Positions 1 through 64,000 of a stretch of DNA of 64,000 nucleotides are shown here, piece by piece. The stretch covers positions 248,001 to 312,000 of the forward strand of contig LGYU01000005.1 of the NCBI GenBank assembly GCA_001302245.1, read 5' to 3'. The translations under genes were made by a program, and so were the position numbers. A model generated the notes under the pieces. It worked only from the letters and a program-made list of their open reading frames with translations, had not been told where the DNA came from and did not search any database. The DNA comes from Chitinophagaceae bacterium PMP191F. Its GTDB lineage: Bacteria > Bacteroidota > Bacteroidia > Chitinophagales > Chitinophagaceae. Each line of letters opens with the position of its first letter. Positions within the stretch are counted from its first letter, which is position 1.

Positions 1-723
1 AAATTACATACCCTCGGGCCGCCAGAAGTAGCACATATTACCAAGCTGGAAAAATCTACGCATCGCGAAGTACTGACAGCGTTGAAAGAAGCCGGAATGG
101 ACAGTTTACCCGGTGCTGGTGCCGAAATTCTGACCGATCGTGTGCGCCGTCTTATCTCCAAAGGCAAGTGTGGCGCGCAGGAATGGTTGGATATAATGCA
201 CGAAGCACACAAACTGGACATTACCACTTCAGCCACCATGATGTTTGGCCATGTAGAAACCCTGCAGGAGCGTTTTGAGCATCTGGTAAAGCTGCGTGAA
301 GTACAATCGCGCAAGCCTGAGCACGCCAAAGGCTTCCTGGCATTTATTCCATGGACCTTCCAGGATGTAGATACCCTGCTGGCCAGGATCCGCGGAGTAC
401 ACAACCTTACAACAGCCGAAGAATATATCCGCATGATCGCCATCAGCCGTATTATGCTGCCCAACGTGAAAAACATACAGGCTTCCTGGCTTACCGTTGG
501 TAAACAAACAGCACAGGTTTGTTTGCATAGCGGGGCCAACGATTTTGGCAGTATTATGCTGGAAGAAAATGTGGTAAGCGCCGCCGGCGCCCCCCACCGC
601 TTTACTTACAGATCTATTCAGCAGGCCATCCGGGAAGCAGGTTTTGAACCGCAACTGCGCAACCAGCAGTACGAATTCAGAAAATTGCCCGAGATCATCG
701 AAGAGCAGGTAATTGATTATTAA
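1..723 (+). CDS. mqnC: Cyclic dehypoxanthinyl futalosine synthase (MqnC), 3' part
   Basis: The frame is open from base 1, so the 5' end lies outside the window and about 240 C-terminal residues are present. MqnC is a radical-SAM enzyme that cyclises dehypoxanthinyl futalosine in the futalosine route to menaquinone. What is seen is the second half of the TIM barrel: LPGAGAEIL with TDRVR, the TSATMMFGH segment, FIPWTFQ, and the signature GANDFGSIMLEENVVSAAG near the end. The CxxxCxxC cluster motif would be upstream of the window. The related aminofutalosine synthase MqnE is the alternative, but the NDFGSIMLEENVV stretch fits MqnC better. The gene ends with TAA and no hairpin follows at once. 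Confidence 0.9.
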   Translation, partial: KLHTLGPPEVAHITKLEKSTHREVLTALKEAGMDSLPGAGAEILTDRVRRLISKGKCGAQEWLDIMHEAHKLDITTSATMMFGHVETLQERFEHLVKLREVQSRKPEHAKGFLAFIPWTFQDVDTLLARIRGVHNLTTAEEYIRMIAISRIMLPNVKNIQASWLTVGKQTAQVCLHSGANDFGSIMLEENVVSAAGAPHRFTYRSIQQAIREAGFEPQLRNQQYEFRKLPEIIEEQVIDY

Positions 724-904
724 TTATCCTGTTTCAGATTAAAATTCTTTATGTTACATCAACAGTGGGGCTAATAGCCCCTTTATTATCTGATTTAAAT
801 CAAAAAAACTACTTATATACCCGTAACCGCCAAAAAAATACTCCTGATATTCAATAGAATGAAGAATTCATAGTTAATAAGGCGGGGAATCCAACGGTTA
901 AAAT

Positions 905-3900
905 ATGAAAAGCCCGTTACGCAAATTATTTCGCATAGCAACCATTGTATTAGCAGGTGTGCTGTTATTCAATTTCTTTGGGTATTATCTTATCAATCGT
1001 AAATCAGAACAGAACAAGGAGCTGGTACAGATTGTAAGCATTGCCGGAAGACAACACACACTTAGCCAGACAATTACCAAAAATGCGCTGCTGTTGCTGG
1101 ACGAAACTTTTCCGGCGGGTAATAAACGTGCAGTTTACCTGAACCTGCAAAGCGATCTGCAGGAGTTTGCCCAGAAAGACAGCTTCCTGCGCCAGGAGAT
1201 CAGGTTACCAGGTATTACTGCACCCAATAATTTTGAAACCAATCACCAGCTCAGTCTGCTGAAAACCTATGCCAGCAGCCTGATCAGTATAGGTAAAGAC
1301 ATTCTGCTGGCAACCGCCTCCGATTCTGAAAGTCACGAATTCAACAAACCGGCACTCCGCAAAACGCTGCTGTACAACGAAAGCCATTTTCTGCCCATCA
1401 TGCATTCGCTGACAGAAAATTATGTGGTTATTGTACAGGACCAGTTAAAACTTTCTTCCAGCATCAATACAGGCAAGTTCATTGTACTCATCATTGCATT
1501 TATTTGCCTGGGTGTGCTGGTACTAGAACCGCTTTTCCGAAGCAACCGCAACAACCTTATTGCCCTGCAGACCGCCCAGAATGAACTGCTGCAGGAAAAA
1601 AAATACCTCTCGTCCATCCTCAATTCGCAAACCAGTTATGTTATCCGTATTGATGCCGACGGGAATTTTACGTATGCCAATCCCCGCTTTTTGAATGACT
1701 TTGGCTACCACGAAAAAGAACTGACCGGTATTCCTTTTTATACCACCATTTTCCCCAAAGACATTCATCGCTGCGAACAAATGGCCGATGAATGTTATGA
1801 AACACCCGGCAAGATCCGGAAGCTGCTGATACGAAAACCCATTTCACACTCCAGCCGCTATGAATGGACAGAATGGGAATTCATTGCGCTGCAAAACGAA
1901 AATGGCATACTACAGTTACAAGGCATTGGGTTGAATGTTACAGACAGGGTAAAAGCAGAAGAATTGAAAGAAGAAGCCATCCTTACCTCTTCCTACGCTA
2001 TGACCTACGCACGTATGGGGAGCTGGAAAATGAACTTCAATACCAGGGAGCTGGAACTGAGTAAGGAGCTGATGATCATGCTGGAAAACAATCCTTCTGA
2101 AGCCACACTACCTTTTGAAACATACCTGCATACGTATGTTGTACCGGAAGACCGGCACATACTGGTGGAGAAACTGCAATTGATGATGCAGAACAGCCAC
2201 GACAAAAATTATGAGATCAGCTTTACCAACCGCGTTATTGATTACAACAACCAACTGCACTACCTTTCTGTAAAAGGAAGAATTGTTGATGAAAACGGCG
2301 GGTTCGGTATTGCTAAAGATATTACTGCTGAAAAAGGTGCCGAGCAGGCCATCCAGAACAGCGAACAGAAATTCCGCTTACTGGCCGAACACTCCGAAGA
2401 TATTATCACGGTAAATCTTCCCAACGGCACATTACAATATGTATCGCCTTCTATCCAGAAAGTACTGGGTTTCCGCGAGGATGAAGTGAACGGGCAGAAG
2501 ATCCAGGATTACATTCACCCGGACGATCTGTATAAATTCACCTCCACGGAAGACCCGACACAGTTCAACGATGTAGAATACATTACGCTCCGCTACCGGA
2601 TGCGTACCAAATTCGATAATTATATCTGGTTGGAAAGTATTCTGAAACCGGTAAAAGACAATGGGGTAGTGACCAGCCTTATCTGCACATCACGCAATAT
2701 TACCGAACGCAAAAAAGCAGAAGCAGAAAGAGAGCAACTGCTACAGGATGTAAAACAGTCTGAAGAATTACTGCGTACGGTAATCAACTCAACTCCTGAC
2801 TGGATATATATTAAAGATGTTGATCACCGTTTTTTACTGGTAAACCAGGCATTTTCCAGCAACATGCACATGGCGCCACAGGAGTTTGTTGGTAAAACGG
2901 AACTAGAACTGGGCATCCCGGAAGAGCTGGTAAAAGGCAATGATGAAAAAGGTATCCGCGGTTTCTGGACAGATGATGAGGAAGTTATCAGAAGCGGTAA
3001 GATTAAATTCATTTTAGAAGAACCGCATATTATAGATGACAAACCGCAGGTGATGAGTACCGTAAAAGTACCTCTGCGCGATGGTGAAGGTGTGGTATGG
3101 GGTGTACTGGGTTTTGTGCACAACATTACCGAACTGAAAAAAGTAGAAGAAAGTTTGCGTCGTAAAGACCAGTTGCTACAGGCGGTGTCAGAAGCTACTC
3201 ACCAACTGATCAGTAACAACAGCCTGGAAGATGCCATTGGTGAAGCGATCCACCTACTGGGTATCAAAATGCAGGTAGATACTGTGAACGTATATAAAAA
3301 CCGCTATGATGCTGTTGAAGATAAATGGTATGGCAGCCAGATCCTGCACTGGGATAGTTCAACCAACGATCTGCTGCATCGTAATCCTGAGTTCCAGGAG
3401 CGTGAGTTGAACATGGAGAATTCTTTATTCTCTACCCTGATCAAAGAAGAGATCTTTGCCAGCCATACACAGAAAATAGCCGAGCAGGATGCCCGTGATT
3501 TCTATAAGATGCTGGGCATACAGTCTGTTGCGCTGCTCCCCATCTTCACACTGCACAACTTCTGGGGATTTGTAAGCTTTGGTGATTGTAAAACCGAACG
3601 CGAGTGGACATTAACTGAATTTACCATTCTGCAATCATTTGCCGCTACACTGGCAGCCGCCATTGAACGCAAACAGATGGAGCAGGAACTGGTTACTGCC
3701 AAAGACATGGCTGAAAGTGCCAGTATTGCCAAAAGCGAATTCATGGCCAATATGAGCCATGAGCTGCGTACGCCCATGAACGGCATTATTGGTTTTACTG
3801 ACCTGGTACTAACCACCGATCTGCAGAAATCACAACGTGATTACCTGGATAATGTGAAAAGGTCTGCCTATGGTCTGCTGGATATTATCAACGATATTCT

Positions 3901-5281
3901 TGACTTTTCAAAAATTGAAGCCGGTAAATTACAAATTGACAATACTTCTTTCAGACTGGATGAACTGGTGGAAGAGACCATTGACATTCTTACACTGAAA
4001 GCTTTTGAAAAGAACCTGGAAATGATCTGCCACATTGATCCTGAACTGCCTTCGCAGGTAAGCGGTGATCCGGTGCGTATACGCCAGGTGCTGGTGAACC
4101 TGCTGGGCAATGCTATCAAATTTACCCAGGAAGGAGAGATCTTTGTTTCTGTAATGAAAGCAGGTGGTATTTACCTGAAAGACAACTGTGAGTTCCTGGA
4201 TGTACAGTTTGTGATCCGTGATACCGGTATTGGTATTGCCAGGGAAAAACTGTCGAAGATCTTTGAAAGCTTTACACAAGCCGATTCTTCCACTACCCGT
4301 CGTTATGGCGGTACCGGTTTGGGACTAACCATTTCCAGAAGTCTTGCTACATTGATGGAAGGTGATCTGCTGGTAGAGAGTGAGCTGGGCAAAGGAAGTG
4401 TGTTTACCCTGCATATTCCGCTGGAAGTGATCAATCAACGGCCACAGTTATCACCCACACACAAACCGCCATTGCGCAAAGTACTGGTCATTGATGACAA
4501 TAGTACCAACCGCTGGCTGATGCAGGAAATATTCGGCTATTTTGAAATTGAATGCGAGGTAGCCGATGGTGCAACCAATGCGTTTGAAATACTGGAAAGG
4601 ATACAGCAGCAACAGGAAGTGCTGGACCTCATCATCACTGATCACCACATGCCTGAAATGGATGGCATTGAACTGATCACCGCTATCCGTGAACGGTTCA
4701 ACCGCATTACACAGCCTGCCATACTGATGTCCTCTTCACTGGAGAAAGGCATCTTCCATCATGAGGCGGAAAAACTGGGCATCCATTGCCTGCTGACCAA
4801 GCCGGTAAAAATGTACGAGCTGTATGCCCTGCTGTCGTCTATGTTCATGGCCGAAAAACAAGCTACCGTTCCAACTACCCAATACCCTACTATCGAAAAA
4901 ATGACCGACTCTGCATCTATCCTTGTAGTAGAAGATGACGCCATCAATATGATGCTGATCTCTGAAGTACTACGCAAAATGGGATTTAATGTACTGCAGG
5001 CTTTCAACGGCAAACAGGCTCTGGAAATGCTGCAACAGACCGACCCCATACTGATCTTTATGGATGTGAATATGCCCGAAATGGATGGTTATGCCACCAC
5101 GCGCATTATCCGTCAGTTACCCGAACCATATCGCTATCTGCCGGTCATTGCACTGACTGCGGATGCTATGCAGGGGGATAAAGAAAAATGTATTGAGGCA
5201 GGCATGAATGATTACATATCAAAACCTTTCCGCATTGAAGAAATTGAATCCGTATTGAAAAACAGGCTCATATCTGCATAA
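905..5281 (+). CDS. Hybrid sensor histidine kinase, multi-PAS/GAF with two receiver domains
   Basis: A 1458-residue membrane-anchored hybrid kinase that probably senses both periplasmic and cytoplasmic signals. A first membrane helix (about 12-31) and a second (about 188-208) enclose a helical periplasmic domain containing AGRQHTLSQ, resembling the PilJ/NarX-type sensor module. Then come about four PAS domains (roughly 233-350, 365-475, 485-600, 620-745), a GAF domain (about 755-915), HisKA with the H-box [10 protein letters not shown] (His952), an HATPase with N-box NLLGNAIKF and a GGTGLGL box, and two receiver domains with phospho-acceptors Asp1246 ([10 protein letters not shown]) and Asp1387 ([10 protein letters not shown]). 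No output DNA-binding domain is present, so signalling probably continues to a separate HPt or response regulator that is not adjacent. The ATG at 905 is followed at once by a membrane segment. The ligand is unknown. Confidence 0.92.
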
Positions 5282-5325
5282 ATTCAGCAGCCCCTATACA
5301 ACCCGCCGGCGCAGGATTGCATCTT

Positions 5326-5631
5326 ATGTGTAATTCAGCGCCTATGCAACAGTCATCGCGCCAGGTTTCGCTGGCATTCTGTATCTGTATGGACCTTATC
5401 GGCTATTTCAGTTATGCAGTACCGGTTCTGGGAGAGCTGACTGATATTATCTGGGCCCCGGTATCGGCCTTTATTTTCTTTCTTACCTTCCGTAGCTGGA
5501 GGGGTGCCCTGGGCGGACTGTTTAATTTTGTAGAAGAACTAATGCCCGGCACGGACTTTATTCCCAGTTTTACCATTATGTGGGTCTGGCAGCGGCTGCG
5601 GCAAACCAGCCTGCGTACATCCCGCATCTGA
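5326..5631 (+). CDS. Small membrane protein of unknown function
   Basis: A 101-residue protein starting 44 bases after the hybrid kinase, same strand, so possibly co-transcribed with it. A TTG nine bases upstream also opens the frame; ATG 5326 is preferred, and an internal ATG at 5344 is possible. A hydrophobic stretch (about residues 15-32) and a second (about 40-55, APVSAFIFFLTF) suggest two membrane passes, followed by FNFVEELMPGTDFIPSFT and a basic tail. I recognise no family with certainty, although the pattern resembles small conserved membrane proteins of Bacteroidota. It is convergent with rprY, with two bases between the stop codons. Confidence 0.6.
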   Translation: MCNSAPMQQSSRQVSLAFCICMDLIGYFSYAVPVLGELTDIIWAPVSAFIFFLTFRSWRGALGGLFNFVEELMPGTDFIPSFTIMWVWQRLRQTSLRTSRI

Positions 5632-5633
5632 TC

Positions 5634-6329
5634 TTACCCCATTACAAAACGATACCCGATACCTTTAATCGTGATGATCTCCAGTGATTCATCCTCTTTC
5701 AGGTAACCACGTAGTTTGGTAATATACACATCAAGATTGCGTGAATTAAAAAATGAATCATTTCCCCACAACAGGTTCAGAATATCCTTGCGGTCAATTA
5801 TTTTATCGCGGTTCTTCAGCAGCAGTTTCAGCAATTCATTTTCCCTGAATGATAACTTCCGTTCTGTTCCATCAATACACAGCGTTTGCCTGATCTGATG
5901 AAATACATATTTACCCAGCTTCATTTCATCGCCGGTAGTGGTAGCAATACCTGCACCTTCACGCTTGTATCGCAGTGCATTTTCGATCCGCACAATCAGC
6001 TCTTCCATGCTGAAGGGCTTTCGGATATAGTCATTACCGCCTGATGAAAAACCCTTTACCAGATCGTCAGTTTGCGTTTTGGCTGTAAGAAAAATAATGG
6101 GCACATCTTCATTTAAGTCACGTATCTCTTCTGCAACGGTAAAGCCATCTTTATTGGGCAGCATTACATCCAGCACACAGATATCGGGATTGATCTGTTT
6201 AAATACTTTCAGCACATTAGCGCCGTCATCTTCCATTACCACATCAAAGCCGCGGCTTTCCAGGCTTTCCTTTACGATCTTTCCTAAAAAGGTTTCGTCT
6301 TCTACGTACAGAACGCGTGTTTTGCTCAT
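5634..6329 (-). CDS. rprY: OmpR-family response regulator, RprY-like
   Basis: A 231-residue response regulator. The N-terminal receiver domain (about 1-120) has the acidic pair in VEDE, phospho-acceptor Asp54 (CVLDVMLPNKDG), the switch Thr in FLTAKTQ and the conserved KPF. The C-terminal winged helix (about 133-230) has LSFRENELLKLLL, DRKDILNLLWG, the recognition-helix pattern NSRNLDVYITKLR and the terminal IKGIGYRFV. It presumably binds DNA when phosphorylated by the kinase encoded directly upstream, whose frame overlaps this ATG by four bases (translational coupling). The name follows the Bacteroides RprX/RprY pair; which genes it controls cannot be read here. Confidence 0.9.
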   Translation of the reverse strand: MSKTRVLYVEDETFLGKIVKESLESRGFDVVMEDDGANVLKVFKQINPDICVLDVMLPNKDGFTVAEEIRDLNEDVPIIFLTAKTQTDDLVKGFSSGGNDYIRKPFSMEELIVRIENALRYKREGAGIATTTGDEMKLGKYVFHQIRQTLCIDGTERKLSFRENELLKLLLKNRDKIIDRKDILNLLWGNDSFFNSRNLDVYITKLRGYLKEDESLEIITIKGIGYRFVMG

Positions 6330-8137
6330 GTGTTTTTGGGTAGTTTTATGGTAAAGCGGCTGCCAATACCGGGTTGGCTTTCAACATCCATTTGTCCGTT
6401 ATGACGTTGAACTACGTAAGCAACATAGCTTAAGCCCAGTCCATACCCTTTCACATTATGGGTATCACCAGTGGGCACACGGAAAAATTTATCAAATATT
6501 TTTTTACGATACTCCGGCGAAATACCGATACCATTATCAGTAACACTCATTTCAAATTCCTGCTCCCGCTCTGTCAGCGACACTTCAATAGCAGGGTTTG
6601 CCTTACTGTACTTCAGTGCATTGTCCAGCAGATTGAACAGTACGCTGGTAATATGCAGCTGATCACCTTTCAATGTGAAGTTCTCTCCTTCCAGCCGAAC
6701 ATTGATCTTTGCCTTATATTTTTCAAACTGCAACCGCATGGATGATACAACTTCTTCTACCAGCTTCTGCAGATTAAAATTCTCATGCCGCAGTTCAATC
6801 TGCTGTTTTTCAAACATTGACAATCTCAATACTTTATCTACCAGCAGCGACAGGCGTTGCAACTCGTTCTCGGAAATATCAAGGTATTCACTGGTACGCT
6901 TCGGATCGTTCAGTGCATTGAAATTTTTCAACGCTTCAATGGCTACACTTACTGTGGCAATAGGCGTTTTTAATTCGTGGGTAATATTGCTAATAAAATC
7001 ATTTTTCAGCTGTGTTAGCTTACGTTGTTGTACCAGGTTGCGTAACAACAACAGAAATGACAAAATGGTCAACCCCACCAGCAGGAATGATACAATGATC
7101 TGCGGATACAGTTTTTTGAGAATGTACCCGAAAGTGTTTTGCAACTCAATTTTGTATACAAAGGGATACAGGTATCCTACCAGTATTTCATTGTCGCCCT
7201 GCAATTGCGAACGTCTGGTTGAAATATCGTCATGCTCACGCTCACCCGGACGACGGGCTATCATAAAAGGCACTACCATCTTTTCTTTCTGCATCATGAT
7301 ACGCAGAGTATCTGACAGCTCTTTTATGGTAATGGTATCTTTTAGCAGTTCATTGCTCTTTAGGATCTGAACAAAATTAAATCCCGGAGTTCTGTTGGTC
7401 AGTATCCGTGCCGTAGCCTGGCTGGTGCGTGCGGCAATTCCTACGCCTGTTCTTTTGAAAGAAGTATCATAACGCCAGGTAGCTCTGGCCACTACCCCCG
7501 CACGTTTTATCCTTCCGGAAGAGTCTTTTATTTCAAGGGTTGTATCAATATTTGCAAATACCAGGTTAGAGTCTCTGCGTTGCAAAAGAATACGTGGCAC
7601 TTCATTGAGGGAAATTTTTCCTCTCACCCTGATAGTACCGGAATCTTCGGAACGAAAATTACCATTTGCAGCCTCCGGATGTGCCATCATGTGCAACAGG
7701 GCTGTAGATACTGCCCGTTTATCGATATTACTATCGCCGGGTGCAACTGATGTGGCTATGGTGGCGCCATCTTTGGTGCGGATAACAATATCACCGTTAC
7801 GCAGCACATTGACCGATTTTATTTTCTCAGGATCAATATGCACAGAATCCGGCTTTCCCTTTTTAGGCGTTTTTTTTGCAAAGGCCATAGCGGCTTTTAC
7901 CGGAGCTGTACCAGGACCAGCAACAGCCGGTATATGTATATTCTGGGTATCGTTATCAGATATTTTGCCGATCTGAACTTCATACACGGCATTCCGGAAC
8001 AATACATTGGTACGCAACTGCAGGGTTTGCTGCTGCTCTTTAAAATTTTTATACAGCCAGTACGACTGAAAGGCAATAATGGCCACAATAGCCAGCAGCA
8101 TCAGCCCAATGGATATATATAAGCGTCTTTTCGCCAT
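6326..8137 (-). CDS. rprX: Sensor histidine kinase, RprX-like
   Basis: A 603-residue inner-membrane kinase with an N-terminal membrane helix (about 9-28), a large periplasmic region of some 315 residues, a second helix (about 347-366), HisKA with H-box SNITHELKTPIATVSVA (His387), and an HATPase with NLLDNALKYS, DNGIGISPEY and GYGLGLSYV. It is the partner of the response regulator immediately downstream; the frames overlap by four bases. A GTG six bases upstream also opens the frame, but a consensus -7 box at 8143-8150 puts transcription initiation at or very near ATG 8137, so the mRNA would be almost leaderless. The periplasmic segment has no domain I can name. Confidence 0.9.
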   Translation of the reverse strand: MAKRRLYISIGLMLLAIVAIIAFQSYWLYKNFKEQQQTLQLRTNVLFRNAVYEVQIGKISDNDTQNIHIPAVAGPGTAPVKAAMAFAKKTPKKGKPDSVHIDPEKIKSVNVLRNGDIVIRTKDGATIATSVAPGDSNIDKRAVSTALLHMMAHPEAANGNFRSEDSGTIRVRGKISLNEVPRILLQRRDSNLVFANIDTTLEIKDSSGRIKRAGVVARATWRYDTSFKRTGVGIAARTSQATARILTNRTPGFNFVQILKSNELLKDTITIKELSDTLRIMMQKEKMVVPFMIARRPGEREHDDISTRRSQLQGDNEILVGYLYPFVYKIELQNTFGYILKKLYPQIIVSFLLVGLTILSFLLLLRNLVQQRKLTQLKNDFISNITHELKTPIATVSVAIEALKNFNALNDPKRTSEYLDISENELQRLSLLVDKVLRLSMFEKQQIELRHENFNLQKLVEEVVSSMRLQFEKYKAKINVRLEGENFTLKGDQLHITSVLFNLLDNALKYSKANPAIEVSLTEREQEFEMSVTDNGIGISPEYRKKIFDKFFRVPTGDTHNVKGYGLGLSYVAYVVQRHNGQMDVESQPGIGSRFTIKLPKNT

Positions 8138-8142
8138 GTACA

Positions 8143-8150
8143 CAAAAGTA
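8143..8150 (-). promoter_or_regulatory. -7 box TACTTTTG for rprXY
   Basis: A perfect match to the Bacteroidota -7 consensus TAnnTTTG on the minus strand just before the kinase start. No TTG lies at the usual 19-21 base distance, so the -33 element is weak or absent. Confidence 0.45.
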
Positions 8151-8237
8151 ACCGATTCGCTTTTACCTGTTTTTCTGTGTTAACCTTAATTAACATTAAA
8201 CCAAGGTGCATTAACCTGTCTTCGGCTACAGGGACAA

Positions 8238-8245
8238 TAGTTTTG
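8238..8245 (+). promoter_or_regulatory. -7 box TAGTTTTG for the GLPGLI gene
   Basis: A match to TAnnTTTG about 23 bases before the ATG at 8269. No good -33 TTG at the expected spacing. Divergent from the rprXY promoter about 90 bases away. Confidence 0.45.
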
Positions 8246-8268
8246 TTCTTATAAAATTTAACCAATTT

Positions 8269-9126
8269 ATGAAGAAAATAATGATTGCGGGGTGTATTAT
8301 ACTGGCCGCATCGCAGGTACAGGCTCAGCAGGAACAGGGAAAGGCATCTCAGATGGATATACTGAAACAGGGAAAAATACTGTATGAACATACTATACAG
8401 CTGCGGATTCGCATTGACGGACTGACTCCTGAAATGCAAAACGCTATACCACGCTCACGCACCAACCGGTTGGAAGTATTGTTTGGTAATAATCAATCAC
8501 TGCGCCGTGCAGTGGTGGATGATATTGCAGATGATGCCGTGCAAGGCATGAGTTCAGGAGGCGCCAACGTACAGTTCCGCACAATGGGTGGAGGAGCCAA
8601 TGATATTGTTTATACTGATCTGGGTGCGGGTATACGTACACAACAAACCGAATTTGCAGCTAAAACATACATCATTACAGACACTGTCACCAAATTACCC
8701 TGGAAACTGACCGGTGACACCAAAGTGATTTTGAACTATCCATGCCAGAAGGCTGTAACACAGGTTATGGGCAAACGCACTAATACCAATATAGTAGATG
8801 GTAAAGCAGTTCAGGAACAGGTTGCAGATACCAGCAATATTGAAGTATGGTTTACAGGCGTGATCCCTGTTTCTGCAGGGCCTGATTACATGGCGCAGCT
8901 TCCGGGGGCTATTCTTGAAATTGACATCAATAACGGACGCGATGTGTATAAAGCAATTGAGGTATCGCCCAAAATTGATGTTGCCAGCATTAAGGAGCCC
9001 AAAAACGGGAAAAAGATCAGCAGGGAAGAATTTAACAAAGAGCGTGAAAAACTGATGAAAGAGATGCAATCGCAAATGCAGATACGAAACGGTAGTAATG
9101 GCACCATAATGTTCCGGGCCAATTAA
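8269..9126 (+). CDS. GLPGLI family exported protein
   Basis: A 285-residue protein with a clear signal peptide (MKKIMIAGCIILAASQVQAQ, cleavage about residue 20). The diagnostic segment is VWFTGVIPVSAGPDYMAQLPGAILEID, which matches the GLPGLI family pattern (interface around W-F/Y, IPVS.GP, LPG.ILE) with Gln-Leu-Pro-Gly-Ala in place of Gly-Leu-Pro-Gly-Leu. The family occurs almost only in Bacteroidota and its function is unknown; members are predicted to be periplasmic or surface proteins. The gene is monocistronic: own promoter upstream, strong terminator downstream. It sits divergent to rprXY, a common arrangement for a regulator's target, but that is inference. Confidence 0.85.
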   Translation: MKKIMIAGCIILAASQVQAQQEQGKASQMDILKQGKILYEHTIQLRIRIDGLTPEMQNAIPRSRTNRLEVLFGNNQSLRRAVVDDIADDAVQGMSSGGANVQFRTMGGGANDIVYTDLGAGIRTQQTEFAAKTYIITDTVTKLPWKLTGDTKVILNYPCQKAVTQVMGKRTNTNIVDGKAVQEQVADTSNIEVWFTGVIPVSAGPDYMAQLPGAILEIDINNGRDVYKAIEVSPKIDVASIKEPKNGKKISREEFNKEREKLMKEMQSQMQIRNGSNGTIMFRAN

Positions 9127-9151
9127 GTTTTCTCCCTTTAGTTTAGAGTTT

Positions 9152-9185
9152 AAGCCGTCTTCATTTGTATGAAGGCGGCTTTTTT
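9152..9185 (+). terminator. Rho-independent terminator after the GLPGLI gene
   Basis: A 13-base-pair hairpin (AAGCCGTCTTCAT / ATGAAGGCGGCTT, one wobble) with a four-base loop, followed by a run of seven T. Confidence 0.85.
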
Positions 9186-9193
9186 GGTATTAG

Positions 9194-10231
9194 TTATTTC
9201 ACTGTTGTACCACGTGGCTGTATGCCAAAAATATCAGCCATCAGTTCATAGCTATGCAGTCTGTCCTCCTTACCCTCAGCAAAAGTAGCCAGCACTATTT
9301 CATCCACACCCGCAGCATCAGCCAGCGCCGTGATCTTCTGTTCTACTACTTCCGGCGTACCGATCACCATACGGTGACGATTGAACAATACACGTTGCCA
9401 TTCAGCATCTGTATATTCATAATCTTTGATCCCTTCATAATACGGGATCTCATCAAAACGACCTTTTTCAAAACTCAATAACCGGTAATCCATAACGGCC
9501 TGTACCTGCCTGGCTATTTCTTCGCTTTCAGAACAGAATGCAAAAATACCTACACTGGCCTGCGGCGCATCCAGCTGCGCAGATGGACGGAACCGGTCGC
9601 GGTAAATTCTTATAGCTTCTGCTGTTCCTACAGGATTAATGAACTGCGCAAACGACAATGCCATACCCAGGTGTGCTGCCAGGTAAGCACTTTCTCCACT
9701 GGATGTCAATATCCACAACTCTGGTTTTGTATCAATACTCGGTATCGCTTTTACTTTGCCGCCACCGGCATTGCCCACAGAAGCGGTATCTGTAAGAAAA
9801 GCCTGCAGATCGTGTAACTGCTGAATATATTCCTGCGGGTCGAATGTGTTGGAAGGATTGAGTAACTGTGCTGTCAACCGGTCACCACCCGGAGCTCGTC
9901 CCAGTCCCAGGTCAATACGATTGGGATGCAATGCTTCCAGCAAACGGAAGTTTTCGGCCACCTTCAGCGCACTGTGATTGGGCAACATAATACCGCCCGA
10001 CCCAATACGCAGCTCTTTTGTTTCTGCTGCCAGCCGGGCAATCAGTATTTCAGGTGCTGCACCGGCCAAAGTGATGGTATTGTGATGCTCTGATAACCAG
10101 TATCGTGTATAACCCAATGCATCGGCCAAGCGGGCCAGCTCAATACTTTCCTGTAAAGCTGCTGTGGCATTACTATTGCGACGGATAGGCGTTTGATCCA
10201 GTACGCTTAATTTCCATTTGCGGGTTTGCAT
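9194..10231 (-). CDS. LLM-class flavin-dependent oxidoreductase
   Basis: A 345-residue luciferase-like monooxygenase of the single-component type. Seen: the N-terminal SVLDQTPIR, RYWLSEHHN with the His-His pair typical of the class, RIGSGGIMLPNHSALKVAE, HPNRIDLGLGRAPGGD, a C-terminal FNRHRMVIGTPEVV and DEIVLATF. These are the conserved parts of the (beta-alpha)8 flavin-binding fold. Such enzymes use reduced FMN or F420 to oxidise varied substrates; the Bacteroidota members are mostly uncharacterised, and FMN is the likelier cofactor. The gene stands alone: the preceding minus-strand gene is closed by its own terminator at 10282-10314. Confidence 0.9.
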   Translation of the reverse strand: MQTRKWKLSVLDQTPIRRNSNATAALQESIELARLADALGYTRYWLSEHHNTITLAGAAPEILIARLAAETKELRIGSGGIMLPNHSALKVAENFRLLEALHPNRIDLGLGRAPGGDRLTAQLLNPSNTFDPQEYIQQLHDLQAFLTDTASVGNAGGGKVKAIPSIDTKPELWILTSSGESAYLAAHLGMALSFAQFINPVGTAEAIRIYRDRFRPSAQLDAPQASVGIFAFCSESEEIARQVQAVMDYRLLSFEKGRFDEIPYYEGIKDYEYTDAEWQRVLFNRHRMVIGTPEVVEQKITALADAAGVDEIVLATFAEGKEDRLHSYELMADIFGIQPRGTTVK

Positions 10232-10281
10232 ATAACCAATAACAGGTGCAGTGAGAAAAAGTTTAGCATTGCTTCACACGC

Positions 10282-10314
10282 AAAAGGCAGGCTCATTTTC
10301 TGAACCTGCCTTTT
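10282..10314 (-). terminator. Terminator downstream of the first beta-barrel gene
   Basis: A long near-perfect inverted repeat, AAAAGGCAGG...CCTGCCTTTT, with further pairing inside (one mismatch) and a short T-rich loop. It lies 25 bases past the stop at 10339 on the minus strand and is symmetrical enough to work in both directions. Confidence 0.8.
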
Positions 10315-10338
10315 GGTTGTACTTATCACGGTATGTTA

Positions 10339-13149
10339 TTAGTTGGAAATAGAGATCGCTCTTACCCCGGCTGGTACAGCACCACCCATTTTACTTAAAC
10401 TATATGTAAAGCTCAGCATAAAGAAACGCTGCAGGTTCACAACCCTTGAATCTTCAATATAGTTTTGATTGCTGGTACGGTTGATACCAATATTCCTGTC
10501 CAGCAGGTCAAATGCACTCAGTTTGATCTCACCACGTTTGTATTTCAGGAACTGCTTACTGAAAGAAGCGCTCCACAATGGTACATGTGCATTGAAACCG
10601 GAAGCCAGTTGGTTGTTTATGGTATAAGTGAAATTGGAGCTGAGATAAAAATCAGCCGGCAACTGCCAGTTCACTTCTGCTTCGTAATTCTGTGATACAT
10701 ATTTTGTATTGAGTGCCGATTGCAAAGAATAGGAAGACCTGTTATAATTGATGCCAGCCTGTACAATCAGTTCCAGTTTGCTGGTAGGCAAGGAGCTTAC
10801 CCGTACAGATGGTCCTATTGTTAATGTGCCTATGTTATTGGCTACTTTGTTGATGAACTGTTTGCCCTTGGTATAACCGGAATTAGCAGTAAGAGTAATA
10901 TTACCTTTTATGGGTCGAACCGGCAAACGCAAACTCATATTACCCCTGAACGTATATACACCATCCACATTCACAGGTTTGGTGGTTCTGATACCCAGTG
11001 AATCTATCTGGTCATAGTTTACGATCTTATTCTGGGTGGTCTGGCCTGAAATATTTACAAACAAACTTTTTCCCCTGAACGGATTAACCGAATTGAATGA
11101 AAGGGTCAGAGAATTGGTGAATTCCTGTTTCAGATCAGGATTTCCTTCACGTATACTCAGCCTGTTGCTGATATCAGGAATCGGTTGCAACTGTGAGATC
11201 GTTGGCTGTGTAGTGTAAGAAGAATAGGTAACCATCAGTTTGCGGTACTGCGAGAAAGAATACTGGAAACGTCCATTGGGCAGCAGGTTGTAAAACGTTT
11301 TCCCGATTACAGAATCTTTAATACCCGATATCACTTTACCTTCCAGGTCTGCCTTTTGTGCATTTACACCTATGGCAATGTTGAACTTACGTTGCTGATA
11401 GCGCAGTCGTACACCTGCATTGGTAAATCCATAGGTATTCGAGAAGTCGTTGCTGAGACTATCGTTCAGTGCATCGTATTTACCGCTGAGGTTATTATAG
11501 TCGTAGGTTCTTTTGTTGGAAGTATTTTTGCTGCTGCTGCGCCCCGCATTCAATTCCAGCAATGCAGTACGTGAAAGCGGCTCTGTATACACTGCTTTTG
11601 CACTATAGCTACGCATATCAGCCGATGTGGTATTGCGCTGATTGAGGGTTTCAGATAATTGCACACCACCTTTATAAAAATCTGTTTCCGATTGCAGGCT
11701 ACCATTTCCAGAGCTGCTGTTTAAACTGGTTTGCACGGTCAGTGACAATGTTCTTCCCTTGCGATGGAATTTTTTACGGAACAGTACTTCATTGTCAAAA
11801 TTATAGCCGCTGTTCTCGTAATTATTATCACTGGTGCCGGCATTGGTCAGCAGTTTTTCCTGCGACAGTGTCTGATAGCTGCTGAGTGTATGAGTACGTG
11901 CCCGCTGATAACCCAGCGAAGGCGATATTTTTACCGAATGAAAAGAATCGATCATAATATCAGCGCTCATATTCAAACGATGGCTGTTATTATTGTTATC
12001 AGATTTTGAACGCTGGTTGTAGAAATACGATGAATCAGGCAGGAAATATTGTCTTTCCACAGTTCGTTCAGTATTGGGGTTATAGTGATTATAAAAATAA
12101 TTACTGGTGAACTGTGTTTTTTTACCAATGATATTGTTGTAATTCAAACCACCGCCCCAGATGGTTCGGAAACCACTGTTGTTATTTCCACTGGAACCCA
12201 GTAAACCAGCCAGTGGATCATTGGCACCTATCGTAAAAGGACCACCACCACCTTGCAGCAATTTGTTGAGACCACCGCTGAAGTTCAGCATATCACTAAA
12301 TGAAAAACCTTCTGTGTTGGTATTGTTGCCCATACCAATTACTGATAACTGACGTGCTCCTTTGAAGGAATTCACATTAAACCGCCCTTCGTACCGATCA
12401 TTTGTACCGGCCCCTGCTGTAACTTTTCCAAATACACCTTTTTTCTTATCTTCTTTCAGTTTCAGGTTAATGGTCTTTTCACTGTTACCATCATCAAAAC
12501 CGGTCAACTGGGCAGCATCGCTCAGTTTGTCGTACACCTGTACTTTATCAATAGCGTCTGACGGCAGGTTGCGCGTGGCCATTTTGGGGTCTTTGCCAAA
12601 AAACTCTTTGCCATCTACCAGTACGCGGCTTACTTTCTGTCCCTGTGCTGTAACGTTGCCTTCTTTATCTACTTCCAGGCCCGGCATCCTTTTCAATAGT
12701 TGTTCTACGTTGGCATTCGGTGGTGTTTTGAATGAACCTGCATTGTATTGAATAGTATCACCCACCAGTGTTACGGGTGGAGCTTCGGCTGTTACCACTA
12801 CTTCGTCCAGCATTTTTTTGGCATCTGTTGCGGCAATACTGCCCATATCAATGGTTCTATGTGCATCATCAACAGAGAACATTTTATTGATGTTATGATA
12901 ATTGATATGGGTTATCAACAGCCGAAGGTCACCATCAGGCAGGCCATTCAGTTCAAAGTAGCCTTTATTGTCTGTCATGGTGAAGCTTACCAGGGAAGAA
13001 TCTTTTTTCTTAAGTACAGTAATGGTGGCAGAAGAAACAGGCAGTTTGGAAACGGTATCCATTACAATGCCTTTTAAAGTTCCTTTGCTTTGGGCTATAC
13101 TTGCCAGGGCTATACATTGCAGTAGTAAAAGCAGGTAAATATATCGCAT
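10339..13149 (-). CDS. Outer-membrane beta-barrel protein with carboxypeptidase regulatory-like domain
   Basis: A 936-residue TonB-receptor-like protein. Signal peptide (about 1-19), a carboxypeptidase-regulatory-like beta-sandwich (about 22-105: GTLKGIVMDTVSKLPVSSATI), a plug-like domain (about 115-235: [61 protein letters not shown]), then a large beta-barrel ending in an aromatic-rich strand. This architecture matches the outer membrane beta-barrel family (PF14905-like) of Bacteroidota. No SusD partner is adjacent, so a classical glycan-uptake pair is unlikely. It is a paralogue of the 990-residue protein at 14385-17357: the plug segments align almost residue for residue. Substrate unknown. 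Confidence 0.88.
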   Translation of the reverse strand: MRYIYLLLLLQCIALASIAQSKGTLKGIVMDTVSKLPVSSATITVLKKKDSSLVSFTMTDNKGYFELNGLPDGDLRLLITHINYHNINKMFSVDDAHRTIDMGSIAATDAKKMLDEVVVTAEAPPVTLVGDTIQYNAGSFKTPPNANVEQLLKRMPGLEVDKEGNVTAQGQKVSRVLVDGKEFFGKDPKMATRNLPSDAIDKVQVYDKLSDAAQLTGFDDGNSEKTINLKLKEDKKKGVFGKVTAGAGTNDRYEGRFNVNSFKGARQLSVIGMGNNTNTEGFSFSDMLNFSGGLNKLLQGGGGPFTIGANDPLAGLLGSSGNNNSGFRTIWGGGLNYNNIIGKKTQFTSNYFYNHYNPNTERTVERQYFLPDSSYFYNQRSKSDNNNNSHRLNMSADIMIDSFHSVKISPSLGYQRARTHTLSSYQTLSQEKLLTNAGTSDNNYENSGYNFDNEVLFRKKFHRKGRTLSLTVQTSLNSSSGNGSLQSETDFYKGGVQLSETLNQRNTTSADMRSYSAKAVYTEPLSRTALLELNAGRSSSKNTSNKRTYDYNNLSGKYDALNDSLSNDFSNTYGFTNAGVRLRYQQRKFNIAIGVNAQKADLEGKVISGIKDSVIGKTFYNLLPNGRFQYSFSQYRKLMVTYSSYTTQPTISQLQPIPDISNRLSIREGNPDLKQEFTNSLTLSFNSVNPFRGKSLFVNISGQTTQNKIVNYDQIDSLGIRTTKPVNVDGVYTFRGNMSLRLPVRPIKGNITLTANSGYTKGKQFINKVANNIGTLTIGPSVRVSSLPTSKLELIVQAGINYNRSSYSLQSALNTKYVSQNYEAEVNWQLPADFYLSSNFTYTINNQLASGFNAHVPLWSASFSKQFLKYKRGEIKLSAFDLLDRNIGINRTSNQNYIEDSRVVNLQRFFMLSFTYSLSKMGGAVPAGVRAISISN

Positions 13150-13331
13150 ACAGGTTGTTTTCGTATCCTAATAAATCCGGCACGAAAATATTCCTGTACT
13201 TCAGCAAAGCAGGTTAAACAGGCTTGCTTTAATGTTAATGAAGGTTAAAATCAGATCATAGATTACTGGATAGAACAAAAATTTCACAGATTGGCAACCC
13301 GGTCTGTTGATTTAAAGACAGAGTGGCAGCA

Positions 13332-13883
13332 TTATTTACTTGTCAGCGTCTGAACTGTGTTGTGTTTTTTATCGTATACCTGCAATACAATCTTCCATGC
13401 ATCAGCATGGCTCATCATCAGCTCTACCTTTAATTCCTGCATGTGTGGCGGTGCAGGCAATAATTCAAACACAATACTGGATGAGCCAGTGGTAGCGTTT
13501 CGCGGGGCTTCATAACGACCATTGAGTATAAATGGTTTTTCACCGTCCATTTTTACAATGGTATTACGAATACTGTTGTACGCTTCGCGGTATTGCTTTT
13601 GTGCATCTTCAAATTCGGTAGTGACAATCAATTCGCAGCTCCAGCTAAAAACGTTTTCGGTGGTATTGTAACGGGTTACCATGCAGCTTACAGCACCGGG
13701 TATCTCTATTTTTGATTTATAGGATTCGCCGGCAAGGCGGTCTCCTTTAATATTGCGGAAATGGTTAGGATAATCCTGTATCACCTTTTGCAGGGCCGTA
13801 TTGGTCTGATTGCTAAATACATCCTGTGCCAGCGCTGGTAAGGTAACCGCTAACAGTGAGCATAAACAGGCAATCTTGGTCAT
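13332..13883 (-). CDS. Exported protein of unknown function
   Basis: A 183-residue protein with an N-terminal signal peptide (TKIACLCSLLAVTLPALAQ, cleavage about residue 20). The mature part has two Cys (in VSCMVTRY and WSCELIV) that could form a disulfide, a central segment FEDAQKQYREAYNSIRNTIVKM, and a C-terminal part HMQELKVELMMSHADAWKIVLQVYDK resembling the end of small secreted Bacteroidota proteins. I do not recognise a named family. It lies between two paralogous barrel genes on the same strand, 182 bases upstream of the first, so co-transcription with that barrel is possible but unproven. Confidence 0.7.
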   Translation of the reverse strand: MTKIACLCSLLAVTLPALAQDVFSNQTNTALQKVIQDYPNHFRNIKGDRLAGESYKSKIEIPGAVSCMVTRYNTTENVFSWSCELIVTTEFEDAQKQYREAYNSIRNTIVKMDGEKPFILNGRYEAPRNATTGSSSIVFELLPAPPHMQELKVELMMSHADAWKIVLQVYDKKHNTVQTLTSK

Positions 13884-14026
13884 AGAACGGATTTAACCGA
13901 AAAATAGACAAAACAAATGGGGTTTGAAATAGGAAAAATACCTGGGCAATCCCGCACAATAAATAAACCTTGTTTTCGTTTCTTGCTATGGCCTTTGTTA
14001 TTTACCCTTAAATCAAACCAATATCA

Positions 14027-14191
14027 ATGAAAAAAAATCCTATGTATTATGACGTACGCAGAGCCAGGATCTGCAAAAACGTTTATCATCCTTCTTCTGT
14101 AGGTCAGTTTTTCAAAAGTCTGCTGGCTGTTATCATGAAAGGACAATCCCCCATTTCAGGTTCTTCGTACAACAAACGTCTTTTTTATTGA
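14027..14191 (+). CDS. Putative small basic protein, 54 residues
   Basis: An ATG-started frame of 54 residues ending at TGA 14189-14191, opposite in strand to both flanking genes. It begins MKKNPMYYDVRRARICKNVY, continues with HPSSVGQFFKSLLAVIMKG (a plausible amphipathic helix) and ends SGSSYNKRLFY. It is strongly basic, with no signal peptide. No Shine-Dalgarno sequence is visible, normal for Bacteroidota. Support for a real gene: it is the only feature in a 500-base gap and is followed 67 bases later by a textbook terminator on the same strand. Possible roles include a regulatory peptide, a membrane-associated small protein or part of a dual-function RNA. I do not recognise the family. Confidence 0.55.
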   Translation: MKKNPMYYDVRRARICKNVYHPSSVGQFFKSLLAVIMKGQSPISGSSYNKRLFY

Positions 14192-14258
14192 TCATCATTT
14201 TTCTCTATACCGAAAAGTAATCAGCACTTACCTCTGAAACCACAAATTGTATGTGCTG

Positions 14259-14284
14259 GCCTCATCTCCGGATGAGGCTTTTTT
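14259..14284 (+). terminator. Strong terminator of the 54-residue gene
   Basis: A perfect 8-base-pair stem (GCCTCATC / GATGAGGC) with the stable tetraloop TCCG, followed by six T. No other plus-strand gene lies upstream for more than 4 kb, so it implies a dedicated plus-strand transcript in this gap. Confidence 0.85.
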
Positions 14285-14310
14285 ATTTCCTGTATTTCAA
14301 CCCCGCTAAA

Positions 14311-14340
14311 AACAAAAAAGCTCCCCGTTATGAGGAGCTT
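14311..14340 (-). terminator. Terminator of the second beta-barrel gene
   Basis: On the minus strand, a 7-base-pair stem AAGCTCC / GGAGCTT is followed by TTTTTTGTTTTT. It lies 45 bases past the stop at 14385. Confidence 0.8.
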
Positions 14341-14384
14341 GTCTTCTTTAGAGTAAGCGATATCTCTATGTTCTTAAACATTGC

Positions 14385-17357
14385 CTAGAAGTTGTTGCGC
14401 ATCATACCACCACCGGAACGTTCGCCGCCGCCTTCCATCTGGCGTTGCATACCACGTGGCATATTCTGCATGCCGCGTTGCTGCTGCTGTCCTGCGCGGT
14501 TCAGGTTATAAGTAAACGTCAGCATAAAATATCTTTTCAACACCATTGAACGGGAGTCCTGGATGTAGTTGTCAGATACTGTTCTGCTGATGCTCTGGTT
14601 CTGATTCAGGATGTCATTAACTGAGAATTTGAGCTCGCCATTCTGTTTTTTGAACATCTGTAATGCCAGGCTGCTGTTCCACAGCGGAACACTCTGGTTA
14701 TAACCGGCACCACGTCCTGTATTAATGGTATAGTTAAAATCAGAATAGAATACCAGGCGTTTAAAAAAGGTATAAGAAACGTTGGTAGAATATACCTGTG
14801 TATAGTATTTCTGGGTAGCCTGAGACCTGGCGTTTCCAGAATAACTTACATCATTATAAGTGAAGCTGCCGTTCAGACCCAAGTTCAGTCCTTTGATATC
14901 AAGGTTAATACCGGCTGTTTGTGTAATTACCAGGGTATTGGTAAAATATGTCAGCTTGCTCAGCATACCGGCGTTGCGGTTATAGCTAATGTTGTTATTG
15001 AAGTTAAAGCTGCTTCCTTTCAGCTTTCCTTTCAGCGGCAGTCCTAGTGTAATGAATGAAGAGCCGCTGAATGATCCGTTCAGGTTTACAGGAATTGTAT
15101 ACTGTGCGCCAGGTATTGAACTCAGCCCTTTCAGGTTGGAAGGCACTGTATCAATACTGTTCACGATCTTATTGCTGGTATTACTGAAGTTGATGTTTGC
15201 AGAAAGGAATTTAAACGTTGTTACATTGAACGTACTATAATTCAGGTTTATGTTATTGCTATACTCCTGTTTCAGCAGGGGGTTGCCATTGGTAACCTGC
15301 AATGGGTTTGAGTTATCCGGCGCATCCTGCAGTTGTGTAATACTGGGCTGGTTGGTTCTTCCCATGTATGAGATGCGCAGGTTTTTTGTTCTGCTGAACG
15401 TGAAGTTCAACCTGGCAATTGGCTGAAAATTCAAAAAGTTCTGTTTAATAGTAGTGTCTTTACCGGTAAAGGCACGTATGCTATGGCTGCTGAGTTGCGT
15501 GGCTTCAACAGCACCGCCAATCTGGAAATTATACAGGTTGGTCTGTATTCTGAAGTTGGCACCACCGCGGTGTTTAATATTGTTGTTCTCAAAATAGTTG
15601 GTCTGTACCAGGTTGACCTGATCGTACTCTTTTGTAGCTGTATTATAATTGAACCCATCTTTATCTGAGGTACTATGGTTATGTGTAAACGCATAATTTA
15701 ACTCAATGATCTTGTTGTTGCCGATAGGTTCTGTATAAGAAGAACTGATTACGTTGTTGTTTGATTTTGTTCTCTGGTAAGTAACAAAGTTCTGGGTAGA
15801 GTCCAGGATCAACGAATTGTTGATGTCGTATGAACGCTGGCGGGAAAGTGTATAACCGGTAACCTTGTTATCACCAATACTGTTATTGATACCCAGTGTA
15901 AGGGTTCTTCCGGTTTTATGGAATTTCTTTCGGTACAGCAGGTTGTTGTTAAGAGTATAACTGTTCCGTACGCTACTGTTGGCTGTCTGAGCCAGGGTAG
16001 CAAGATAATTTTTGGCGCTTGCAGGAGAATACCTGTAAAGCGTATCCCATTGATCAGTGGATGATTCTGAATGCTGTATAGTAGCATTAGGAGTATACAA
16101 CAATGAATTCAGAGAGTCAATCGCTGCTTCCAGACGTACGTTGAAACGGTGATTCTGATTTTTTGTATCCGCAAGGCTCAGTTCATCCTGTGTAGAAGTA
16201 GAGTCTTGTTTGTACGTATTAAAATTGGTTACCCTTTGAATGTTGGTCTCTGCGTGGTTATTGGTATTGGAAAAGAAGTAGCTACCAGTCAGATCCACTT
16301 TGCTGCTAAGCTTGTCTGTATAGTTCAAACCCGCAGACAATGTTTTGGTAATACCGCCACTGCTGCCACCAAGACTACTGAAGCCTCCGCTACCCCCACG
16401 GCCACCGCCAAAGCCGCCGCCAAAACCACCGCCGCCACTGAAGCTACCGCCAAGACCTCCTCCGCGGTTACCTAATCCACCGGAAATATCACTGTAATTA
16501 AACCCTTGTTTGTTTACATTATTAGCTGCACCAACAACAGAGATACGACGATCTCCATTGAACTTATTGAAACTTAATGTTGCATCATAACGGAATTTAT
16601 CATCTTCACTGATACCTCCACCAGCTACTGCACGACCAAAGTAACCATTGCGTTTATCTTTTTTCAGTTTGATGTTAATCGTTTTCTGACGGCTTCCATC
16701 ATCTATTTTGGTGAACTTGGCCTGGTCGCTCATATCATCAAACACCTGTACAGATTCAATCATATCGGCCGTAATATTTTTGGTAGCCAGTTTGGGATCA
16801 GTACCAAAAAACTCTTTGCCATCTACATATATCTTCTGAATATCTTCACCCTGTGCTTTTACCCCACCATCTTTATCCACCTGCACACCGGGCAGTTTTT
16901 TCAACAGATCTTCAGCAGAAGCATTGGGCATTACTTTAAAGGCGCTGGCCCTGAATTCAACAGTATCTTTTTTTACCTGGATAGGAGGTGCTTCCACAAT
17001 TACTTCTGTAAGCATATCATCCTTTTTCTCCATGTTCACGCTGCCCAGGTCAATAGACGCTGATTCTGCAGCTATAGTAAAGCGTCTTGAATATGATTTA
17101 TAACCCTGGTAGCTGATCAGCAAACGATAGCTTCCGGGTTGAAGATTTTTAATAAGAAACTCGCCTTTGGCGTTGGATAATACAAATGTTACCAGTGAGG
17201 AATCAGTAGGATTCAGTACACTTACTGTGGCTTCTGCCAACGTTTCTTTGTACAAAGTATCTACCAGTGTACCTTTCACAGTGCCCGTGACTCCCTGGGC
17301 AAACACAGCCGCAGAAAAACCGCACATCAACAAGAACAGAGTCAATTTCTTACTCAT
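14385..17357 (-). CDS. Outer-membrane beta-barrel protein with Gly-rich loop
   Basis: A 990-residue paralogue of the barrel protein at 10339-13149. Signal peptide (about 1-20), carboxypeptidase-regulatory-like domain (about 23-105), plug (about 120-240: [61 protein letters not shown]), then the barrel. Two features separate it from its paralogue: a Gly/Ser/Phe-rich stretch at about residues 293-333, and a C-terminal extension rich in Gln, Met, Arg and Gly after the final aromatic strand (from about residue 960). Probably an outer-membrane TonB-type channel or adhesin-like barrel; no SusD neighbour. It has its own terminator and about 225 bases of upstream space. Confidence 0.87.
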
Positions 17358-17583
17358 GCATTAAGGGATAAAATGTTTAGAAGATAGATGTTAGACGGTG
17401 TGGTGCGGTCAAACTTGTGGAGAAAACCTTAACAAATTAATGTTCCTTTAATTTTCAAGGTGAAAAGGCTCTATGTCCGGATGAACGGACAAAATGATAC
17501 ACTATTGCAGTTTGGGGCAACAGGTAATAAAAAATGTACTACAATATGTAAACCAGCTACATACGTTTTGCCGGTAAAAGTCC

Positions 17584-20500
17584 TTAACTGAAAAGATATT
17601 CCACGTCTTCGCGGGTGAGTGATTTTACAAATCCCTCATCGTCAGTGATCAGGTCTTTGGCCAGTAAACGTTTACGTTCCTGCAATTGCAGTATTTTGTC
17701 TTCAATAGTATCTTTACAGATCATCCTGTAGGCAAAAATGTTCTTGGTCTGTCCTATACGGTGCGTACGGTCTATAGCCTGTTGTTCCACTGCAGGGTTC
17801 CACCAGGGATCTACAATGTACACGTAATCGGCTGCGGTAAGGTTCAAACCCACACCACCTGCCTTCAGTGAGATCAGGAATACACGGCAATTGGAATCAT
17901 TCTGAAAACGCTGGATGGCTTTTTCCCTGTCTATAGCCGATGTGCTGCCATCAAAATATTCAAAATCAACTTCCAGTTCTTTCAGCTTTTCTTTGATCAG
18001 GGCCAGCATGCCCAGGAACTGCGAGAAGATCAGGGCTTTGTGATCACCTATGTTCTCTGTGATCTCACGGCCTATCTCTTCCAGCTTAATGGAATGATTG
18101 GGGAATTTTTCTGATTCATTCAGTATTGCCGGCGAATCGCAGATTTGGCGCAACTTCATCAACCCCTGTAAAATGGTCAGCTGACTGCGCTGGATACCCT
18201 GCTGTTCAATGGTACCCATGATCTTGTCGCGGAAATCATTGCGGTAAGCATCATATATATTACGTTGCTCATCTTCCATTTCACAATAGAGGATCGTCTC
18301 TGTTTTTGCCGGAAGATCTTTTGCCACCTGCTCTTTGGTACGACGCAGGATGAACGGATATAACAATTTCCGCAGGTGATCTTTGCGATCAGCTTCGCCA
18401 AACTTATCAATCGGTATGGCAAATTCCTGTCGGAAGAACTCAATACTGCCCAGCATGCCCGGGTTCAGGAAGTTCATCTGCGCAAAAATGTCGAATGTAT
18501 TGTTCTGCAACGGCGTACCACTCAAACATATACGATGTTTGGCGTTGAGTATACTGGCAGCTTTGGTTACTTTACTGCTGGGGTTCTTTATTGCCTGCGA
18601 TTCATCCAGTACCACATAGTCAAAAGGAATATCCACCATCATCTTAATATCACTGCGCAGCGTGCCATACGTGGTAATAACGATATCTACATTGGTAAAC
18701 TGTTCTTTATCCCTTGTACGCTCACTGCCATGGTGCATGTAATGCGTAAGGGAAGGTGTAAACTTCCTGATCTCATTCTGCCAGTTGAACATCAGAGTTG
18801 TAGGGCAAACCACCAATGCGGTCAGCTTACCATGATGATCTTTATAATAGTTCAGGTACGAAAGCGCCTGTACAGTTTTACCCAAACCCATGTCATCTGC
18901 AAGAATACCACCCCAGCCGATCTCACTCAGGTAGTTCAGCCAGTGATAACCGTGTTGCTGGTAAGGGCGTAATATATCCTGCAGGTGCGGCAGTACTTCT
19001 ATTTCTTTTATGTTATTGAAGTTGCGCAACTGCTCATATTTCTCTTCCAGTTTCAGTACCAGTTCCTCTTCATTGCGATTCTCATACAACTCATCAATTA
19101 CACTCATGTGGAATTTAGAAAGCCGCATCTGGTTCTGCTTGCCTTCACCCACGCGGAACAGCAATGAATATTTTTTAATCCACTCTTCAGGTAAAATACC
19201 CAATGTACCATCCTGCAGCGGTACAAACTGCTGGCGGTTGGCCAATGCCTTTTTTACATCGGCAATGGTCACTTTCTGATCACCAAACACAATGTCCACA
19301 CGTGCATCAAACCAGTCGGTATTGCTGCTGATATGGATCTTGGTTTGTGGCTTGGCTGTATTGAAGCGGAAATTTTTCAATGCATCAAAACCAAATACCG
19401 GCACTTTCATTTCTTTCATAGCATCCACAAACAAAAAGAACCAGTTGTTCTTCAGCACTTCATTGCCCTTTAATGCCAGTTGCTGACCACCTTCAGGACG
19501 AATAAATCCGGAATGCAGTGCTTCCAGTTTTTGTACAAACAGGTTTTCTTTTTCTTTATTACGATGTACTACCAGCACTTTATCGCCATCGGGAATGATC
19601 AGTTCATCTTTTCCACCGGGTTTGGTTTCAAATCCTTTGTACGAGAACAAAGGCTGCAATACCAGGTAATCGCCTTTCTCCTGCAACACCACGCGTTTTT
19701 CAGGATCACCGTCTTTCACTTCACTGATCAATGAAGGTTCAAATTCTACATGATATTCTTTGGTAAGCGGCAATACAAACTCGCGCAACTGCTCGGGCCA
19801 ATCGCTTTTATTGAACACCAGCTTGCCTTTATTGCTGAACTTGTTGACCAGGTTTACACCTTCGGCCTTGTCCCACAAAAAGAGGTTACTATCATGAAAG
19901 AACAACAGGCTGCTGCTGATATAATTCTCTGTTACAGGTACATGCTGACCATTCAGTTTCACCCAGCATTCTATTTCATACTGGTTTTTACCATTGAGTG
20001 AAACCTTGAAGTAAGGTGTAATAAAATCGGTTACTACTCCGGCCGTATGCAGGTTCTCGGTTTTAAACGCTTTTTTGCCATTCAGATAAAATACAAACGG
20101 ACTGGCAGCAATATCTGCAAATAATTTTTTCACTTTCGGGTGCAGGTATTCTACCATCAACGCCTTCGTCTCTTCGGGGAGATCATCTTCTTCATGATGA
20201 ATAATATTTTCCCAGATACCACTGAAAGGCGAGTTGCGGTTCAGGAATTTGGTCACCTCTCCTTCCTGCATTTTACGCAGTGCGGGGATCAGTTGTTTAT
20301 CTGCGTCATCGTACAGATCCATATTGATGAACTTGGCCAGGTCAAGTTTTTCTATCTTGCCGGTATAAGCTGTAATACCTTCATTGGCTTCACCACTTAT
20401 TGCATCCAGTGAAAAACCGGGATAGTTTTCTACATTGAAGTTGAACACCACACCTATCCGTTGTTGCGACTGCCGGACAGGAGGTAATTCTTCTGTACCT

Positions 20501-21357
20501 GCAACTACTGTTTCCACTTGCTCTACCGGTGCAGGCTTGGGCTTTGAGCGGGCAAGATCCTGCGGTGATACTCTTTTGATGGAGGTATCCAGTACACGCA
20601 GGAAAGGTTTGCCGTCTTTATAGGTAAATTCAAACTTGCCTTCCAGGTCGTCGGTTAATGAATAACCATACATTTCCAGCAGCTTGTTCTTTTCTTTATC
20701 CCAGTTGCGGATGCTGTCAAAATAATAAGGTCCGTAAGCATTGAGCAATTGCAGGAATACAATCACCTTGGGCAAACAGAGCGGATGCTGCCTGTCTTCG
20801 TAATCGCAACTGGTGTCAAAATTCCTTTCTTCGTTTTTACGGATCACTACTTTATACGATTCGCCCTCTATATCCACAGCAGCTTTTACCATTTCATCCT
20901 GTGCATATTCAATATCCGCACGCTGGGTGCGCAGGTATTGTTCGGCAGCCGTATACACATCCGCCGAACACAGCAAACGCAGTGTTTTCAGATCAATAAA
21001 CTTCATTTTTACCACCGTATGCCGCTGATCGTACTCTACATCTTCGGCACGCAGCATATTCTTATCCAGCATTTCCTGTAACTGGATCAGCGCTGCCGCC
21101 TCATGACGACAGATATCTCCCAGGTTGTACGGGCAGGCGCAACGTACAGACAAAGTGCGGGGGTCCTTAAATTTCTGGATATTGACTTTATAGTAGGTGC
21201 TGTAGCTGTCATCCTTTACACGGAATGTAACGGCATCGAGCAACTCATCATAATCCACTAACTCAACATAACCGATAGCATGGATCTTTTTACCTCGTCG
21301 GATCACTTCATCAGTTCCATTGGTGTACACATATTTGATTATATGGGGTAGTGCCAT
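17584..21357 (-). CDS. SNF2-family helicase with SWIM zinc finger
   Basis: A 1257-residue DNA-dependent ATPase. A SWIM zinc finger lies near the N-terminus (RCACPYNLGDICRHEAAAL, the CxCx(n)CxH pattern at about residues 70-85), followed by a long middle region of bacterial SNF2 type. The C-terminal motor has motif I GGILADDMGLGKTVQAL, motif Ia ALVVCPTTL, motif II DESQAIKN, motif III LSGTPLQN, and in the second lobe LISLKAGGVGLNLTAADYV, DPWWNP and RTHRIGQTKNI. It probably remodels protein-DNA complexes or RNA polymerase; the target of bacterial SWIM-SNF2 proteins is not established. The gene is single, with a -7 box about 115 bases upstream. Confidence 0.92.
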   Translation of the reverse strand: MALPHIIKYVYTNGTDEVIRRGKKIHAIGYVELVDYDELLDAVTFRVKDDSYSTYYKVNIQKFKDPRTLSVRCACPYNLGDICRHEAAALIQLQEMLDKNMLRAEDVEYDQRHTVVKMKFIDLKTLRLLCSADVYTAAEQYLRTQRADIEYAQDEMVKAAVDIEGESYKVVIRKNEERNFDTSCDYEDRQHPLCLPKVIVFLQLLNAYGPYYFDSIRNWDKEKNKLLEMYGYSLTDDLEGKFEFTYKDGKPFLRVLDTSIKRVSPQDLARSKPKPAPVEQVETVVAGTEELPPVRQSQQRIGVVFNFNVENYPGFSLDAISGEANEGITAYTGKIEKLDLAKFINMDLYDDADKQLIPALRKMQEGEVTKFLNRNSPFSGIWENIIHHEEDDLPEETKALMVEYLHPKVKKLFADIAASPFVFYLNGKKAFKTENLHTAGVVTDFITPYFKVSLNGKNQYEIECWVKLNGQHVPVTENYISSSLLFFHDSNLFLWDKAEGVNLVNKFSNKGKLVFNKSDWPEQLREFVLPLTKEYHVEFEPSLISEVKDGDPEKRVVLQEKGDYLVLQPLFSYKGFETKPGGKDELIIPDGDKVLVVHRNKEKENLFVQKLEALHSGFIRPEGGQQLALKGNEVLKNNWFFLFVDAMKEMKVPVFGFDALKNFRFNTAKPQTKIHISSNTDWFDARVDIVFGDQKVTIADVKKALANRQQFVPLQDGTLGILPEEWIKKYSLLFRVGEGKQNQMRLSKFHMSVIDELYENRNEEELVLKLEEKYEQLRNFNNIKEIEVLPHLQDILRPYQQHGYHWLNYLSEIGWGGILADDMGLGKTVQALSYLNYYKDHHGKLTALVVCPTTLMFNWQNEIRKFTPSLTHYMHHGSERTRDKEQFTNVDIVITTYGTLRSDIKMMVDIPFDYVVLDESQAIKNPSSKVTKAASILNAKHRICLSGTPLQNNTFDIFAQMNFLNPGMLGSIEFFRQEFAIPIDKFGEADRKDHLRKLLYPFILRRTKEQVAKDLPAKTETILYCEMEDEQRNIYDAYRNDFRDKIMGTIEQQGIQRSQLTILQGLMKLRQICDSPAILNESEKFPNHSIKLEEIGREITENIGDHKALIFSQFLGMLALIKEKLKELEVDFEYFDGSTSAIDREKAIQRFQNDSNCRVFLISLKAGGVGLNLTAADYVYIVDPWWNPAVEQQAIDRTHRIGQTKNIFAYRMICKDTIEDKILQLQERKRLLAKDLITDDEGFVKSLTREDVEYLFS

Positions 21358-21471
21358 GCTTTAAAATTTCCGGTTTAGATTTAACAGGCGGTAAGGGTCC
21401 CTGAAAAAAATTAAAATACTGACTTTCAAATACCTGGATTCCAACTGTTAACCGCTGAAAAGGGCGATCTG

Positions 21472-21479
21472 CAAAAGTA
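21472..21479 (-). promoter_or_regulatory. -7 box TACTTTTG for the SNF2 gene
   Basis: A match to TAnnTTTG on the minus strand, giving a leader of roughly 105 bases before the ATG at 21357. No TTG at 19-21 bases upstream. Confidence 0.4.
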
Positions 21480-21604
21480 AAGGAAAAAAAACGAGCTTTT
21501 GAAAGCAAATCAATATTATTAATTACAATTTCATGCACCACCGTATTGATTTTGCCAGCTTTAGCGCTTGTGAATCAATGATATGAGGACCGGCAATCTA
21601 AAAA

Positions 21605-21638
21605 GTCAAAAAAATTGAAAAAAATGCAGTTTTTTGAC
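21605..21638. repeat. Inverted repeat in the divergent SNF2 / M28 region
   Basis: A perfect 9-base inverted repeat (GTCAAAAAA / TTTTTTGAC) with a 16-base A-rich loop. It lies in the 470-base gap between two divergent genes, upstream of both promoters, so it is not an obvious terminator and could be an operator or chance in AT-rich DNA. Apart from this and the two promoters the gap holds nothing I can identify. Confidence 0.4.
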
Positions 21639-21766
21639 CAGTCCGGGCCAGTCAGTGGCACACTCCGGTGAAAACTTTTCTCTACCCGGCTTTTTGATCC
21701 GGGAAATACCTGATTTTTTGCAGTGATTTGCCCGCATTTTTACAATAAAATCTCCTGCACACTTTA

Positions 21767-21796
21767 TTGGTATAGCCTTTGCCAGTGATACCTTTG
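21767..21796 (+). promoter_or_regulatory. Bacteroidota promoter for the M28 peptidase
   Basis: TTG at 21767-21769, a 19-base spacer, and TACCTTTG at 21789-21796. Both elements and the spacing match the primary sigma consensus of Bacteroidota. Transcription would start near 21803, giving a leader of about 25 bases. Confidence 0.7.
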
Positions 21797-21827
21797 CGCT
21801 TATTATCCCCTTGATAAAAAGTAAAGT

Positions 21828-23486
21828 ATGCTGACCAGAACTTCCCGTTTGTTGTTTTTGCTGTTGTTGTGTAATGCCGATTCCAATGCACAGAAATTAA
21901 AAAAAGCCGATAAGGCCATTGTAGGCAATCTGCAGACGCATATCAGTTACCTGGCTGCCGATAAACTGGAAGGTCGTCGTGCAGGCAGCGAAGGCGAAAA
22001 ACTGGCCGGAGAATACATCAGCAACGCTTTTCAACAGGCCGGTCTGCAACCCAAAGGTGAGAGAGGAAGCTGGCTGCAGGTTTTTGAGATCAACGATGGC
22101 AAACAGGTAGGCCGCAGCACACTTTTTATCATCAATGGTCACGACCTGAAGCTGACCGAAGAATTCTTTCCGCTGGCCTTCAGTCCCAACAAATCACTCG
22201 AAGCAGCCGTATCTGCTGCCCTTGCTGAAAGCGGCGTTCCCTGGTTTACCGATATAAAAGACCTGCTGGAAAGCAATAAGGACAATCCACATTTTGACAT
22301 TGAAGAAGCCATCAGGATCAAAGCAAAAAAAGCAGCCGACAAAGGCGCTACGGCACTGATTGTATACAACACCTCTGCCATTGCCGATGGTTTGAAATTC
22401 AATGGTAAAGACCGTGCAGAACTAACCAAAATACCGGTACTGTATCTCACTGCCAAAGCAAAAAAGACTTATCTGAAAGATGAATCTGCCACGCTTGATA
22501 TTAAGATTAAAACTGATATCGGCGAGCAGAAAAGAACCGGCCACAATGTGATCGGCTATCTTGATAACGGCGCTTCACAAACCATTGTACTGGGCGCGCA
22601 TTACGATCACCTGGGTTATGGTGAAGATGGCAACTCTTTATTCCGCACCGGTGAAAAAGCCATTCACAATGGGGCTGATGACAATGCCAGCGGTACTGCC
22701 GCTTTGCTGGAACTGGCCCGCCTGCTGAAACAATCCAAACATAAAAAATCCAACTACCTGTTCATCGCATTTTCGGCCGAAGAACTGGGACTGAATGGTT
22801 CCAAATTCTTTACCGAACACCCTACCATTGATCTGAAAGATGTGAACTACATGATCAATATGGACATGGTTGGCCGCCTGAACGACAGCAGCAAAGTGCT
22901 TACCATTGGCGGTTACGGCACTTCGCCTGCATGGGCCGGTATTCTTACTACTGCTGCCGGTAAAAAAAGCTATTTTAATGTCCGCTACGACTCAAGTGGC
23001 AGCGGTCCCAGCGATCATACTTCATTCTATCGCAAAGACATTCCGGTGTTGTTTTTCTTTACCGGCCAGCACAGCGATTACCACCGCCCTACAGATGATT
23101 TTGACAAGATCAATTATACTGGTGAACTGGAAGTAGTAAAATATATCCAGAGCATTGTGGAAACATCCGGTAATACGGGCAAACTGGCCTTTACGCCCAC
23201 CCGCGAAACACAGACTGCCAGCTCCACCCGCTTCAGCGTTACTATGGGTATTATGCCCGATTATACATTTAACGGTGCAGGTATCCGGGTGGATGGTGTT
23301 ACCAATGACAGGCCTGCACAAAAAGCTGGTTTGAAAACCGGCGACATCATTCTGCAACTGGGTGAACACAATATTTCATCTATGGACGCTTACATGCAAG
23401 CTTTGTCAAAATTTAAAAAAGGGGATACTGCCACGGTGAAATATAAAAGAGGTAATGACATGCTGGCTACACAGGTACAGTTCTAA
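21828..23486 (+). CDS. Exported M28-family metallopeptidase with PDZ domain
   Basis: A 552-residue secreted di-zinc aminopeptidase-type protein. Signal peptide (about 1-20), then the N-terminal part of the catalytic domain interrupted by a protease-associated-like insert (about 100-225). Zinc-site motifs follow in order: GAHYDHLG (His), HNGADDNASGTAALLELA (bridging Asp), FSAEELGLNGS (catalytic and metal Glu), INMDMVGR (Asp), and GPSDHTSF with DYHRPTDDFDKINY (His). A PDZ domain occupies about 455-552 (GIMPDYT, DRPAQKAGLKTGDIIL). The PDZ probably recognises peptide C-termini or substrate proteins. It is transcribed alone from its own promoter. Confidence 0.92.
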   Translation: MLTRTSRLLFLLLLCNADSNAQKLKKADKAIVGNLQTHISYLAADKLEGRRAGSEGEKLAGEYISNAFQQAGLQPKGERGSWLQVFEINDGKQVGRSTLFIINGHDLKLTEEFFPLAFSPNKSLEAAVSAALAESGVPWFTDIKDLLESNKDNPHFDIEEAIRIKAKKAADKGATALIVYNTSAIADGLKFNGKDRAELTKIPVLYLTAKAKKTYLKDESATLDIKIKTDIGEQKRTGHNVIGYLDNGASQTIVLGAHYDHLGYGEDGNSLFRTGEKAIHNGADDNASGTAALLELARLLKQSKHKKSNYLFIAFSAEELGLNGSKFFTEHPTIDLKDVNYMINMDMVGRLNDSSKVLTIGGYGTSPAWAGILTTAAGKKSYFNVRYDSSGSGPSDHTSFYRKDIPVLFFFTGQHSDYHRPTDDFDKINYTGELEVVKYIQSIVETSGNTGKLAFTPTRETQTASSTRFSVTMGIMPDYTFNGAGIRVDGVTNDRPAQKAGLKTGDIILQLGEHNISSMDAYMQALSKFKKGDTATVKYKRGNDMLATQVQF

Positions 23487-23578
23487 AAGTGAATGGAAAA
23501 AATGTTTTTGATTGGGGTTTTGCTTCTTATCATAATCTCGCTCCAGCGCGCGAAACTGTGGCGAATTGGATCGTTGAT

Positions 23579-23609
23579 TTGGGAGTGGGAGATTTAGAAA
23601 GTAATTTTG
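23579..23609 (+). promoter_or_regulatory. Bacteroidota promoter for the IPExxxVDY gene
   Basis: TTG at 23579-23581, a 20-base spacer and TAATTTTG at 23602-23609. Full match to the consensus. It predicts a leader of about 67 bases before ATG 23683. Confidence 0.7.
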
Positions 23610-23682
23610 CCCGATGATGCCGAAACATCAAACCCACAACCCGACATTGTTTTAACGTCATTTCACCTTGCCTGTTTTTCCC

Positions 23683-24117
23683 ATGAAACTGAAGCTTGAA
23701 TTTGATGATCTTGCAGATGATTTTTTCGACAATACCCGGCTGATGGGCATTGTAGCCCCCATACGCAACTACCAGTTCTGCTGGTACCTGAATCAATTGC
23801 TGCAATACGATTTCCGCATCAACAGCGATATAGAGATCCAGCTATTTAAAAAACAACGTAACTACTACTTCTCCATTTTTGAATACCGAGAACCCACCAC
23901 ATCGCTGGTACACTATTTATACAATAACCAGTACGATGGTGAATACCTGTTGCCCGAATTCAGACATCTTGACTTTTTATGGTTACTGAAAGGTGATGTA
24001 GTAACTGATGAAGCATTGCACCAGTTAACCGTTGCCACCAAAAGTATTCCCGGTGTACAGATGGTAACAGAGCTTACCAATGAAAAGATCAAAAACAAAG
24101 GGCATCTGATATTTTAA
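23683..24117 (+). CDS. IPExxxVDY family protein
   Basis: A 144-residue cytoplasmic protein starting MKLKLEFDDLADDFFDNTRL. A TTG at 23668 opens the frame five codons earlier; ATG 23683 is preferred because it fits the usual N-terminus. The body contains RNYQFCWYLNQLL, LFKKQRNYYFSIFEY, FRHLDFLWLLKGD and ends IPGVQMVTELTNEKIKNKGHLIF. This is the conserved pattern of a short Bacteroidota-specific family of unknown function named after a motif in which most members read IPE. Here part of the motif is degenerate. A pterin dehydratase follows after 42 bases on the same strand and may share the transcript. Confidence 0.75.
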   Translation: MKLKLEFDDLADDFFDNTRLMGIVAPIRNYQFCWYLNQLLQYDFRINSDIEIQLFKKQRNYYFSIFEYREPTTSLVHYLYNNQYDGEYLLPEFRHLDFLWLLKGDVVTDEALHQLTVATKSIPGVQMVTELTNEKIKNKGHLIF

Positions 24118-24159
24118 TCAACACGCCTTTGCTTTCATAAACCATTAATTTTTTACAAT

Positions 24160-24393
24160 ATGTGGAAGGAAGTCAACAACACGCTTTACAGAAAATTTGA
24201 ATTCAAAGACTTTTCTGAAGCCTTTGCTTTTATGACAAGAGTGGCGCTGGAAGCGGAAAAAATGAATCACCATCCTTTGTGGACCAATGTATGGAACACC
24301 GTAGAAATATGGTTGTCTACACATGATGCCGGAAATGTTGTTACCGAAAAAGACCGTAAACTGTCTCAACGTATTGACAATATCATCAAATAA
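24160..24393 (+). CDS. phhB: 4a-hydroxytetrahydrobiopterin dehydratase
   Basis: A 77-residue protein with the pterin-4a-carbinolamine dehydratase signature: [33 protein letters not shown], including the two active-site His in tandem and the third His before the Asp-Ala-Gly. The enzyme dehydrates 4a-hydroxy-tetrahydropterin to recycle the cofactor of aromatic amino acid hydroxylases. It is shorter than the usual 95-110 residues because the N-terminal helix-strand is trimmed; the catalytic core is complete. No phenylalanine hydroxylase lies nearby. Confidence 0.88.
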
Positions 24394-24499
24394 TACTCAA
24401 CACGTTTCCGCTCTGATAATAAGACTACGTTAAAGCCCTGACAAGCCTGCAAACATGGCCGGGATTTTGTAAATTGTTCAGGTAACACGCACTTTTACC

Positions 24500-25201
24500 A
24501 TGAAAAGAACATTCCTATACCTGTCCGTTGTTACTGCTTTATTGATCGCAGCCTGTCAAAGTTCCGACAATAAAAAACAACCTGCCGTTACAGACAATGA
24601 TGAAGACTCTGTAATTGTGGTAGGCGAAGACACTGCGTTTTCCGTTGAAACCATTGATACATTTAATACGCTGGCTTTTTCTTCTTTTGCCAAAAAAAGA
24701 GCACCTGATTTTGACTGGAGCAAATTCCGTATGACCGGCTCCTGGAAAGCCGATTCATTGCGCACCACCAGTTTTAAACCCTCTGCAGGCTTTTTTGCCG
24801 CTTACGGCAAACTGATAAAATATTCTCCCGACAGTGCTTTTTTCATAGATCTTGACAGTTATAGCCTGGAAGTAAAAAAAGATGCAACCGGGCGCTGGCG
24901 GGGCACCGATTTGGGAACCGATACAGAGATCAGCCTGGTAAACCCGGCTACCCAAACAAAGGAACGGTTATTGTTCTTTGGCCCCGGCAGTTCAGTAGAT
25001 GATGCTTATTGGCTTGACAAAGACAACCTGGTACTGATTGGCGTACAGGACAATGGCGATTCTACCGGTAAGGCTGCAGCCTTGTGGAAATACAATGTTC
25101 CTGAAAAAACTTTTTACCTGTACGAGTGGAAAGATGAGGCAGCAGCCAATAAACTGATACATACCTGGCGCAGAGAACGCCTGCAGGCTGCGCTGAAGTA
25201 A
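24500..25201 (+). CDS. Lipoprotein of unknown function
   Basis: A 233-residue lipoprotein: MKRTFLYLSVVTALLIAAC forms a lipobox with Cys19 as the lipidation site, followed by an acidic linker (TDNDEDSVIVVGED). The mature part is soluble and mixed alpha/beta, with WRGTDLGTDTEISLVNPAT, LLFFGPGSSVDDAYWLD and WKYNVPEKTFYLYEW. These read like the blades of a beta-structured domain. No family recognised. A bidirectional terminator follows and separates it from the convergent rho. Confidence 0.75.
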   Translation: MKRTFLYLSVVTALLIAACQSSDNKKQPAVTDNDEDSVIVVGEDTAFSVETIDTFNTLAFSSFAKKRAPDFDWSKFRMTGSWKADSLRTTSFKPSAGFFAAYGKLIKYSPDSAFFIDLDSYSLEVKKDATGRWRGTDLGTDTEISLVNPATQTKERLLFFGPGSSVDDAYWLDKDNLVLIGVQDNGDSTGKAAALWKYNVPEKTFYLYEWKDEAAANKLIHTWRRERLQAALK

Positions 25202-25250
25202 TGACCAATCAATATATTTTTATACTGGCCTGGTAAGGCTGGTGCAATTA

Positions 25251-25280
25251 AAAAAGCTACCGAAACCGGTAGCTTTTTTG
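25251..25280. terminator. Bidirectional terminator between the lipoprotein gene and rho
   Basis: A 12-base-pair perfect stem (AAAAAGCTACCG / CGGTAGCTTTTT) with an AAAC loop. T runs on both strands fit termination of both convergent genes. Confidence 0.85.
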
Positions 25281-25300
25281 TATATATTCTGAAAACGTTC

Positions 25301-27019
25301 TTAGCCATTCATACTGGCCAGGAATTCTTCATTGCTTTTGGTACCACGCATACGTTTCAGCAATTCATGCATTGCCTCTTCCGTATTCATATCGGTAAGG
25401 TATACACGCAGCAGGTTCATGCGTTGCAGTACATCTCTTTCCAGTAACAGGTCGTCGCGACGTGTAGAAGAAGATACCAGGTCAATGGCCGGGAAGATCC
25501 TTCTGTTAGCCAGGCGACGATCCAGTTGCAGCTCCATGTTGCCGGTTCCTTTGAACTCTTCAAAGATCACCTCATCCATTTTAGAGCCGGTATCGATCAA
25601 TGCTGTTGCCAGGATGGTGAGTGAACCACCATGTTCTATTTTACGGGCAGCACCAAAAAACTGTTTAGGTTTCTGCATGGCGTTGGCTTCCACACCACCG
25701 GATAATACTTTACCCGAAGCAGGCGCTACAGTGTTATGCGCACGTGCCAGACGTGTAATAGAATCCAGCAGAATAATCACATCATGACCGCACTCTACCA
25801 GTCGTTTTGCTTTCTGCAATGCAATGGTAGATACTTTTACGTGTTTCTCTGCAGGTTCATCAAAGGTAGAAGCAATCACCTCTGCCTTTACACTACGTTC
25901 CATATCGGTTACCTCTTCAGGACGCTCATCTACCAGCACCACCATCAGGTAACATTCGGGGTGATTGGCGGCAATGGCATTGGCCACTTCTTTCAGCAAT
26001 ACCGTTTTACCGGTTTTAGGCTGTGCCACGATCAATCCGCGCTGACCTTTACCAATAGGGGTAAACAGGTCCATGATACGCGTGCTGTAGCTATTGGGAG
26101 CAGTGAACAGGTTCAGTTTTTCAAAGGGAAATAACGGCGTCAGATAATCGAAGGGAACGCGGTCGCGAACTTCTTCGGGTTGTTTGCCGTTAATGGTTTC
26201 CACTTTCAGCAGGGCAAAATATTTTTCGCCTTCTTTGGGCGGACGTACCGCTCCGTAAACAGTATCCCCGGTTTTTAAACCAAATAATTTGATCTGTGAG
26301 GGAGATACATAAATATCGTCGGGTGATGACAAGTAGTTATAATCGGATGAACGCAGGAAGCCATATCCGTCAGGCATCATTTCCAGCACACCTTCTGCCA
26401 TGATGATACCGTCAAACTCAATATTGAAAACAGATTCACGACGTTGGGGGTATGCACGCTGCGGAGCTTCGGATACGTTAGGATTGCCTTGTTGTGCAGG
26501 TGTTTCGGATATCGTATCGTGTTCTTCACGATGATGACCGTGGTGATGAGCAGGATGCTGTGTAGCGGTTTCCTGTGTTGGTTGTCTTGTTTCATTATCA
26601 TCGTCATCTTCCTCTTCTTCACCAGCCATTGGCAGATCAAGCATGGGAGCATCTTCTGTTTTCTTACGGCCTTTCTTTATAATGGGGGCAGGCGCAGTGG
26701 CCTTTTCAATTGCTTTTTTGCGTACTGGCTCTTTCTTCACTTCTTTTACCTCCTTTTTTACTTTTTCTTCACCGGTGCTCATTACATCAGCCTCTTCAGT
26801 AGCATTGGCTGTTGTTGTTTTTATAATACGTTTACGTTTGCCTTTATCTTCCTGGGCAGGAGCGCCTTTAGTGGAGCTGGCCATGACAGCCTGTTTGTCA
26901 AGGATTTTGTAGATAAGTTCCTGTTTGTCTAGTTTTTTGGCGTTGGAGATTTTTAACTGCTCGGCAATATCCAGCAGTTCAGGAACGAGCATGTCGTTCA
27001 GTTGCAGAATGTCGTACAT
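25301..27019 (-). CDS. rho: Transcription termination factor Rho with disordered insert
   Basis: A 572-residue RNA-dependent hexameric ATPase that ends transcription. Order: Rho N-terminal SAP-like domain (about 1-45, [15 protein letters not shown]), a low-complexity insert of about 140 residues (alternating Lys/Glu/Ala-rich, then acidic [10 protein letters not shown], then His-rich), the cold-shock-like RNA-binding domain (about 205-275, [20 protein letters not shown]), and the ATPase (Walker [10 protein letters not shown], Walker [15 protein letters not shown]-loop [20 protein letters not shown]). E. coli Rho is 419 residues; the difference is the insert, typical for Bacteroidota. Such inserts have been linked to condensate formation in Bacteroides, as far as I recall. 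Confidence 0.97.
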
Positions 27020-27442
27020 ACGAAAACTTGAAAGTTTAAAACTTGATCAGAAAAGCAAACTTTGTTTGTTGAAAAATCTAATTGCGAAATGAGTTTATAC
27101 TGACCGGAATGAGTTAAACTGATGAGCTTTTGAGAGAATCAGGTATGACTTATCAGCTATATTCCTTCACAATAATACGTCAATTTTACTAAAAGCAAAA
27201 ATTTTTGGCCCGTGAAAGCCCCTTGCGGTGTGCAAAAGAGCATTTACGCATTGTTTCTACTTGTCTGCCGTCAATAGCCATCAGCAGTATAACCGGCCGT
27301 TCCGGCGTCATAAACCGTGCATTTCGCGGTATAAACCGGTTGTGCCAGTACTGTTATACAGGTGTAAAAAACCGGGCCACGATTTTTTACACCCTTCCAC
27401 ATTTACCAATTCTTTTGCAATTTGTCAACTAAGTAAAACTCA
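27020..27442. other. Non-coding gap upstream of rho
   Basis: A 423-base gap between comB and rho, both minus strand. It holds the inverted repeat at 27361-27393 and two copies of ATAAACCG 21 bases apart (27310 and 27331). The short open frames over it look like chance. The rho promoter must lie here, but I see no full TTG-N19/20-TAnnTTTG match; the long leader could carry rho autoregulation. Confidence 0.5.
27361..27393. repeat. 11-bp inverted repeat downstream of comB
   Basis: GGTGTAAAAAA and TTTTTTACACC, perfectly paired, around an 11-base GC-rich loop. It lies about 50 bases past the comB stop. The T run is inside the stem, so it is not a classical terminator, though it may still end comB transcripts or protect the 3' end. 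Confidence 0.55.
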
Positions 27443-28186
27443 TTAGCTGTTGTGCACAATTAACCTGCCGTTCTCATAAAACGGTAGTACGTTGGCTACG
27501 TCGGGCGTAAGGCAATACCGGATGTCTTTTTCCAGTCCAAAACCCATTAAGCGATGGTAGTGTGAAGCATTTTTTTCTTTCAGCACAGTAAAAAAGTCGT
27601 CATCTACAGCACTGCTGTACAGGGTTTCTGCCAGGTTAGTAGCATCACAGTTGATCTCAAAATACTGTTTTATACGGCTCACTACTGCACCAGCAAACAA
27701 TGTGTCTTCTATATTCACGCGATCTTTCCAGGCGGCGCATCCCAGTATTACCGGCTGCTGTTGCTGTACCAGGTAATTGCACACAGCAGAAAGATTGGGA
27801 AAAGAACCCGTGATGATATGGCCTGCGCCCTTTGCCAGGGCCATGTGCAGCAGTTTGGTACCATTAGTAGTGGTTAACACCAGTGTTTTTCCTTCAATGA
27901 AATCACGCGGATATTCAAAAGGAGAATTACCATACTGCAGCCCCTCTGCAATTTTACCGTCCCGTTCACCGGCTGTAATACCGTCTATCTGTTGCCCCAG
28001 CTCAATACACTTTGTTACACTATCTACCGGAACAATATAGCGGGCGCCATTGTACAGGGCTGTAGCAATGGTAGAAGTGGCGCGCAGTACATCAATAATA
28101 ACTACTATCGCATTGTTTACATCATACAAATTCAGCAGGGCGGGCGATAAAACAGTGTGCAGGGTGGGCCTGTTAGTACTACTCAT
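27443..28186 (-). CDS. comB: 2-phosphosulfolactate phosphatase
   Basis: A 247-residue protein of the ComB family, first known from coenzyme M synthesis in methanogens, where it removes phosphate from 2-phosphosulfolactate in a Mg-dependent reaction. Seen: VIIDVLRATSTIATALYNGA near the N-terminus, ITAGERDGKIAEGLQYGNSP, LTTTNGTKLL and ILGCAAWKDRVNIEDTLFAGA, all conserved positions of the family. A farther upstream start at 28222 is excluded because the promoter at 28202-28232 lies over it; transcription would begin near 28195. In non-methanogens the role is unclear; a link to sulfolactate or sulfonolipid metabolism is only a suggestion. Confidence 0.88.
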   Translation of the reverse strand: MSSTNRPTLHTVLSPALLNLYDVNNAIVVIIDVLRATSTIATALYNGARYIVPVDSVTKCIELGQQIDGITAGERDGKIAEGLQYGNSPFEYPRDFIEGKTLVLTTTNGTKLLHMALAKGAGHIITGSFPNLSAVCNYLVQQQQPVILGCAAWKDRVNIEDTLFAGAVVSRIKQYFEINCDATNLAETLYSSAVDDDFFTVLKEKNASHYHRLMGFGLEKDIRYCLTPDVANVLPFYENGRLIVHNS

Positions 28187-28201
28187 AGGTGAAATAAAGC
28201 G

Positions 28202-28232
28202 CAAAAGTAACGACAAGTACATGAAGAGCCAA
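28202..28232 (-). promoter_or_regulatory. Bacteroidota promoter for comB
   Basis: Minus strand: TTG (28230-28232), 20-base spacer, TACTTTTG (28202-28209). Full consensus match. It decides the comB start at 28186. Confidence 0.7.
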
Positions 28233-28345
28233 AGGAGAAGCGCCTGAAGGCCAATTTTGTCCTGACGGGAAGAATAAGAATGTATGAGCGTACAGTATGC
28301 CTGACAGGCCGGGCACTTCAGGCCTTACTCTTCGGACATCTGTCA

Positions 28346-28822
28346 TTATATATTCAACACCTGTTGCCACTTATTGCTCTCTGCATACTCTTTGATCAAC
28401 TGGTTGCGATCGGAAAGTAATTGCTGCAGATACCCCGTCAGGTAAACACCATTCATCAGTTTGCCGATAACGCCATACGGAGTTTCAAAACTGAACAGGT
28501 CTATCATCAGTGTCCCATTATCTATTTGTTTGAAATGATGTTCGTGCCGAAGACTTCTGAAATCACCCTGCATCATTTCATCAGTGAAGGAATAAGGCCG
28601 CTGCATGGCCGTTATTTTCATTTTCATTATCCGCTCTTTCATCAGGTGTTTTGCTTTCCAGGTCACCGTTTCATCAAGATTAATCAACCCGGAGGCAACG
28701 CCGGCAACAGCCTTTTCATTTGTTTTTGCCTGTGATTTTTTATGCAGATCAATACTCCGGCTCAAGTCAAACACACGCTCTACAGGGGCAGCAATGAAGG
28801 TGGTCAAATGGATAGTTGGCAT
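28346..28822 (-). CDS. SRPBCC-superfamily ligand-binding protein
   Basis: A 158-residue protein beginning MPTIHLTTFIAAPVERVFDLS, the first strand and helix of the START/SRPBCC helix-grip fold (the IxAPxExVFDL pattern). Middle: NLDETVTWKAKHL, SLRHEHHFKQIDNGTLMIDLFSFETPYG, then the long C-terminal helix YLQQLLSDRNQLIKEYAE that closes the cavity. Similar proteins are often labelled cell-division inhibitor or polyketide cyclase-like without experimental support. An in-frame start at 28873 would add 17 residues that do not fit the fold, so 28822 is preferred. Confidence 0.75.
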   Translation of the reverse strand: MPTIHLTTFIAAPVERVFDLSRSIDLHKKSQAKTNEKAVAGVASGLINLDETVTWKAKHLMKERIMKMKITAMQRPYSFTDEMMQGDFRSLRHEHHFKQIDNGTLMIDLFSFETPYGVIGKLMNGVYLTGYLQQLLSDRNQLIKEYAESNKWQQVLNI

Positions 28823-28920
28823 GGGTAGATGAATTAGCAAAGGGTAGCTGCTAACCAGCAAGAAACGCGCCATACCTTGTTAATGCATAACGGCGTGGAC
28901 CCGATTTTACACCGCCGGAA

Positions 28921-28953
28921 ATAAAAAGGCCATCTCTGTGAGGGAGATGGCCT
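28921..28953 (-). terminator. Terminator of gcvT
   Basis: On the minus strand a 9-base-pair stem (AGGCCATCT / AGATGGCCT) with a short loop, followed by TTTTTAT. It sits just past the gcvT stop at 28974. Confidence 0.8.
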
Positions 28954-28973
28954 GCTATCATTGCAATCATTTA

Positions 28974-30059
28974 TTAAGCAAAGGGAAACTTTACTATTCT
29001 GGCCTGCAATAGTTTGTCGCGCACCTTAATGTAAATAATATTGTCGGGTTGTGCCAGGCTCTTCTCCACGTATCCCATTCCAATCGCTTTTCCCAGAGAG
29101 GGCGATTGCGTACCGGAAGTTACTTTACCAATAGTATTGCCTTCCGCATCTTTAATTTCATAATCGTGACGGGGAATACCTTTATCGATCATTTCAAAAC
29201 CTACCAGCTTGCGTGTAACACCAGCAGCTTTCTGTTTTTCCAATATAGTACGTGCGGTAAAATCTTTAGTGAATTTGGTGATCCAGCCAAGACCAGCTTC
29301 CAGCGGCGAAGTGGTATCGTCAATATCATTGCCGTAGAGACAGAAACCCATTTCCAGTCGCAGGGTATCGCGTGCACCCAGACCAATTGGTTTTAGCCCT
29401 TGTGGTGTACCTGCAGCAAAAATAGCATCCCATATTTTTTCAGCATTGCCATCTTTGTCTTCAAAATAGATCTCTACACCACCCGCACCGGTATATCCTG
29501 TGGCACTGACCAGCACATTGTCAACACCCGCAAATTTTCCTTTTACAAATGTGTAATAGGTAAGATTCATGATGTCGATTTCGGTCAGCGGCTGCAGTAT
29601 TTTGGTAGCCTGCGGACCCTGTATTGCCAGCAAACAGGTTTTGTCTGATACGTTGTGCATCTCCACGTTTTTAGTGTTGTGCGAGGAGATCCAGCTCCAG
29701 TCTTTTTCAATATTGGAAGCGTTTACTACCAGCATATACACTTTGTTCTCTTCAATGCAATACACCAGCAGATCATCTACAATACCGGCTTCAGCATTGG
29801 GCAAACAACTGTACTGGGCTTTTCCGGCTGTAAGCTTGGAAGCATCGTTAGAGGTAACACGCTGAATCAGGTCCAGCGCATTTTCTCCTTTCAAAATAAA
29901 TTCTCCCATGTGGCTAACATCAAAAACACCCGCATTGTTACGTACGGTGGCATGCTCGTCATTGATGCCGCTGTAGGAAATGGGCATATTGTACCCGGCA
30001 AATTCCGCCATTTTTGCACCCAGTGCAATGTGCTTCTGAGTGAAAGGAGTATTCTTCAT
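28974..30059 (-). CDS. gcvT: Aminomethyltransferase (glycine cleavage T-protein)
   Basis: A 361-residue T-protein, which moves the aminomethyl group from lipoyl-H protein to tetrahydrofolate and releases ammonia. Diagnostic parts: [47 protein letters not shown]-type segment ([12 protein letters not shown]), [38 protein letters not shown] and [21 protein letters not shown]. Length matches the family. gcvH and gcvP are not next to it, as is usual in Bacteroidota. It is closed by its own terminator, and an upstream terminator isolates it from the PspC operon. Confidence 0.96.
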
Positions 30060-30199
30060 ACAAGTTTTTTAGTGCAGCAAAGTAAAGGCAAAATTTGTGA
30101 ATGCTAAATGCGGAATGCTTATGCCCCGCGCAAAATGCTTATCGCTGGTTATCCATTTGCTTACCGCCGTGCCTCAGGCCCTGTACCTGGCATGTATAG

Positions 30200-30236
30200 A
30201 AAAAATAGGGACCCGGAGCGCTGTATCCGGATCCCT
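30200..30236 (-). terminator. Terminator of the padR-pspC operon
   Basis: Minus strand: an 11-base-pair stem (AGGGATCCGGA against TCCGGGTCCCT, one mismatch) with an eight-base loop and the tail ATTTTTTC. It lies about 70 bases past the stop at 30308. Confidence 0.75.
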
Positions 30237-30307
30237 GTTGTTCCAACTTCAACCCCGCCTGCAAACCCTTTTTACGGGTACAGTGCGGCGCGGCTGCACA
30301 TATATCG

Positions 30308-32443
30308 TTAAATAGCTCTTGTTTGTTTCTGTACACCTGTATCAACTGCAGGTGTTGTTGTTTTTGGCTGATAGCGGTATCCGCTGTCTTTGCCCTGCAC
30401 AGGCGCCTGTTCTTCACTTTCCCTGTTACGACCAGTTCTTCTGCGTCCTGAATTATTGTTCTCATCGCGGTTATCGGCACGTCTGGGACCGTCTTCTGTC
30501 ATGATATATTCCACACCTGTACTTACACCATTTCTGCCCCAGTCATCGTCACGTCCGTACCGATCGTTTACGGTAAGGCCACGGCTGTTGTAACGGATAT
30601 CGAACCAGCTATAATCGTTCACACTGCGGGCCAGGTAAAAGTGTTTGCCGATGGGTACTTCCAGTACTACAATCACCTGCTGGTTCCTGAATTTATCGCG
30701 GTTGCTGATATTGATACCGCGGGGCAGGAACAGAACGCTGTCCTGCTGGTTGATGTTAAACACAATGCGATCTGCTGAAGTTTTTGCCTCACTGCCGGTA
30801 TTACCACGGCTGGATCTTACTTTGGTAACATGAAACAATCCGTCGGTACTTTTCTCTACGCTGATACGTACTGTACGCAGTTGTAAAGTATCCTGGTCTA
30901 TTCCGTAAAAAGGCCAGTCTTCTTCGTCAACACCCCACCAGTCGCCCCTGTCGTAATAACGACGGGTATCCGGTGTTACATCTACCACCATTCTGGCAGT
31001 GGTAGGTTGTGTAATAGCCACTGACTCTTCAATCGGTACTCTTACTTTAAAGTGACGGCCTATTGCACCGAACAATAAAACGAGCGACAGCAACCCTACA
31101 AACCACAGCGTGCCGAACACATATCCCAGGTAATGTTGTTTGGATCGTACACCCATTATGCGGCGTACCAGCCAGGTTAGCAGTGCCAGTATGGGTACAC
31201 CAATGAACAGCAGCAATACAGACCACGCCAGCAGATTCTGTCCAAAGCCATCCAGAATAAAGTTCTTTAGCGGGAATGCGGCAAAACCAAGTCCGCCAAA
31301 CAGCAATCCCATCAGCACAGTAAACAACGCAATGGCTATAGAACCGGCAATCAGCAAAAAGAAGGCTTTGAAGATCACTCCGATCACATGTCCTATTCCG
31401 CTGCCGGCGCTGCGCGCCATGGGCGCAGCTTCCGCGCTAAAAACCTTTGCCCTGTCGGATGCCTCCTGCCCGAATTCTTTTGCTTTTTCACCCCATTGCT
31501 GGGCTGATTGTTTTACTTCATTACTCCAGTTCTGTGCTTTTGATTTAAAGCTTTCCAGGTCTTCCTTCACAGTATTGCGAATTGAATTCAGGTCTACACG
31601 CTCTCCCCGCATTTCCAGTTTTTCGGCCGATGTCAATGCCACCGGCAGTGCAATCCACAAAATGATATAGGTAAAGAACAGTGTACTACCCAGCGAACCA
31701 GTTACGATACGGGGACCGCCCCATGAATGCCAGTCCCAGCCATTGAACCAGTAGTTGAACGGACCGGATACAATACCCAGCACCAATGGCAGGGCAAAAA
31801 TGAGACGTGGTATCCAGGTACTGATGTTGAAGTATACCGCCAAACCGCCGCATACACCACCTATTACCTTGTCATCTGCACTGCGGTACAGTCTTTTGGT
31901 AATATTGGCCTGTACTGATTTTGAAGGAATGATGATCCACAGCAGTATATACACCCAGAACAATGGTGCTGCCAGCAACACAAACATGATACGCATTACA
32001 ATGGGATCAATATTGAAGTAGTTGGCAAGTCCGCTTGCCACACCACCCAGCACTTTATCATCCGCATTCCTGTACAGGTGTCCGCGGCCGGTTCCATAAT
32101 TGGGTGCTCCGCCACCTGTATTGTAGGTGTACGACTGCTGCGACTGGCCAGAGTAATTTTCCTGTTGCCCTGCATTGGTTTCAGCCTCAAAATCTTCGGG
32201 GCGGCCCATGCTGGCTATTACAGTATTTACATCTGCATCTGTAATACAAACGGCTCCTTTTTTAAGACGCTCGGCAAACAGTTCTGCAATGCGGCTTTCA
32301 ATATCATTAATGATCTCATCACGTCCTTCTTCACTGGCAAAATACCTTCGAAGGCTTTCAATATACTGCTTCAATATATCATAAGCAGTTTCCTCGATAG
32401 GGATAACCCTGCCCTGGAAATTTATATTGATTACTTTTTTCAT
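30308..32443 (-). CDS. Membrane protein with two PspC domains
   Basis: A 711-residue inner-membrane protein, probably an envelope-stress sensor or effector. The N-terminal part (about 1-90) is cytoplasmic and includes FQGRVIPIEETAYDILKQYIESLRRYF and NDIESRIAELFAERL. Two PspC modules follow: one near 120-172 (LYRNADDKVLGGVASGLANYF) and one near 183-275 (LYRSADDKVIGGVCGGLAVYF). After a helical stretch come two or three membrane segments and a C-terminal extracytoplasmic part with a polar tail (REDNEN-type, NNSGRRRTGRNRE). It is encoded 27 bases downstream of a PadR regulator; PadR-PspC pairing is common in Bacteroidota. No PspA lies nearby. Confidence 0.85.
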   Translation of the reverse strand: MKKVININFQGRVIPIEETAYDILKQYIESLRRYFASEEGRDEIINDIESRIAELFAERLKKGAVCITDADVNTVIASMGRPEDFEAETNAGQQENYSGQSQQSYTYNTGGGAPNYGTGRGHLYRNADDKVLGGVASGLANYFNIDPIVMRIMFVLLAAPLFWVYILLWIIIPSKSVQANITKRLYRSADDKVIGGVCGGLAVYFNISTWIPRLIFALPLVLGIVSGPFNYWFNGWDWHSWGGPRIVTGSLGSTLFFTYIILWIALPVALTSAEKLEMRGERVDLNSIRNTVKEDLESFKSKAQNWSNEVKQSAQQWGEKAKEFGQEASDRAKVFSAEAAPMARSAGSGIGHVIGVIFKAFFLLIAGSIAIALFTVLMGLLFGGLGFAAFPLKNFILDGFGQNLLAWSVLLLFIGVPILALLTWLVRRIMGVRSKQHYLGYVFGTLWFVGLLSLVLLFGAIGRHFKVRVPIEESVAITQPTTARMVVDVTPDTRRYYDRGDWWGVDEEDWPFYGIDQDTLQLRTVRISVEKSTDGLFHVTKVRSSRGNTGSEAKTSADRIVFNINQQDSVLFLPRGINISNRDKFRNQQVIVVLEVPIGKHFYLARSVNDYSWFDIRYNSRGLTVNDRYGRDDDWGRNGVSTGVEYIMTEDGPRRADNRDENNNSGRRRTGRNRESEEQAPVQGKDSGYRYQPKTTTPAVDTGVQKQTRAI

Positions 32444-32470
32444 GTTACTAATATTTGACGGTTGAAGTTG

Positions 32471-32857
32471 TTAGTTGTTGGGTGTATTTTCTGCCTGGTT
32501 GCTATCGTCGGGCGAAGAGGTAAGCGAATCTCTTTTACTGGCAAGGGTGTTTACAGCGTTGGCCAGCTCATTCCAGGTGGCTTCCAGTTCTTTGAAAAAC
32601 TCTTCTCCTTTCGGTGTCAGGGAGAAATACTTTCTGGGAGGACCGGAGTTACTTTCTATCCAACGGTAGGTTAGCATTTCTGCGTTCTTAAGCCGGGTCA
32701 GCAGGGGATACAGCGTTCCTTCCAGTATTTGCAGGTTTGCACTGCGCATCTCATCTACAATATCACTGGGGTACGCTTCGCCACGTCTGATGATGGAAAG
32801 AATGCAGAATTCGAGTATGCCCTTGCGCATCTGGCTCTGTGTATTCTCGATATTCAT
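32471..32857 (-). CDS. PadR-family transcriptional regulator
   Basis: A 128-residue winged-helix repressor. MRKGILEFCILSIIRRGEAYPSDIVDEM covers helices 1-2, LQILEGTLYPLLTRLKNAEMLTYRW the recognition helix, and SGPPRKYFSLTPKGEEFFKELEATW the wing and the start of the dimer helix. The last 25 residues are polar and disordered. It lies between the small exported-protein gene and the pspC gene on one strand with short gaps, so the three are probably one operon. A perfect inverted repeat over the operon promoter (33197-33217) is the obvious candidate operator for autoregulation. The inducer is unknown. Confidence 0.93.
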   Translation of the reverse strand: MNIENTQSQMRKGILEFCILSIIRRGEAYPSDIVDEMRSANLQILEGTLYPLLTRLKNAEMLTYRWIESNSGPPRKYFSLTPKGEEFFKELEATWNELANAVNTLASKRDSLTSSPDDSNQAENTPNN

Positions 32858-32898
32858 TTCCTGTTTGTTTTAATATTCATGGTTTGCCATTCCGGCGA

Positions 32899-33138
32899 TT
32901 ATTTCTGAACAATACCTTTTGAAGGCTCCTCTTCCGCAATATTGGGATAAATTCCCAGGTCGCGGTTATAAAGTGCAATAAACGTTACTTCTGGTTGCAA
33001 TCCGCACAGTGTGTTTGCTGTGGTTGATCCGGATTGTTCTTTCTCTGTGAACGGTGCTGCGTTGTTGTCAGCAGTGCTGGTCTTTGCTTTTAAAATCAAC
33101 ATCGAAAGCAATACTGCAATCAATATTTTAACTGGCAT
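32899..33138 (-). CDS. Small exported protein heading the padR-pspC operon
   Basis: A 79-residue frame. MPVKILIAVLLSMLILKAKTSTA looks like a signal peptide or membrane anchor; the rest is polar, with one Cys (TLCGLQPEV) and IALYNRDLGIYPNIAEEE. No family recognised. ATG 33138 is preferred over an ATG at 33168, which would lie at or before the predicted transcription start. Support for coding: it is the first frame behind a full consensus promoter, 42 bases before padR and on the same strand. It could still be a non-translated leader. Confidence 0.5.
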   Translation of the reverse strand: MPVKILIAVLLSMLILKAKTSTADNNAAPFTEKEQSGSTTANTLCGLQPEVTFIALYNRDLGIYPNIAEEEPSKGIVQK

Positions 33139-33176
33139 ATACGGCTGTGAGATGAGCTTTATTGTCATTCACAACA

Positions 33177-33207
33177 CAAACATAGGGAGAATTTTAGTAC
33201 TATGCAA
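33177..33207 (-). promoter_or_regulatory. Bacteroidota promoter of the padR-pspC operon
   Basis: Minus strand: TTG (33205-33207), 20-base spacer, TATGTTTG (33177-33184). The TTG is inside the central spacer of the inverted repeat at 33197-33217. Confidence 0.72.
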
Positions 33208-33217
33208 CACATAGTAC
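33197..33217. promoter_or_regulatory. Candidate PadR operator
   Basis: A perfect inverted repeat GTACTATG-N5-CATAGTAC (8 + 5 + 8). It surrounds the -33 element of the padR operon promoter, so a dimer bound there would block RNA polymerase. PadR-family operators are dyads of this size and AT-rich type. Binding itself is inference. Confidence 0.65.
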
Positions 33218-33370
33218 CATTTTTTTAAAGGTAATGTTCATAGGATAGTTATGAGCTTTGCCTTAATTACAGATAATCAGTGATTTATGAAAATCGTATT
33301 TAAAAAATTAGGAAGAATGGCAAAAAACGAGGCCAATTGGCGGTACTGCGGACTTTAAAAGCCCATAACT

Positions 33371-33405
33371 AAAACGTCCCCGGCAACTTTGCCAGGGACG
33401 TTTTT
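33371..33405. terminator. Terminator downstream of the COG3014-like / LpoB-like operon
   Basis: A 10-base-pair stem AAAACGTCCC / GGGACGTTTT extended inside by GGCAA / TTGCC, with T runs on either strand. It lies 23 bases past the stop at 33428. Confidence 0.85.
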
Positions 33406-33427
33406 ATAAATAGGTATCTACAATGAA

Positions 33428-34849
33428 TTACCGGAGTGTGCACACATTGAGCACTTGCAAGCGGCCGTTGCCTTCCACTTGCAATGGAATGGTACGGGCC
33501 TGACCACCGGGAACATGTAGTGTAAGCGTAAGCTGGTTTTTTCCTTTCAGCAAGGGAACACGGGTGTAAAAAATAGTATGCGGCAAACTCTGCCAGTTGC
33601 GTGTATCAGCTTTTTCAGATGCGAAGTTGAAGATCTGGATGGCCAGTGCAATGGCCTCTTTCTCATCTTTGTTCTTATCATCTTTTTTAGGTCGTGCTGC
33701 TATTTCCGCCAACTTTTTTACCGCCAGTCTGCTGAGTGTAATGGCCATGTCTTTCAGAAAACGTTCGCGCAGGGTAGCAAAGGCCAGTGCATTGATATTC
33801 TCAGCAGCTTCAAATCCGTAGGTTTCATTATTGGCAGCCAGCGTACCACCTGAGTAGAACATGGGTTGCTCCTGGTACTTTGGGAATGCCACGCGCAGTG
33901 AACGCAGATCTTCCAGTTTCAGATCTTCCCTGCGTGCCCTGGTGCTGCTGAAATCAAACGGAATATTGAATGAACCGGACTGATCCACAAACGCAAAATT
34001 TCCCAGGCCATCTTTTGTCAGTGCAAAGAAAAAGTTCTGCTCTACTTTCACCGGAGCCAGGCCATTTTCCCAGAACAATACCAGCTCGCCTCCTTCCCAC
34101 GGGTTCGGCGGCCGATAGGTAGTTTTGAAAAGCTTTTCATACCTGCCAGCTTCATCACCAAATCCGTTTGCATACGCAGTGCGCAATACATCCTGCTGTA
34201 ATTGAGCTGGCATATCTACACCATAATATACATTATTGTGGCTGAGGTAAATATCTGCGGCGTTGCGGTATGAAATGAATGCATTGTTCACATCACCGCT
34301 CTGCTCATAAATAATTCCCTGCAACATCAGTGAAAATGCATCATCGGCATATTTGTTCTTATTACCTGTTTTATCCTGTTGTGCAAAGCTTTGCAGGGTA
34401 ATACGTCTGGCTTCCACCAGTGCTTCATCCGGCTGACCCAGGTACAGGTAATTCAGCGCTTTGTAATAATGCACCATGAATTTTTCAAAATCTTCGCCGC
34501 GGTAGGTCTCCATCATGGGATTTAACAGCGTTCCCAATGCCACATCTTTTACAGAAGTACGGGTATCTTCAATAAACTGATCCGCTTCATTAAAATAGTG
34601 GTTGCTGCTGTCGTACTGATGCAGCAGGTGTGCCATTTTACCTTTTTCCAGTAAATACAACAAGCGGTTACGATCGCGTTTCAGCAGAGAAATATTGTCC
34701 AGTGCAGCATCTGCTTTTTTGTAGTTGCTGTTGGCCATTTGTGTGTAATAGCGCTGAATGCGATTGTTGTACGTTGCACATGAAAACAAGAAGAGCATCA
34801 GCCACAATAAAGCCGATGCTCTTTTAATATGTTGAATTAAATCACTCAT
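33428..34849 (-). CDS. COG3014-like lipoprotein
   Basis: A 473-residue lipoprotein: hydrophobic N-terminus ending LFLFSC (lipobox Cys about residue 24). The first half consists of TPR-like helical hairpins (RLLYLLEKGKMAHLLHQYDSSNHYFNEAD; FMVHYYKALNYLYLGQPDEALVEARR; NAFISYRNAADIYL). The second half is beta-rich and contains VLFWENGLAPVKVEQNFFFAL, a phrase typical of the uncharacterised COG3014 family. It is last in a three-gene operon with an LpoB-like protein and a small exported protein. COG3014 and LpoB-like genes are often neighbours, which suggests a shared job at the peptidoglycan-outer membrane interface, but no function is proven. Confidence 0.8.
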   Translation of the reverse strand: MSDLIQHIKRASALLWLMLFLFSCATYNNRIQRYYTQMANSNYKKADAALDNISLLKRDRNRLLYLLEKGKMAHLLHQYDSSNHYFNEADQFIEDTRTSVKDVALGTLLNPMMETYRGEDFEKFMVHYYKALNYLYLGQPDEALVEARRITLQSFAQQDKTGNKNKYADDAFSLMLQGIIYEQSGDVNNAFISYRNAADIYLSHNNVYYGVDMPAQLQQDVLRTAYANGFGDEAGRYEKLFKTTYRPPNPWEGGELVLFWENGLAPVKVEQNFFFALTKDGLGNFAFVDQSGSFNIPFDFSSTRARREDLKLEDLRSLRVAFPKYQEQPMFYSGGTLAANNETYGFEAAENINALAFATLRERFLKDMAITLSRLAVKKLAEIAARPKKDDKNKDEKEAIALAIQIFNFASEKADTRNWQSLPHTIFYTRVPLLKGKNQLTLTLHVPGGQARTIPLQVEGNGRLQVLNVCTLR

Positions 34850-34879
34850 CCCGGAGCACCTTATTTAGTCAGGTAACAA

Positions 34880-35470
34880 TTAATTGGTAACGTATTTGGC
34901 AATTTTTTTATCACCAATCCATACCACTTCGTTACTCTGCAAATTTGTAAGCTCCAGGTTGATCTGGTAATACACTACTTTTTTTCTTTTCTGTGAGTCA
35001 ACAATGGAATTGATGGAACCCTGCAGCATATAATCGGCACCCTGTTCAAGGCCGAATTTCTTCATGCTTGAAACAGAGGCATTGTTCTGCTGGTCGGCAC
35101 GTTCTGCACGCAACTCTTCTCTTTTTTTACCACCCTGCACCAAACGCACTCTTCCTGTTTTGATGAAAGATTGTTCTACATCTTTTACAAAAGTCTCTGC
35201 ATCAATGTGTTCATGGCTTTTATTGGTTACAAAGCCTACTATTACCACAGGGCGTTGGCCATTGTGTGCTTCCTGGTGATTGTATAACCATTTATCGTTT
35301 AAAATGGTCTGTATCATTTCTTCTGCCACCAGGCGCGAATCGGTATTGTTCCAACGACCACTGAGATCTACCTGTTGTCCGGGGTCAATACGGGTTACCT
35401 TATGTGCGCAGGAAACACCTGCAAAACCTGCCATAGCTATAATACTAACTGCCCATACAATTTTATTCAT
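34880..35470 (-). CDS. LpoB-like penicillin-binding protein activator
   Basis: A 196-residue lipoprotein; lipobox AGVSC with Cys about residue 21. In E. coli, LpoB is an outer-membrane lipoprotein that reaches through the peptidoglycan to activate PBP1b. Family marks here: GRWNNTDSRLVAEEMIQTIL, RPVVIVGFVTNKSHEHIDAETFVKDVEQSFI, EQGADYMLQGSINSIVD and KVVYYQINLELTNLQSNEVVWIG with the terminal KYV. It lies 30 bases upstream of the COG3014-like gene and 48 bases downstream of the small exported protein, all one strand. Whether it activates a PBP here is inference from the family. Confidence 0.85.
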   Translation of the reverse strand: MNKIVWAVSIIAMAGFAGVSCAHKVTRIDPGQQVDLSGRWNNTDSRLVAEEMIQTILNDKWLYNHQEAHNGQRPVVIVGFVTNKSHEHIDAETFVKDVEQSFIKTGRVRLVQGGKKREELRAERADQQNNASVSSMKKFGLEQGADYMLQGSINSIVDSQKRKKVVYYQINLELTNLQSNEVVWIGDKKIAKYVTN

Positions 35471-35518
35471 ACAGAGGATTTTGTTCTTTAGATATATACG
35501 AAACTGAAGCGCCTTTTG

Positions 35519-35926
35519 TTACCTGCACAGTAAACCTAATGTTACAGCAAGGGGTAAAGTATTCCAGAAGTAGTTGCCCCAGGAGGAATAAGGACGGTAA
35601 TAATTATTGTAATACCCATTATACCCGTAGCCATTATTATAATAGTAGTCGTTCACATTGTACCAGCCCCTGGCTCTTTCCAGGCGCAGTTCACGACGGA
35701 AAGCTTTGCGGCGGTCACGGGCTTCCTGTTTATCTGCCAGGTAGTCTATTGCTTTATAGGTTTCCTGGGGGGTGGTACCATGCAATGCTACCAACGAATC
35801 GGACATGGACAAATACCTGTCCTGGCTAATACGGTAATTGGGATTCTGATCTGAAGTTTGCGCCTTAGCGGCAGCGGCCCACAGCATTACTGCAAGCAAA
35901 CAACCATTCAGTAAACCTCTTTTCAT
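35519..35926 (-). CDS. Exported Tyr/Asn/Gly-rich protein
   Basis: A 135-residue protein with a signal peptide (MKRGLLNGCLLAVMLWAAAAKAQ). Middle: a basic helix AIDYLADKQEARDRRKAFRRELRLERARGWYN. Then comes a low-complexity segment of Tyr, Asn and Gly (NVNDYYYNNGYGYNGYYNN) and a hydrophobic C-terminus (LPLAVTLGLLCR) that could be a membrane strand or helix. No family recognised. It is the first gene of the operon with the LpoB-like and COG3014-like lipoproteins, so a cell-envelope role is likely by association. Confidence 0.7.
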   Translation of the reverse strand: MKRGLLNGCLLAVMLWAAAAKAQTSDQNPNYRISQDRYLSMSDSLVALHGTTPQETYKAIDYLADKQEARDRRKAFRRELRLERARGWYNVNDYYYNNGYGYNGYYNNYYRPYSSWGNYFWNTLPLAVTLGLLCR

Positions 35927-36104
35927 AGTATTCTTTTTATATACAGCAAGTTACACACGGGTGCGTTAAGTACGCGTTAAATAAAGACGAACTGCGTATC
36001 CGGCTATACGAAACCGGCAATTCATTGTTATATAACGGTTATCCCAGCAGACTGTTGTCTGTAAAATATATCAATAAGGTTTTTAAGCACTTATCACCAG
36101 CAAA

Positions 36105-36139
36105 CAGGCTTTACCAGCTTTTAAAACCGGTAAAGCCTG
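36105..36139 (-). terminator. Probable terminator after the dioxygenase gene
   Basis: A perfect 11-base-pair stem CAGGCTTTACC / GGTAAAGCCTG with a 13-base loop. On the minus strand only a short TTTGCT follows, so the T tail is weak. Confidence 0.55.
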
Positions 36140-36180
36140 CCGAAAAATAAATGCTATTATTTTACAAAACAACTACTGTT

Positions 36181-37125
36181 CTATTTTTTCAAACCAATTT
36201 CACGTAAACGCTCATCGAGATATTCGCCTGCGGTAGCATCTTCATACACTTTGGGATGTTTACTATCAATACAGCTTTCCAGGCAAGCCAGGCTCATATC
36301 CCCTTTGGGATGCAGGAAGAATGGTATAGAAAAACGAGAAGTATGCCACATTTCGCGGGCAGGATTTACCACCCTGTGTGTGGTTGATTTCAGTTTGTTG
36401 TTGGTTAACCTTTGCAGCATATCACCTACGTTCACTACAATCTGTTCGGGCAGTGAAGTAACGCCTACCCATTCATTCTGTTTGGTCAGGATCTGCAAAC
36501 CATCAGCAGAAGCCCCTACCAGCAGCGTAATGAGGTTAATATCCTCATGTTGCTCTGCACGGATGGCCGATTTGGGTTCGCTGGTAATGGGCGGATAGTG
36601 AATAGCACGCAAAATGGAGTTGCCATTGTGCACATACTGATCAAAATAATGCTCATCCAGTCCCAGGTACAGGGCAATTGCCTGAAGCAATGCCGTGCCT
36701 GATTTTTCAAAAGCACGATAAGCTTTATCAAACGTTTCATTAAAACTGGCAACATCTTTAACCTGTACGTTATCCGGATACTCGCTTTTTATGGGGTCGT
36801 TATCTTCCACGATCTGTCCATATTGGAAAAATTCTTTTAAATCCGGTGCATCACTGCCTTTTGCATGTTCTTTTCCAAAGGAGGTGTATCCACGCTGACC
36901 AGCCAGCCCCGGAATTTCATATTTCTTTTTTGCATCCAGCGGCAGCGAGAAAAACTGCTGCACATATTTGTACAGGTCGGCAATCAGGGCATCAGGAATA
37001 CCGTGATTTTTTACTGCCACAAAACCCACTTCTTCATAGGCTTTTCCCAACTGGTTCACAAAAGCCTGTTTCAACTGCGGATCGCCGGATAAAAAGTCGG
37101 CAAGATTTACAACCGGTATTGACAT
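36181..37125 (-). CDS. Isopenicillin-N-synthase-like 2OG-Fe(II) dioxygenase
   Basis: A 314-residue non-haem iron oxygenase. N-terminal DIOX_N-type part (about 3-110: IPVVNLADFLSGD, GFVAVKNHGIP, RGYTSFGKEHAKG), then the jelly-roll core with iron ligands His193 and Asp195 (EQHEDINLITLL) and His250 (STTHRVVNP), and the 2-oxoglutarate anchor Arg264/Ser266 (SRFSIPFF). The triad is complete, so it should be active. Members oxidise or desaturate small molecules; the substrate cannot be predicted. Single gene, with 236 bases to the divergent glycosyltransferase operon. Confidence 0.9.
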   Translation of the reverse strand: MSIPVVNLADFLSGDPQLKQAFVNQLGKAYEEVGFVAVKNHGIPDALIADLYKYVQQFFSLPLDAKKKYEIPGLAGQRGYTSFGKEHAKGSDAPDLKEFFQYGQIVEDNDPIKSEYPDNVQVKDVASFNETFDKAYRAFEKSGTALLQAIALYLGLDEHYFDQYVHNGNSILRAIHYPPITSEPKSAIRAEQHEDINLITLLVGASADGLQILTKQNEWVGVTSLPEQIVVNVGDMLQRLTNNKLKSTTHRVVNPAREMWHTSRFSIPFFLHPKGDMSLACLESCIDSKHPKVYEDATAGEYLDERLREIGLKK

Positions 37126-37363
37126 AATAATCGTTTTTTAATGATGAAATGCCTGCCCTTTGTAAAAAAGGGGCGTGCAAATTACAAGTTACGAATAAGA
37201 AATCTGAAACAAAATTCTGCAACAGTACAAATAGACGCTTTGTCTGGGTAATATCATGTGATTGCATACACATCCTATTCATTGATTATTACCCGTATAC
37301 GCTTGCTCCACTACCGGGCTAATAACCGATTTTTAGCTACTTTGCAATAAACAAATAAGGTTC

Positions 37364-39016
37364 ATGCAGGCATTCAACAGTTTTGCGTTGCCACGGAATA
37401 TGCTAAACAGCCAAAAGGCAACCATTCTGTGTTTCCTGTTTGCGGCTGTTTGTAAAGTGCTGCTGATACATGTTTTTTTTAGTTTCAGTCACGATCTGAT
37501 CCTGCAGGGACTTGCAGCCCGCAGCATGGCCGAAGGTCATGGATTTACCATACCACAGGTGCATGCTGCCAATCTTTCAAAACTGGTATATGATCCGCTA
37601 CAGGGATGGCCGCCTGCATTCAGTGCAGCCATTGTACCTTTCTATTTTTTACTGAACAGGAATATTGAAGCGGCCAGCCTGGTTGCCATTTGCACATTTG
37701 CGGTATTGTTCATTCCGCTTGCCGGCAAACTGTTGAAACAACTGGAATTTCCCACCTGGGTCACCAACCTGTTTATTTTGTTCTATGGATTGAGCATTCC
37801 GCAATACCTCGAAGCATTTTCTGCTACTGATCAACCGGCATTGATGTGCTATATGCTGGTTTGCTACCAGTTGTTGCTGTTTACAAAGCGCCCTGAAAAA
37901 AGTGATCAATATGGTATTCTTATTGGTATCAGTTGTGCACTGAGTGTATGGTTCCGGTACATGTATCTGCCCGTAAGTTTTGTATTGCCGGTATTATTAC
38001 TATGGAATGGTTACATACAAAAAGACAAACACTTCAAAAAAGCAGGCTTGTATGCATTGGCCATCAACCTTATCCTGGTAGGTTTATTACTGCTTTTTGA
38101 GTACCGGCATACGGGAAGCGCTGCTTACTACCGGCCTGCCGAACGGGGATTTTTTTTATCGAACCTGCGTTCGGTGAATCCTTTTGTACTGACCACGTTT
38201 ACAGCACTTCATTTTTACACCATGAAACTGTCGTGGCTGTTACACATTCCCTACCTGCAAAGCCGCCAGATCATCACCATGATAGGTTTTATACCGGCCC
38301 TGTGTATGATCTATGTATTCTGTAAATATGCACTGCGTAAAAAATTAACTACGGGCGGTTCGTTACAAACCTTTTTCATAGCAGGTGGACTTATCAGCTT
38401 CTCCTGTGTTATATTGCTACTATGTCTTACTGTTGCTTTCAATAGTTATTATGGGTTTCCTTCCAACCTCAACTGGATATACGGATCAGAAGAAAGATAC
38501 TTTATAGTACCGGTGTTCTGTTTACAGGTCACTTTCCTATGGTGGCTTTTTGTCCGGCATCCGGTAAAGAACTATACCATTACCAATATCTGCCGGATAC
38601 TTTTTTTAATGATCGTATTAGTTGAATTGCTACATGGTGTCACCGTTATTGGTAAATATGCCAAAGGGCATTCTCCGCGACAGTCTGCTATTGATACCTA
38701 TCAGTCTATACACAGCTTTTTAAAAAATACTGTAGACCACAGCACACAGCAGCAATACGACCTGGTGATCGGTTCGCAGGAAGCCGGTACACAAGGTCAG
38801 GCCACACTGGCCGGCATTAAAGAACTGCCCAATATGTACGAGGTGATCAATACACCCGTATATTGCGAACGTCCAACTTTACTGGTGCTGGTAGTACGCA
38901 ATGCACATCTTCCCTATTTCAAAAACTTCCTGGACACACACAATGCCCTGAAGCAGCCATTGCTGGCCAATGAATACAACGTATTTTACTGTTACCTTGC
39001 AGCCGGTGAACATTGA
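37364..39016 (+). CDS. GT39/ArnT-like integral membrane glycosyltransferase
   Basis: A 550-residue protein with about ten membrane segments. Near the N-terminus lies FSHDLILQGLAARSMAEGHGFTIPQ, the pattern of the first periplasmic loop of dolichyl/undecaprenyl-phosphate-sugar transferases (PMT_2-like), which move a sugar from a lipid carrier to a surface acceptor. It is the first of four overlapping plus-strand genes: its stop overlaps the start of a GT2 enzyme that would make the lipid-linked sugar. The C-terminal soluble part (about 455-550) may be extracytoplasmic. Acceptor unknown. The promoter is not clear; TACTTTGC at 37337-37344 resembles a degenerate -7 box. Confidence 0.75.
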   Translation: MQAFNSFALPRNMLNSQKATILCFLFAAVCKVLLIHVFFSFSHDLILQGLAARSMAEGHGFTIPQVHAANLSKLVYDPLQGWPPAFSAAIVPFYFLLNRNIEAASLVAICTFAVLFIPLAGKLLKQLEFPTWVTNLFILFYGLSIPQYLEAFSATDQPALMCYMLVCYQLLLFTKRPEKSDQYGILIGISCALSVWFRYMYLPVSFVLPVLLLWNGYIQKDKHFKKAGLYALAINLILVGLLLLFEYRHTGSAAYYRPAERGFFLSNLRSVNPFVLTTFTALHFYTMKLSWLLHIPYLQSRQIITMIGFIPALCMIYVFCKYALRKKLTTGGSLQTFFIAGGLISFSCVILLLCLTVAFNSYYGFPSNLNWIYGSEERYFIVPVFCLQVTFLWWLFVRHPVKNYTITNICRILFLMIVLVELLHGVTVIGKYAKGHSPRQSAIDTYQSIHSFLKNTVDHSTQQQYDLVIGSQEAGTQGQATLAGIKELPNMYEVINTPVYCERPTLLVLVVRNAHLPYFKNFLDTHNALKQPLLANEYNVFYCYLAAGEH

Positions 39017-39698
39017 TACAAACGATATATTTATCATTATACCCTGTTTTAACGAACAGCACAGCATTGTCAATGTGGTTAACAACCTGTTGCAACAGGG
39101 CTATAAACGTATTGTGGTGGTAGATGATGGTTCTGCTGAATCATTACAGACAGTACTGCAACATATGCCGGTAGTATACATTCGTCACGCAGCCAACCTG
39201 GGACAGGGGGCCTCGCTGCAAACAGGTTTTGAATATGCCTGCATGCACCGGGCATTGTTTGCAGTAACCTTCGATGCAGACGGGCAACACCAGGCTATGG
39301 ATATTCCCGCATTGCTGGAGCCGCTGTTATCCGGCAAAGCTGATGTAACCCTGGGATCCAGGTTTATGGAAAAGAACCCTTCCGCAATGCCATCATCAAA
39401 AAAAATAGTGCTGCAACTGGCCCGGTTCATCAACCTGTTGTTTTCGGGTATTCTGCTCAGTGATGCACACAACGGATTACGCGCCTTCAACCAAAAAGCA
39501 TTGCGTACCATTGCCATTACTGAAAACCGCATGGCACATGCCTCTGAAATTCTGTTCGAAATCAGAAAGCATCAACTACAGGTACAGGAAGTTCCCGTAC
39601 AGGTATTGTACACCGACTATTCCCTGCAGAAAGGTCAATCTGCTTTTGACAGCATTAAAATTTTATTTGATTTAGTTTTACATAAACTTTTCAGATGA
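39006..39698 (+). CDS. Family 2 glycosyltransferase, polyprenyl-phosphate sugar synthase type
   Basis: About 230 residues from a GTG at 39006; an ATG at 38970 would give 242 residues but overlap the upstream gene by 47 bases instead of 11. GT-A fold: FIIIPCFNEQHSIVNVVNNL, VVVDDGSAES, the catalytic FDADGQHQAMDIPALLEPL and LGSRFMEKNP. Then LLSGILLSDAHNGLRAFNQKAL with the conserved D-x-x-x-G-x-R-A/G-F motif of dolichyl-phosphate-mannose-synthase-like enzymes, and EVPVQVLYTDYS near the end. It probably loads a sugar from NDP-sugar onto undecaprenyl phosphate for the membrane transferase encoded before it. Confidence 0.88.
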   Translation: MNIDTNDIFIIIPCFNEQHSIVNVVNNLLQQGYKRIVVVDDGSAESLQTVLQHMPVVYIRHAANLGQGASLQTGFEYACMHRALFAVTFDADGQHQAMDIPALLEPLLSGKADVTLGSRFMEKNPSAMPSSKKIVLQLARFINLLFSGILLSDAHNGLRAFNQKALRTIAITENRMAHASEILFEIRKHQLQVQEVPVQVLYTDYSLQKGQSAFDSIKILFDLVLHKLFR

Positions 39699-40054
39699 AC
39701 AATATTCAACTGGTTTTACTAACAGGGGTGGCCTTTATAGGCTTTTACTTTATTGTCCGGTTGAAAAAAAGGCTGCTGGATATCCTGTTCCTGCTTGCGC
39801 TGGTAGCAACGGCCATGGTATTCATCATCTGGCCCGACATGACCACCAGGCTGGCAAAGTTCCTGGGTGTTGGCCGTGGCGCCGATCTGGTATTTTACGT
39901 CAGTATCCTGATCTTCTGGTTTGTGATCCTGAAACTGTATGTGCGTATGCGTAAGCTGGAACAAACGTTTACTGAACTGATCAGGCAGGATGCTTTACAA
40001 AAGGCGCAACAATTTCCCCATACAACCTCATTACCCAATGACAAGCAGCGATAG
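39695..40054 (+). CDS. DUF2304 membrane protein
   Basis: A 119-residue protein overlapping the GT2 stop by four bases (ATGA). Three membrane helices: about 4-21, 28-46 and 66-86. The loop TTRLAKFLGVGRGADLVFYVSILIFW is the signature of DUF2304, which is found next to GT2 enzymes in many bacteria. The C-terminal helix RKLEQTFTELIRQDAL is a likely coiled coil. The function is unknown; a role in anchoring or flipping for the lipid-linked sugar synthase is a reasonable guess from context. Confidence 0.85.
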   Translation: MNNIQLVLLTGVAFIGFYFIVRLKKRLLDILFLLALVATAMVFIIWPDMTTRLAKFLGVGRGADLVFYVSILIFWFVILKLYVRMRKLEQTFTELIRQDALQKAQQFPHTTSLPNDKQR

Positions 40055-40763
40055 CCTTGAGCGCATCAACCCGGATGCACTTGAATTGAATGAAGCAACA
40101 GGCGATCAGTCATTGCAATTGCACCTGGAACGTTATCATTATGCCGGAAAACATCTTATACCGGGACCAGTTGCAGATGTGGCCTGTGGCGTTGGATACG
40201 GTAGCTACCTGCTGGCCACTCATTATACACAAAAAACTTCTATTACAGCCATTGACAATGATGCAGACGCTATTGCCATTGCGCATGAAAAATACAGTCA
40301 CCCATCTATTCGCTTTCTGCATACAGATGCTTTCACCTTCAGCAGCCCGGTAATGTTTAGCAATATTGTGTCGCTTGAAACCATTGAACATTTATCAGAT
40401 CCGGCTGCTTTTGTTCAGCACCTGATAACGCAACTAATACCTGGCGGACGTTTTATAGCCTCCGTTCCCGTTACCCCCTCTATGGATGCCAATCCTTATC
40501 ACTTACAAGATTTCACCATTGCCTCATTCAGAAAAATGATGCGCAATGCCGGGTTGAAAGAAGTGGATCATTTTATACAGGTACAACCTTATAATCCTTT
40601 TGCTATTGCAGGCCATAAGGAAGTCCGCAGTAAAGACCTGCGTAAGAACATTGCAGGCTATTACCTGCAACATCCGGGAAAATTCCTGTCACGTATCCGC
40701 TCATTACTTGTTGATGGATTCCGGAACAAATACCTGGTAGCGGTTTTTGAAAAATCATTATAA
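40038..40763 (+). CDS. Class I SAM-dependent methyltransferase
   Basis: A 241-residue enzyme, ATG overlapping the DUF2304 frame by 17 bases. Rossmann-like motifs: VADVACGVGYGSYLLA (SAM loop), ITAIDNDADAIAIAHEKY (acidic ribose binder), FLHTDAFTF, and FSNIVSLETIEHLSDPAAFV. The C-terminal half includes PGGRFIASVPVTPSMDANPYHLQDF. UbiE/COQ5-like fold with no specific substrate. Last gene of the four-gene surface-glycan operon, so it may methylate the sugar or its carrier. It converges on exbD with no bases between the stop codons. Confidence 0.82.
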   Translation: MTSSDSLERINPDALELNEATGDQSLQLHLERYHYAGKHLIPGPVADVACGVGYGSYLLATHYTQKTSITAIDNDADAIAIAHEKYSHPSIRFLHTDAFTFSSPVMFSNIVSLETIEHLSDPAAFVQHLITQLIPGGRFIASVPVTPSMDANPYHLQDFTIASFRKMMRNAGLKEVDHFIQVQPYNPFAIAGHKEVRSKDLRKNIAGYYLQHPGKFLSRIRSLLVDGFRNKYLVAVFEKSL

Positions 40764-41312
40764 CTACAGTTCAATATTTTTCATAGCCAGTATTGCTTTT
40801 TCTTCGCTGCTGATATCCGTTAGCACATACCGTGGTATTGAATTGATCAGCACTTCGTCCAGCAGGTTTACCACATTGCGGTAGCTGGATGCATACGCTG
40901 GTTTTACAATCATTATAAACTCTTTCTGATAACCGGGTCTTATACGCTGCATGGCGGTCTGCTTCTGTCGTATCAGATCACCAATGCCATTGTTTATATT
41001 ATAGCCAGTGTATCCAAACCGGCCGCTTTGCAATGCATCATCCAGTTGACCATGATAGTAAAAAATACAATCTCCTGCCAGTGGCATAATGGTCAGCGTA
41101 GCACTTTCTGCCGCTTTGCTACCCGGTCCCTCTGCCGGCATTATAAGCGGTAATACTTTAGGTGCCGACATGGTAGTGGTGAAAATGAAAAAGGTGATCA
41201 GCAGGAAACCGAGGTCAACCATGGGAGTAAGGTCTACACGTGTAGACCTTTTTTTACTTCGCCTGACACCGGCCCTGCGGGCATCAGCCGTATTGGTGTT
41301 CATTTCGGCCAT
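40764..41312 (-). CDS. ExbD-family biopolymer transporter
   Basis: A 182-residue protein of the TonB energy-coupling or Tol/TolR type. MAEMNTNTADARRAGVRRSKK is the basic cytoplasmic start common in this group, followed by the single membrane helix RVDLTPMVDLGFLLITFFIF with the proton-path Asp in TPMVDL, and a periplasmic domain. The start at 41312 is chosen because of this family N-terminus; the frame could open at 41393 but the extra 27 residues do not fit. Unusually, no ExbB or TonB gene is adjacent. Confidence 0.88.
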   Translation of the reverse strand: MAEMNTNTADARRAGVRRSKKRSTRVDLTPMVDLGFLLITFFIFTTTMSAPKVLPLIMPAEGPGSKAAESATLTIMPLAGDCIFYYHGQLDDALQSGRFGYTGYNINNGIGDLIRQKQTAMQRIRPGYQKEFIMIVKPAYASSYRNVVNLLDEVLINSIPRYVLTDISSEEKAILAMKNIEL

Positions 41313-41444
41313 ACTATTTTGCTTTTTGCTGAGATGCCGTGGCATAGTTTTTCCATACCTGTTAAAATCAGCCATAGCCCTGATGAACGTCATATCTGAA
41401 CTGCTATGCAGCTGGTAATTTTAATTGTCCAAAAAAAGCAGCAT

Positions 41445-42266
41445 ATGAAAAGGATACTTGTTCCCACCGACTTTTCACCGGTTTCACTCAATGCAGTGAA
41501 CTATGCTATTGACATGGCTAAATCTATCAGTGCAGATATTCTGCTGGTACACATGTACCAGTTGCCGGTTCCTTATACTGATGTGCCGGTTACCGCTTTA
41601 CCATACGATGAAATAAAGAAATCTGCAGAAGACCGCGTAGAAGAACTAAAAACGCATATTGTGCAGGTTACAGCCGGTGCATTGACCGTATATACAGAAG
41701 CAAGACTGGGCGATACTGTAGATGAACTGGAAAGGCTTTGTGAATCAGTACATCCTTTTGCTGTGGTAATGGGTACGAAGGGCAGCAGCGGCCTGGAAAG
41801 ACTGTTTTTAGGCAGTACTTCACTCACTGCCATCCGTCATCTGAAATACCCAGTAATTGTGGTACCTGCTGAAACCAGCTATAAGGCCATCCGGAAAATA
41901 GGGCTTGCCTGCGATTTCAAGGATGTGGCGGAATCAACACCGATTGATTTTGTTAAAAGTATTGTGCAGGAATTTGATGCAGAACTGCACATCCTGAATG
42001 TGGAGAACTATAAGGATGATCCTAAAGATATTGCACAGGAGTCTGCTTATCTCGAATCGCTATTGGGGAATATTGTACCCACATACCATTTCCTGGAAGC
42101 AGAGCACGTAGCAGAAGGCATTACACAGTTTGCAGAACAACATCAACTGGACATGATCATGGTTATTCCAAAGAAGCATCACTTGCTGGAAAGCATTTTC
42201 CGCACAAGCAACAGCAAGGAGTTTTTACAACAGTCGCATATTCCTATTGTAGCAATACACGATTAA
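41445..42266 (+). CDS. Universal stress protein, two Usp domains
   Basis: A 273-residue cytoplasmic protein of two fused Usp folds. Domain 1 (about 1-145) begins MKRILVPTDFSPVSLNAVNYA and carries the ATP-binding pattern GTKGSSGLERLFLGST with the G-2x-G-9x-G spacing. Domain 2 (about 150-273) ends IPKKHHLLESIFRTSNSKEFLQQSHIPIVAI and lacks that pattern, so only domain 1 is likely to bind ATP. ATG 41445 gives the usual N-terminus; a farther start at 41406 is less likely. Closed by a strong bidirectional terminator shared with asnS. Confidence 0.9.
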   Translation: MKRILVPTDFSPVSLNAVNYAIDMAKSISADILLVHMYQLPVPYTDVPVTALPYDEIKKSAEDRVEELKTHIVQVTAGALTVYTEARLGDTVDELERLCESVHPFAVVMGTKGSSGLERLFLGSTSLTAIRHLKYPVIVVPAETSYKAIRKIGLACDFKDVAESTPIDFVKSIVQEFDAELHILNVENYKDDPKDIAQESAYLESLLGNIVPTYHFLEAEHVAEGITQFAEQHQLDMIMVIPKKHHLLESIFRTSNSKEFLQQSHIPIVAIHD

Positions 42267-42281
42267 TTACGATCAATAAAA

Positions 42282-42335
42282 AGGGATTTAGTGAAAACAG
42301 CAACGTAGGTTGCACCAATCACTAAATCCCTCTTT
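42282..42335. terminator. Bidirectional terminator between usp and asnS
   Basis: A perfect 12-base-pair outer stem AGGGATTTAGTG / CACTAAATCCCT, with a small inner hairpin GCAAC-GTAG-GTTGC in the loop. A T-rich tail follows on the plus strand (CTTTTATTT) and an A run precedes it for the minus strand. Confidence 0.8.
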
Positions 42336-42347
42336 TATTTCTTTAAA

Positions 42348-43787
42348 TTAAAACTCTGCACTCTTCGGTGTTCTGGGGAAAGCAATTACATCACGAATGT
42401 TTGTCATACCTGTTACAAACAATACCATTCTTTCAAAGCCCAGTCCAAAACCAGCATGGGGCACACTACCAAAACGGCGGGTATCGAGATACCACCACAT
42501 TTCTTCTACCGGAATATGCATTTCAGTCATTCTAGCTTCCAGCTTCTCCAAACGCTCTTCACGTTGTGAACCACCTACAATTTCACCAATACCCGGTGCC
42601 AGGATATCCATAGCGGCTACGGTTTTACCATCCTCATTCTGACGCATATAAAACGCCTTGATATCTTTGGGATAGTTGGTAACGATTACGGGTTTTTTGA
42701 AATGCTTCTCTACGAGGTAGCGTTCGTGCTCGCTCTGCATATCAATACCCCATTTTACTTCGTACTGGAATTTCTTTTTCTTGTACGCGGGTGATTGCAG
42801 TAAAACATCGATCGCCTCTGTATAGGTAATGCGCTCAAATTTGTTGTTCACCACAAATTCCAGTTTCTCTATCAGCCCCATCTCACTGCGTTTGTCCTGT
42901 GGTAGTGCTTTTTCTTCTTCTTCCAGTCGCTGAGCCAGGAACTCAAGATCTTCGCGGTTGTGCTCCATCACATAGCGGATCAGGTACTGAATGAATTCTT
43001 CTGCAAGATTCATATTGTCTTCCAGGTCGTAGAACGCCATTTCGGGTTCAATCATCCAGAACTCTGCCAGGTGACGGGCGGTATTGGAATTTTCGGCCCT
43101 GAAAGTAGGTCCGAACGTATAGATCTCACTAAAGGCCATTGCTGCCAGTTCTCCTTCCAGTTGACCACTCACTGTCAGGTTGGTAGCTCGACCAAAAAAA
43201 TCTTCTTTAAAATCAATACTGCCGTCTTCATTCCGGGGCGGATTATCGAAAGGGAGGGTGGTTACACGGAACATTTCACCGGCACCTTCAGCATCACTGG
43301 CCGTTACAATAGGCGTGTGCATGTATACAAAGCCCTTTTCATTGTAAAACTTATGAATGGCAAATGCCAGGGCATGTCGTACACGGAATACCGCTCCGAA
43401 AGTATTGGTACGGAAACGCAGGTGCGCCTTTTCGCGCAGGTATTCCAGGCTGGGGCGGTTCTTTAATTGCAGCGGATATTTTTCTGGGTCGCAATCACCC
43501 AGTATTTCAAGGGTCTTTGCTTTTATCTCTATTTTCTGCCCTTTTCCCTGTGAAGGCACTACTTCACCGGTAACTTTTAAAGAAGCACCGGGCGTGATCC
43601 TTTTCTGGGTTGCTTCGTCCAGCATACCCAGTTCTGCTACAACCTGCAGGTTATTATTGGTAGAGCCGTCATTCAGGGCAATAAACTGGTTGTTGCGGAA
43701 AGTGCGTACCCAACCCATGACTGTTACTTCGTGGCCCGTTTGTTCGGAGGCCAGCAGCTCTTTTACTTTTACTCTTGTATTGAACAT
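42348..43787 (-). CDS. asnS: Asparaginyl-tRNA synthetase
   Basis: A 479-residue class II aminoacyl-tRNA synthetase. OB-fold anticodon-binding domain (about 1-120: [23 protein letters not shown]), then the catalytic core with motif 1 around [20 protein letters not shown], motif 2 [26 protein letters not shown] and motif 3 [15 protein letters not shown]. The [11 protein letters not shown] segment and [10 protein letters not shown] distinguish it from AspS. ATG 43787 is used; the frame opens at 43874 but the -7 box at 43811-43818 lies between. Length agrees with E. coli AsnS (466). Confidence 0.97.
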
Positions 43788-43810
43788 AACCTGCAAAAAT
43801 TTTAGGACGG

Positions 43811-43818
43811 CAAAGATA
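43811..43818 (-). promoter_or_regulatory. -7 box TATCTTTG for asnS
   Basis: Match to TAnnTTTG on the minus strand, about 24 bases before ATG 43787. No TTG at the canonical distance. Confidence 0.45.
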
Positions 43819-43962
43819 AGCATTGCTGTTACTTCAGGCGCGCACTGCGGCAAAAGAAAACCTTTTAATAGCACGGAAAACTGGCTGTTTTACCTGTACA
43901 TTTTATAAATCGGTATATTGCCAGTAGGTTAATATGCAATTCATCAATTCCGGCACATCATT

Positions 43963-44943
43963 ATGAAAGTTGCTTTTTTCTCTACTCAATCATACGACAG
44001 GGAATACTTCAACCGTCACAACGGCACACATGAGCTGGTGTTTTTTGACGTGCCGCTGAATGCCCAAACCGTTTTGCTGGCTGCCGGTTTTAAAGCCGTC
44101 TGCGTATTCGTAAATGACCAGTTGCCCGCAAGCATTATAGCCAAACTGGCTGAACAGGGGATACAACTGATCGCCCTGCGCTGTGCCGGTTATAACAATG
44201 TAGACCTGAATGCAGCTGCACAACACCATATTAGCGTGGTGCGCGTGCCCGCTTATTCGCCCTATGCCGTGGCTGAACATGCCGTTACTTTGATACTGAC
44301 ACTCAACCGCAAAACTCACAAAGCATATAACCGGGTACGTGAAGGAAATTTTTCACTGGAAAAACTTACCGGGTTCGATCTGCATGGTAAAACAGTAGGT
44401 GTTATCGGGACGGGTAAGATCGGTGAAATATTCAGCGGCATTATGCAGGGTTTTGGCTGCCGTGTACTGGCCTTTGATGTAATTGCCAATAAACACCTGG
44501 AATCGCAGGGCATTGAATACCTGCCCCTGGTGCAGATGCTGCCACAGTGCGACATTATTTCGCTGCATTGCCCGCTGAACGATCAAACCCGTCATCTTAT
44601 CAATGAGCATACATTGCGGATGATGAAAAAAGGGTCCATGCTGATCAATACCAGTCGTGGCGCTCTTATTGACACTCCTGCCGCCATTGAAGCTCTTAAA
44701 AAGGGCCACCTGGGTTATCTGGGTATTGATGTGTATGAACAGGAAGAAAAGCTTTTTTTCTACAATTTGTCCGAAGAAATTATTGAAGATGACACCATTA
44801 TGCGACTGATGAGCTTTCCCAATGTGCTGATCACCGCCCACCAGGGATTTTTTACCGCAGAGGCCTTAACCCAGATCGCGTGCACCACACTTCAGAATAT
44901 CAGCGATTTTGAAGCGGGTAAAACGCTGGCAAACAAACTGTAA
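43963..44943 (+). CDS. D-2-hydroxyacid dehydrogenase, LdhA-like
   Basis: A 326-residue NAD-dependent dehydrogenase. The substrate domain begins MKVAFFSTQSYDREYF and includes LRCAGYNNVDLNAA. The NAD domain has GVIGTGKIGEIFSGIM, VLAFDVIANKHL and LHCPLNDQTRHLIN. Catalytic residues are Arg in INTSRGALIDT, the following Glu in DVYEQEEKLFF, and His in VLITAHQGFFT. The pattern is that of fermentative D-lactate dehydrogenase (pyruvate to D-lactate), but the 2-hydroxyacid family is broad. Single gene. Confidence 0.88.
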   Translation: MKVAFFSTQSYDREYFNRHNGTHELVFFDVPLNAQTVLLAAGFKAVCVFVNDQLPASIIAKLAEQGIQLIALRCAGYNNVDLNAAAQHHISVVRVPAYSPYAVAEHAVTLILTLNRKTHKAYNRVREGNFSLEKLTGFDLHGKTVGVIGTGKIGEIFSGIMQGFGCRVLAFDVIANKHLESQGIEYLPLVQMLPQCDIISLHCPLNDQTRHLINEHTLRMMKKGSMLINTSRGALIDTPAAIEALKKGHLGYLGIDVYEQEEKLFFYNLSEEIIEDDTIMRLMSFPNVLITAHQGFFTAEALTQIACTTLQNISDFEAGKTLANKL

Positions 44944-45097
44944 AAAGCTTAAAAATCTGCCCTTTCTTCTGACAGAATCAATTGTTTATCAGTTTATTTT
45001 GTGTAATCTGCTCCTATTGTCTTTTTTCCCGTTCCGGGTTCATACGCCGCTCTTACGGTTTTATCCAAAATCGTAACAGGGCATAAAAGCATATTGG

Positions 45098-45105
45098 TAA
45101 ATTTG
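45098..45105 (+). promoter_or_regulatory. -7 box TAAATTTG for feoB
   Basis: Match to TAnnTTTG, 44 bases before the feoB ATG. No TTG at 19-21 bases upstream. No Fur box was identified by eye. Confidence 0.5.
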
Positions 45106-45149
45106 CCACTTTGCCCTACCCGGCGTCATAGAGAAACAGGTATTTCGTA

Positions 45150-47267
45150 ATGGTTAAGACTATACAAATCGGTTTGGTTGGAAACCCCAATAGTGGAAAA
45201 AGCTCTCTTTTTAATGTACTCACGGGTCTAAACCAGAAAGTAGGAAACTTTCCCGGCGTAACGGTTGATAAAAAGACCGGCGAATGTGCTATTTCCCCGG
45301 CATTAACTGCCAGTATCATTGACTTGCCCGGAACTTACAGCTTATATCCCCGTCGTGAAGATGAATGGGTGGCCTATCGCGTGCTGATGCAGCAGGACAA
45401 ACAGGTGCACCCCGAAATGGTGGTACTGATTGCCGACGCCAGCAACCTGAAACGTAACCTGCTTTTCGCCTCGCAGATCATTGACCTGAAAATACCGGTG
45501 GTAATTGGCCTTACCATGATGGATATTGCCCGCAAAAAAGATATCCATATAGATGTTGCCGCACTGGAAAGGGAACTTGGCGTACCTGTTATTCCCATCA
45601 ACCCGCGTAGGAATAAGGGGGTCCCTGCACTGAAAAAAGCCATTGAGCAAACAGCACAACATCTTTATAAAACCCCCGCACGCGATTTCATCAACAATGG
45701 TGCGCTGGCCAATGACGCAGTAACTGACATAAAAAAACTGCTACCCGATCTGAGCGATTACCGCGCCATTCACTATCTCATCAATCATGAATCTTTTTCA
45801 CTGGACAATACCACACAGCAAAAAATAGAAAGCATTGAACAGGCCCATAACTTTAATCATACCAAAACGCAGGCGGAAGAGATCCTGCAGCGCTACCAGC
45901 GTATCGGTGGCATTTTGAAACAAACCGTTTCTGAACCTTCGCCACTGGAAAAATCACTGTTCACAGAAAAACTTGACAACCTGCTACTTCATCGCCGCTG
46001 GGGTTACCTGATACTGCTGGCTGTGCTGTTCCTGTTGTTCCAATGTGTTTTCTGGCTGGCCGAATATCCCATGAACTTTATTGACTGGGGATTTTCAACA
46101 CTCAGCGGCTGGTTCAGCAGTATATTGCCAACCACCTGGTGGAGTGATCTGTTTGTGAATGGTTTACTAGCCGGCTTAGGCGGTATTCTTGTATTTATAC
46201 CACAGATCATGATCCTGTTTGGTCTTATTACCATACTGGAAGATACCGGTTATATGGCCCGCATCAGCTTTCTTACCGACAAGCTTATGCGTAAAGTAGG
46301 ACTGAATGGCAAAAGTGTAATGCCTATGATCAGTGGGTTTGCCTGCGCAGTACCTGCCGTAATGAGTGCGCGTAACATCGAAAATAAAAAAGAACGTCTG
46401 CTTACCATTCTCATCACCCCATTGATGAGCTGCAGTGCGCGTTTGCCGGTATACACCATCCTGATAGGATTGGTAATTCCCAAAAAGATGTTCTTTGGTT
46501 TTCTTGGTTTGCAGGGATTGGTAATGATGGGGTTGTACCTGCTGGGACTGGTAATGGCATTGGTGGTATCCTATGTAGCCAAATGGTTCATCAAAATACA
46601 GGAAAAAAGCTTTTTCATTCTTGAATTGCCGGTATATCGCTCTCCCCGCTGGAAAAATGTGGTGGTAACTATGATCAGCAAGGCCAAGATATTTGTAGTG
46701 GATGCCGGTAGGGTGATCATTGTTATCAGTCTTATTCTATGGGCACTCAGCACCTATGGTCCAAAAGACAAGATGCATGCAGTAGAAGATCATTATGAAC
46801 AACTGGTAAAAGCTAATCCTGCGGATGAAGCAGAATTGAACCGGCAGAAAAATACCGAACTGCTGGCCAACTCCTATGCTGGTATACTGGGCAAAAGCAT
46901 TGAACCAGCCATTCAGCCGCTTGGCTTTGACTGGAAGATCGGCATTGCCCTGATCACCTCTTTTGCCGCACGTGAAGTTTTTGTAGGCACTATGGCAACG
47001 CTGTACAGTGTGGAAGAGAGCGATGATGATCAATCCACTTTAATGCAGAAAATGCAGTCTGCCACCCGGCCAGACGGCACCAAAGTATATACGCTCGCTT
47101 CTGGTCTATCATTAATGGTATTTTATGTATTTGCCATGCAGTGTATGAGCACCCTGGCCATTGTAAAACGTGAAACCCGTAGCTGGAAATGGCCGCTTAT
47201 CCAGTTGGTGTATATGACAGGACTGGCCTATATAATGAGCCTGCTGGTTTTTCAATTGTTTAAATAA
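45150..47267 (+). CDS. feoB: Ferrous iron transporter FeoB
   Basis: A 705-residue Fe(II) importer. The N-terminal G domain has G1 GLVGNPNSGKSSLFN, a switch region with the conserved Thr in GVTVDKKTG, G3 DLPGTYSLYP, and a G4-position segment of the FeoB type (LTMMDIARKKD instead of strict NKxD). A helical GDI-like segment (about 170-270) follows, then about eight membrane helices with the gate motifs SGFACAVPAVMSARNI and PLMSCSARLPVY. No feoA precedes it and none is fused, which is less common. The start fits FeoB and a -7 box lies just upstream. Confidence 0.95.
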   Translation: MVKTIQIGLVGNPNSGKSSLFNVLTGLNQKVGNFPGVTVDKKTGECAISPALTASIIDLPGTYSLYPRREDEWVAYRVLMQQDKQVHPEMVVLIADASNLKRNLLFASQIIDLKIPVVIGLTMMDIARKKDIHIDVAALERELGVPVIPINPRRNKGVPALKKAIEQTAQHLYKTPARDFINNGALANDAVTDIKKLLPDLSDYRAIHYLINHESFSLDNTTQQKIESIEQAHNFNHTKTQAEEILQRYQRIGGILKQTVSEPSPLEKSLFTEKLDNLLLHRRWGYLILLAVLFLLFQCVFWLAEYPMNFIDWGFSTLSGWFSSILPTTWWSDLFVNGLLAGLGGILVFIPQIMILFGLITILEDTGYMARISFLTDKLMRKVGLNGKSVMPMISGFACAVPAVMSARNIENKKERLLTILITPLMSCSARLPVYTILIGLVIPKKMFFGFLGLQGLVMMGLYLLGLVMALVVSYVAKWFIKIQEKSFFILELPVYRSPRWKNVVVTMISKAKIFVVDAGRVIIVISLILWALSTYGPKDKMHAVEDHYEQLVKANPADEAELNRQKNTELLANSYAGILGKSIEPAIQPLGFDWKIGIALITSFAAREVFVGTMATLYSVEESDDDQSTLMQKMQSATRPDGTKVYTLASGLSLMVFYVFAMQCMSTLAIVKRETRSWKWPLIQLVYMTGLAYIMSLLVFQLFK

Positions 47268-47419
47268 CCCGGTTAAATAGAAAAGGTATAAGGAACTTCC
47301 GAAAACAAGGGCATATTAATGCCAGTCATAATATGATTAGTGATTTACCGTGATTTTTGCCTTCCGCTGCAACAAACTGATGCCTTTCCGCGTTGGTGAT
47401 GTACTCAAAATCCATACCC

Positions 47420-48058
47420 ATGAAAAAAACAGCACTTGTTGTTTTTGCAGGATTGTGTTGTCTTATTACCACTGCCCAGGTTCAGCCTGCGCGCTACCAC
47501 TACACTGAAGAATTTTACTTTGTAAAAGAAATAACCGTTACTGCCTGGCAGGGCAAAAATTTCCGTTATGAAATTGCCGTACAATCACAGGCAGCGGACA
47601 GTCTTTCGCAGGTACGCATACATGGTATTGCTGCCGGCAGCGGAAAAGACGATTTTATCAACAGCCGTTACACCGTTGAATCGCGCCAGGAACAGGACTG
47701 GACCATTTATACCGTGATCGGTTCCGTTCAGCCCAATGCCAAACGCCTGTGGTTTTATGCCGCAGTAAATGGCAATGGAAAATTCTATTTTGACGATGTA
47801 AGCTTTTACATTGAAGAGCAAAAAGGGCACTGGAAACAACTACAGTTAAGCAATCCATCTTTTGAAGAAAGCAAGGCCGATATTTTCAGCGGTTATTATG
47901 TCAACAATCGCAGGTCATCTACCGTACAAACCAGTTTAAACCGGGAAGTGGTAAAAACCGGCAAACAATCGCTGATGGTGCAGACCTTCAATGCTACGCC
48001 GGTAGCAAACCCCGGGTTCAACCGTGATCTTACCAAATACCAGGACGAAAAAAAATAA
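47420..48058 (+). CDS. Exported protein with partial lectin-like modules
   Basis: A 212-residue protein with a signal peptide (MKKTALVVFAGLCCLITTAQ). The first part (about 25-130) reads as the end of a beta-sandwich: AVNGNGKFYFDDVSFYIEEQKG. The second (about 135-205) reads as the beginning of another: NPSFEESKADIFSGYYVNN...VVKTGKQSLMVQTF, then stops after a polar tail. The same two halves are found in the N-terminal module of the S41 peptidase at 49613 (DMENFNSTTGLPVNW...HGKYALSI and MWMDNLMVTVDG). It therefore looks like a stand-alone or truncated carbohydrate-binding-like region of an S41-type protein. An upstream TTG at 47393 is unlikely. Confidence 0.65.
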   Translation: MKKTALVVFAGLCCLITTAQVQPARYHYTEEFYFVKEITVTAWQGKNFRYEIAVQSQAADSLSQVRIHGIAAGSGKDDFINSRYTVESRQEQDWTIYTVIGSVQPNAKRLWFYAAVNGNGKFYFDDVSFYIEEQKGHWKQLQLSNPSFEESKADIFSGYYVNNRRSSTVQTSLNREVVKTGKQSLMVQTFNATPVANPGFNRDLTKYQDEKK

Positions 48059-48103
48059 GCAAGGATATAAAGATAGTAACGGACGAATGGACATAGAAAA
48101 GTA

Positions 48104-48134
48104 AAAGGAGCTCATAAGAGCTCCTTTCTTTTTT
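48104..48134 (+). terminator. Terminator downstream of the lectin-like gene
   Basis: A perfect 10-base-pair stem AAAGGAGCTC / GAGCTCCTTT with loop ATAA, followed by CTTTTTT. Confidence 0.85.
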
Positions 48135-48414
48135 CCAATACCCATGAAAATAACCGTCCGACTAACTATTTATGATGGATGCATCCTGATACCTGCAAGT
48201 ATATAAGATGCGATCCTTTTCATTTTTTCATAAACCGGCAATGTTTTTAACCGGCTTTACATTATAGACGTAAAAATGGCGCAAAGGCTTGTTATAGAAA
48301 TCCTAATACAAATACCGTCACACGGCTTTAACAAATTGTACACCTTTGGTGTAAAAGCGGCAGCCGATATGATACAGAAACCGTAGCTTTCGTTAACGAT
48401 CAAAAAAAACTTCT
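48135..48414. other. Non-coding gap before the NTF2-like gene
   Basis: About 280 bases without a credible frame. It contains the short palindrome ACACC-TTT-GGTGT near 48342, close to where a promoter for the next gene is expected (TAGCTTTC, one base off the -7 consensus, is at 48384-48391). Nothing else is seen. Confidence 0.4.
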
Positions 48415-48951
48415 ATGAAAAAAGTACTGCTGCTGCTTGTCACCAGCCTGGCAGGTTTTATAGTTTTTGCCCGTAACACTACAGACAGTATTCCTGCCAA
48501 CAATAAAGATGTGGCTTCTGTGAACGCAATTATCAGTGCGCTGTATGATGTAATATCCGGTGATGCAGGCAAAGCACGCAACTGGGACCGTTTCCGCACT
48601 TTGTTTATTCCTGAAGCGCACCTGATCCCTACCGGTAAAAGAAGTGATGGCACCACTGTAGGCAGAAGGGTAATGAGCGTGGAGGAATACATTACAACCT
48701 CCGGGCCTGTACTGGAAAAGAACGGATTTTTTGAAAAAGAGATAAGCTGCACTACAGAACAGTTTGGCAATATTGTGCAGGTATTCAGCACTTATGAATC
48801 CAGGAGAAAAACAGACGATGCAAGTCCCTTTATGCGTGGTATTAACAGTATACAATTGTGGAACGACGGGCACAGGTGGTGGGTTATCAATATTCTCTGG
48901 CAGAATGAAAGCCCGGAATTTCCGATACCCGCAAAATACCTGAAACAGTAA
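48415..48951 (+). CDS. Exported NTF2-like protein
   Basis: A 178-residue protein with a signal peptide (MKKVLLLLVTSLAGFIVFA). The mature part follows the SnoaL/NTF2-like cone fold: VNAIISALYDVISGDAGKARNWDRFRTLFIPEAHLIP (helices 1-3), VEEYITTSGPVLEKNGFFEKEIS, then strands FGNIVQVFSTYESRR, GINSIQLWNDGHRWWVINILWQNE. Proteins of this type are usually annotated as DUF4440 or nuclear-transport-factor-like; the conserved RWW near the end fits. No catalytic role can be assigned. Transcribed alone. Confidence 0.75.
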   Translation: MKKVLLLLVTSLAGFIVFARNTTDSIPANNKDVASVNAIISALYDVISGDAGKARNWDRFRTLFIPEAHLIPTGKRSDGTTVGRRVMSVEEYITTSGPVLEKNGFFEKEISCTTEQFGNIVQVFSTYESRRKTDDASPFMRGINSIQLWNDGHRWWVINILWQNESPEFPIPAKYLKQ

Positions 48952-49031
48952 ATACTAAAAAGAGAGCGGAAGTGTGACATAACAAATACTAAAAGAAATA
49001 TAGTCTGCACTTATAACAGACGGCTTATTAT

Positions 49032-49523
49032 TCACGTTCCCGTCACCTTACTTCTTCTTTCCATCATGACTGTAGTGAGCCATACGCCATTTAACTGGGC
49101 TATTTTTTCGCGGTAGCCGATATAGCGGAACCCGCATTGTTCATGCAAATGAATACTGGCTTTATTTTCTTCGTGAATCACACTCAGCAACGACCAGATG
49201 CCATTCTGTTCGCTATCCTTGATCAGCGCCTGCAACAGCATTCTGCCGATGCCTTTACGCTGGTGTGAATCTGCCACATATACACTTACTTCAGCCACGC
49301 CCCTGTAACACGGCCGGGACGATACCAGCGACAAGGCGGCCCAGCCGGCCACAACACCATCTTCCAGTATCATTAACCGTGAGTGTGGCAGGTATTTGCT
49401 GTCAAATTCATTCCAGTCAGGAACTTCTGTTTCAAAAGTGGCCATTCCGGAGACAATTCCCTGCCGGTAAATATCCAGTATCACTGCCTGTTGATCGGCA
49501 GACATGCGGGCTATCACAGTCAT
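49032..49523 (-). CDS. GNAT N-acetyltransferase of the phosphinothricin type
   Basis: A 163-residue acetyltransferase. Pat-like marks: IYRQGIVSGMATFETEVPDWNEF at the N-terminus, GWAALSLVSSRPCYRGVAEVSVYVAD, the acetyl-CoA binding loop SHQRKGIGRMLLQALI (Q/RxxGxG/A), and IHEENKASIHLHEQCGFRYIGYREK. Related enzymes acetylate phosphinothricin, methionine sulfoximine or other amino acids. Resistance activity cannot be inferred from the sequence. Single gene. Confidence 0.88.
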   Translation of the reverse strand: MTVIARMSADQQAVILDIYRQGIVSGMATFETEVPDWNEFDSKYLPHSRLMILEDGVVAGWAALSLVSSRPCYRGVAEVSVYVADSHQRKGIGRMLLQALIKDSEQNGIWSLLSVIHEENKASIHLHEQCGFRYIGYREKIAQLNGVWLTTVMMERRSKVTGT

Positions 49524-49612
49524 AAACCGAAGTTAAAAAAAGCAAACATTATCTTCCATAAATATACCTGCTGCAATATTTTATTTTTAACTTTCTGCCA
49601 CAAACTATTGCC

Positions 49613-51685
49613 ATGAAAACCATCCACCCTGCAATCGCCTGCTGTGCAGTTGCCATGGTATTCAGTACCCTGACTGCCGCTCAAACCACCTACAATCTTG
49701 ATATGGAAAACTTCAACAGTACTACAGGCTTACCTGTTAACTGGACGGCGTCTTCCAATCCATTTTACAAGATCAGGACCGATTCGCAGACGGTGCAACA
49801 TGGCAAGTATGCATTATCTATTGAAAGAACAGCAGACAACGGTGAATACGGCGTTTCCAATTTTTTAGTAAACCCAACCTTTGGTGGCAAAAAACTGGTA
49901 CTTACCGGGTATGTAAAAACAGAAGATGTGACAGGCTACGCAGCACTGTGGATACGCATAGACAGCAAAAGCGGTACCATGAGCATTGATAATATGGAAA
50001 ACCGGGGCATTAAAGGCACTACCGATTGGAAACAATATACGCTTACAGTGAATTACGATGCAGAAGAAGTAGTCCAGATCTATCTTGGCGGTCTGCTTGT
50101 GGGCGGAGGCAAAATGTGGATGGATAACCTTATGGTGACAGTTGATGGCGTTCCTATTGCACAGGCTCCTGCTAAAAAACCTGTTATATACAAGGCACAA
50201 TCAGATACTGTTTTCAATACCTCGTCGGGTATCAGCAATATTTCACTGAATAAACAGGTCATTGAAAATCTTACCAACCTGGGACAATTATGGGGTTTTC
50301 TGAAATATCATCATCCTGCTATTGCGGCAGGTAATTACAACTGGGACGCAGAACTATTCAGAATATTGCCGGAAGTACTGGCCGCGAAAAATAAAACCCA
50401 GGCAAATATTGCCATGGAAAAATGGGTGGATGCACTGGGAAAACCCGACAGTTGCGTTCCCTGCAAAACAATACAAAAAGACAGTACCATTAAACTACTG
50501 CCGGATTATGGCAGCCTCTTTGCAACAGGAAATTTCAATCCGGGTTTTATCAGCAAGCTCAATTATATCAAAAACAACCGCAACCAGGGTAAAAATTATT
50601 ATATCGCTATGAACTATGGCGTGGGCAATCCGGAATTTAAAAACGAGAACCCTTATGCCAAAATGCTGTACCCGGATGCCGGTTACCGCTTGCTGGCGCT
50701 TTACCGCTACTGGAATATGATCCAATACTTTTTCCCCAACCGACACCTGATTGGTGAAGACTGGAATAAAGTATTACCTGCATTTATTCCTACGTTTGTA
50801 AACGCTGCAGATACCAGCGCCTACAGCCTGGCCTGTCTTACCCTGATTGGAAGGATCAATGATACACATGCCAATATCTGGAGCAACAACGCAAGTCTTA
50901 ACAAGCATTTTGGCAAATACTACCCGCCTGTTCAAACGAAGTTTATCGAAAACAAACTGGTCGTTACCGGTTTTTATACCAATGCAGACAGCGTTCAGCA
51001 ATTACTGGCCAAAGGAGATGTGATCACCAGGATCAATAATGAAAAAACAGAAGATGTTGTCAAAAGGTTACTACCACAAACACCCGCATCCAATTATGAA
51101 ACCCAGCTGCGGGACCTGCCTTTAAAAATGCTACGAGGTAATTCAGACAGCCTGTTGCTGGAAATAGACAGAGATGGCAAAAAACAACATTTTTCAGTAC
51201 ATCGTTATGAAACCGGCAAGCTAAAGATGCAGATAGATTACAGTGCGCCTGACAGTAGCTACAAACTCATCACAGGTTCATTCAGCATTACACCGGTGCT
51301 GAACAATGGCGGAGCAGATAGCCTGTATTTTACCAGAAAAGTGATCATAATTGTAAACGCTACCTCACAAAGCCAGGCAGAATATACCACCATGGCCTTT
51401 CAAAGCGCTCCCAACGTAACCGTGCTGGGCAGTACCACTGCCGGTGCTGATGGCAATGTATCGCCCATTTATCTGCCGGGCAACATCTTTACCTATATTT
51501 CTGGCATCGGTATATTTTATCCCGATGGATCAGAAACACAACGTGTGGGTGTACGTATAGACGTACCAATGAAGCCCACTATCAAAGGACTTAAAGAAGG
51601 TCGTGATGAGTTACTGGAAAAAGCCATTGAGCTGGCAGAAAAAGACAATGACAATACAGGATCGCCCGCTAAAAAAGCGTTTTGA
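49613..51685 (+). CDS. S41 family peptidase with N-terminal lectin-like module
   Basis: A 690-residue secreted protein. Signal peptide (about 1-24), a carbohydrate-binding-like beta-sandwich (about 25-180, DMENFNSTTGLPVNW to MWMDNLMVTVDG), a helical linker with NLGQLWGFLKYHHPAIAAGNYNWDAELF, a PDZ-like domain (about 445-505: VTGFYTNADSVQQLLAKGDVI), and the tail-specific protease core with catalytic Ser in NATSQSQAEYTTMAF and GSTTAGADGNVSPIYLPG. The family cleaves proteins near the C-terminus; the WG...KYHHP and YRYWNMIQYFFPNR segments are typical of this Bacteroidota subgroup. Its substrate is unknown. Converges on the aminotransferase with nine bases between. Confidence 0.88.
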   Translation: MKTIHPAIACCAVAMVFSTLTAAQTTYNLDMENFNSTTGLPVNWTASSNPFYKIRTDSQTVQHGKYALSIERTADNGEYGVSNFLVNPTFGGKKLVLTGYVKTEDVTGYAALWIRIDSKSGTMSIDNMENRGIKGTTDWKQYTLTVNYDAEEVVQIYLGGLLVGGGKMWMDNLMVTVDGVPIAQAPAKKPVIYKAQSDTVFNTSSGISNISLNKQVIENLTNLGQLWGFLKYHHPAIAAGNYNWDAELFRILPEVLAAKNKTQANIAMEKWVDALGKPDSCVPCKTIQKDSTIKLLPDYGSLFATGNFNPGFISKLNYIKNNRNQGKNYYIAMNYGVGNPEFKNENPYAKMLYPDAGYRLLALYRYWNMIQYFFPNRHLIGEDWNKVLPAFIPTFVNAADTSAYSLACLTLIGRINDTHANIWSNNASLNKHFGKYYPPVQTKFIENKLVVTGFYTNADSVQQLLAKGDVITRINNEKTEDVVKRLLPQTPASNYETQLRDLPLKMLRGNSDSLLLEIDRDGKKQHFSVHRYETGKLKMQIDYSAPDSSYKLITGSFSITPVLNNGGADSLYFTRKVIIIVNATSQSQAEYTTMAFQSAPNVTVLGSTTAGADGNVSPIYLPGNIFTYISGIGIFYPDGSETQRVGVRIDVPMKPTIKGLKEGRDELLEKAIELAEKDNDNTGSPAKKAF

Positions 51686-51694
51686 TCTGCAACT

Positions 51695-52840
51695 CTATAT
51701 TTTGATCAGTTTTTCTGCTGCCTGTTCAAGCGTGCTTTCTTTTTTAGCAAAACAAAAACGGATCACCTTGTTGTCCGTTCCGTTTTTGTAAAAAGCAGAA
51801 ACCGGGATGGTAGCTATGCCATACTCTTTAGTGATGCGGATAGCAAAGTCCTTATCCTTTTCATCGCTGATGCGGTCATACCGATAACATTGAAAATAAC
51901 TGCCATAGCTGGGCATGGGTGCAAAGCGGGTGCCCTTCATCAGTTGCTGAAAATAATCCCGTTTTTTCTCCATAAAGGGAGCCAGCGACTGGTAAGAATC
52001 CTTATCAGTCAGGTACTGGGCCAATGCTACCTGCGACGGACTGTGACACGAAAAGCAATTGAACTGGTGCACTTTTCTGAATTCTTTCATAAATGCGGGT
52101 GAACTGATGCAGTAACCCAGCTTCCAGCCGGTACAGTGATATACTTTACCAAATGAGAAGCACACAAAGCTTCTTTCCAGCAGATCGGGATAACGCAGTA
52201 TGGACTGGTGGGGAATATTGTCGAAAATGAGATGTTCATACACCTCGTCAGATACAATGATAATATCAGTGCCTTTCACTATGCTGCGCAATTGCTGTAT
52301 ATCATTTTCCCGCAATACGGCTCCTGTAGGGTTGTGGGGTGAGTTCAGCAGGATCATTCTTGTACGTGGCGTGATCTTTTGTCTTACTTCATCCCAGTTA
52401 ATGCTGTAATCAGGAAACTGTAGACTGATCAATACCGGAATGCCACCATTGATCTCAACATTGGGAATATAACTGTCGTAAGCCGGTTCAAAAACAATTA
52501 CCTCGTCACCGGGTTGCAGTACCGTGGTAATAGCTGTATAAATAGCATAAGTGCCCCCGGGAGTAATAGTGATCTGTGTATCGGGATTAATATCACTGCC
52601 ATACATTAAACGGGCTTTGACAGCAATAGATTCCCGCAACGGCATATAGCCCTGCATGGGAACATATTGGTTAAAACCATCTTTCATAGCCTTGTCCACA
52701 AGGCCGGTCAATACGTCACTCATGGGAAAGTCAGGAAATCCCTGTCCCAGGTTAACGGCTTTGTGCTCCGCCGCAAGTGTGCTCATTACGGTAAAGATGG
52801 TAGTACCAACGTTGGGTAATTTGGATTGTATGTCATGCAT
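51695..52840 (-). CDS. PLP-dependent methionine/aromatic aminotransferase
   Basis: A 381-residue fold-type I aminotransferase of the kynurenine/methionine (YbdL-like) group. Seen: VNLGQGFPDFPMSD, QYVPMQGYMPLRESIA, ITPGGTYAIYTAI, FEPAYDSYIPNVE, the conserved LLNSPHNPTGAVL, VSDEVYEHLIFD, and the PLP lysine in SFGKVYHCTGWKLGYC. It probably performs the last step of methionine salvage or a related transamination. Single gene; 218 bases separate it from the divergent thioredoxin-ApbE cluster. Confidence 0.9.
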   Translation of the reverse strand: MHDIQSKLPNVGTTIFTVMSTLAAEHKAVNLGQGFPDFPMSDVLTGLVDKAMKDGFNQYVPMQGYMPLRESIAVKARLMYGSDINPDTQITITPGGTYAIYTAITTVLQPGDEVIVFEPAYDSYIPNVEINGGIPVLISLQFPDYSINWDEVRQKITPRTRMILLNSPHNPTGAVLRENDIQQLRSIVKGTDIIIVSDEVYEHLIFDNIPHQSILRYPDLLERSFVCFSFGKVYHCTGWKLGYCISSPAFMKEFRKVHQFNCFSCHSPSQVALAQYLTDKDSYQSLAPFMEKKRDYFQQLMKGTRFAPMPSYGSYFQCYRYDRISDEKDKDFAIRITKEYGIATIPVSAFYKNGTDNKVIRFCFAKKESTLEQAAEKLIKI

Positions 52841-53058
52841 GAGAGATCCGGGAATGTTTACATGTATAAAAGCCTGCCGGTAAGCAACAGGCCATTGAAA
52901 GCCTGATAAAATTAAAGCAATACCACATTCAACAGAAAAAAAGTACTGCTTTTATCAACAGGCGTAAACACTTTACAAAGTCACTTGTTAAAAAAACGCC
53001 GGTGTACTTACCCGGTAATTACAGCCAGGTTATCTTTATTATACGAACCATTACCTAC

Positions 53059-54432
53059 ATGTCCAGGCCATTTTTATTCCTGTTGTTTGCCATAACAGTA
53101 AATGTTACTGTTGTGCAGGCGCAGCCTGTGCTGCACAATGCAGATAAGGCATTTGCTACCGCACGCGATACCAACAAACCGGTATTCCTGGTATTTTCCG
53201 GCTCCGACTGGTGCCAGCCCTGCATACGTTTCCGGGAAAACATTCTTACTGACACAGCTTTCCTGCGTTTTGCCCGGCAAAATCTTATTGTACTGGAAGC
53301 AGATTTTCCGCAACAGAAAAAACTACCCAAGGAAGAGGTACAGCAAAACGAAGCCCTTGCCGAAAAATACAATCCCGAGGGTGCATTTCCCCGCCTGGTA
53401 TTGCTGAAACCGGATGAGTCTGTGCTAACTTTGGTTGAATATACCAACCAGTCTGCCGCCCTTTTTATCAACCAGCTAAAACAGTATTTACAACAGGCAC
53501 ACATGCTGAAAGAATATACCCGCAGTACCAGGCTGATGGGCTCGCTGTTTGAGTTCATTGTAGTAGCCGATAACGATACTACCGGTCAGCAATGGCTGGA
53601 TAACAGCGTACAGGAAGTACAGCGTATTGAAACCCTGCTTACTGAATTTCAACCGGGCTCAGATACCGGCCGCATCAACGCACAGGCAGGTATTGCTGCT
53701 GTACAGGTAAGCAAAGAAACACGGCAACTGATTGAGCGCAGCCACCAGTTGTCTGTATTGACCAAAGGTACTTTTGACATTACTGCGGGTGCGCTGAAAA
53801 AACTGTACAATTTTAAAGGAGAAACTTTTACGCTGCCGGAAGAACATACCATACGTGAAGCATTGCGTAAAACCGGTTATAAGAAGATCAGGGTAACTGC
53901 CAACGATACCGTTTTTCTGCCTTTTGCAGGAATGCATATCAGTTTTGCAGCTATCGGCAAAGGATATGCTGCCGGAAAAGTAAAAGAATTGCTACAACAA
54001 CAAGGCGCAACAAGTGGCGTAGTAAGTGCCGGTGGCGATCTTACCGCCTGGGGCATACGTGCCAATGGCGAACCCTGGAAAACCGGGATTGCTCACCCTG
54101 ATGATTTGTCACGTATCCTGTTATGGCTGCCGGTCAATGGGTTTTCCGTAGCTACATCCGGAAATTATATCCAGTATTTTGATGTGCAGGGCACCCGTTA
54201 TTCGCACAATATCAATCCGCTCACTGGTCGACCGGTAAAAGGTATTAAAAGCGTCAGTATTATCAGCCCTGCAGCAGAACTGTCTGATGCGCTGGCAACT
54301 GCCGTTACTGTAATGGGTGCGCAAAACGGTGTGAGTTTCATCAACCAGCTACCACAAACACACTGCATTGTTATTGATGATGCGGGGAAAATTTTTACAT
54401 CCAGACATATACAGGTTACGCATGCAGCATAG
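53059..54432 (+). CDS. Thioredoxin-ApbE fusion (FAD:protein FMN transferase)
   Basis: A 457-residue exported fusion. Signal peptide (about 1-21), a thioredoxin-like domain (about 22-145) with active site WCQPC (Cys52, Cys55) and the cis-Pro loop GAFPRLVLL, then an ApbE domain (about 158-450). ApbE marks: DITAGALKKL, the AAIGKGYAAGKV helix, GVVSAGGDLTAWG, YSHNINPLTGRPVKG and LSDALATAVTVMG. ApbE attaches FMN to Thr/Ser of extracytoplasmic redox proteins using FAD; the attached thioredoxin could keep Cys residues of the acceptor reduced. ATG 53059 is used because it opens the signal peptide. The next gene overlaps by 11 bases. The acceptor is unproven. Confidence 0.88.
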   Translation: MSRPFLFLLFAITVNVTVVQAQPVLHNADKAFATARDTNKPVFLVFSGSDWCQPCIRFRENILTDTAFLRFARQNLIVLEADFPQQKKLPKEEVQQNEALAEKYNPEGAFPRLVLLKPDESVLTLVEYTNQSAALFINQLKQYLQQAHMLKEYTRSTRLMGSLFEFIVVADNDTTGQQWLDNSVQEVQRIETLLTEFQPGSDTGRINAQAGIAAVQVSKETRQLIERSHQLSVLTKGTFDITAGALKKLYNFKGETFTLPEEHTIREALRKTGYKKIRVTANDTVFLPFAGMHISFAAIGKGYAAGKVKELLQQQGATSGVVSAGGDLTAWGIRANGEPWKTGIAHPDDLSRILLWLPVNGFSVATSGNYIQYFDVQGTRYSHNINPLTGRPVKGIKSVSIISPAAELSDALATAVTVMGAQNGVSFINQLPQTHCIVIDDAGKIFTSRHIQVTHAA

Positions 54433-54655
54433 AACAATTACCTACAGATGTTTTCCTGCTTTTGTCAGCGCAGTGATATTGCTGGCAGCAGGTTGTAAAG
54501 CAGTAAAACCTTATCAGCGGGCTTACCTGAACGACGAAAACATGCAGGTTGGGAAGCTGCCTTCTGAACAATTTTCCGGCAATATGCATACATACCGCGA
54601 AGGCGCTTCCGGCGGAGGTGGTGGTAAAAACAATGGCGGGTGTGGTTGCAATTAA
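54422..54655 (+). CDS. DUF4266 mini-lipoprotein with terminal GCGC motif
   Basis: A 77-residue lipoprotein. Lipobox LAAGC (Cys25) after a short hydrophobic helix, then KAVKPYQRAYLNDENMQ, the conserved start of DUF4266, and a flexible Gly-rich end REGASGGGGGKNN finishing GGCGCN (Cys74, Cys76). DUF4266 proteins are small, usually sit beside DUF3570 and thioredoxin/ApbE genes and end in this Gly/Cys motif; function unknown. The start overlaps the ApbE stop by 11 bases, so translation is coupled. The terminal Cys pair and the Gly-Ala-Ser step before the Gly run are candidate sites for metal binding or modification. Confidence 0.88.
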   Translation: MQHRTITYRCFPAFVSAVILLAAGCKAVKPYQRAYLNDENMQVGKLPSEQFSGNMHTYREGASGGGGGKNNGGCGCN

Positions 54656-54731
54656 ACACTGATTGCACCAATTTGAATACAGATTACGTGGATTTCGCAG
54701 ATTCAGAAGTGCTTATTTTAATTACCAGTTT

Positions 54732-55934
54732 GTGAAAAAAAAGTACATCATATTCGGCCTGCTGTTCTCCTCGTCTTTATACGGGCTAGGACAAAGAGCA
54801 GACAGCAGTTTTAATAAAAGAAAGGTTTCACGTACGGATATACAGGTGGTATATGCACACTACCTGCAGAATGGCAATCATTCTGCCGTGACAGGTGGTA
54901 TTGGTACGGAAAAACTCACCGTTTATTCGCCAGGTGCAAAACTGACACATCAGTCTGATTCACTCCATTCGTACTCCCTGAATGCGGGGGTAGATGTGAT
55001 CACATCCGCTTCTACAGACAATATTGATTTTGTTGTTTCCTCTGCATCACGCAAAGATGCACGCGTGTATGCAGATGCAGGCTATAATGTCGGTATTAAA
55101 CACAGCGGCATTACGTTAAGTGGTGCCGGGCATTTTTCTATTGAATCCGATTATCTGTCCTTTGGTTTTGGGTTAGGAGTAAACCACACCAACAGGAATA
55201 AGACCCGGCAGGTATCTGCCGAAGCCGAAGTATATATTGACGATCTGCGCTGGGGACGATTGAGCAAAAATGAGTCACTGAAACTTTTATATCCCATTGA
55301 ATTGCGTGGCAGGAAATGGTTTACTGAATACAGGCGACGATCGTACAATTTCAATACCATGTTACAGCAGGTCATTAACCGACGCATGGTGCTGGCAATA
55401 TTTCCCGGCGCTGCTTACCAGGATGGACTGCTTTCTACACCCTTTCACCGTGTTTTTACCAAAGACAGTACCGTGCGGGTAGAAGTCCTGCCGCAACATC
55501 GTTTTAAAATACCTGTAGGCATACAACTTAACAGTTTTATCGGCACACGATATATTCTGCGCACTTATTACCGGTATTATTGGGATGACTGGGGCATACG
55601 CGCTCACACCTTTGAAATGACTGTTCCTGTAAAAATTACTCCAAAACTGGTACTTGCTCCGTTTGGAAGATTCTATATGCAGACAGCAGCAGATTATTTT
55701 AAACCCTATCGTCAACATGCACTTTCGGAAAAGTATTACACCTCCGATTATGATCTTTCAAAATTTCACAGCATAGAAGGTGGACTGGAAACACGGTTTC
55801 ACCCTAAAGGCAGAAAACCGGTACCACTGTTCAACGAACTTACTTTGCGATACGGTTATTATAAAAGAAGTGACGGATTGTATGCACATACTATCAGCCT
55901 GTTGATAGACATGATGATGGTACGAACACATTAA
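54732..55934 (+). CDS. DUF3570 protein, probable outer-membrane barrel
   Basis: A 400-residue protein starting at GTG 54732, which opens a signal peptide (KKKYIIFGLLFSSSLYGLGQ); a TTG at 54663 would add 23 poorly fitting residues. The mature part is rich in alternating amphipathic strands: NAGVDVITSASTDNID, SEADYNVG-type repeats, FGFGLGVNHTNRNKTRQVSAEAEVYIDD, RYILRTYYRYYWDDWGIRAHTFEMTVP, and a last strand HTISLLIDMMMV. This fits an outer-membrane beta-barrel of the DUF3570 family. It is third in the cluster with thioredoxin-ApbE and DUF4266, a conserved arrangement, and could be the surface component. Confidence 0.85.
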   Translation: MKKKYIIFGLLFSSSLYGLGQRADSSFNKRKVSRTDIQVVYAHYLQNGNHSAVTGGIGTEKLTVYSPGAKLTHQSDSLHSYSLNAGVDVITSASTDNIDFVVSSASRKDARVYADAGYNVGIKHSGITLSGAGHFSIESDYLSFGFGLGVNHTNRNKTRQVSAEAEVYIDDLRWGRLSKNESLKLLYPIELRGRKWFTEYRRRSYNFNTMLQQVINRRMVLAIFPGAAYQDGLLSTPFHRVFTKDSTVRVEVLPQHRFKIPVGIQLNSFIGTRYILRTYYRYYWDDWGIRAHTFEMTVPVKITPKLVLAPFGRFYMQTAADYFKPYRQHALSEKYYTSDYDLSKFHSIEGGLETRFHPKGRKPVPLFNELTLRYGYYKRSDGLYAHTISLLIDMMMVRTH

Positions 55935-55948
55935 TATTTACAGGCACG

Positions 55949-56305
55949 TCATTTTCCCTGTAACTGCTGACGCATTTTGGCTGGCAGGCTTTTTACCACC
56001 AGCTCATACGAATGATCTATCCACTCTTTCAGCAACTTCAGAGATACAGAGCCATCCACAACAATGGTATTCCAGTGTTTTTTATTCATATGATAGCCCG
56101 GTAATACACAGCTGTATTGCTCGCGGAGTTCCTCTGCCTTATCCGGGTCACATTTTACATTGAACTTCAATGTATCTGTATCCAACGGACACAACAGAAA
56201 TACTTTACCCCCCACTTTATACACCAGTACATCAGGACCAAAGGGCAGTGTTTCTTCTACCGCAGGTTTTTGCAGGCAATACGATTGCAGCCACTCAATA
56301 TCCAT
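55949..56305 (-). CDS. MmcQ/YjbR family protein
   Basis: A 118-residue protein of the YjbR fold. MDIEWLQSYCLQKPAVEETLPFGPDVLVYKVGGKVFLL is the typical N-terminus (the PFG...VYKVGGKxF motif), followed by LKFNVKCDPDKAEELREQY, GYHMNKKHWNTIVVDGSVSLKLLKEWIDHSYELVV. The family resembles a DNA-binding fold, but no operator or target is known. It ends 15 bases from the convergent DUF3570 stop; the Rid gene upstream is eight bases away on the same strand. Confidence 0.88.
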   Translation of the reverse strand: MDIEWLQSYCLQKPAVEETLPFGPDVLVYKVGGKVFLLCPLDTDTLKFNVKCDPDKAEELREQYSCVLPGYHMNKKHWNTIVVDGSVSLKLLKEWIDHSYELVVKSLPAKMRQQLQGK

Positions 56306-56312
56306 AACACAT

Positions 56313-56705
56313 TTATTCAGTTATAATAGCAGATACTTCAATTTCAACCAGGTATTCAGGATCAATCAGCGCGCTTACTTCCACCATGGTATTACAGGGT
56401 TTGATGTCTTTAAAAAACTCACTGTGTCCACGGCCATACTCCTGCCATTGCTGAATATCTGTTACATACATTTTTACACGCACCACATCTTTCATGGAAG
56501 CACCGGCCTGCCATAATACCTTTTCAATTTTCTGGTAAATAAATTTCGTTTGTTCGTAGGGATTGTTAGCACCTACAACCTTGCCATCTTCACCAGACGC
56601 TACGGTTCCTGACACTTCTACTACATTACCCACTTTCACTGCACGACTGTATCCTACGATATCTTCCCACTTTGAACCGGATGCATAGTTTGTTCTTGTA
56701 CTCAT
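56313..56705 (-). CDS. Rid-family protein lacking the catalytic Arg
   Basis: A 130-residue YjgF/YER057c/UK114 protein. MSTRTNYASGSKWEDIVGYSRAVKVGNVVEVSG is the usual start, then YEQTKFIYQKIEKVLWQAGASMKDVVRVKMYVTDIQQW and CNTMVEVSALIDPEYLVEIEVSAI. In RidA imine deaminases the sequence before VEVAxL is A-R-S-x, with Arg105 essential; here Asn takes its place. It is therefore probably a Rid subfamily member without 2-aminoacrylate deaminase activity. The start is taken at 56705, not at 56750, because of the family N-terminus. Tightly packed with the exonuclease upstream and yjbR downstream. Confidence 0.87.
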   Translation of the reverse strand: MSTRTNYASGSKWEDIVGYSRAVKVGNVVEVSGTVASGEDGKVVGANNPYEQTKFIYQKIEKVLWQAGASMKDVVRVKMYVTDIQQWQEYGRGHSEFFKDIKPCNTMVEVSALIDPEYLVEIEVSAIITE

Positions 56706-56759
56706 AACAATGGTTGAAAATGTTTTAAGACCATCATGAACCCATTGCACTGGTAGTCA

Positions 56760-57473
56760 CTACTTCACCTCCACAAAATCAGGTTTTATCAGTTGCTCGC
56801 CTGTCATACGCAGGTATACCTGTGCTACCGTAAGCACATCTTTCTGACAGTAGGTAGCAATGCGTTCCAGATTATGTTCTTCCCAATATACCTGTGCTAC
56901 TTTGCTGCCGTCAATATCATCTTTAGGGGTAGGAATATCCAGTGTATGTGCCAGCAGGTTCAATGAGGTATAACTTTTAAAATCGCCAAACTTCCACAAT
57001 TCCATCGTGTCCAGGTGCTGTACTTCCCATGGCTTCTTGCCAGCGGTATTCAACACTGCGGGAATGGGTACTGCATTAATGATCATCCGGCGACACAGAT
57101 AAGGAAAATCGAATTCCCTGCCATTGTGTGCACAGAGATAACGGCTATTATCTACGGCCCATTTCTTCAGCATTTCGGCAAACTGTTGCAACAGCATCTT
57201 TTCATCATCGCCATAAAAAGATTTCAGCGATAACCTTTTACTGTCTGTGTTGCCCTGGATAATACCACAACTGACACAAATGATCTTTCCGAACTCTGCA
57301 TAAATGCCGGCGCGGTTATAAATACTTTCGACAGATTCGTCTTCGCGGTTGCGCAGCAGACTTTCCGCTTTTTTTGACCACAATGCTTTCCAATCTTCCG
57401 GCACTGAATTATAAGCAGGGTATTGCGGCACGGTTTCAATGTCAAGAAAAAGGATGTTGTTCAGGAAAATCAT
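56760..57473 (-). CDS. DnaQ-like PolB-type 3'-5' exonuclease
   Basis: A 237-residue nuclease of the RNase-H-like DEDD family. ExoI NILFLDIETVPQYP (Asp and Glu), ExoII around CAHNGREFDFPYLCRRM (Asp), ExoIII YCQKDVLTVAQVYLRM (Tyr and Asp, DEDDy type). It belongs to the predicted PolB-like exonuclease group of Bacteroidota. Segments YAEFGKIICVSCGI and DTMELWKFGDFKSYTSLNLLAHTLDIPTPKDDIDGSKV are characteristic. The start is taken at ATG 57473 because MIFLNNILFLDIET is the usual opening. Proposed role is DNA or RNA end trimming in repair; not proven. Confidence 0.88.
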   Translation of the reverse strand: MIFLNNILFLDIETVPQYPAYNSVPEDWKALWSKKAESLLRNREDESVESIYNRAGIYAEFGKIICVSCGIIQGNTDSKRLSLKSFYGDDEKMLLQQFAEMLKKWAVDNSRYLCAHNGREFDFPYLCRRMIINAVPIPAVLNTAGKKPWEVQHLDTMELWKFGDFKSYTSLNLLAHTLDIPTPKDDIDGSKVAQVYWEEHNLERIATYCQKDVLTVAQVYLRMTGEQLIKPDFVEVK

Positions 57474-57520
57474 AATAAGCAGATTTACCAATGTGCAAAT
57501 ATGCGAATGCTCCTCTCAGA

Positions 57521-57898
57521 TCATTCTTCGTTTGTAATAATGCTTTTTCTTTTAGTGGTGGAAATGATCTTCCCGATCATTTTATTCAAAATACTTATTT
57601 TTTCCAGTAATGCATCACAGGCAGGATACGAGTCGGAATAACTACACAGCATCAGCCAGTATTCAGCATCTTCCACTTCTTTTGCTGCAATCTTGAATTT
57701 ATGAATAAAATCAGCCTGGCTTTCGGCATTTTTTGGTTCAACAATATTAGCACCGACAGAAGTTCCGGATTTAAGTAATTGTGTTGCTATAACATGCTTT
57801 CTGTTTGCTTCCAGCAACTCGCAATAAGTAATAATATCCAGCGAAAACTCAAACGACAGCTTCACAACAGGATTCTTTGCAATAGCTTCTTTATTCAT
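57521..57898 (-). CDS. Four-helix-bundle (IVS-type) protein
   Basis: A 125-residue protein of the 23S rRNA intervening-sequence protein family. NPVVKLSFEFSLDIITYCELL, LLKSGTSVGANIVEPKNAESQADFIHKFKIAAKEVEDAEYWL and the final helix LNKMIGKIISTTKRK match the family, including the conserved S-x-x-x-N-I-x-E pattern. Such proteins are found inside 23S rRNA genes in some bacteria but also as stand-alone genes; here no rRNA gene surrounds it. The function is not known, and no mobile-element ends are seen. Confidence 0.85.
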   Translation of the reverse strand: MNKEAIAKNPVVKLSFEFSLDIITYCELLEANRKHVIATQLLKSGTSVGANIVEPKNAESQADFIHKFKIAAKEVEDAEYWLMLCSYSDSYPACDALLEKISILNKMIGKIISTTKRKSIITNEE

Positions 57899-57974
57899 GA
57901 TACTGGTTTTACATCATTTTAAGAAGCCTTAACCATCTGTTATTGTCACATCAACTCATATGCACATCCGCACA

Positions 57975-59057
57975 TTACAAAAATTTATCCCCCTTATTCC
58001 TTTTCACTTCCGCTACATATTCCTTGATCTCCTGTTCCTTGTCTTTTCTGCAGATCAGTAAAACGTCGTTGGTATCTACTACAATAAAATCTTCCATTCC
58101 CTGCAGTACTACCAGTTTGTTGTTGTGGGAATGTATCATGCAGCCATGGGTATCAAATACCATCACATTATCGCCGGCAACAGCATTGTGCAGGTAATCT
58201 TTTTCCAGATTTTCATACGCGCTGTTCCACGTGCCCAGATCGCTCCAGCCAAAAGATGAGGGGATCACATACACGTTATCGGCTTTTTCCATGATACCGA
58301 AGTCGATGGAAATATTGGTACAGAGCGGGTAAATTTTTTGCAGGGCAGCTACTTCACCGGTGGTATTGAATGCATCTTTTTCAGCCCCAAAGATCTCGTA
58401 CATCTCCGGCAGGTACCTTTCAAAGGCTGAAACGATATTTTTTACCTGCCACACAAAAATGCCCGCATTCCACAAAAACTCACCGCTGGCAATGAAGGTC
58501 TTTGCCAGTTCCAGGTTAGGCTTTTCTGTAAAGGTTTTCACTTTATACACGTTATCGCTCACAGCATGCTGCTCATACTGGATATAACCGTAGCCCGTAT
58601 TGGGATAGGTTGGCTTGATACCCAGTGTAATAAAGGCGTTGTGTTTGTTTACAAAGGTCAGTGCTTCGAGACAAACTTTCGTAAAAGCAATAGTATCTAA
58701 TATGAGGTGATCGGCAGGGGCCACAATCAGTGAAGCCTGCGGATCGAGCTGCTGCAGTTTGAATGAGATATAGGCCACACAGGGCGCAGTGTTTTTGCGC
58801 GAAGGCTCGCCCAGTATGTTCTGCAAAGGCAGTTGCGGCAACTGCTTCTTCACAATATTGATATACTCGCTGGAGGTTACTACATAAATATTTTCCAGGG
58901 GAATGAAGGAGGCGAAGCGGTCAAAAGTATCCTGTATAAGGGTTTTACCGGTGTTCAGGATATCAAGAAACTGTTTGGGATAATTGCTTCTGCTCATTGG
59001 CCAGAAACGGCTGCCGATTCCTCCGGCCATGATGGCCACATAATGATGCTTATTCAT
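57975..59057 (-). CDS. manC: Mannose-1-phosphate guanylyltransferase
   Basis: A 360-residue nucleotidyltransferase. AIMAGGIGSRFWPMSRSNYPKQFLDIL is the signature loop, followed by YVVTSSEYINIVKKQL, LGEPSRKNTAPCVAYISF, IVAPADHLILD, GIKPTYPNTGYGYI, FLWNAGIFVWQ and PSSFGWSDLGTWNS. The enzyme makes GDP-mannose from mannose-1-phosphate and GTP. It lacks the C-terminal isomerase domain of bifunctional ManC/AlgA, so it is a monofunctional version of the usual Bacteroidota length. It lies 78 bases downstream of kdsD, both supplying surface-polysaccharide sugars. Confidence 0.95.
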   Translation of the reverse strand: MNKHHYVAIMAGGIGSRFWPMSRSNYPKQFLDILNTGKTLIQDTFDRFASFIPLENIYVVTSSEYINIVKKQLPQLPLQNILGEPSRKNTAPCVAYISFKLQQLDPQASLIVAPADHLILDTIAFTKVCLEALTFVNKHNAFITLGIKPTYPNTGYGYIQYEQHAVSDNVYKVKTFTEKPNLELAKTFIASGEFLWNAGIFVWQVKNIVSAFERYLPEMYEIFGAEKDAFNTTGEVAALQKIYPLCTNISIDFGIMEKADNVYVIPSSFGWSDLGTWNSAYENLEKDYLHNAVAGDNVMVFDTHGCMIHSHNNKLVVLQGMEDFIVVDTNDVLLICRKDKEQEIKEYVAEVKRNKGDKFL

Positions 59058-59135
59058 ATCGTTTCTCCGGGGTTAACAGGTTTTGATAAGGTGTTACTAC
59101 AACGTAAAAAACCTGTCAACATTTTAAAGTATAGT

Positions 59136-60110
59136 CTAAATAAGTCCTTCTCTTACCAGGTCATGCAAATGAATGATGCCAAGATAGGTATTGCCTTCTG
59201 TTACCAGCAACTGCGTAATATCATATTGCCGTAACATATCCAGCGCTTCCACTGCCAGCACACCGGCAGCTACCGATTTGGGATTCACCGTCATGATCTC
59301 CTTTGCAGTTACATTCGTCAATGCCACATCTTTTTCCAGCATACGACGCAGATCGCCATCTGTAATAACGCCCAGCAAATGATTGTCATCGCCGGTTACA
59401 GCAGTTGCACCCAGTCTTTTCCTGGAAATTTCCATAATCACTTCTTTTAGCGAAGCACCTGGTGCAACCTTCGGCTGTTCGTTATTTGTATACAGATCTG
59501 ATACGCGCAGATACAGCTTTTTGCCCAGTGTACCACCGGGATGAAAGCGCGCAAAATCGTCGGAAGTAAATCCTTTTAACTCCATCAATACTACCGCAAG
59601 CGCATCACCCATCACCAGTTGCGCAGTGGTGCTGGAGGTAGGGGCCAGTCCGTTGGGGCAGGCTTCCTGTGACACCGTGGTATTGAGCACCATACTGGCA
59701 TTACGGGCAAGATATGAAGCGGTATTGCCTACCATGGCAATAAGGATATTGCCAAAGTTGCGTACCAGCGGGATCAACACTTTAATTTCAGGGCTTTCAC
59801 CGCTTTTGCTGATCACCATTACCACATCTTCCTGTTGTATCATACCCAGATCGCCATGAATAGCGTCTGCAGCATGTAAAAAAACAGCAGGTGTGCCGGT
59901 GGAATTCAGTGTGGCAACGATCTTTTGGGCAATAATGGCACTTTTACCAATGCCACTGATTACCAGCCGCCCTTTCATAGCAGCTACAGCCTTTACAGCC
60001 TTTTCAAAATCATCGTTGATCATGGGCTGTAAAGCAGCAATTGCTTCTGCTTCCAGGCGAATGGTTCTTAACGCAACAGATTTAATATCAATATCCAACA
60101 CTACTCCCAT
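59136..60110 (-). CDS. kdsD: Arabinose-5-phosphate isomerase (KdsD/KpsF/GutQ)
   Basis: A 324-residue SIS-CBS protein that interconverts ribulose-5-phosphate and arabinose-5-phosphate, the first step of Kdo synthesis for lipopolysaccharide. SIS domain (about 30-190): GRLVISGIGKSAIIAQKIVATLNSTGTPAVFLHAADAIHGDLGM, ISKSGESPEI, and GLAPTSSTTAQLVMGDALAV. The region around FARFHPGGTLGKKL leads into two CBS domains (about 205-324; GVITDGDLRRML, LVTEGNTYLGIIHLHDLVREG). The predicted promoter starts transcription only about five bases before the ATG. Confidence 0.95.
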   Translation of the reverse strand: MGVVLDIDIKSVALRTIRLEAEAIAALQPMINDDFEKAVKAVAAMKGRLVISGIGKSAIIAQKIVATLNSTGTPAVFLHAADAIHGDLGMIQQEDVVMVISKSGESPEIKVLIPLVRNFGNILIAMVGNTASYLARNASMVLNTTVSQEACPNGLAPTSSTTAQLVMGDALAVVLMELKGFTSDDFARFHPGGTLGKKLYLRVSDLYTNNEQPKVAPGASLKEVIMEISRKRLGATAVTGDDNHLLGVITDGDLRRMLEKDVALTNVTAKEIMTVNPKSVAAGVLAVEALDMLRQYDITQLLVTEGNTYLGIIHLHDLVREGLI

Positions 60111-60120
60111 AATTAAGTAA

Positions 60121-60150
60121 CAAACCTACTTGAAAATGTTAATTGCACAA
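60121..60150 (-). promoter_or_regulatory. Bacteroidota promoter for kdsD
   Basis: Minus strand: TTG (60148-60150), 19-base spacer, TAGGTTTG (60121-60128). The TTG touches the foot of the long inverted repeat at 60150-60226. Confidence 0.65.
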
Positions 60151-60226
60151 AGCCCGTTTAGCGGTATTACATTATATTATTATTCCATAATTGCCGCTAA
60201 TCATTATTATGCAATAAAACGGGCTT
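60150..60226. repeat. Long nested inverted repeat between kdsD and recQ
   Basis: Outer arms AAGCCCGTTT (60150-60159) and AAACGGGCTT (60217-60226), perfectly paired; directly inside them TAGCGG (60159-60164) pairs CCGCTA (60194-60199), and ATTAT / ATAAT pairs near the tip. A 16-base bulge sits on one side. It lies between two divergent promoters, so it is not a terminator of either gene. It may be an operator, a cruciform or part of a mobile miniature element. Confidence 0.55.
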
Positions 60227-60323
60227 CGTTCGGCAAAAATCAGTATCTTAATTGAGTTACAGCAATATTTCTTCTATAACCTACCTTTTCCTATGCATGT
60301 GGCTAAAACAGAGTGTTAAATGA

Positions 60324-60354
60324 TTGGAGCAACCATTAAAATGGAGTAAATTCG
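60324..60354 (+). promoter_or_regulatory. Promoter of recQ or its leader RNA
   Basis: TTG (60324-60326), a 20-base spacer and TAAATTCG (60347-60354), one base off TAnnTTTG. It implies a leader of about 235 bases before recQ. Confidence 0.5.
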
Positions 60355-60360
60355 CAACCC

Positions 60361-60596
60361 CTTAAGAAGAGCCTGCGGACTCCTTGGAAAAAAGGGGACA
60401 TATTGGCCTCAACCGCTCTGACAACCTGCAACCTGATGCTGTGTTAAATAAAAGTACCGGCCACCTATGTATTCATATACAACAATGTACAGCTTATACG
60501 TTATCAGGTGGCTGATACAGCAAGCCAACGTATTATAAACAACGGGGATTTTTAACTGAATTGCTGAAAAATTTGTGTGAAGGAAATTATTAGAGC
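60361..60596 (+). ncRNA. Candidate structured leader or small RNA upstream of recQ
   Basis: No open frame; complementary arms include GCCACCT (60460-60466) with AGGTGGC (60506-60512), GCTGT (60438-60442) with ACAGC (60517-60521), TTGGC (60403-60407) with GCCAA (60524-60528), and AGAGC with GCTCT farther 5'. The first three nest into one long irregular hairpin with large internal bubbles. It resembles neither a TPP nor a SAM riboswitch closely enough to name. A 6S-like RNA was considered but cannot be shown by eye. Confidence 0.35.
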
Positions 60597-62897
60597 ATGG
60601 CAACTACAACAAAAAAGACTGCCGCCAAAACGGCAAAAACTCTGACAACAGAAACAGTAGCAAAGAAAAACGGCTCCGCTAAGAAAAACGGTTCCACTAC
60701 CTCTGACATTGATCTGCAACTGGCATTACAGGAAAATTTTGGCTTTGACACTTTCAAGGGTAACCAGGAAGCCATTATCAAAAGCTTATTGAATGGTAAA
60801 GACACATTTGTTATAAAACCAACCGGCGGAGGTAAAAGCCTTTGCTACCAGTTGCCTGCTATTATAAGTGAAGGCGTGGCCATTATAGTAAGTCCGCTGA
60901 TTGCGCTGATGAAAAACCAGGTAGACCTGGTACGCAGCTATAGCAGCCAGGACGATGTGGCACACTTTCTCAACTCCACGCTCAGCAAAAAAGAGATCCG
61001 TGAAGTACACGATGACCTGTTAAGCGGCCGTACCAAAATGCTGTATGTTGCCCCGGAAACGCTTACCAAACAGGAGAACCTGGAGTTTTTTGCCGATCTG
61101 AAACTTTCATTTTTTGCAGTAGATGAAGCACACTGTATTTCAGAATGGGGACATGATTTCCGTCCTGAATACCGCCGCCTGCGCGAAATGATGACACAGA
61201 TCAATCCCGATATACCGGTGATTGCCCTTACAGCAACTGCTACCCCCAAGGTGCAAAGTGACATTATTCATAACCTGGGATTGAAAGAGCCTGCTGTTTT
61301 TATTTCTTCTTTCAACCGCGCCAACCTGTATTACGAAATACAGCCTAAGATCAAGAAAGACCAGACCATCAAGAACATTGTCCGCTTTATTGTTCAGATG
61401 AAGAACAAAAGCGGTATCATTTATACACTCAACCGTAAAACCACTGAAGAACTGGCCGATATGCTGATGGCCAACGGTATTAAAGCGGTGGCTTACCATG
61501 CAGGGCTCGACAGTAAACTGCGTGCAGAACGCCAGGACCAGTTTCTGAATGAAGATGTGCAGGTGATTGTTGCCACTATTGCATTCGGAATGGGTATTGA
61601 CAAACCCGATATCCGTTTTGTAATACACTATAACATTCCGAAAAGTATAGAAAACTACTACCAGGAAACCGGTCGCGCCGGTCGTGACGGACTGGAAGGA
61701 AAATGTATCCTGTATTATTCACATAAAGATGTAGCCAAACTGGAACACCTGATGCGCGACAAGCCTTTGAGCGAACGCGAAGTAGGTGCACAACTGATCA
61801 CAGAAACCGTGGCGTATGCCGAAAGTGGTGTATGCCGTCGCAAACTGTTGATGAGTTATTTTGGTGAAGACTATACACAAAAAAATTGCGGCAACTGCGA
61901 TAACTGTCTTAACCCCAAAGAAGAAGTAGAAGCAAAAGAGAATGCAGTAAAAGTGCTGAAAGTAGTAAAAGCACTAGACGAACGTTTTGCTACCGATTAT
62001 GTGGTGAACATACTTATTGGCCGGTTAACGCCCAATATCACCATGTTCAGACACGAAGGCATTGCTGAGTTTGCTATTGGTAATGACCAGCCAGATCATT
62101 ACTGGAACTCGCTCATTCGACAGATGCTGTTGGGCGATCTGCTAAGCAAGGATATTGAAGATTACGGCGTGTTGAAAATCACGAAGAATGGGGAAGCTTT
62201 TGCAAAAAAACCCAAATCCTTCAAAATTGTACTCAACAACCTGTTTGAAGAGGCCAATGCAGATGATGATGAAGGCAATGCAGAGGCTGCTACCGGCACA
62301 GCAGCAGATGAGAAGTTGTTTGAAATGCTGAAAGAGTTGCGTCAGAAAGAAGCTAAGAAAAAAAGTCTGCCTCCGTTTGTGATCTTCCTGGAAACATCGC
62401 TGCAGGATATGGCAACACTGTATCCAACCAACCTGCAGGAACTGGAAAAATGCCAGGGCGTAAGTAAAGGCAAGGCACTGCGTTATGGTAAACCATTCAT
62501 TGAAATGGTGTCCAAATATGTAGAAGAAAACAATATTGAAAGGCCGGACGATTTTGTGATGAAGAGCGTGGTGAACAAAAGCGGCAACAAAGTATACATC
62601 ATTCAGCAAACAGATAAAAAGATCCCGCTGGAAACCATTGCCAAGAACAAAGGATGGCGCATGGATGAAATGCTGGAAGAAATGGAAACCATTGCTGCCA
62701 GTGGCACCAAGCTGAATCTTGATTACGCTATAACCGAATGGCTGGATGACCATGAACAGGAAGAGATCCTGGAATACTTCAAAGGCTGTGAAACATCATC
62801 CCTGCAGGTAGCACTGGAAGAACTGAGCGATGGAAACTACAACTGGGAGCAGTTGAAGATCATGCGTATCAAGTTCCTGGGCATGTATGGCATGTAA
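60597..62897 (+). CDS. recQ: RecQ family ATP-dependent DNA helicase
   Basis: A 766-residue 3'-5' helicase. A Lys/Thr-rich N-terminal tail (about 1-38), then the DEAD core: TGGGKSLCYQLPA, IIVSPLIALMKNQ, DEAHCISEWGHDFRPEYRRL, ALTATATPKV; second lobe with GIIYTLNRKTTEELADM, VIVATIAFGMGIDKPDIRFVIH, QETGRAGRDG. The RQC zinc site is CGNCDNC, followed by a winged helix and an HRDC domain (about 575-650, ELRQKEAKKKSLPPFVIF). A C-terminal segment of about 115 residues with an extra helical domain (DYAITEWLDDHEQEEILEYF) follows. E. coli RecQ is 609 residues; the added tail is common in Bacteroidota. Confidence 0.96.
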   Translation: MATTTKKTAAKTAKTLTTETVAKKNGSAKKNGSTTSDIDLQLALQENFGFDTFKGNQEAIIKSLLNGKDTFVIKPTGGGKSLCYQLPAIISEGVAIIVSPLIALMKNQVDLVRSYSSQDDVAHFLNSTLSKKEIREVHDDLLSGRTKMLYVAPETLTKQENLEFFADLKLSFFAVDEAHCISEWGHDFRPEYRRLREMMTQINPDIPVIALTATATPKVQSDIIHNLGLKEPAVFISSFNRANLYYEIQPKIKKDQTIKNIVRFIVQMKNKSGIIYTLNRKTTEELADMLMANGIKAVAYHAGLDSKLRAERQDQFLNEDVQVIVATIAFGMGIDKPDIRFVIHYNIPKSIENYYQETGRAGRDGLEGKCILYYSHKDVAKLEHLMRDKPLSEREVGAQLITETVAYAESGVCRRKLLMSYFGEDYTQKNCGNCDNCLNPKEEVEAKENAVKVLKVVKALDERFATDYVVNILIGRLTPNITMFRHEGIAEFAIGNDQPDHYWNSLIRQMLLGDLLSKDIEDYGVLKITKNGEAFAKKPKSFKIVLNNLFEEANADDDEGNAEAATGTAADEKLFEMLKELRQKEAKKKSLPPFVIFLETSLQDMATLYPTNLQELEKCQGVSKGKALRYGKPFIEMVSKYVEENNIERPDDFVMKSVVNKSGNKVYIIQQTDKKIPLETIAKNKGWRMDEMLEEMETIAASGTKLNLDYAITEWLDDHEQEEILEYFKGCETSSLQVALEELSDGNYNWEQLKIMRIKFLGMYGM

Positions 62898-62921
62898 TTA
62901 AAGAAAAACATTTCCTCATAC

Positions 62922-62952
62922 AATGGCGTATCATGATGATACGCCATTTTTA
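62922..62952 (+). terminator. Terminator after recQ
   Basis: A 13-base-pair near-palindrome, AATGGCGTATCAT and ATGATACGCCATT, with one base between arms, followed by TTTTTATT. It lies 24 bases past the recQ stop and just before the end of the convergent acyltransferase gene. Confidence 0.85.
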
Positions 62953-64000
62953 TTACGCCTTTATAATTACAATAGAATTCCGTCTGTTCCTGATCTTCGC
63001 TGAAAGGTTTCTGCCAAGTCGTTGAAAAGGCTGTTCTACCAAATAAAACGAACAACATACCAGGGTCAGAAATAATACGAAAAGAAGCAGGTATATAAAC
63101 AACGATGACCTGGTATAACCCGTAAATAGTTGCTGCCACAAATACATACTGTAAGATGCCTGACCGATAAGCAGCAACATTTTATTTCGTGCAAGAATGG
63201 CTGAAAAGGGAAAATTACGAGCCATGGTGTACATAATAATGAAAGCACTCAAGGGAAAAATAAGCAACAGGTAGCGTGCGGTCATCATAGATGTTGCCGG
63301 AAATGCATAGAAGTATAGCACAAAGACAACCGCCAACCAAAAAAACACAACAGGAACACACTGCAGCATTTTACATATTCTTTGCCTGTAAAACGCAGCC
63401 ACCACTCCCAACGCAATAGGAGAAAAAAGCAAAGCGGTTCTTCTGAAGGCAAAAAAACCGGTTCCCGTTGACACAAGAGCAACGACCAGCAACAAAATGT
63501 AGATGGCTCCAAAAGCCAATGGAGCTTTTTTAACAGGAATGTAATAGAATAATAAAGGAAACGCAATGTAAAATTGCTCTTCAATAACAAGTGACCACAA
63601 ATGAGCTACATACCATCCGCAGCTCCGGAATGCTGTATTTCCTGTAACATCGCTGATAAAATAACCCGGTACTTTCAGAACACAGGGGATGGAAAAGTCT
63701 ATCAGTTTATAATAAGCGGCTATACATATTGCCAGCAAATACAACAATAATGGTGGAAATATCCTGAACAAACGCCTGATAAAAAAGCCAGCAACGGACA
63801 CTTTACCTTGTTGCTGCTGTTCCGCAATAAGACTATTACAGATCACAAACCCGCTTATAAAGAAAAATAAGTACACGCCAGCTTTGGCAAACAACTGTAT
63901 TTTAGTAAACGGGTAAGTCAGGCCCAGCGCCTTGTCGTAATGCATACAGACATGCCCTGCCAGCACCATACAGATGCTTATTGCCCGCCAACCATCTATA
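62953..64000 (-). CDS. Acyltransferase-3 family membrane protein, 5' end cut
   Basis: About 349 residues are visible; the frame stays open to the window edge, where it reads IDGWRAISICMVLAGHV, the family's N-terminal LDGLRAxAxxxVLxGH motif, so only a few residues are missing. About ten membrane helices. Other family marks: FFISGFVICNSL, FFIRRLFRIFPPLLLYL (R-x-x-R-I-x-P), and LWSLVIEEQFYIAFPLL. Such proteins O-acylate extracytoplasmic sugars on lipopolysaccharide, peptidoglycan or exopolysaccharide. The acceptor is unknown. The family also includes OafA-like O-antigen acetylases. Converges on recQ. Confidence 0.9.
   Translation of the reverse strand, partial: IDGWRAISICMVLAGHVCMHYDKALGLTYPFTKIQLFAKAGVYLFFFISGFVICNSLIAEQQQQGKVSVAGFFIRRLFRIFPPLLLYLLAICIAAYYKLIDFSIPCVLKVPGYFISDVTGNTAFRSCGWYVAHLWSLVIEEQFYIAFPLLFYYIPVKKAPLAFGAIYILLLVVALVSTGTGFFAFRRTALLFSPIALGVVAAFYRQRICKMLQCVPVVFFWLAVVFVLYFYAFPATSMMTARYLLLIFPLSAFIIMYTMARNFPFSAILARNKMLLLIGQASYSMYLWQQLFTGYTRSSLFIYLLLFVLFLTLVCCSFYLVEQPFQRLGRNLSAKIRNRRNSIVIIKA

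Follow-up and report, generated by a model that had tools for sequence, protein, structure and literature searches.

The window, as we call the whole 64,000-nucleotide stretch analyzed here, encodes ApbE, DUF3570, Thioredoxin_7, and DUF4266 together in three genes, all four above their Pfam cut-offs (Table 1), and the three genes called in the initial annotation were recovered as open reading frames. The first was read there as a fusion of a disulfide-active thioredoxin with an FMN transferase, with which both the Pfam matches (ApbE, E = 1.4e-73; Thioredoxin_7, E = 7.8e-11) and the position of the redox motif agree. The ApbE (PF02424) match scored 248.2 bits against a cut-off of 25.6, and the domain retains the His of RYSHNINPLTG as well as SDALAT (RYSH..P.TG and SDALAT align to 6nxi); the nearest solved relatives by sequence were 6nxi for ApbE and 2ju5, a thioredoxin disulfide isomerase. 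The thioredoxin part matched Thioredoxin_7 and scored 93.4 bits with the DsbH disulfide reductase model (NF043050), below its cut-off of 190. The ApbE part carries no export or lipoprotein signal of its own, leaving the thioredoxin leader as its only route of export. The DUF4266 frame overlaps that of the fusion by 11 bases; the DUF3570 frame is open from TTG at 54663, with homologues and leader favoring a start at GTG 54732.

Table 1. Features of the thioredoxin-ApbE, DUF4266, and DUF3570 cassette (positions in the window)
Feature	Position	Strand	Basis
Exported fusion of Thioredoxin_7 and ApbE FAD:protein FMN transferase, 457 aa	53059..54432	+	ORF, Pfam
Signal peptide of the fusion, MSRPFLFLLFAITVNVTVVQA, sole export signal seen in the fusion	53059..53121	+	Sequence, hydrophobic-leader score; boundary read by eye
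WCQPC redox motif, thioredoxin domain	53209..53223	+	
ApbE domain from internal ATG (Met149), where unfused relatives begin ApbE	53503..54429	+	
DUF4266 lipoprotein, 77 aa, ends GGCGCN	54422..54655	+	ORF, PF14086 E = 6.2e-16
Lipobox Cys25 of DUF4266	54494-54496	+	
Gly-rich conserved tail of DUF4266, YREGASGGGGGKNNGGCGCN, ending Cys-Gly-Cys-Asn	54593..54652	+	
Predicted DUF3570 outer-membrane beta-barrel, 400 aa from GTG, probable flavin acceptor	54732..55934	+	PF12094 E = 4.5e-32, AlphaFold2, fold matches
Predicted flavinylation site 1, TSAS in DVITSAS, acceptor-position Ser94	55002..55013	+	
Probable flavinylation site 2, SSAS, acceptor-position Ser106	55038..55049	+	

Cassettes of thioredoxin, ApbE, DUF4266, and DUF3570 are already known. 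The main text of Meheust et al. 2021 (PMC8238504) describes a DsbD-type flavinylation system composed of ApbE, DUF3570, a thioredoxin (PF13899), and DUF4266, in which the DUF3570 protein of C. luteolum was flavinylated at two [S/T]GA[S/T] sites by the ApbE that belongs with it. Judged from its sequence, the window cassette is a three-gene version of this kind, with two of the genes merged into one exported protein. Like the system described in that text (PMC8238504), it holds all four families, tightly packed, with two acceptor sites in DUF3570 and a C-terminal CXC in DUF4266; unlike it, thioredoxin and ApbE form a single protein, and TSAS and SSAS stand where that system has [S/T]GA[S/T]. Flavins are probably attached to the outer-membrane barrel protein, with electrons fed from thioredoxin. 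The flavinylation system proposed in the initial annotation thus stands as a cassette of that type, although one already published; since DUF3570 is the acceptor according to the main text of PMC8238504, the acceptor had been sought in the wrong protein, the lipoprotein. The same text allows DsbD to lie elsewhere in the genome, also counts clusters without it (316 such), and leaves the role of DUF3570 electron transfer uncertain. Among the scanned window genes beside the cassette there was no DsbD, VIT1, or haem gene; in the whole host genome one DsbD_TM gene lay above the cut-off, away from the cassette at C25:91933. The main text of PMC8238504 held no match for barrel, fused or fusion, or cytosolic ApbE, and the parts of the paper available gave no account of the sidedness of DUF3570 or of leaderless ApbE. 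New observations here are the leaderless ApbEs, the thioredoxin-ApbE fusions, a predicted barrel with both sites on one loop, and a flexible CxC tail on DUF4266.

Among 395 genomes of the phylum, DUF4266 occurred in 113 and DUF3570 in 118, with both in 113 and DUF4266 alone in none (the two draws of 395 were taken as the same genomes since their handles agree), a co-occurrence beyond chance that the initial annotation had predicted. Of 254 loci picked by DUF4266, the best 80 all had DUF3570 as the next tagged gene (one a fragment), and all four genes, in the same order and unfused, were present in 64 of these 80 stretches and in 23 of 30 fetched by DUF3570. Plasmid searches returned two Hymenobacter records only.

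By a simple hydrophobicity rule (threshold 1.9, not SignalP), an export signal was absent from ApbE in 69 of 99 rows and present in its partners; the set excludes 18 near-identical or duplicate rows dropped beforehand, truncated ApbEs (e.g., L156), and L220, L221, and L229, and it includes L235, which is no cassette ApbE. Some scores fell near the threshold (one row without a leader at 1.88, one with a leader at 2.16, and a near-copy pair, L250 and L252, at 2.04 and 1.83), and some of 2 or more arose beyond the domain start (L061) or from two fused rows. The leaderless ApbEs keep a DALAT-like motif in 67 of 69 rows and the His in 62 of 69 by strict pattern, the other seven showing it on inspection. 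In the clade of the window ApbE, all 14 unfused rows were leaderless; the tree of the leaderless group leaves out L239 (broken), L247, L252, and L258, and long branches (f38 with L249/L250) meet in it. That most sampled cassette ApbEs carry no export signal raises the question of FMN attachment before secretion, at odds with the usual picture of a periplasmic ApbE; searches filtered by signal peptide would miss such genes.

Thioredoxin-ApbE fusions were present in four surveyed genomes among the matches listed (the window, L037, L217, and L218). A single origin of all four was rejected by the AU test (p-AU, 1e-9), so we claim at least two origins, not four; the pairs window with L218 (p = 0.63) and L037 with L217 (p = 0.52) were not rejected. 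Sequencing error may have made the window fusion, which comes from one assembly in a genus sampled by one genome; against this, similarity of the thioredoxin frame to its relatives extends as far as the junction, where there is no long homopolymer, and fusions also occur in other genomes. As the normal route to thioredoxin-ApbE, stop-codon read-through or programmed frameshifting was rejected: the frame of ApbE relative to thioredoxin in 65 cassettes (0, 11; +1, 23; +2, 31) showed no in-frame excess, and the in-frame single-stop cases therefore look like chance adjacency.

The initial annotation took the window fusion as direct physical evidence that thiol reduction and FMN attachment act together. 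It is weaker evidence than that, because the unfused ApbEs of the clade are leaderless and the ancestral ApbE start codon persists within the fusion, as ATG at 53503, 10 residues ahead of an LMG anchor and where the unfused ApbEs begin. These same two observations would fit a neutral loss of the stop codon, with the working ApbE still made from that ATG and cytosolic like its unfused kin. We consider this somewhat unlikely, as there were two or more origins of fusion and an ATG is lacking at that position in all but the window fusion, although L037 and L218 have TTG codons and L217 an ATG at the anchor itself. The fusion may instead matter by exporting an ApbE whose unfused kin in the clade are leaderless. 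An ApbE-fumarate reductase fusion of trypanosomatids, treated in the available parts of a review (PMC12052999), likewise embeds ApbE in a larger protein; there it is intracellular and joined to its own flavin acceptor, whereas in the window it is joined to an exported thioredoxin.

The small protein between fusion and barrel was rightly called a lipoprotein, its GGCGCN end included: the lipobox Cys25 is invariant in 56 rows, and a lipobox-like pattern of our own matched 92 of 124 homologues. Its C terminus also proved conserved when checked, with Cys-x-Cys kept in 69 of 70 rows; the 80 DUF4266 loci above were picked by a pattern holding the CxCN tail and so were not counted, the 70 being rows not chosen by it. 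Residues 62 to 77 had an AlphaFold2 pLDDT of about 50 and no secondary structure, which suggests that the Gly-rich tail is flexible; its Cys-x-Cys is nearly invariant. C-terminal Cys-pair tails swing in ribonucleotide reductase and thioredoxin reductase; by analogy, the DUF4266 tail could shuttle electrons between thioredoxin and a buried site, differing in that it sits on a separate lipoprotein.

Since CxC also serves as a metal-binding motif, thioredoxin and DUF4266 could instead serve assembly, the tail acting as a metal-binding or thiol chaperone (with Cu or Fe as possible metals) and the role of the flavin barrel lying elsewhere. Several relatives adjoin CusB-like, VIT1, or P-type ATPase genes, and the window DUF3570 is without Cys, so that thioredoxin would not be serving disulfides in it. 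We nonetheless regard this alternative as unlikely: metal neighbors are in the minority across 126 stretches including close relatives (VIT1, 15; CusB-like, 12; also Rieske, 13; Haem_bd, 9; cytochrome b561, 7; several of these counts draw on near relatives and on Pfam scans of one or two representatives), no metal gene was seen among the scanned genes beside the window cassette, and in two scanned stretches of f38, a distant family, full DsbD genes after leaderless ApbE point to reducing power.

The AlphaFold2 model of DUF3570 was a barrel (mean pLDDT, 88.9) that matched OmpG, CymA, OprD, and BamA barrels, in agreement with its earlier description as barrel-like; no solved relative was found by sequence at E <= 1. 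Leader scores of 1.6 or more in 112 of 116 DUF3570 rows and the modeled fold together predict an outer-membrane beta-barrel, with about 16 strands and one loop flanked by the two sites. This loop (residues 91 to 107) would face the extracellular side by the rule that barrel termini are periplasmic. Loops on the site side averaged 2.2 to 3.2 bits of conservation versus 1.5 to 2.3 for the opposite turns, in segments that follow our reading of the DSSP string (16 strands, with strand 62-65 counted as loop); strands b10, b11, and b13 were also conserved (2.9 to 3.1 bits), and loop L4 reached only 2.2. If the loop faces outward, flavinylation would need to come before the barrel is assembled, and this could account for ApbE in either compartment.

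The statement in the initial annotation that no acceptor with a full motif lies nearby is true letter by letter, as the window DUF3570 holds no [S/T]GA[S/T]; yet DVITSAS and SSAS occupy the DUF3570 acceptor positions and align column for column with DSVTGAS (DxxTGAS) and SGAS of distant DUF3570s. At site 1, none of the 115 readable rows had Gly (the remaining one of 116 has a gap; the set includes one fragment and a few duplicate genomes), and 100 of the 116 had Asp as the first residue of the motif. A second motif was present in 94 of the 116 rows, with none within 70 residues in the other 22 (one a fragment). Scans for [S/T]GA[S/T] would miss site 1 in this group, where Ser (or Ala) replaces Gly. 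A Gly-to-Ala change in another ApbE substrate cut flavinylation to about half, according to the available parts of a review citing Bertsova 2019 (PMC12052999), so TSAS may be a poorer substrate; the literature available to us held no report of a Gly-to-Ser change in the acceptor motif. The missing Gly could also mean that the loop lost flavinylation in this lineage and was retained for another reason, which is very unlikely, as all 63 rows of alignment A2 have Ser94, the Asp is widely kept, most cassettes keep an ApbE with its His and DALAT-like motif, and some relatives carry SGAS or TGAS at site 2. Ser63 of DUF4266, the acceptor first suggested from the GAS of the window protein, is hardly credible and was rejected, since the position is not invariant (124 rows: Ser, 105; Ala, 13; Thr, 2; Gly, 2; Tyr, 1; Val, 1), no row has the motif D-x-x-[ST]-[GSA]-A-[ST], and a known acceptor, DUF3570, lies next door.

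We favor, with a probability of roughly 0.6 for the explanation as a whole, an outer-membrane relay of electrons from thiols to flavins, built from the DUF3570-type cassette. ApbE, exported as the C-terminal domain of the fusion, would take FMN from FAD and attach it to Ser94, and probably also to Ser106, of the still-unfolded DUF3570 precursor, at a Gly-to-Ser version of its motif, and DUF3570 would then fold in the outer membrane with FMNs at the two ends of the outward-facing loop. A DsbD-type membrane protein, its gene elsewhere in the genome, would supply electrons to the exported thioredoxin domain; from there they would reach the Cys-Gly-Cys tail of DUF4266 and then the FMNs, before leaving for an outside acceptor, perhaps a metal ion. 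In favor are the flavinylated DUF3570 of C. luteolum, the aligned sites with their invariant Ser94, the adjacency of DUF4266 and DUF3570, the DsbD genes of f38 and of the host, the barrel model with its more conserved loops on the site side, the retained CxC tail, and the metal and redox neighbors of some lineages. Against it stand the absence of DsbD, VIT1, and haem genes from the scanned window genes beside the cassette, the possibly poorer TSAS substrate, the rows with no second motif, and the conserved strands; something would also have to bridge the gap between the periplasm and the outward-facing FMNs.

Porin-cytochrome conduits (MtrCAB, Pcc) take electrons across the outer membrane through a barrel. 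The window system would likewise carry electrons between periplasm and surface by way of an outer-membrane barrel; it would differ in using covalent FMN and thiols (the CxxCH haem motif of multihaem cytochromes is absent from all three window proteins), a resemblance in working only. Quite tentatively, the cassette might be a haem-free, flavin-and-thiol counterpart of such conduits, with the Cys-Gly-Cys tail reaching into the DUF3570 lumen to pass thioredoxin electrons to the surface FMNs. FMN would then be attached before assembly by an ApbE that is cytosolic in most sampled cassettes, the flavoprotein precursor being complete when secreted, and the window fusion would be a natural relocation of this attachment to the periplasm. 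The barrel model, with both sites on one conserved loop that would face outward, and a strictly co-occurring partner whose CxC tail is flexible together offer a testable electron path across the outer membrane.

The initial annotation's three genes were confirmed as open reading frames with Pfam matches: ApbE (1.4e-73) and Thioredoxin_7 (7.8e-11) in the thioredoxin (Trx)-ApbE fusion, DUF4266 (6.2e-16), and DUF3570 (4.5e-32). The ApbE part of the fusion aligned to solved ApbEs (best, 6nxi; E = 8e-35), RYSH..P.TG and SDALAT included, and the thioredoxin part matched 2ju5 (E = 7.9e-17). Scanned flanking genes (S41 peptidase, methionine aminotransferase, YjbR, and others) suggested no functional link.

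Genes of the cassette in the window
Feature	Position	Strand	Evidence and remarks
Trx-ApbE fusion, 457 aa, exported thioredoxin + flavin transferase	53059-54432	+	ORF, Pfam
DUF4266 lipoprotein, 77 aa	54422-54655	+	ORF, Pfam; 11-base overlap with fusion gene
DUF3570 protein	54732-55934	+	ORF, Pfam; GTG start chosen to fit homologues

The cassette is a variant form of the system described by Meheust et al. (2021, eLife, PMC8238504), the one paper in the open-access literature searched to name either DUF3570 or DUF4266. The available text of that paper describes clusters of ApbE, DUF3570, Thioredoxin_7, and DUF4266, with DsbD present or absent; reports that Chlorobium luteolum DUF3570 is flavinylated by its own ApbE at two [S/T]GA[S/T] sites; points out the C-terminal CXC of DUF4266; and puts forward a hybrid thioredoxin-flavin system, DsbD-fed in some bacteria. 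The initial interpretation is partly supported: the suspected flavinylation cassette stands, as part of a published system; the acceptor, sought in DUF4266 by the initial annotation, is instead DUF3570, the substrate in that text. The published system has two [S/T]GA[S/T] acceptor sites, whereas Gly is absent at site 1 in the window's group. The open-access literature searched (print may differ) gave no earlier report of a Gly-to-Ser acceptor, a barrel whose paired sites share a loop, a leaderless ApbE majority, or a recurrent Trx-ApbE fusion, and the available text of PMC11334425 does not mention DUF3570.

DUF4266 was found in 113 genomes and DUF3570 in 118 (two draws of 395 genomes of the phylum, taken as the same genomes because their handles agree). 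Co-occurrence, a check proposed with the initial annotation, held in 113/113 DUF4266 genomes, with DUF4266 alone in none and DUF3570 alone in five (G305, G317, G367, G435, and G451). In the loci that a DUF4266 search fetched (best 80 of 254), DUF4266 was always followed by DUF3570 as the next tagged gene (80/80, one a fragment), and 64 had the plain order Trx-ApbE-DUF4266-DUF3570. Stretches fetched by DUF3570 (n = 30) contained DUF4266 in 29 cases; 23 had all four genes unfused and in order, one was fused (L037), and six had a missing member or another order. The host genome has three cassettes, the two besides the window's both unfused. Four loci (L036, L043, L102, and L233) carried a tandem pair of DUF3570 genes. 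Two Hymenobacter plasmid cassettes (L239, 4506-5869; L240, 5878-7142) looked decayed: in one, ApbE lies in two reading frames and the DUF4266 tail looks frameshifted; in the other, DUF3570 is split in two.

The family survey gave matches at E ≤ 1e-30 in 143 of 394 genomes, and among the matches listed only the window's spanned Trx and ApbE without a stop. The order survey, whose draw overlaps the family draw, gave matches at E ≤ 1e-40 in 97 of 348 genomes and at least four Trx-ApbE fusions (G000, the window; G098; G931; G987). No fusion occurred in the best 80 of 254 loci fetched by DUF4266. A single origin of the four was rejected (p-AU, 1e-9); two origins, as two pairs, were not rejected by the AU test. 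Read-through from Trx into ApbE was unsupported, since the ApbE frame relative to Trx showed no in-frame excess in 65 unfused cassettes. Each of the four has one leader (predicted export signal), belonging to the thioredoxin, and only the window fusion keeps an ATG at the usual start of unfused ApbEs.

Ser63 of DUF4266, initially proposed as a possible flavin acceptor, is not invariant (Ala, Thr, Gly, Tyr, or Val in 19/124 rows), and the ApbE acceptor motif, D-x-x-[S/T]-G-A-[S/T] in the available text of a review (PMC12052999), occurs in 0/124 DUF4266 rows. DUF3570 of the window has putative acceptor motifs TSAS (site 1, Ser94) and SSAS (site 2, Ser106); Ser94 is invariant in a 63-row alignment and Ser106 at least 90% conserved. 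Site 1 in 116 aligned rows read TSAS (82), SSAS (21), TAAS (10), TTAS (1), TSPS (1), or a gap (1), with Gly in none; in 100 rows the motif opens with Asp. Site 2 is the weaker of the two; its columns read SSAS (67), TSAS (6), SGAS (5), or TGAS (2), the other 36/116 being alignment-shifted or different; a second motif lay within 70 residues after the first in 94/116. DUF3570s of a distant family (f38) have DSVTGAS or DSVSGAS in the site 1 columns and SGAS at site 2 where the window's DUF3570 has SSAS. In another ApbE substrate, Gly-to-Ala left about half of flavinylation, according to the available text of PMC12052999. Loci L036 and L043 have SGAS or TGAS at site 2 and no Gly at site 1.

The "barrel-like" description of DUF3570 agreed with an AlphaFold2 model (63 rows; mean pLDDT, 88.9; pTM, 0.84), predicted with 16 strands by our count. 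Foldseek and VIA-align matched it to the outer-membrane barrels OpdK, OmpG, CymA, PelB, BcsC, and BamA, which have 14 to 18 strands; the best Z (20.9) was to 9a2o, itself a BamA model. In the model, the two sites (91-94 and 103-106) form the ends of one loop (91-107; confidence <50 over 96-106), which would be extracellular if both barrel termini are periplasmic, as is the usual rule. On the site side, most loops were conserved, averaging 2.21 to 3.23 bits, and several of them are long; the opposite side has short turns with lower conservation (1.46 to 2.31 bits), though some strands reached 2.9 to 3.1 bits. Common porins have the reverse pattern.

The DUF4266 tail (consensus YREGASGANAGKxGGGCGCN) is its most conserved part after Cys25. 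Conservation of this C terminus, raised in the initial annotation, was evident in the CxC, kept in 30/30 rows fetched by DUF3570 or taken from the window, 18/18 fetched by ApbE, and 21/22 from the DUF4266 profile or plasmids (exception, the frameshifted-looking plasmid copy); four more rows had a last letter other than Asn. AlphaFold2 gave residues 62-77 no structure (pLDDT, ~50; whole-model mean, 66.4), which suits a flexible redox arm, a low pLDDT by itself proving nothing. Electrons would most likely pass from DsbD to the exported thioredoxin, to the DUF4266 Cys-Gly-Cys, to FMN-DUF3570, and then to an external acceptor.

Cassette neighbours in 126 stretches (many from close relatives; one, L235, not a cassette) were VIT1 (15), CusB-like (12), genes we take to be CusA-like (10), P-type ATPase (9), Haem_bd (9), Rieske (13), and cytochrome b561 (7), which may point to metals or respiration in some branches; none of these was seen in the scan of genes flanking the window cassette. 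The Rieske-type protein (one scanned; L155, 4167-4610, and 12 other stretches) was mostly from Flagellimonas and kin. The host's second, unfused cassette (G000:C66; L032, 3012-11159) adjoins Haem_bd, VIT1, P-type ATPase, and CusB-like genes, a possible metal or haem island. A 127-aa exported-looking protein lay by the cassette in 19/126 stretches (e.g., L164, 5120-5503); one copy was scanned, with no Pfam match.

Export was called by a simple hydrophobic-leader rule (score cut-off, 2.0), reached by 98/99 thioredoxins, 110/111 DUF4266s, 107/116 DUF3570s (112/116 at ≥1.6), and 27/101 ApbEs, including two fused rows and some false calls. Measured ahead of the conserved LMG anchor, 99 ApbE rows comprised 69 leaderless, 26 with a leader (one, L235, not a cassette gene), and 4 fused; most leaderless ApbEs start 9 to 21 residues upstream of the anchor. 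On the ApbE tree, leader versus leaderless needed one change with fused rows omitted and two, with a long-branch warning, after 16 rows from other stretches were added. The f38 ApbEs look leaderless (eight N termini read and six classed on the tree, two genomes in both). In our reading, DUF3570 would be modified as an unfolded precursor, before or after export; this fits the eLife result in the available text of PMC8238504: in Escherichia coli, DUF3570 and ApbE with signal peptides cut off by the cloning strategy yielded flavinylated DUF3570, most of it in the pellet. That paper's count of extracytosolic flavinylation, as described there, excluded genes without a predicted signal; a soluble fumarate reductase is served by a cytosolic ApbE, per the available text of PMC12052999.

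In 4/8 f38 stretches, ApbE is followed by a gene of ~620 aa that matches thioredoxin; the two scanned were both full-length DsbD, immediately after a leaderless ApbE (L241, 5210-7985; L242, 908-3681). The host's fourth ApbE (contig C25; L235, 4454-8220) has its own leader. Together with its neighbours, DUF2271 and a PepSY_TM-flavodoxin reductase protein, it represents a different flavinylation system that has also been published; DsbD is encoded ~28 kb away (C25:91933).
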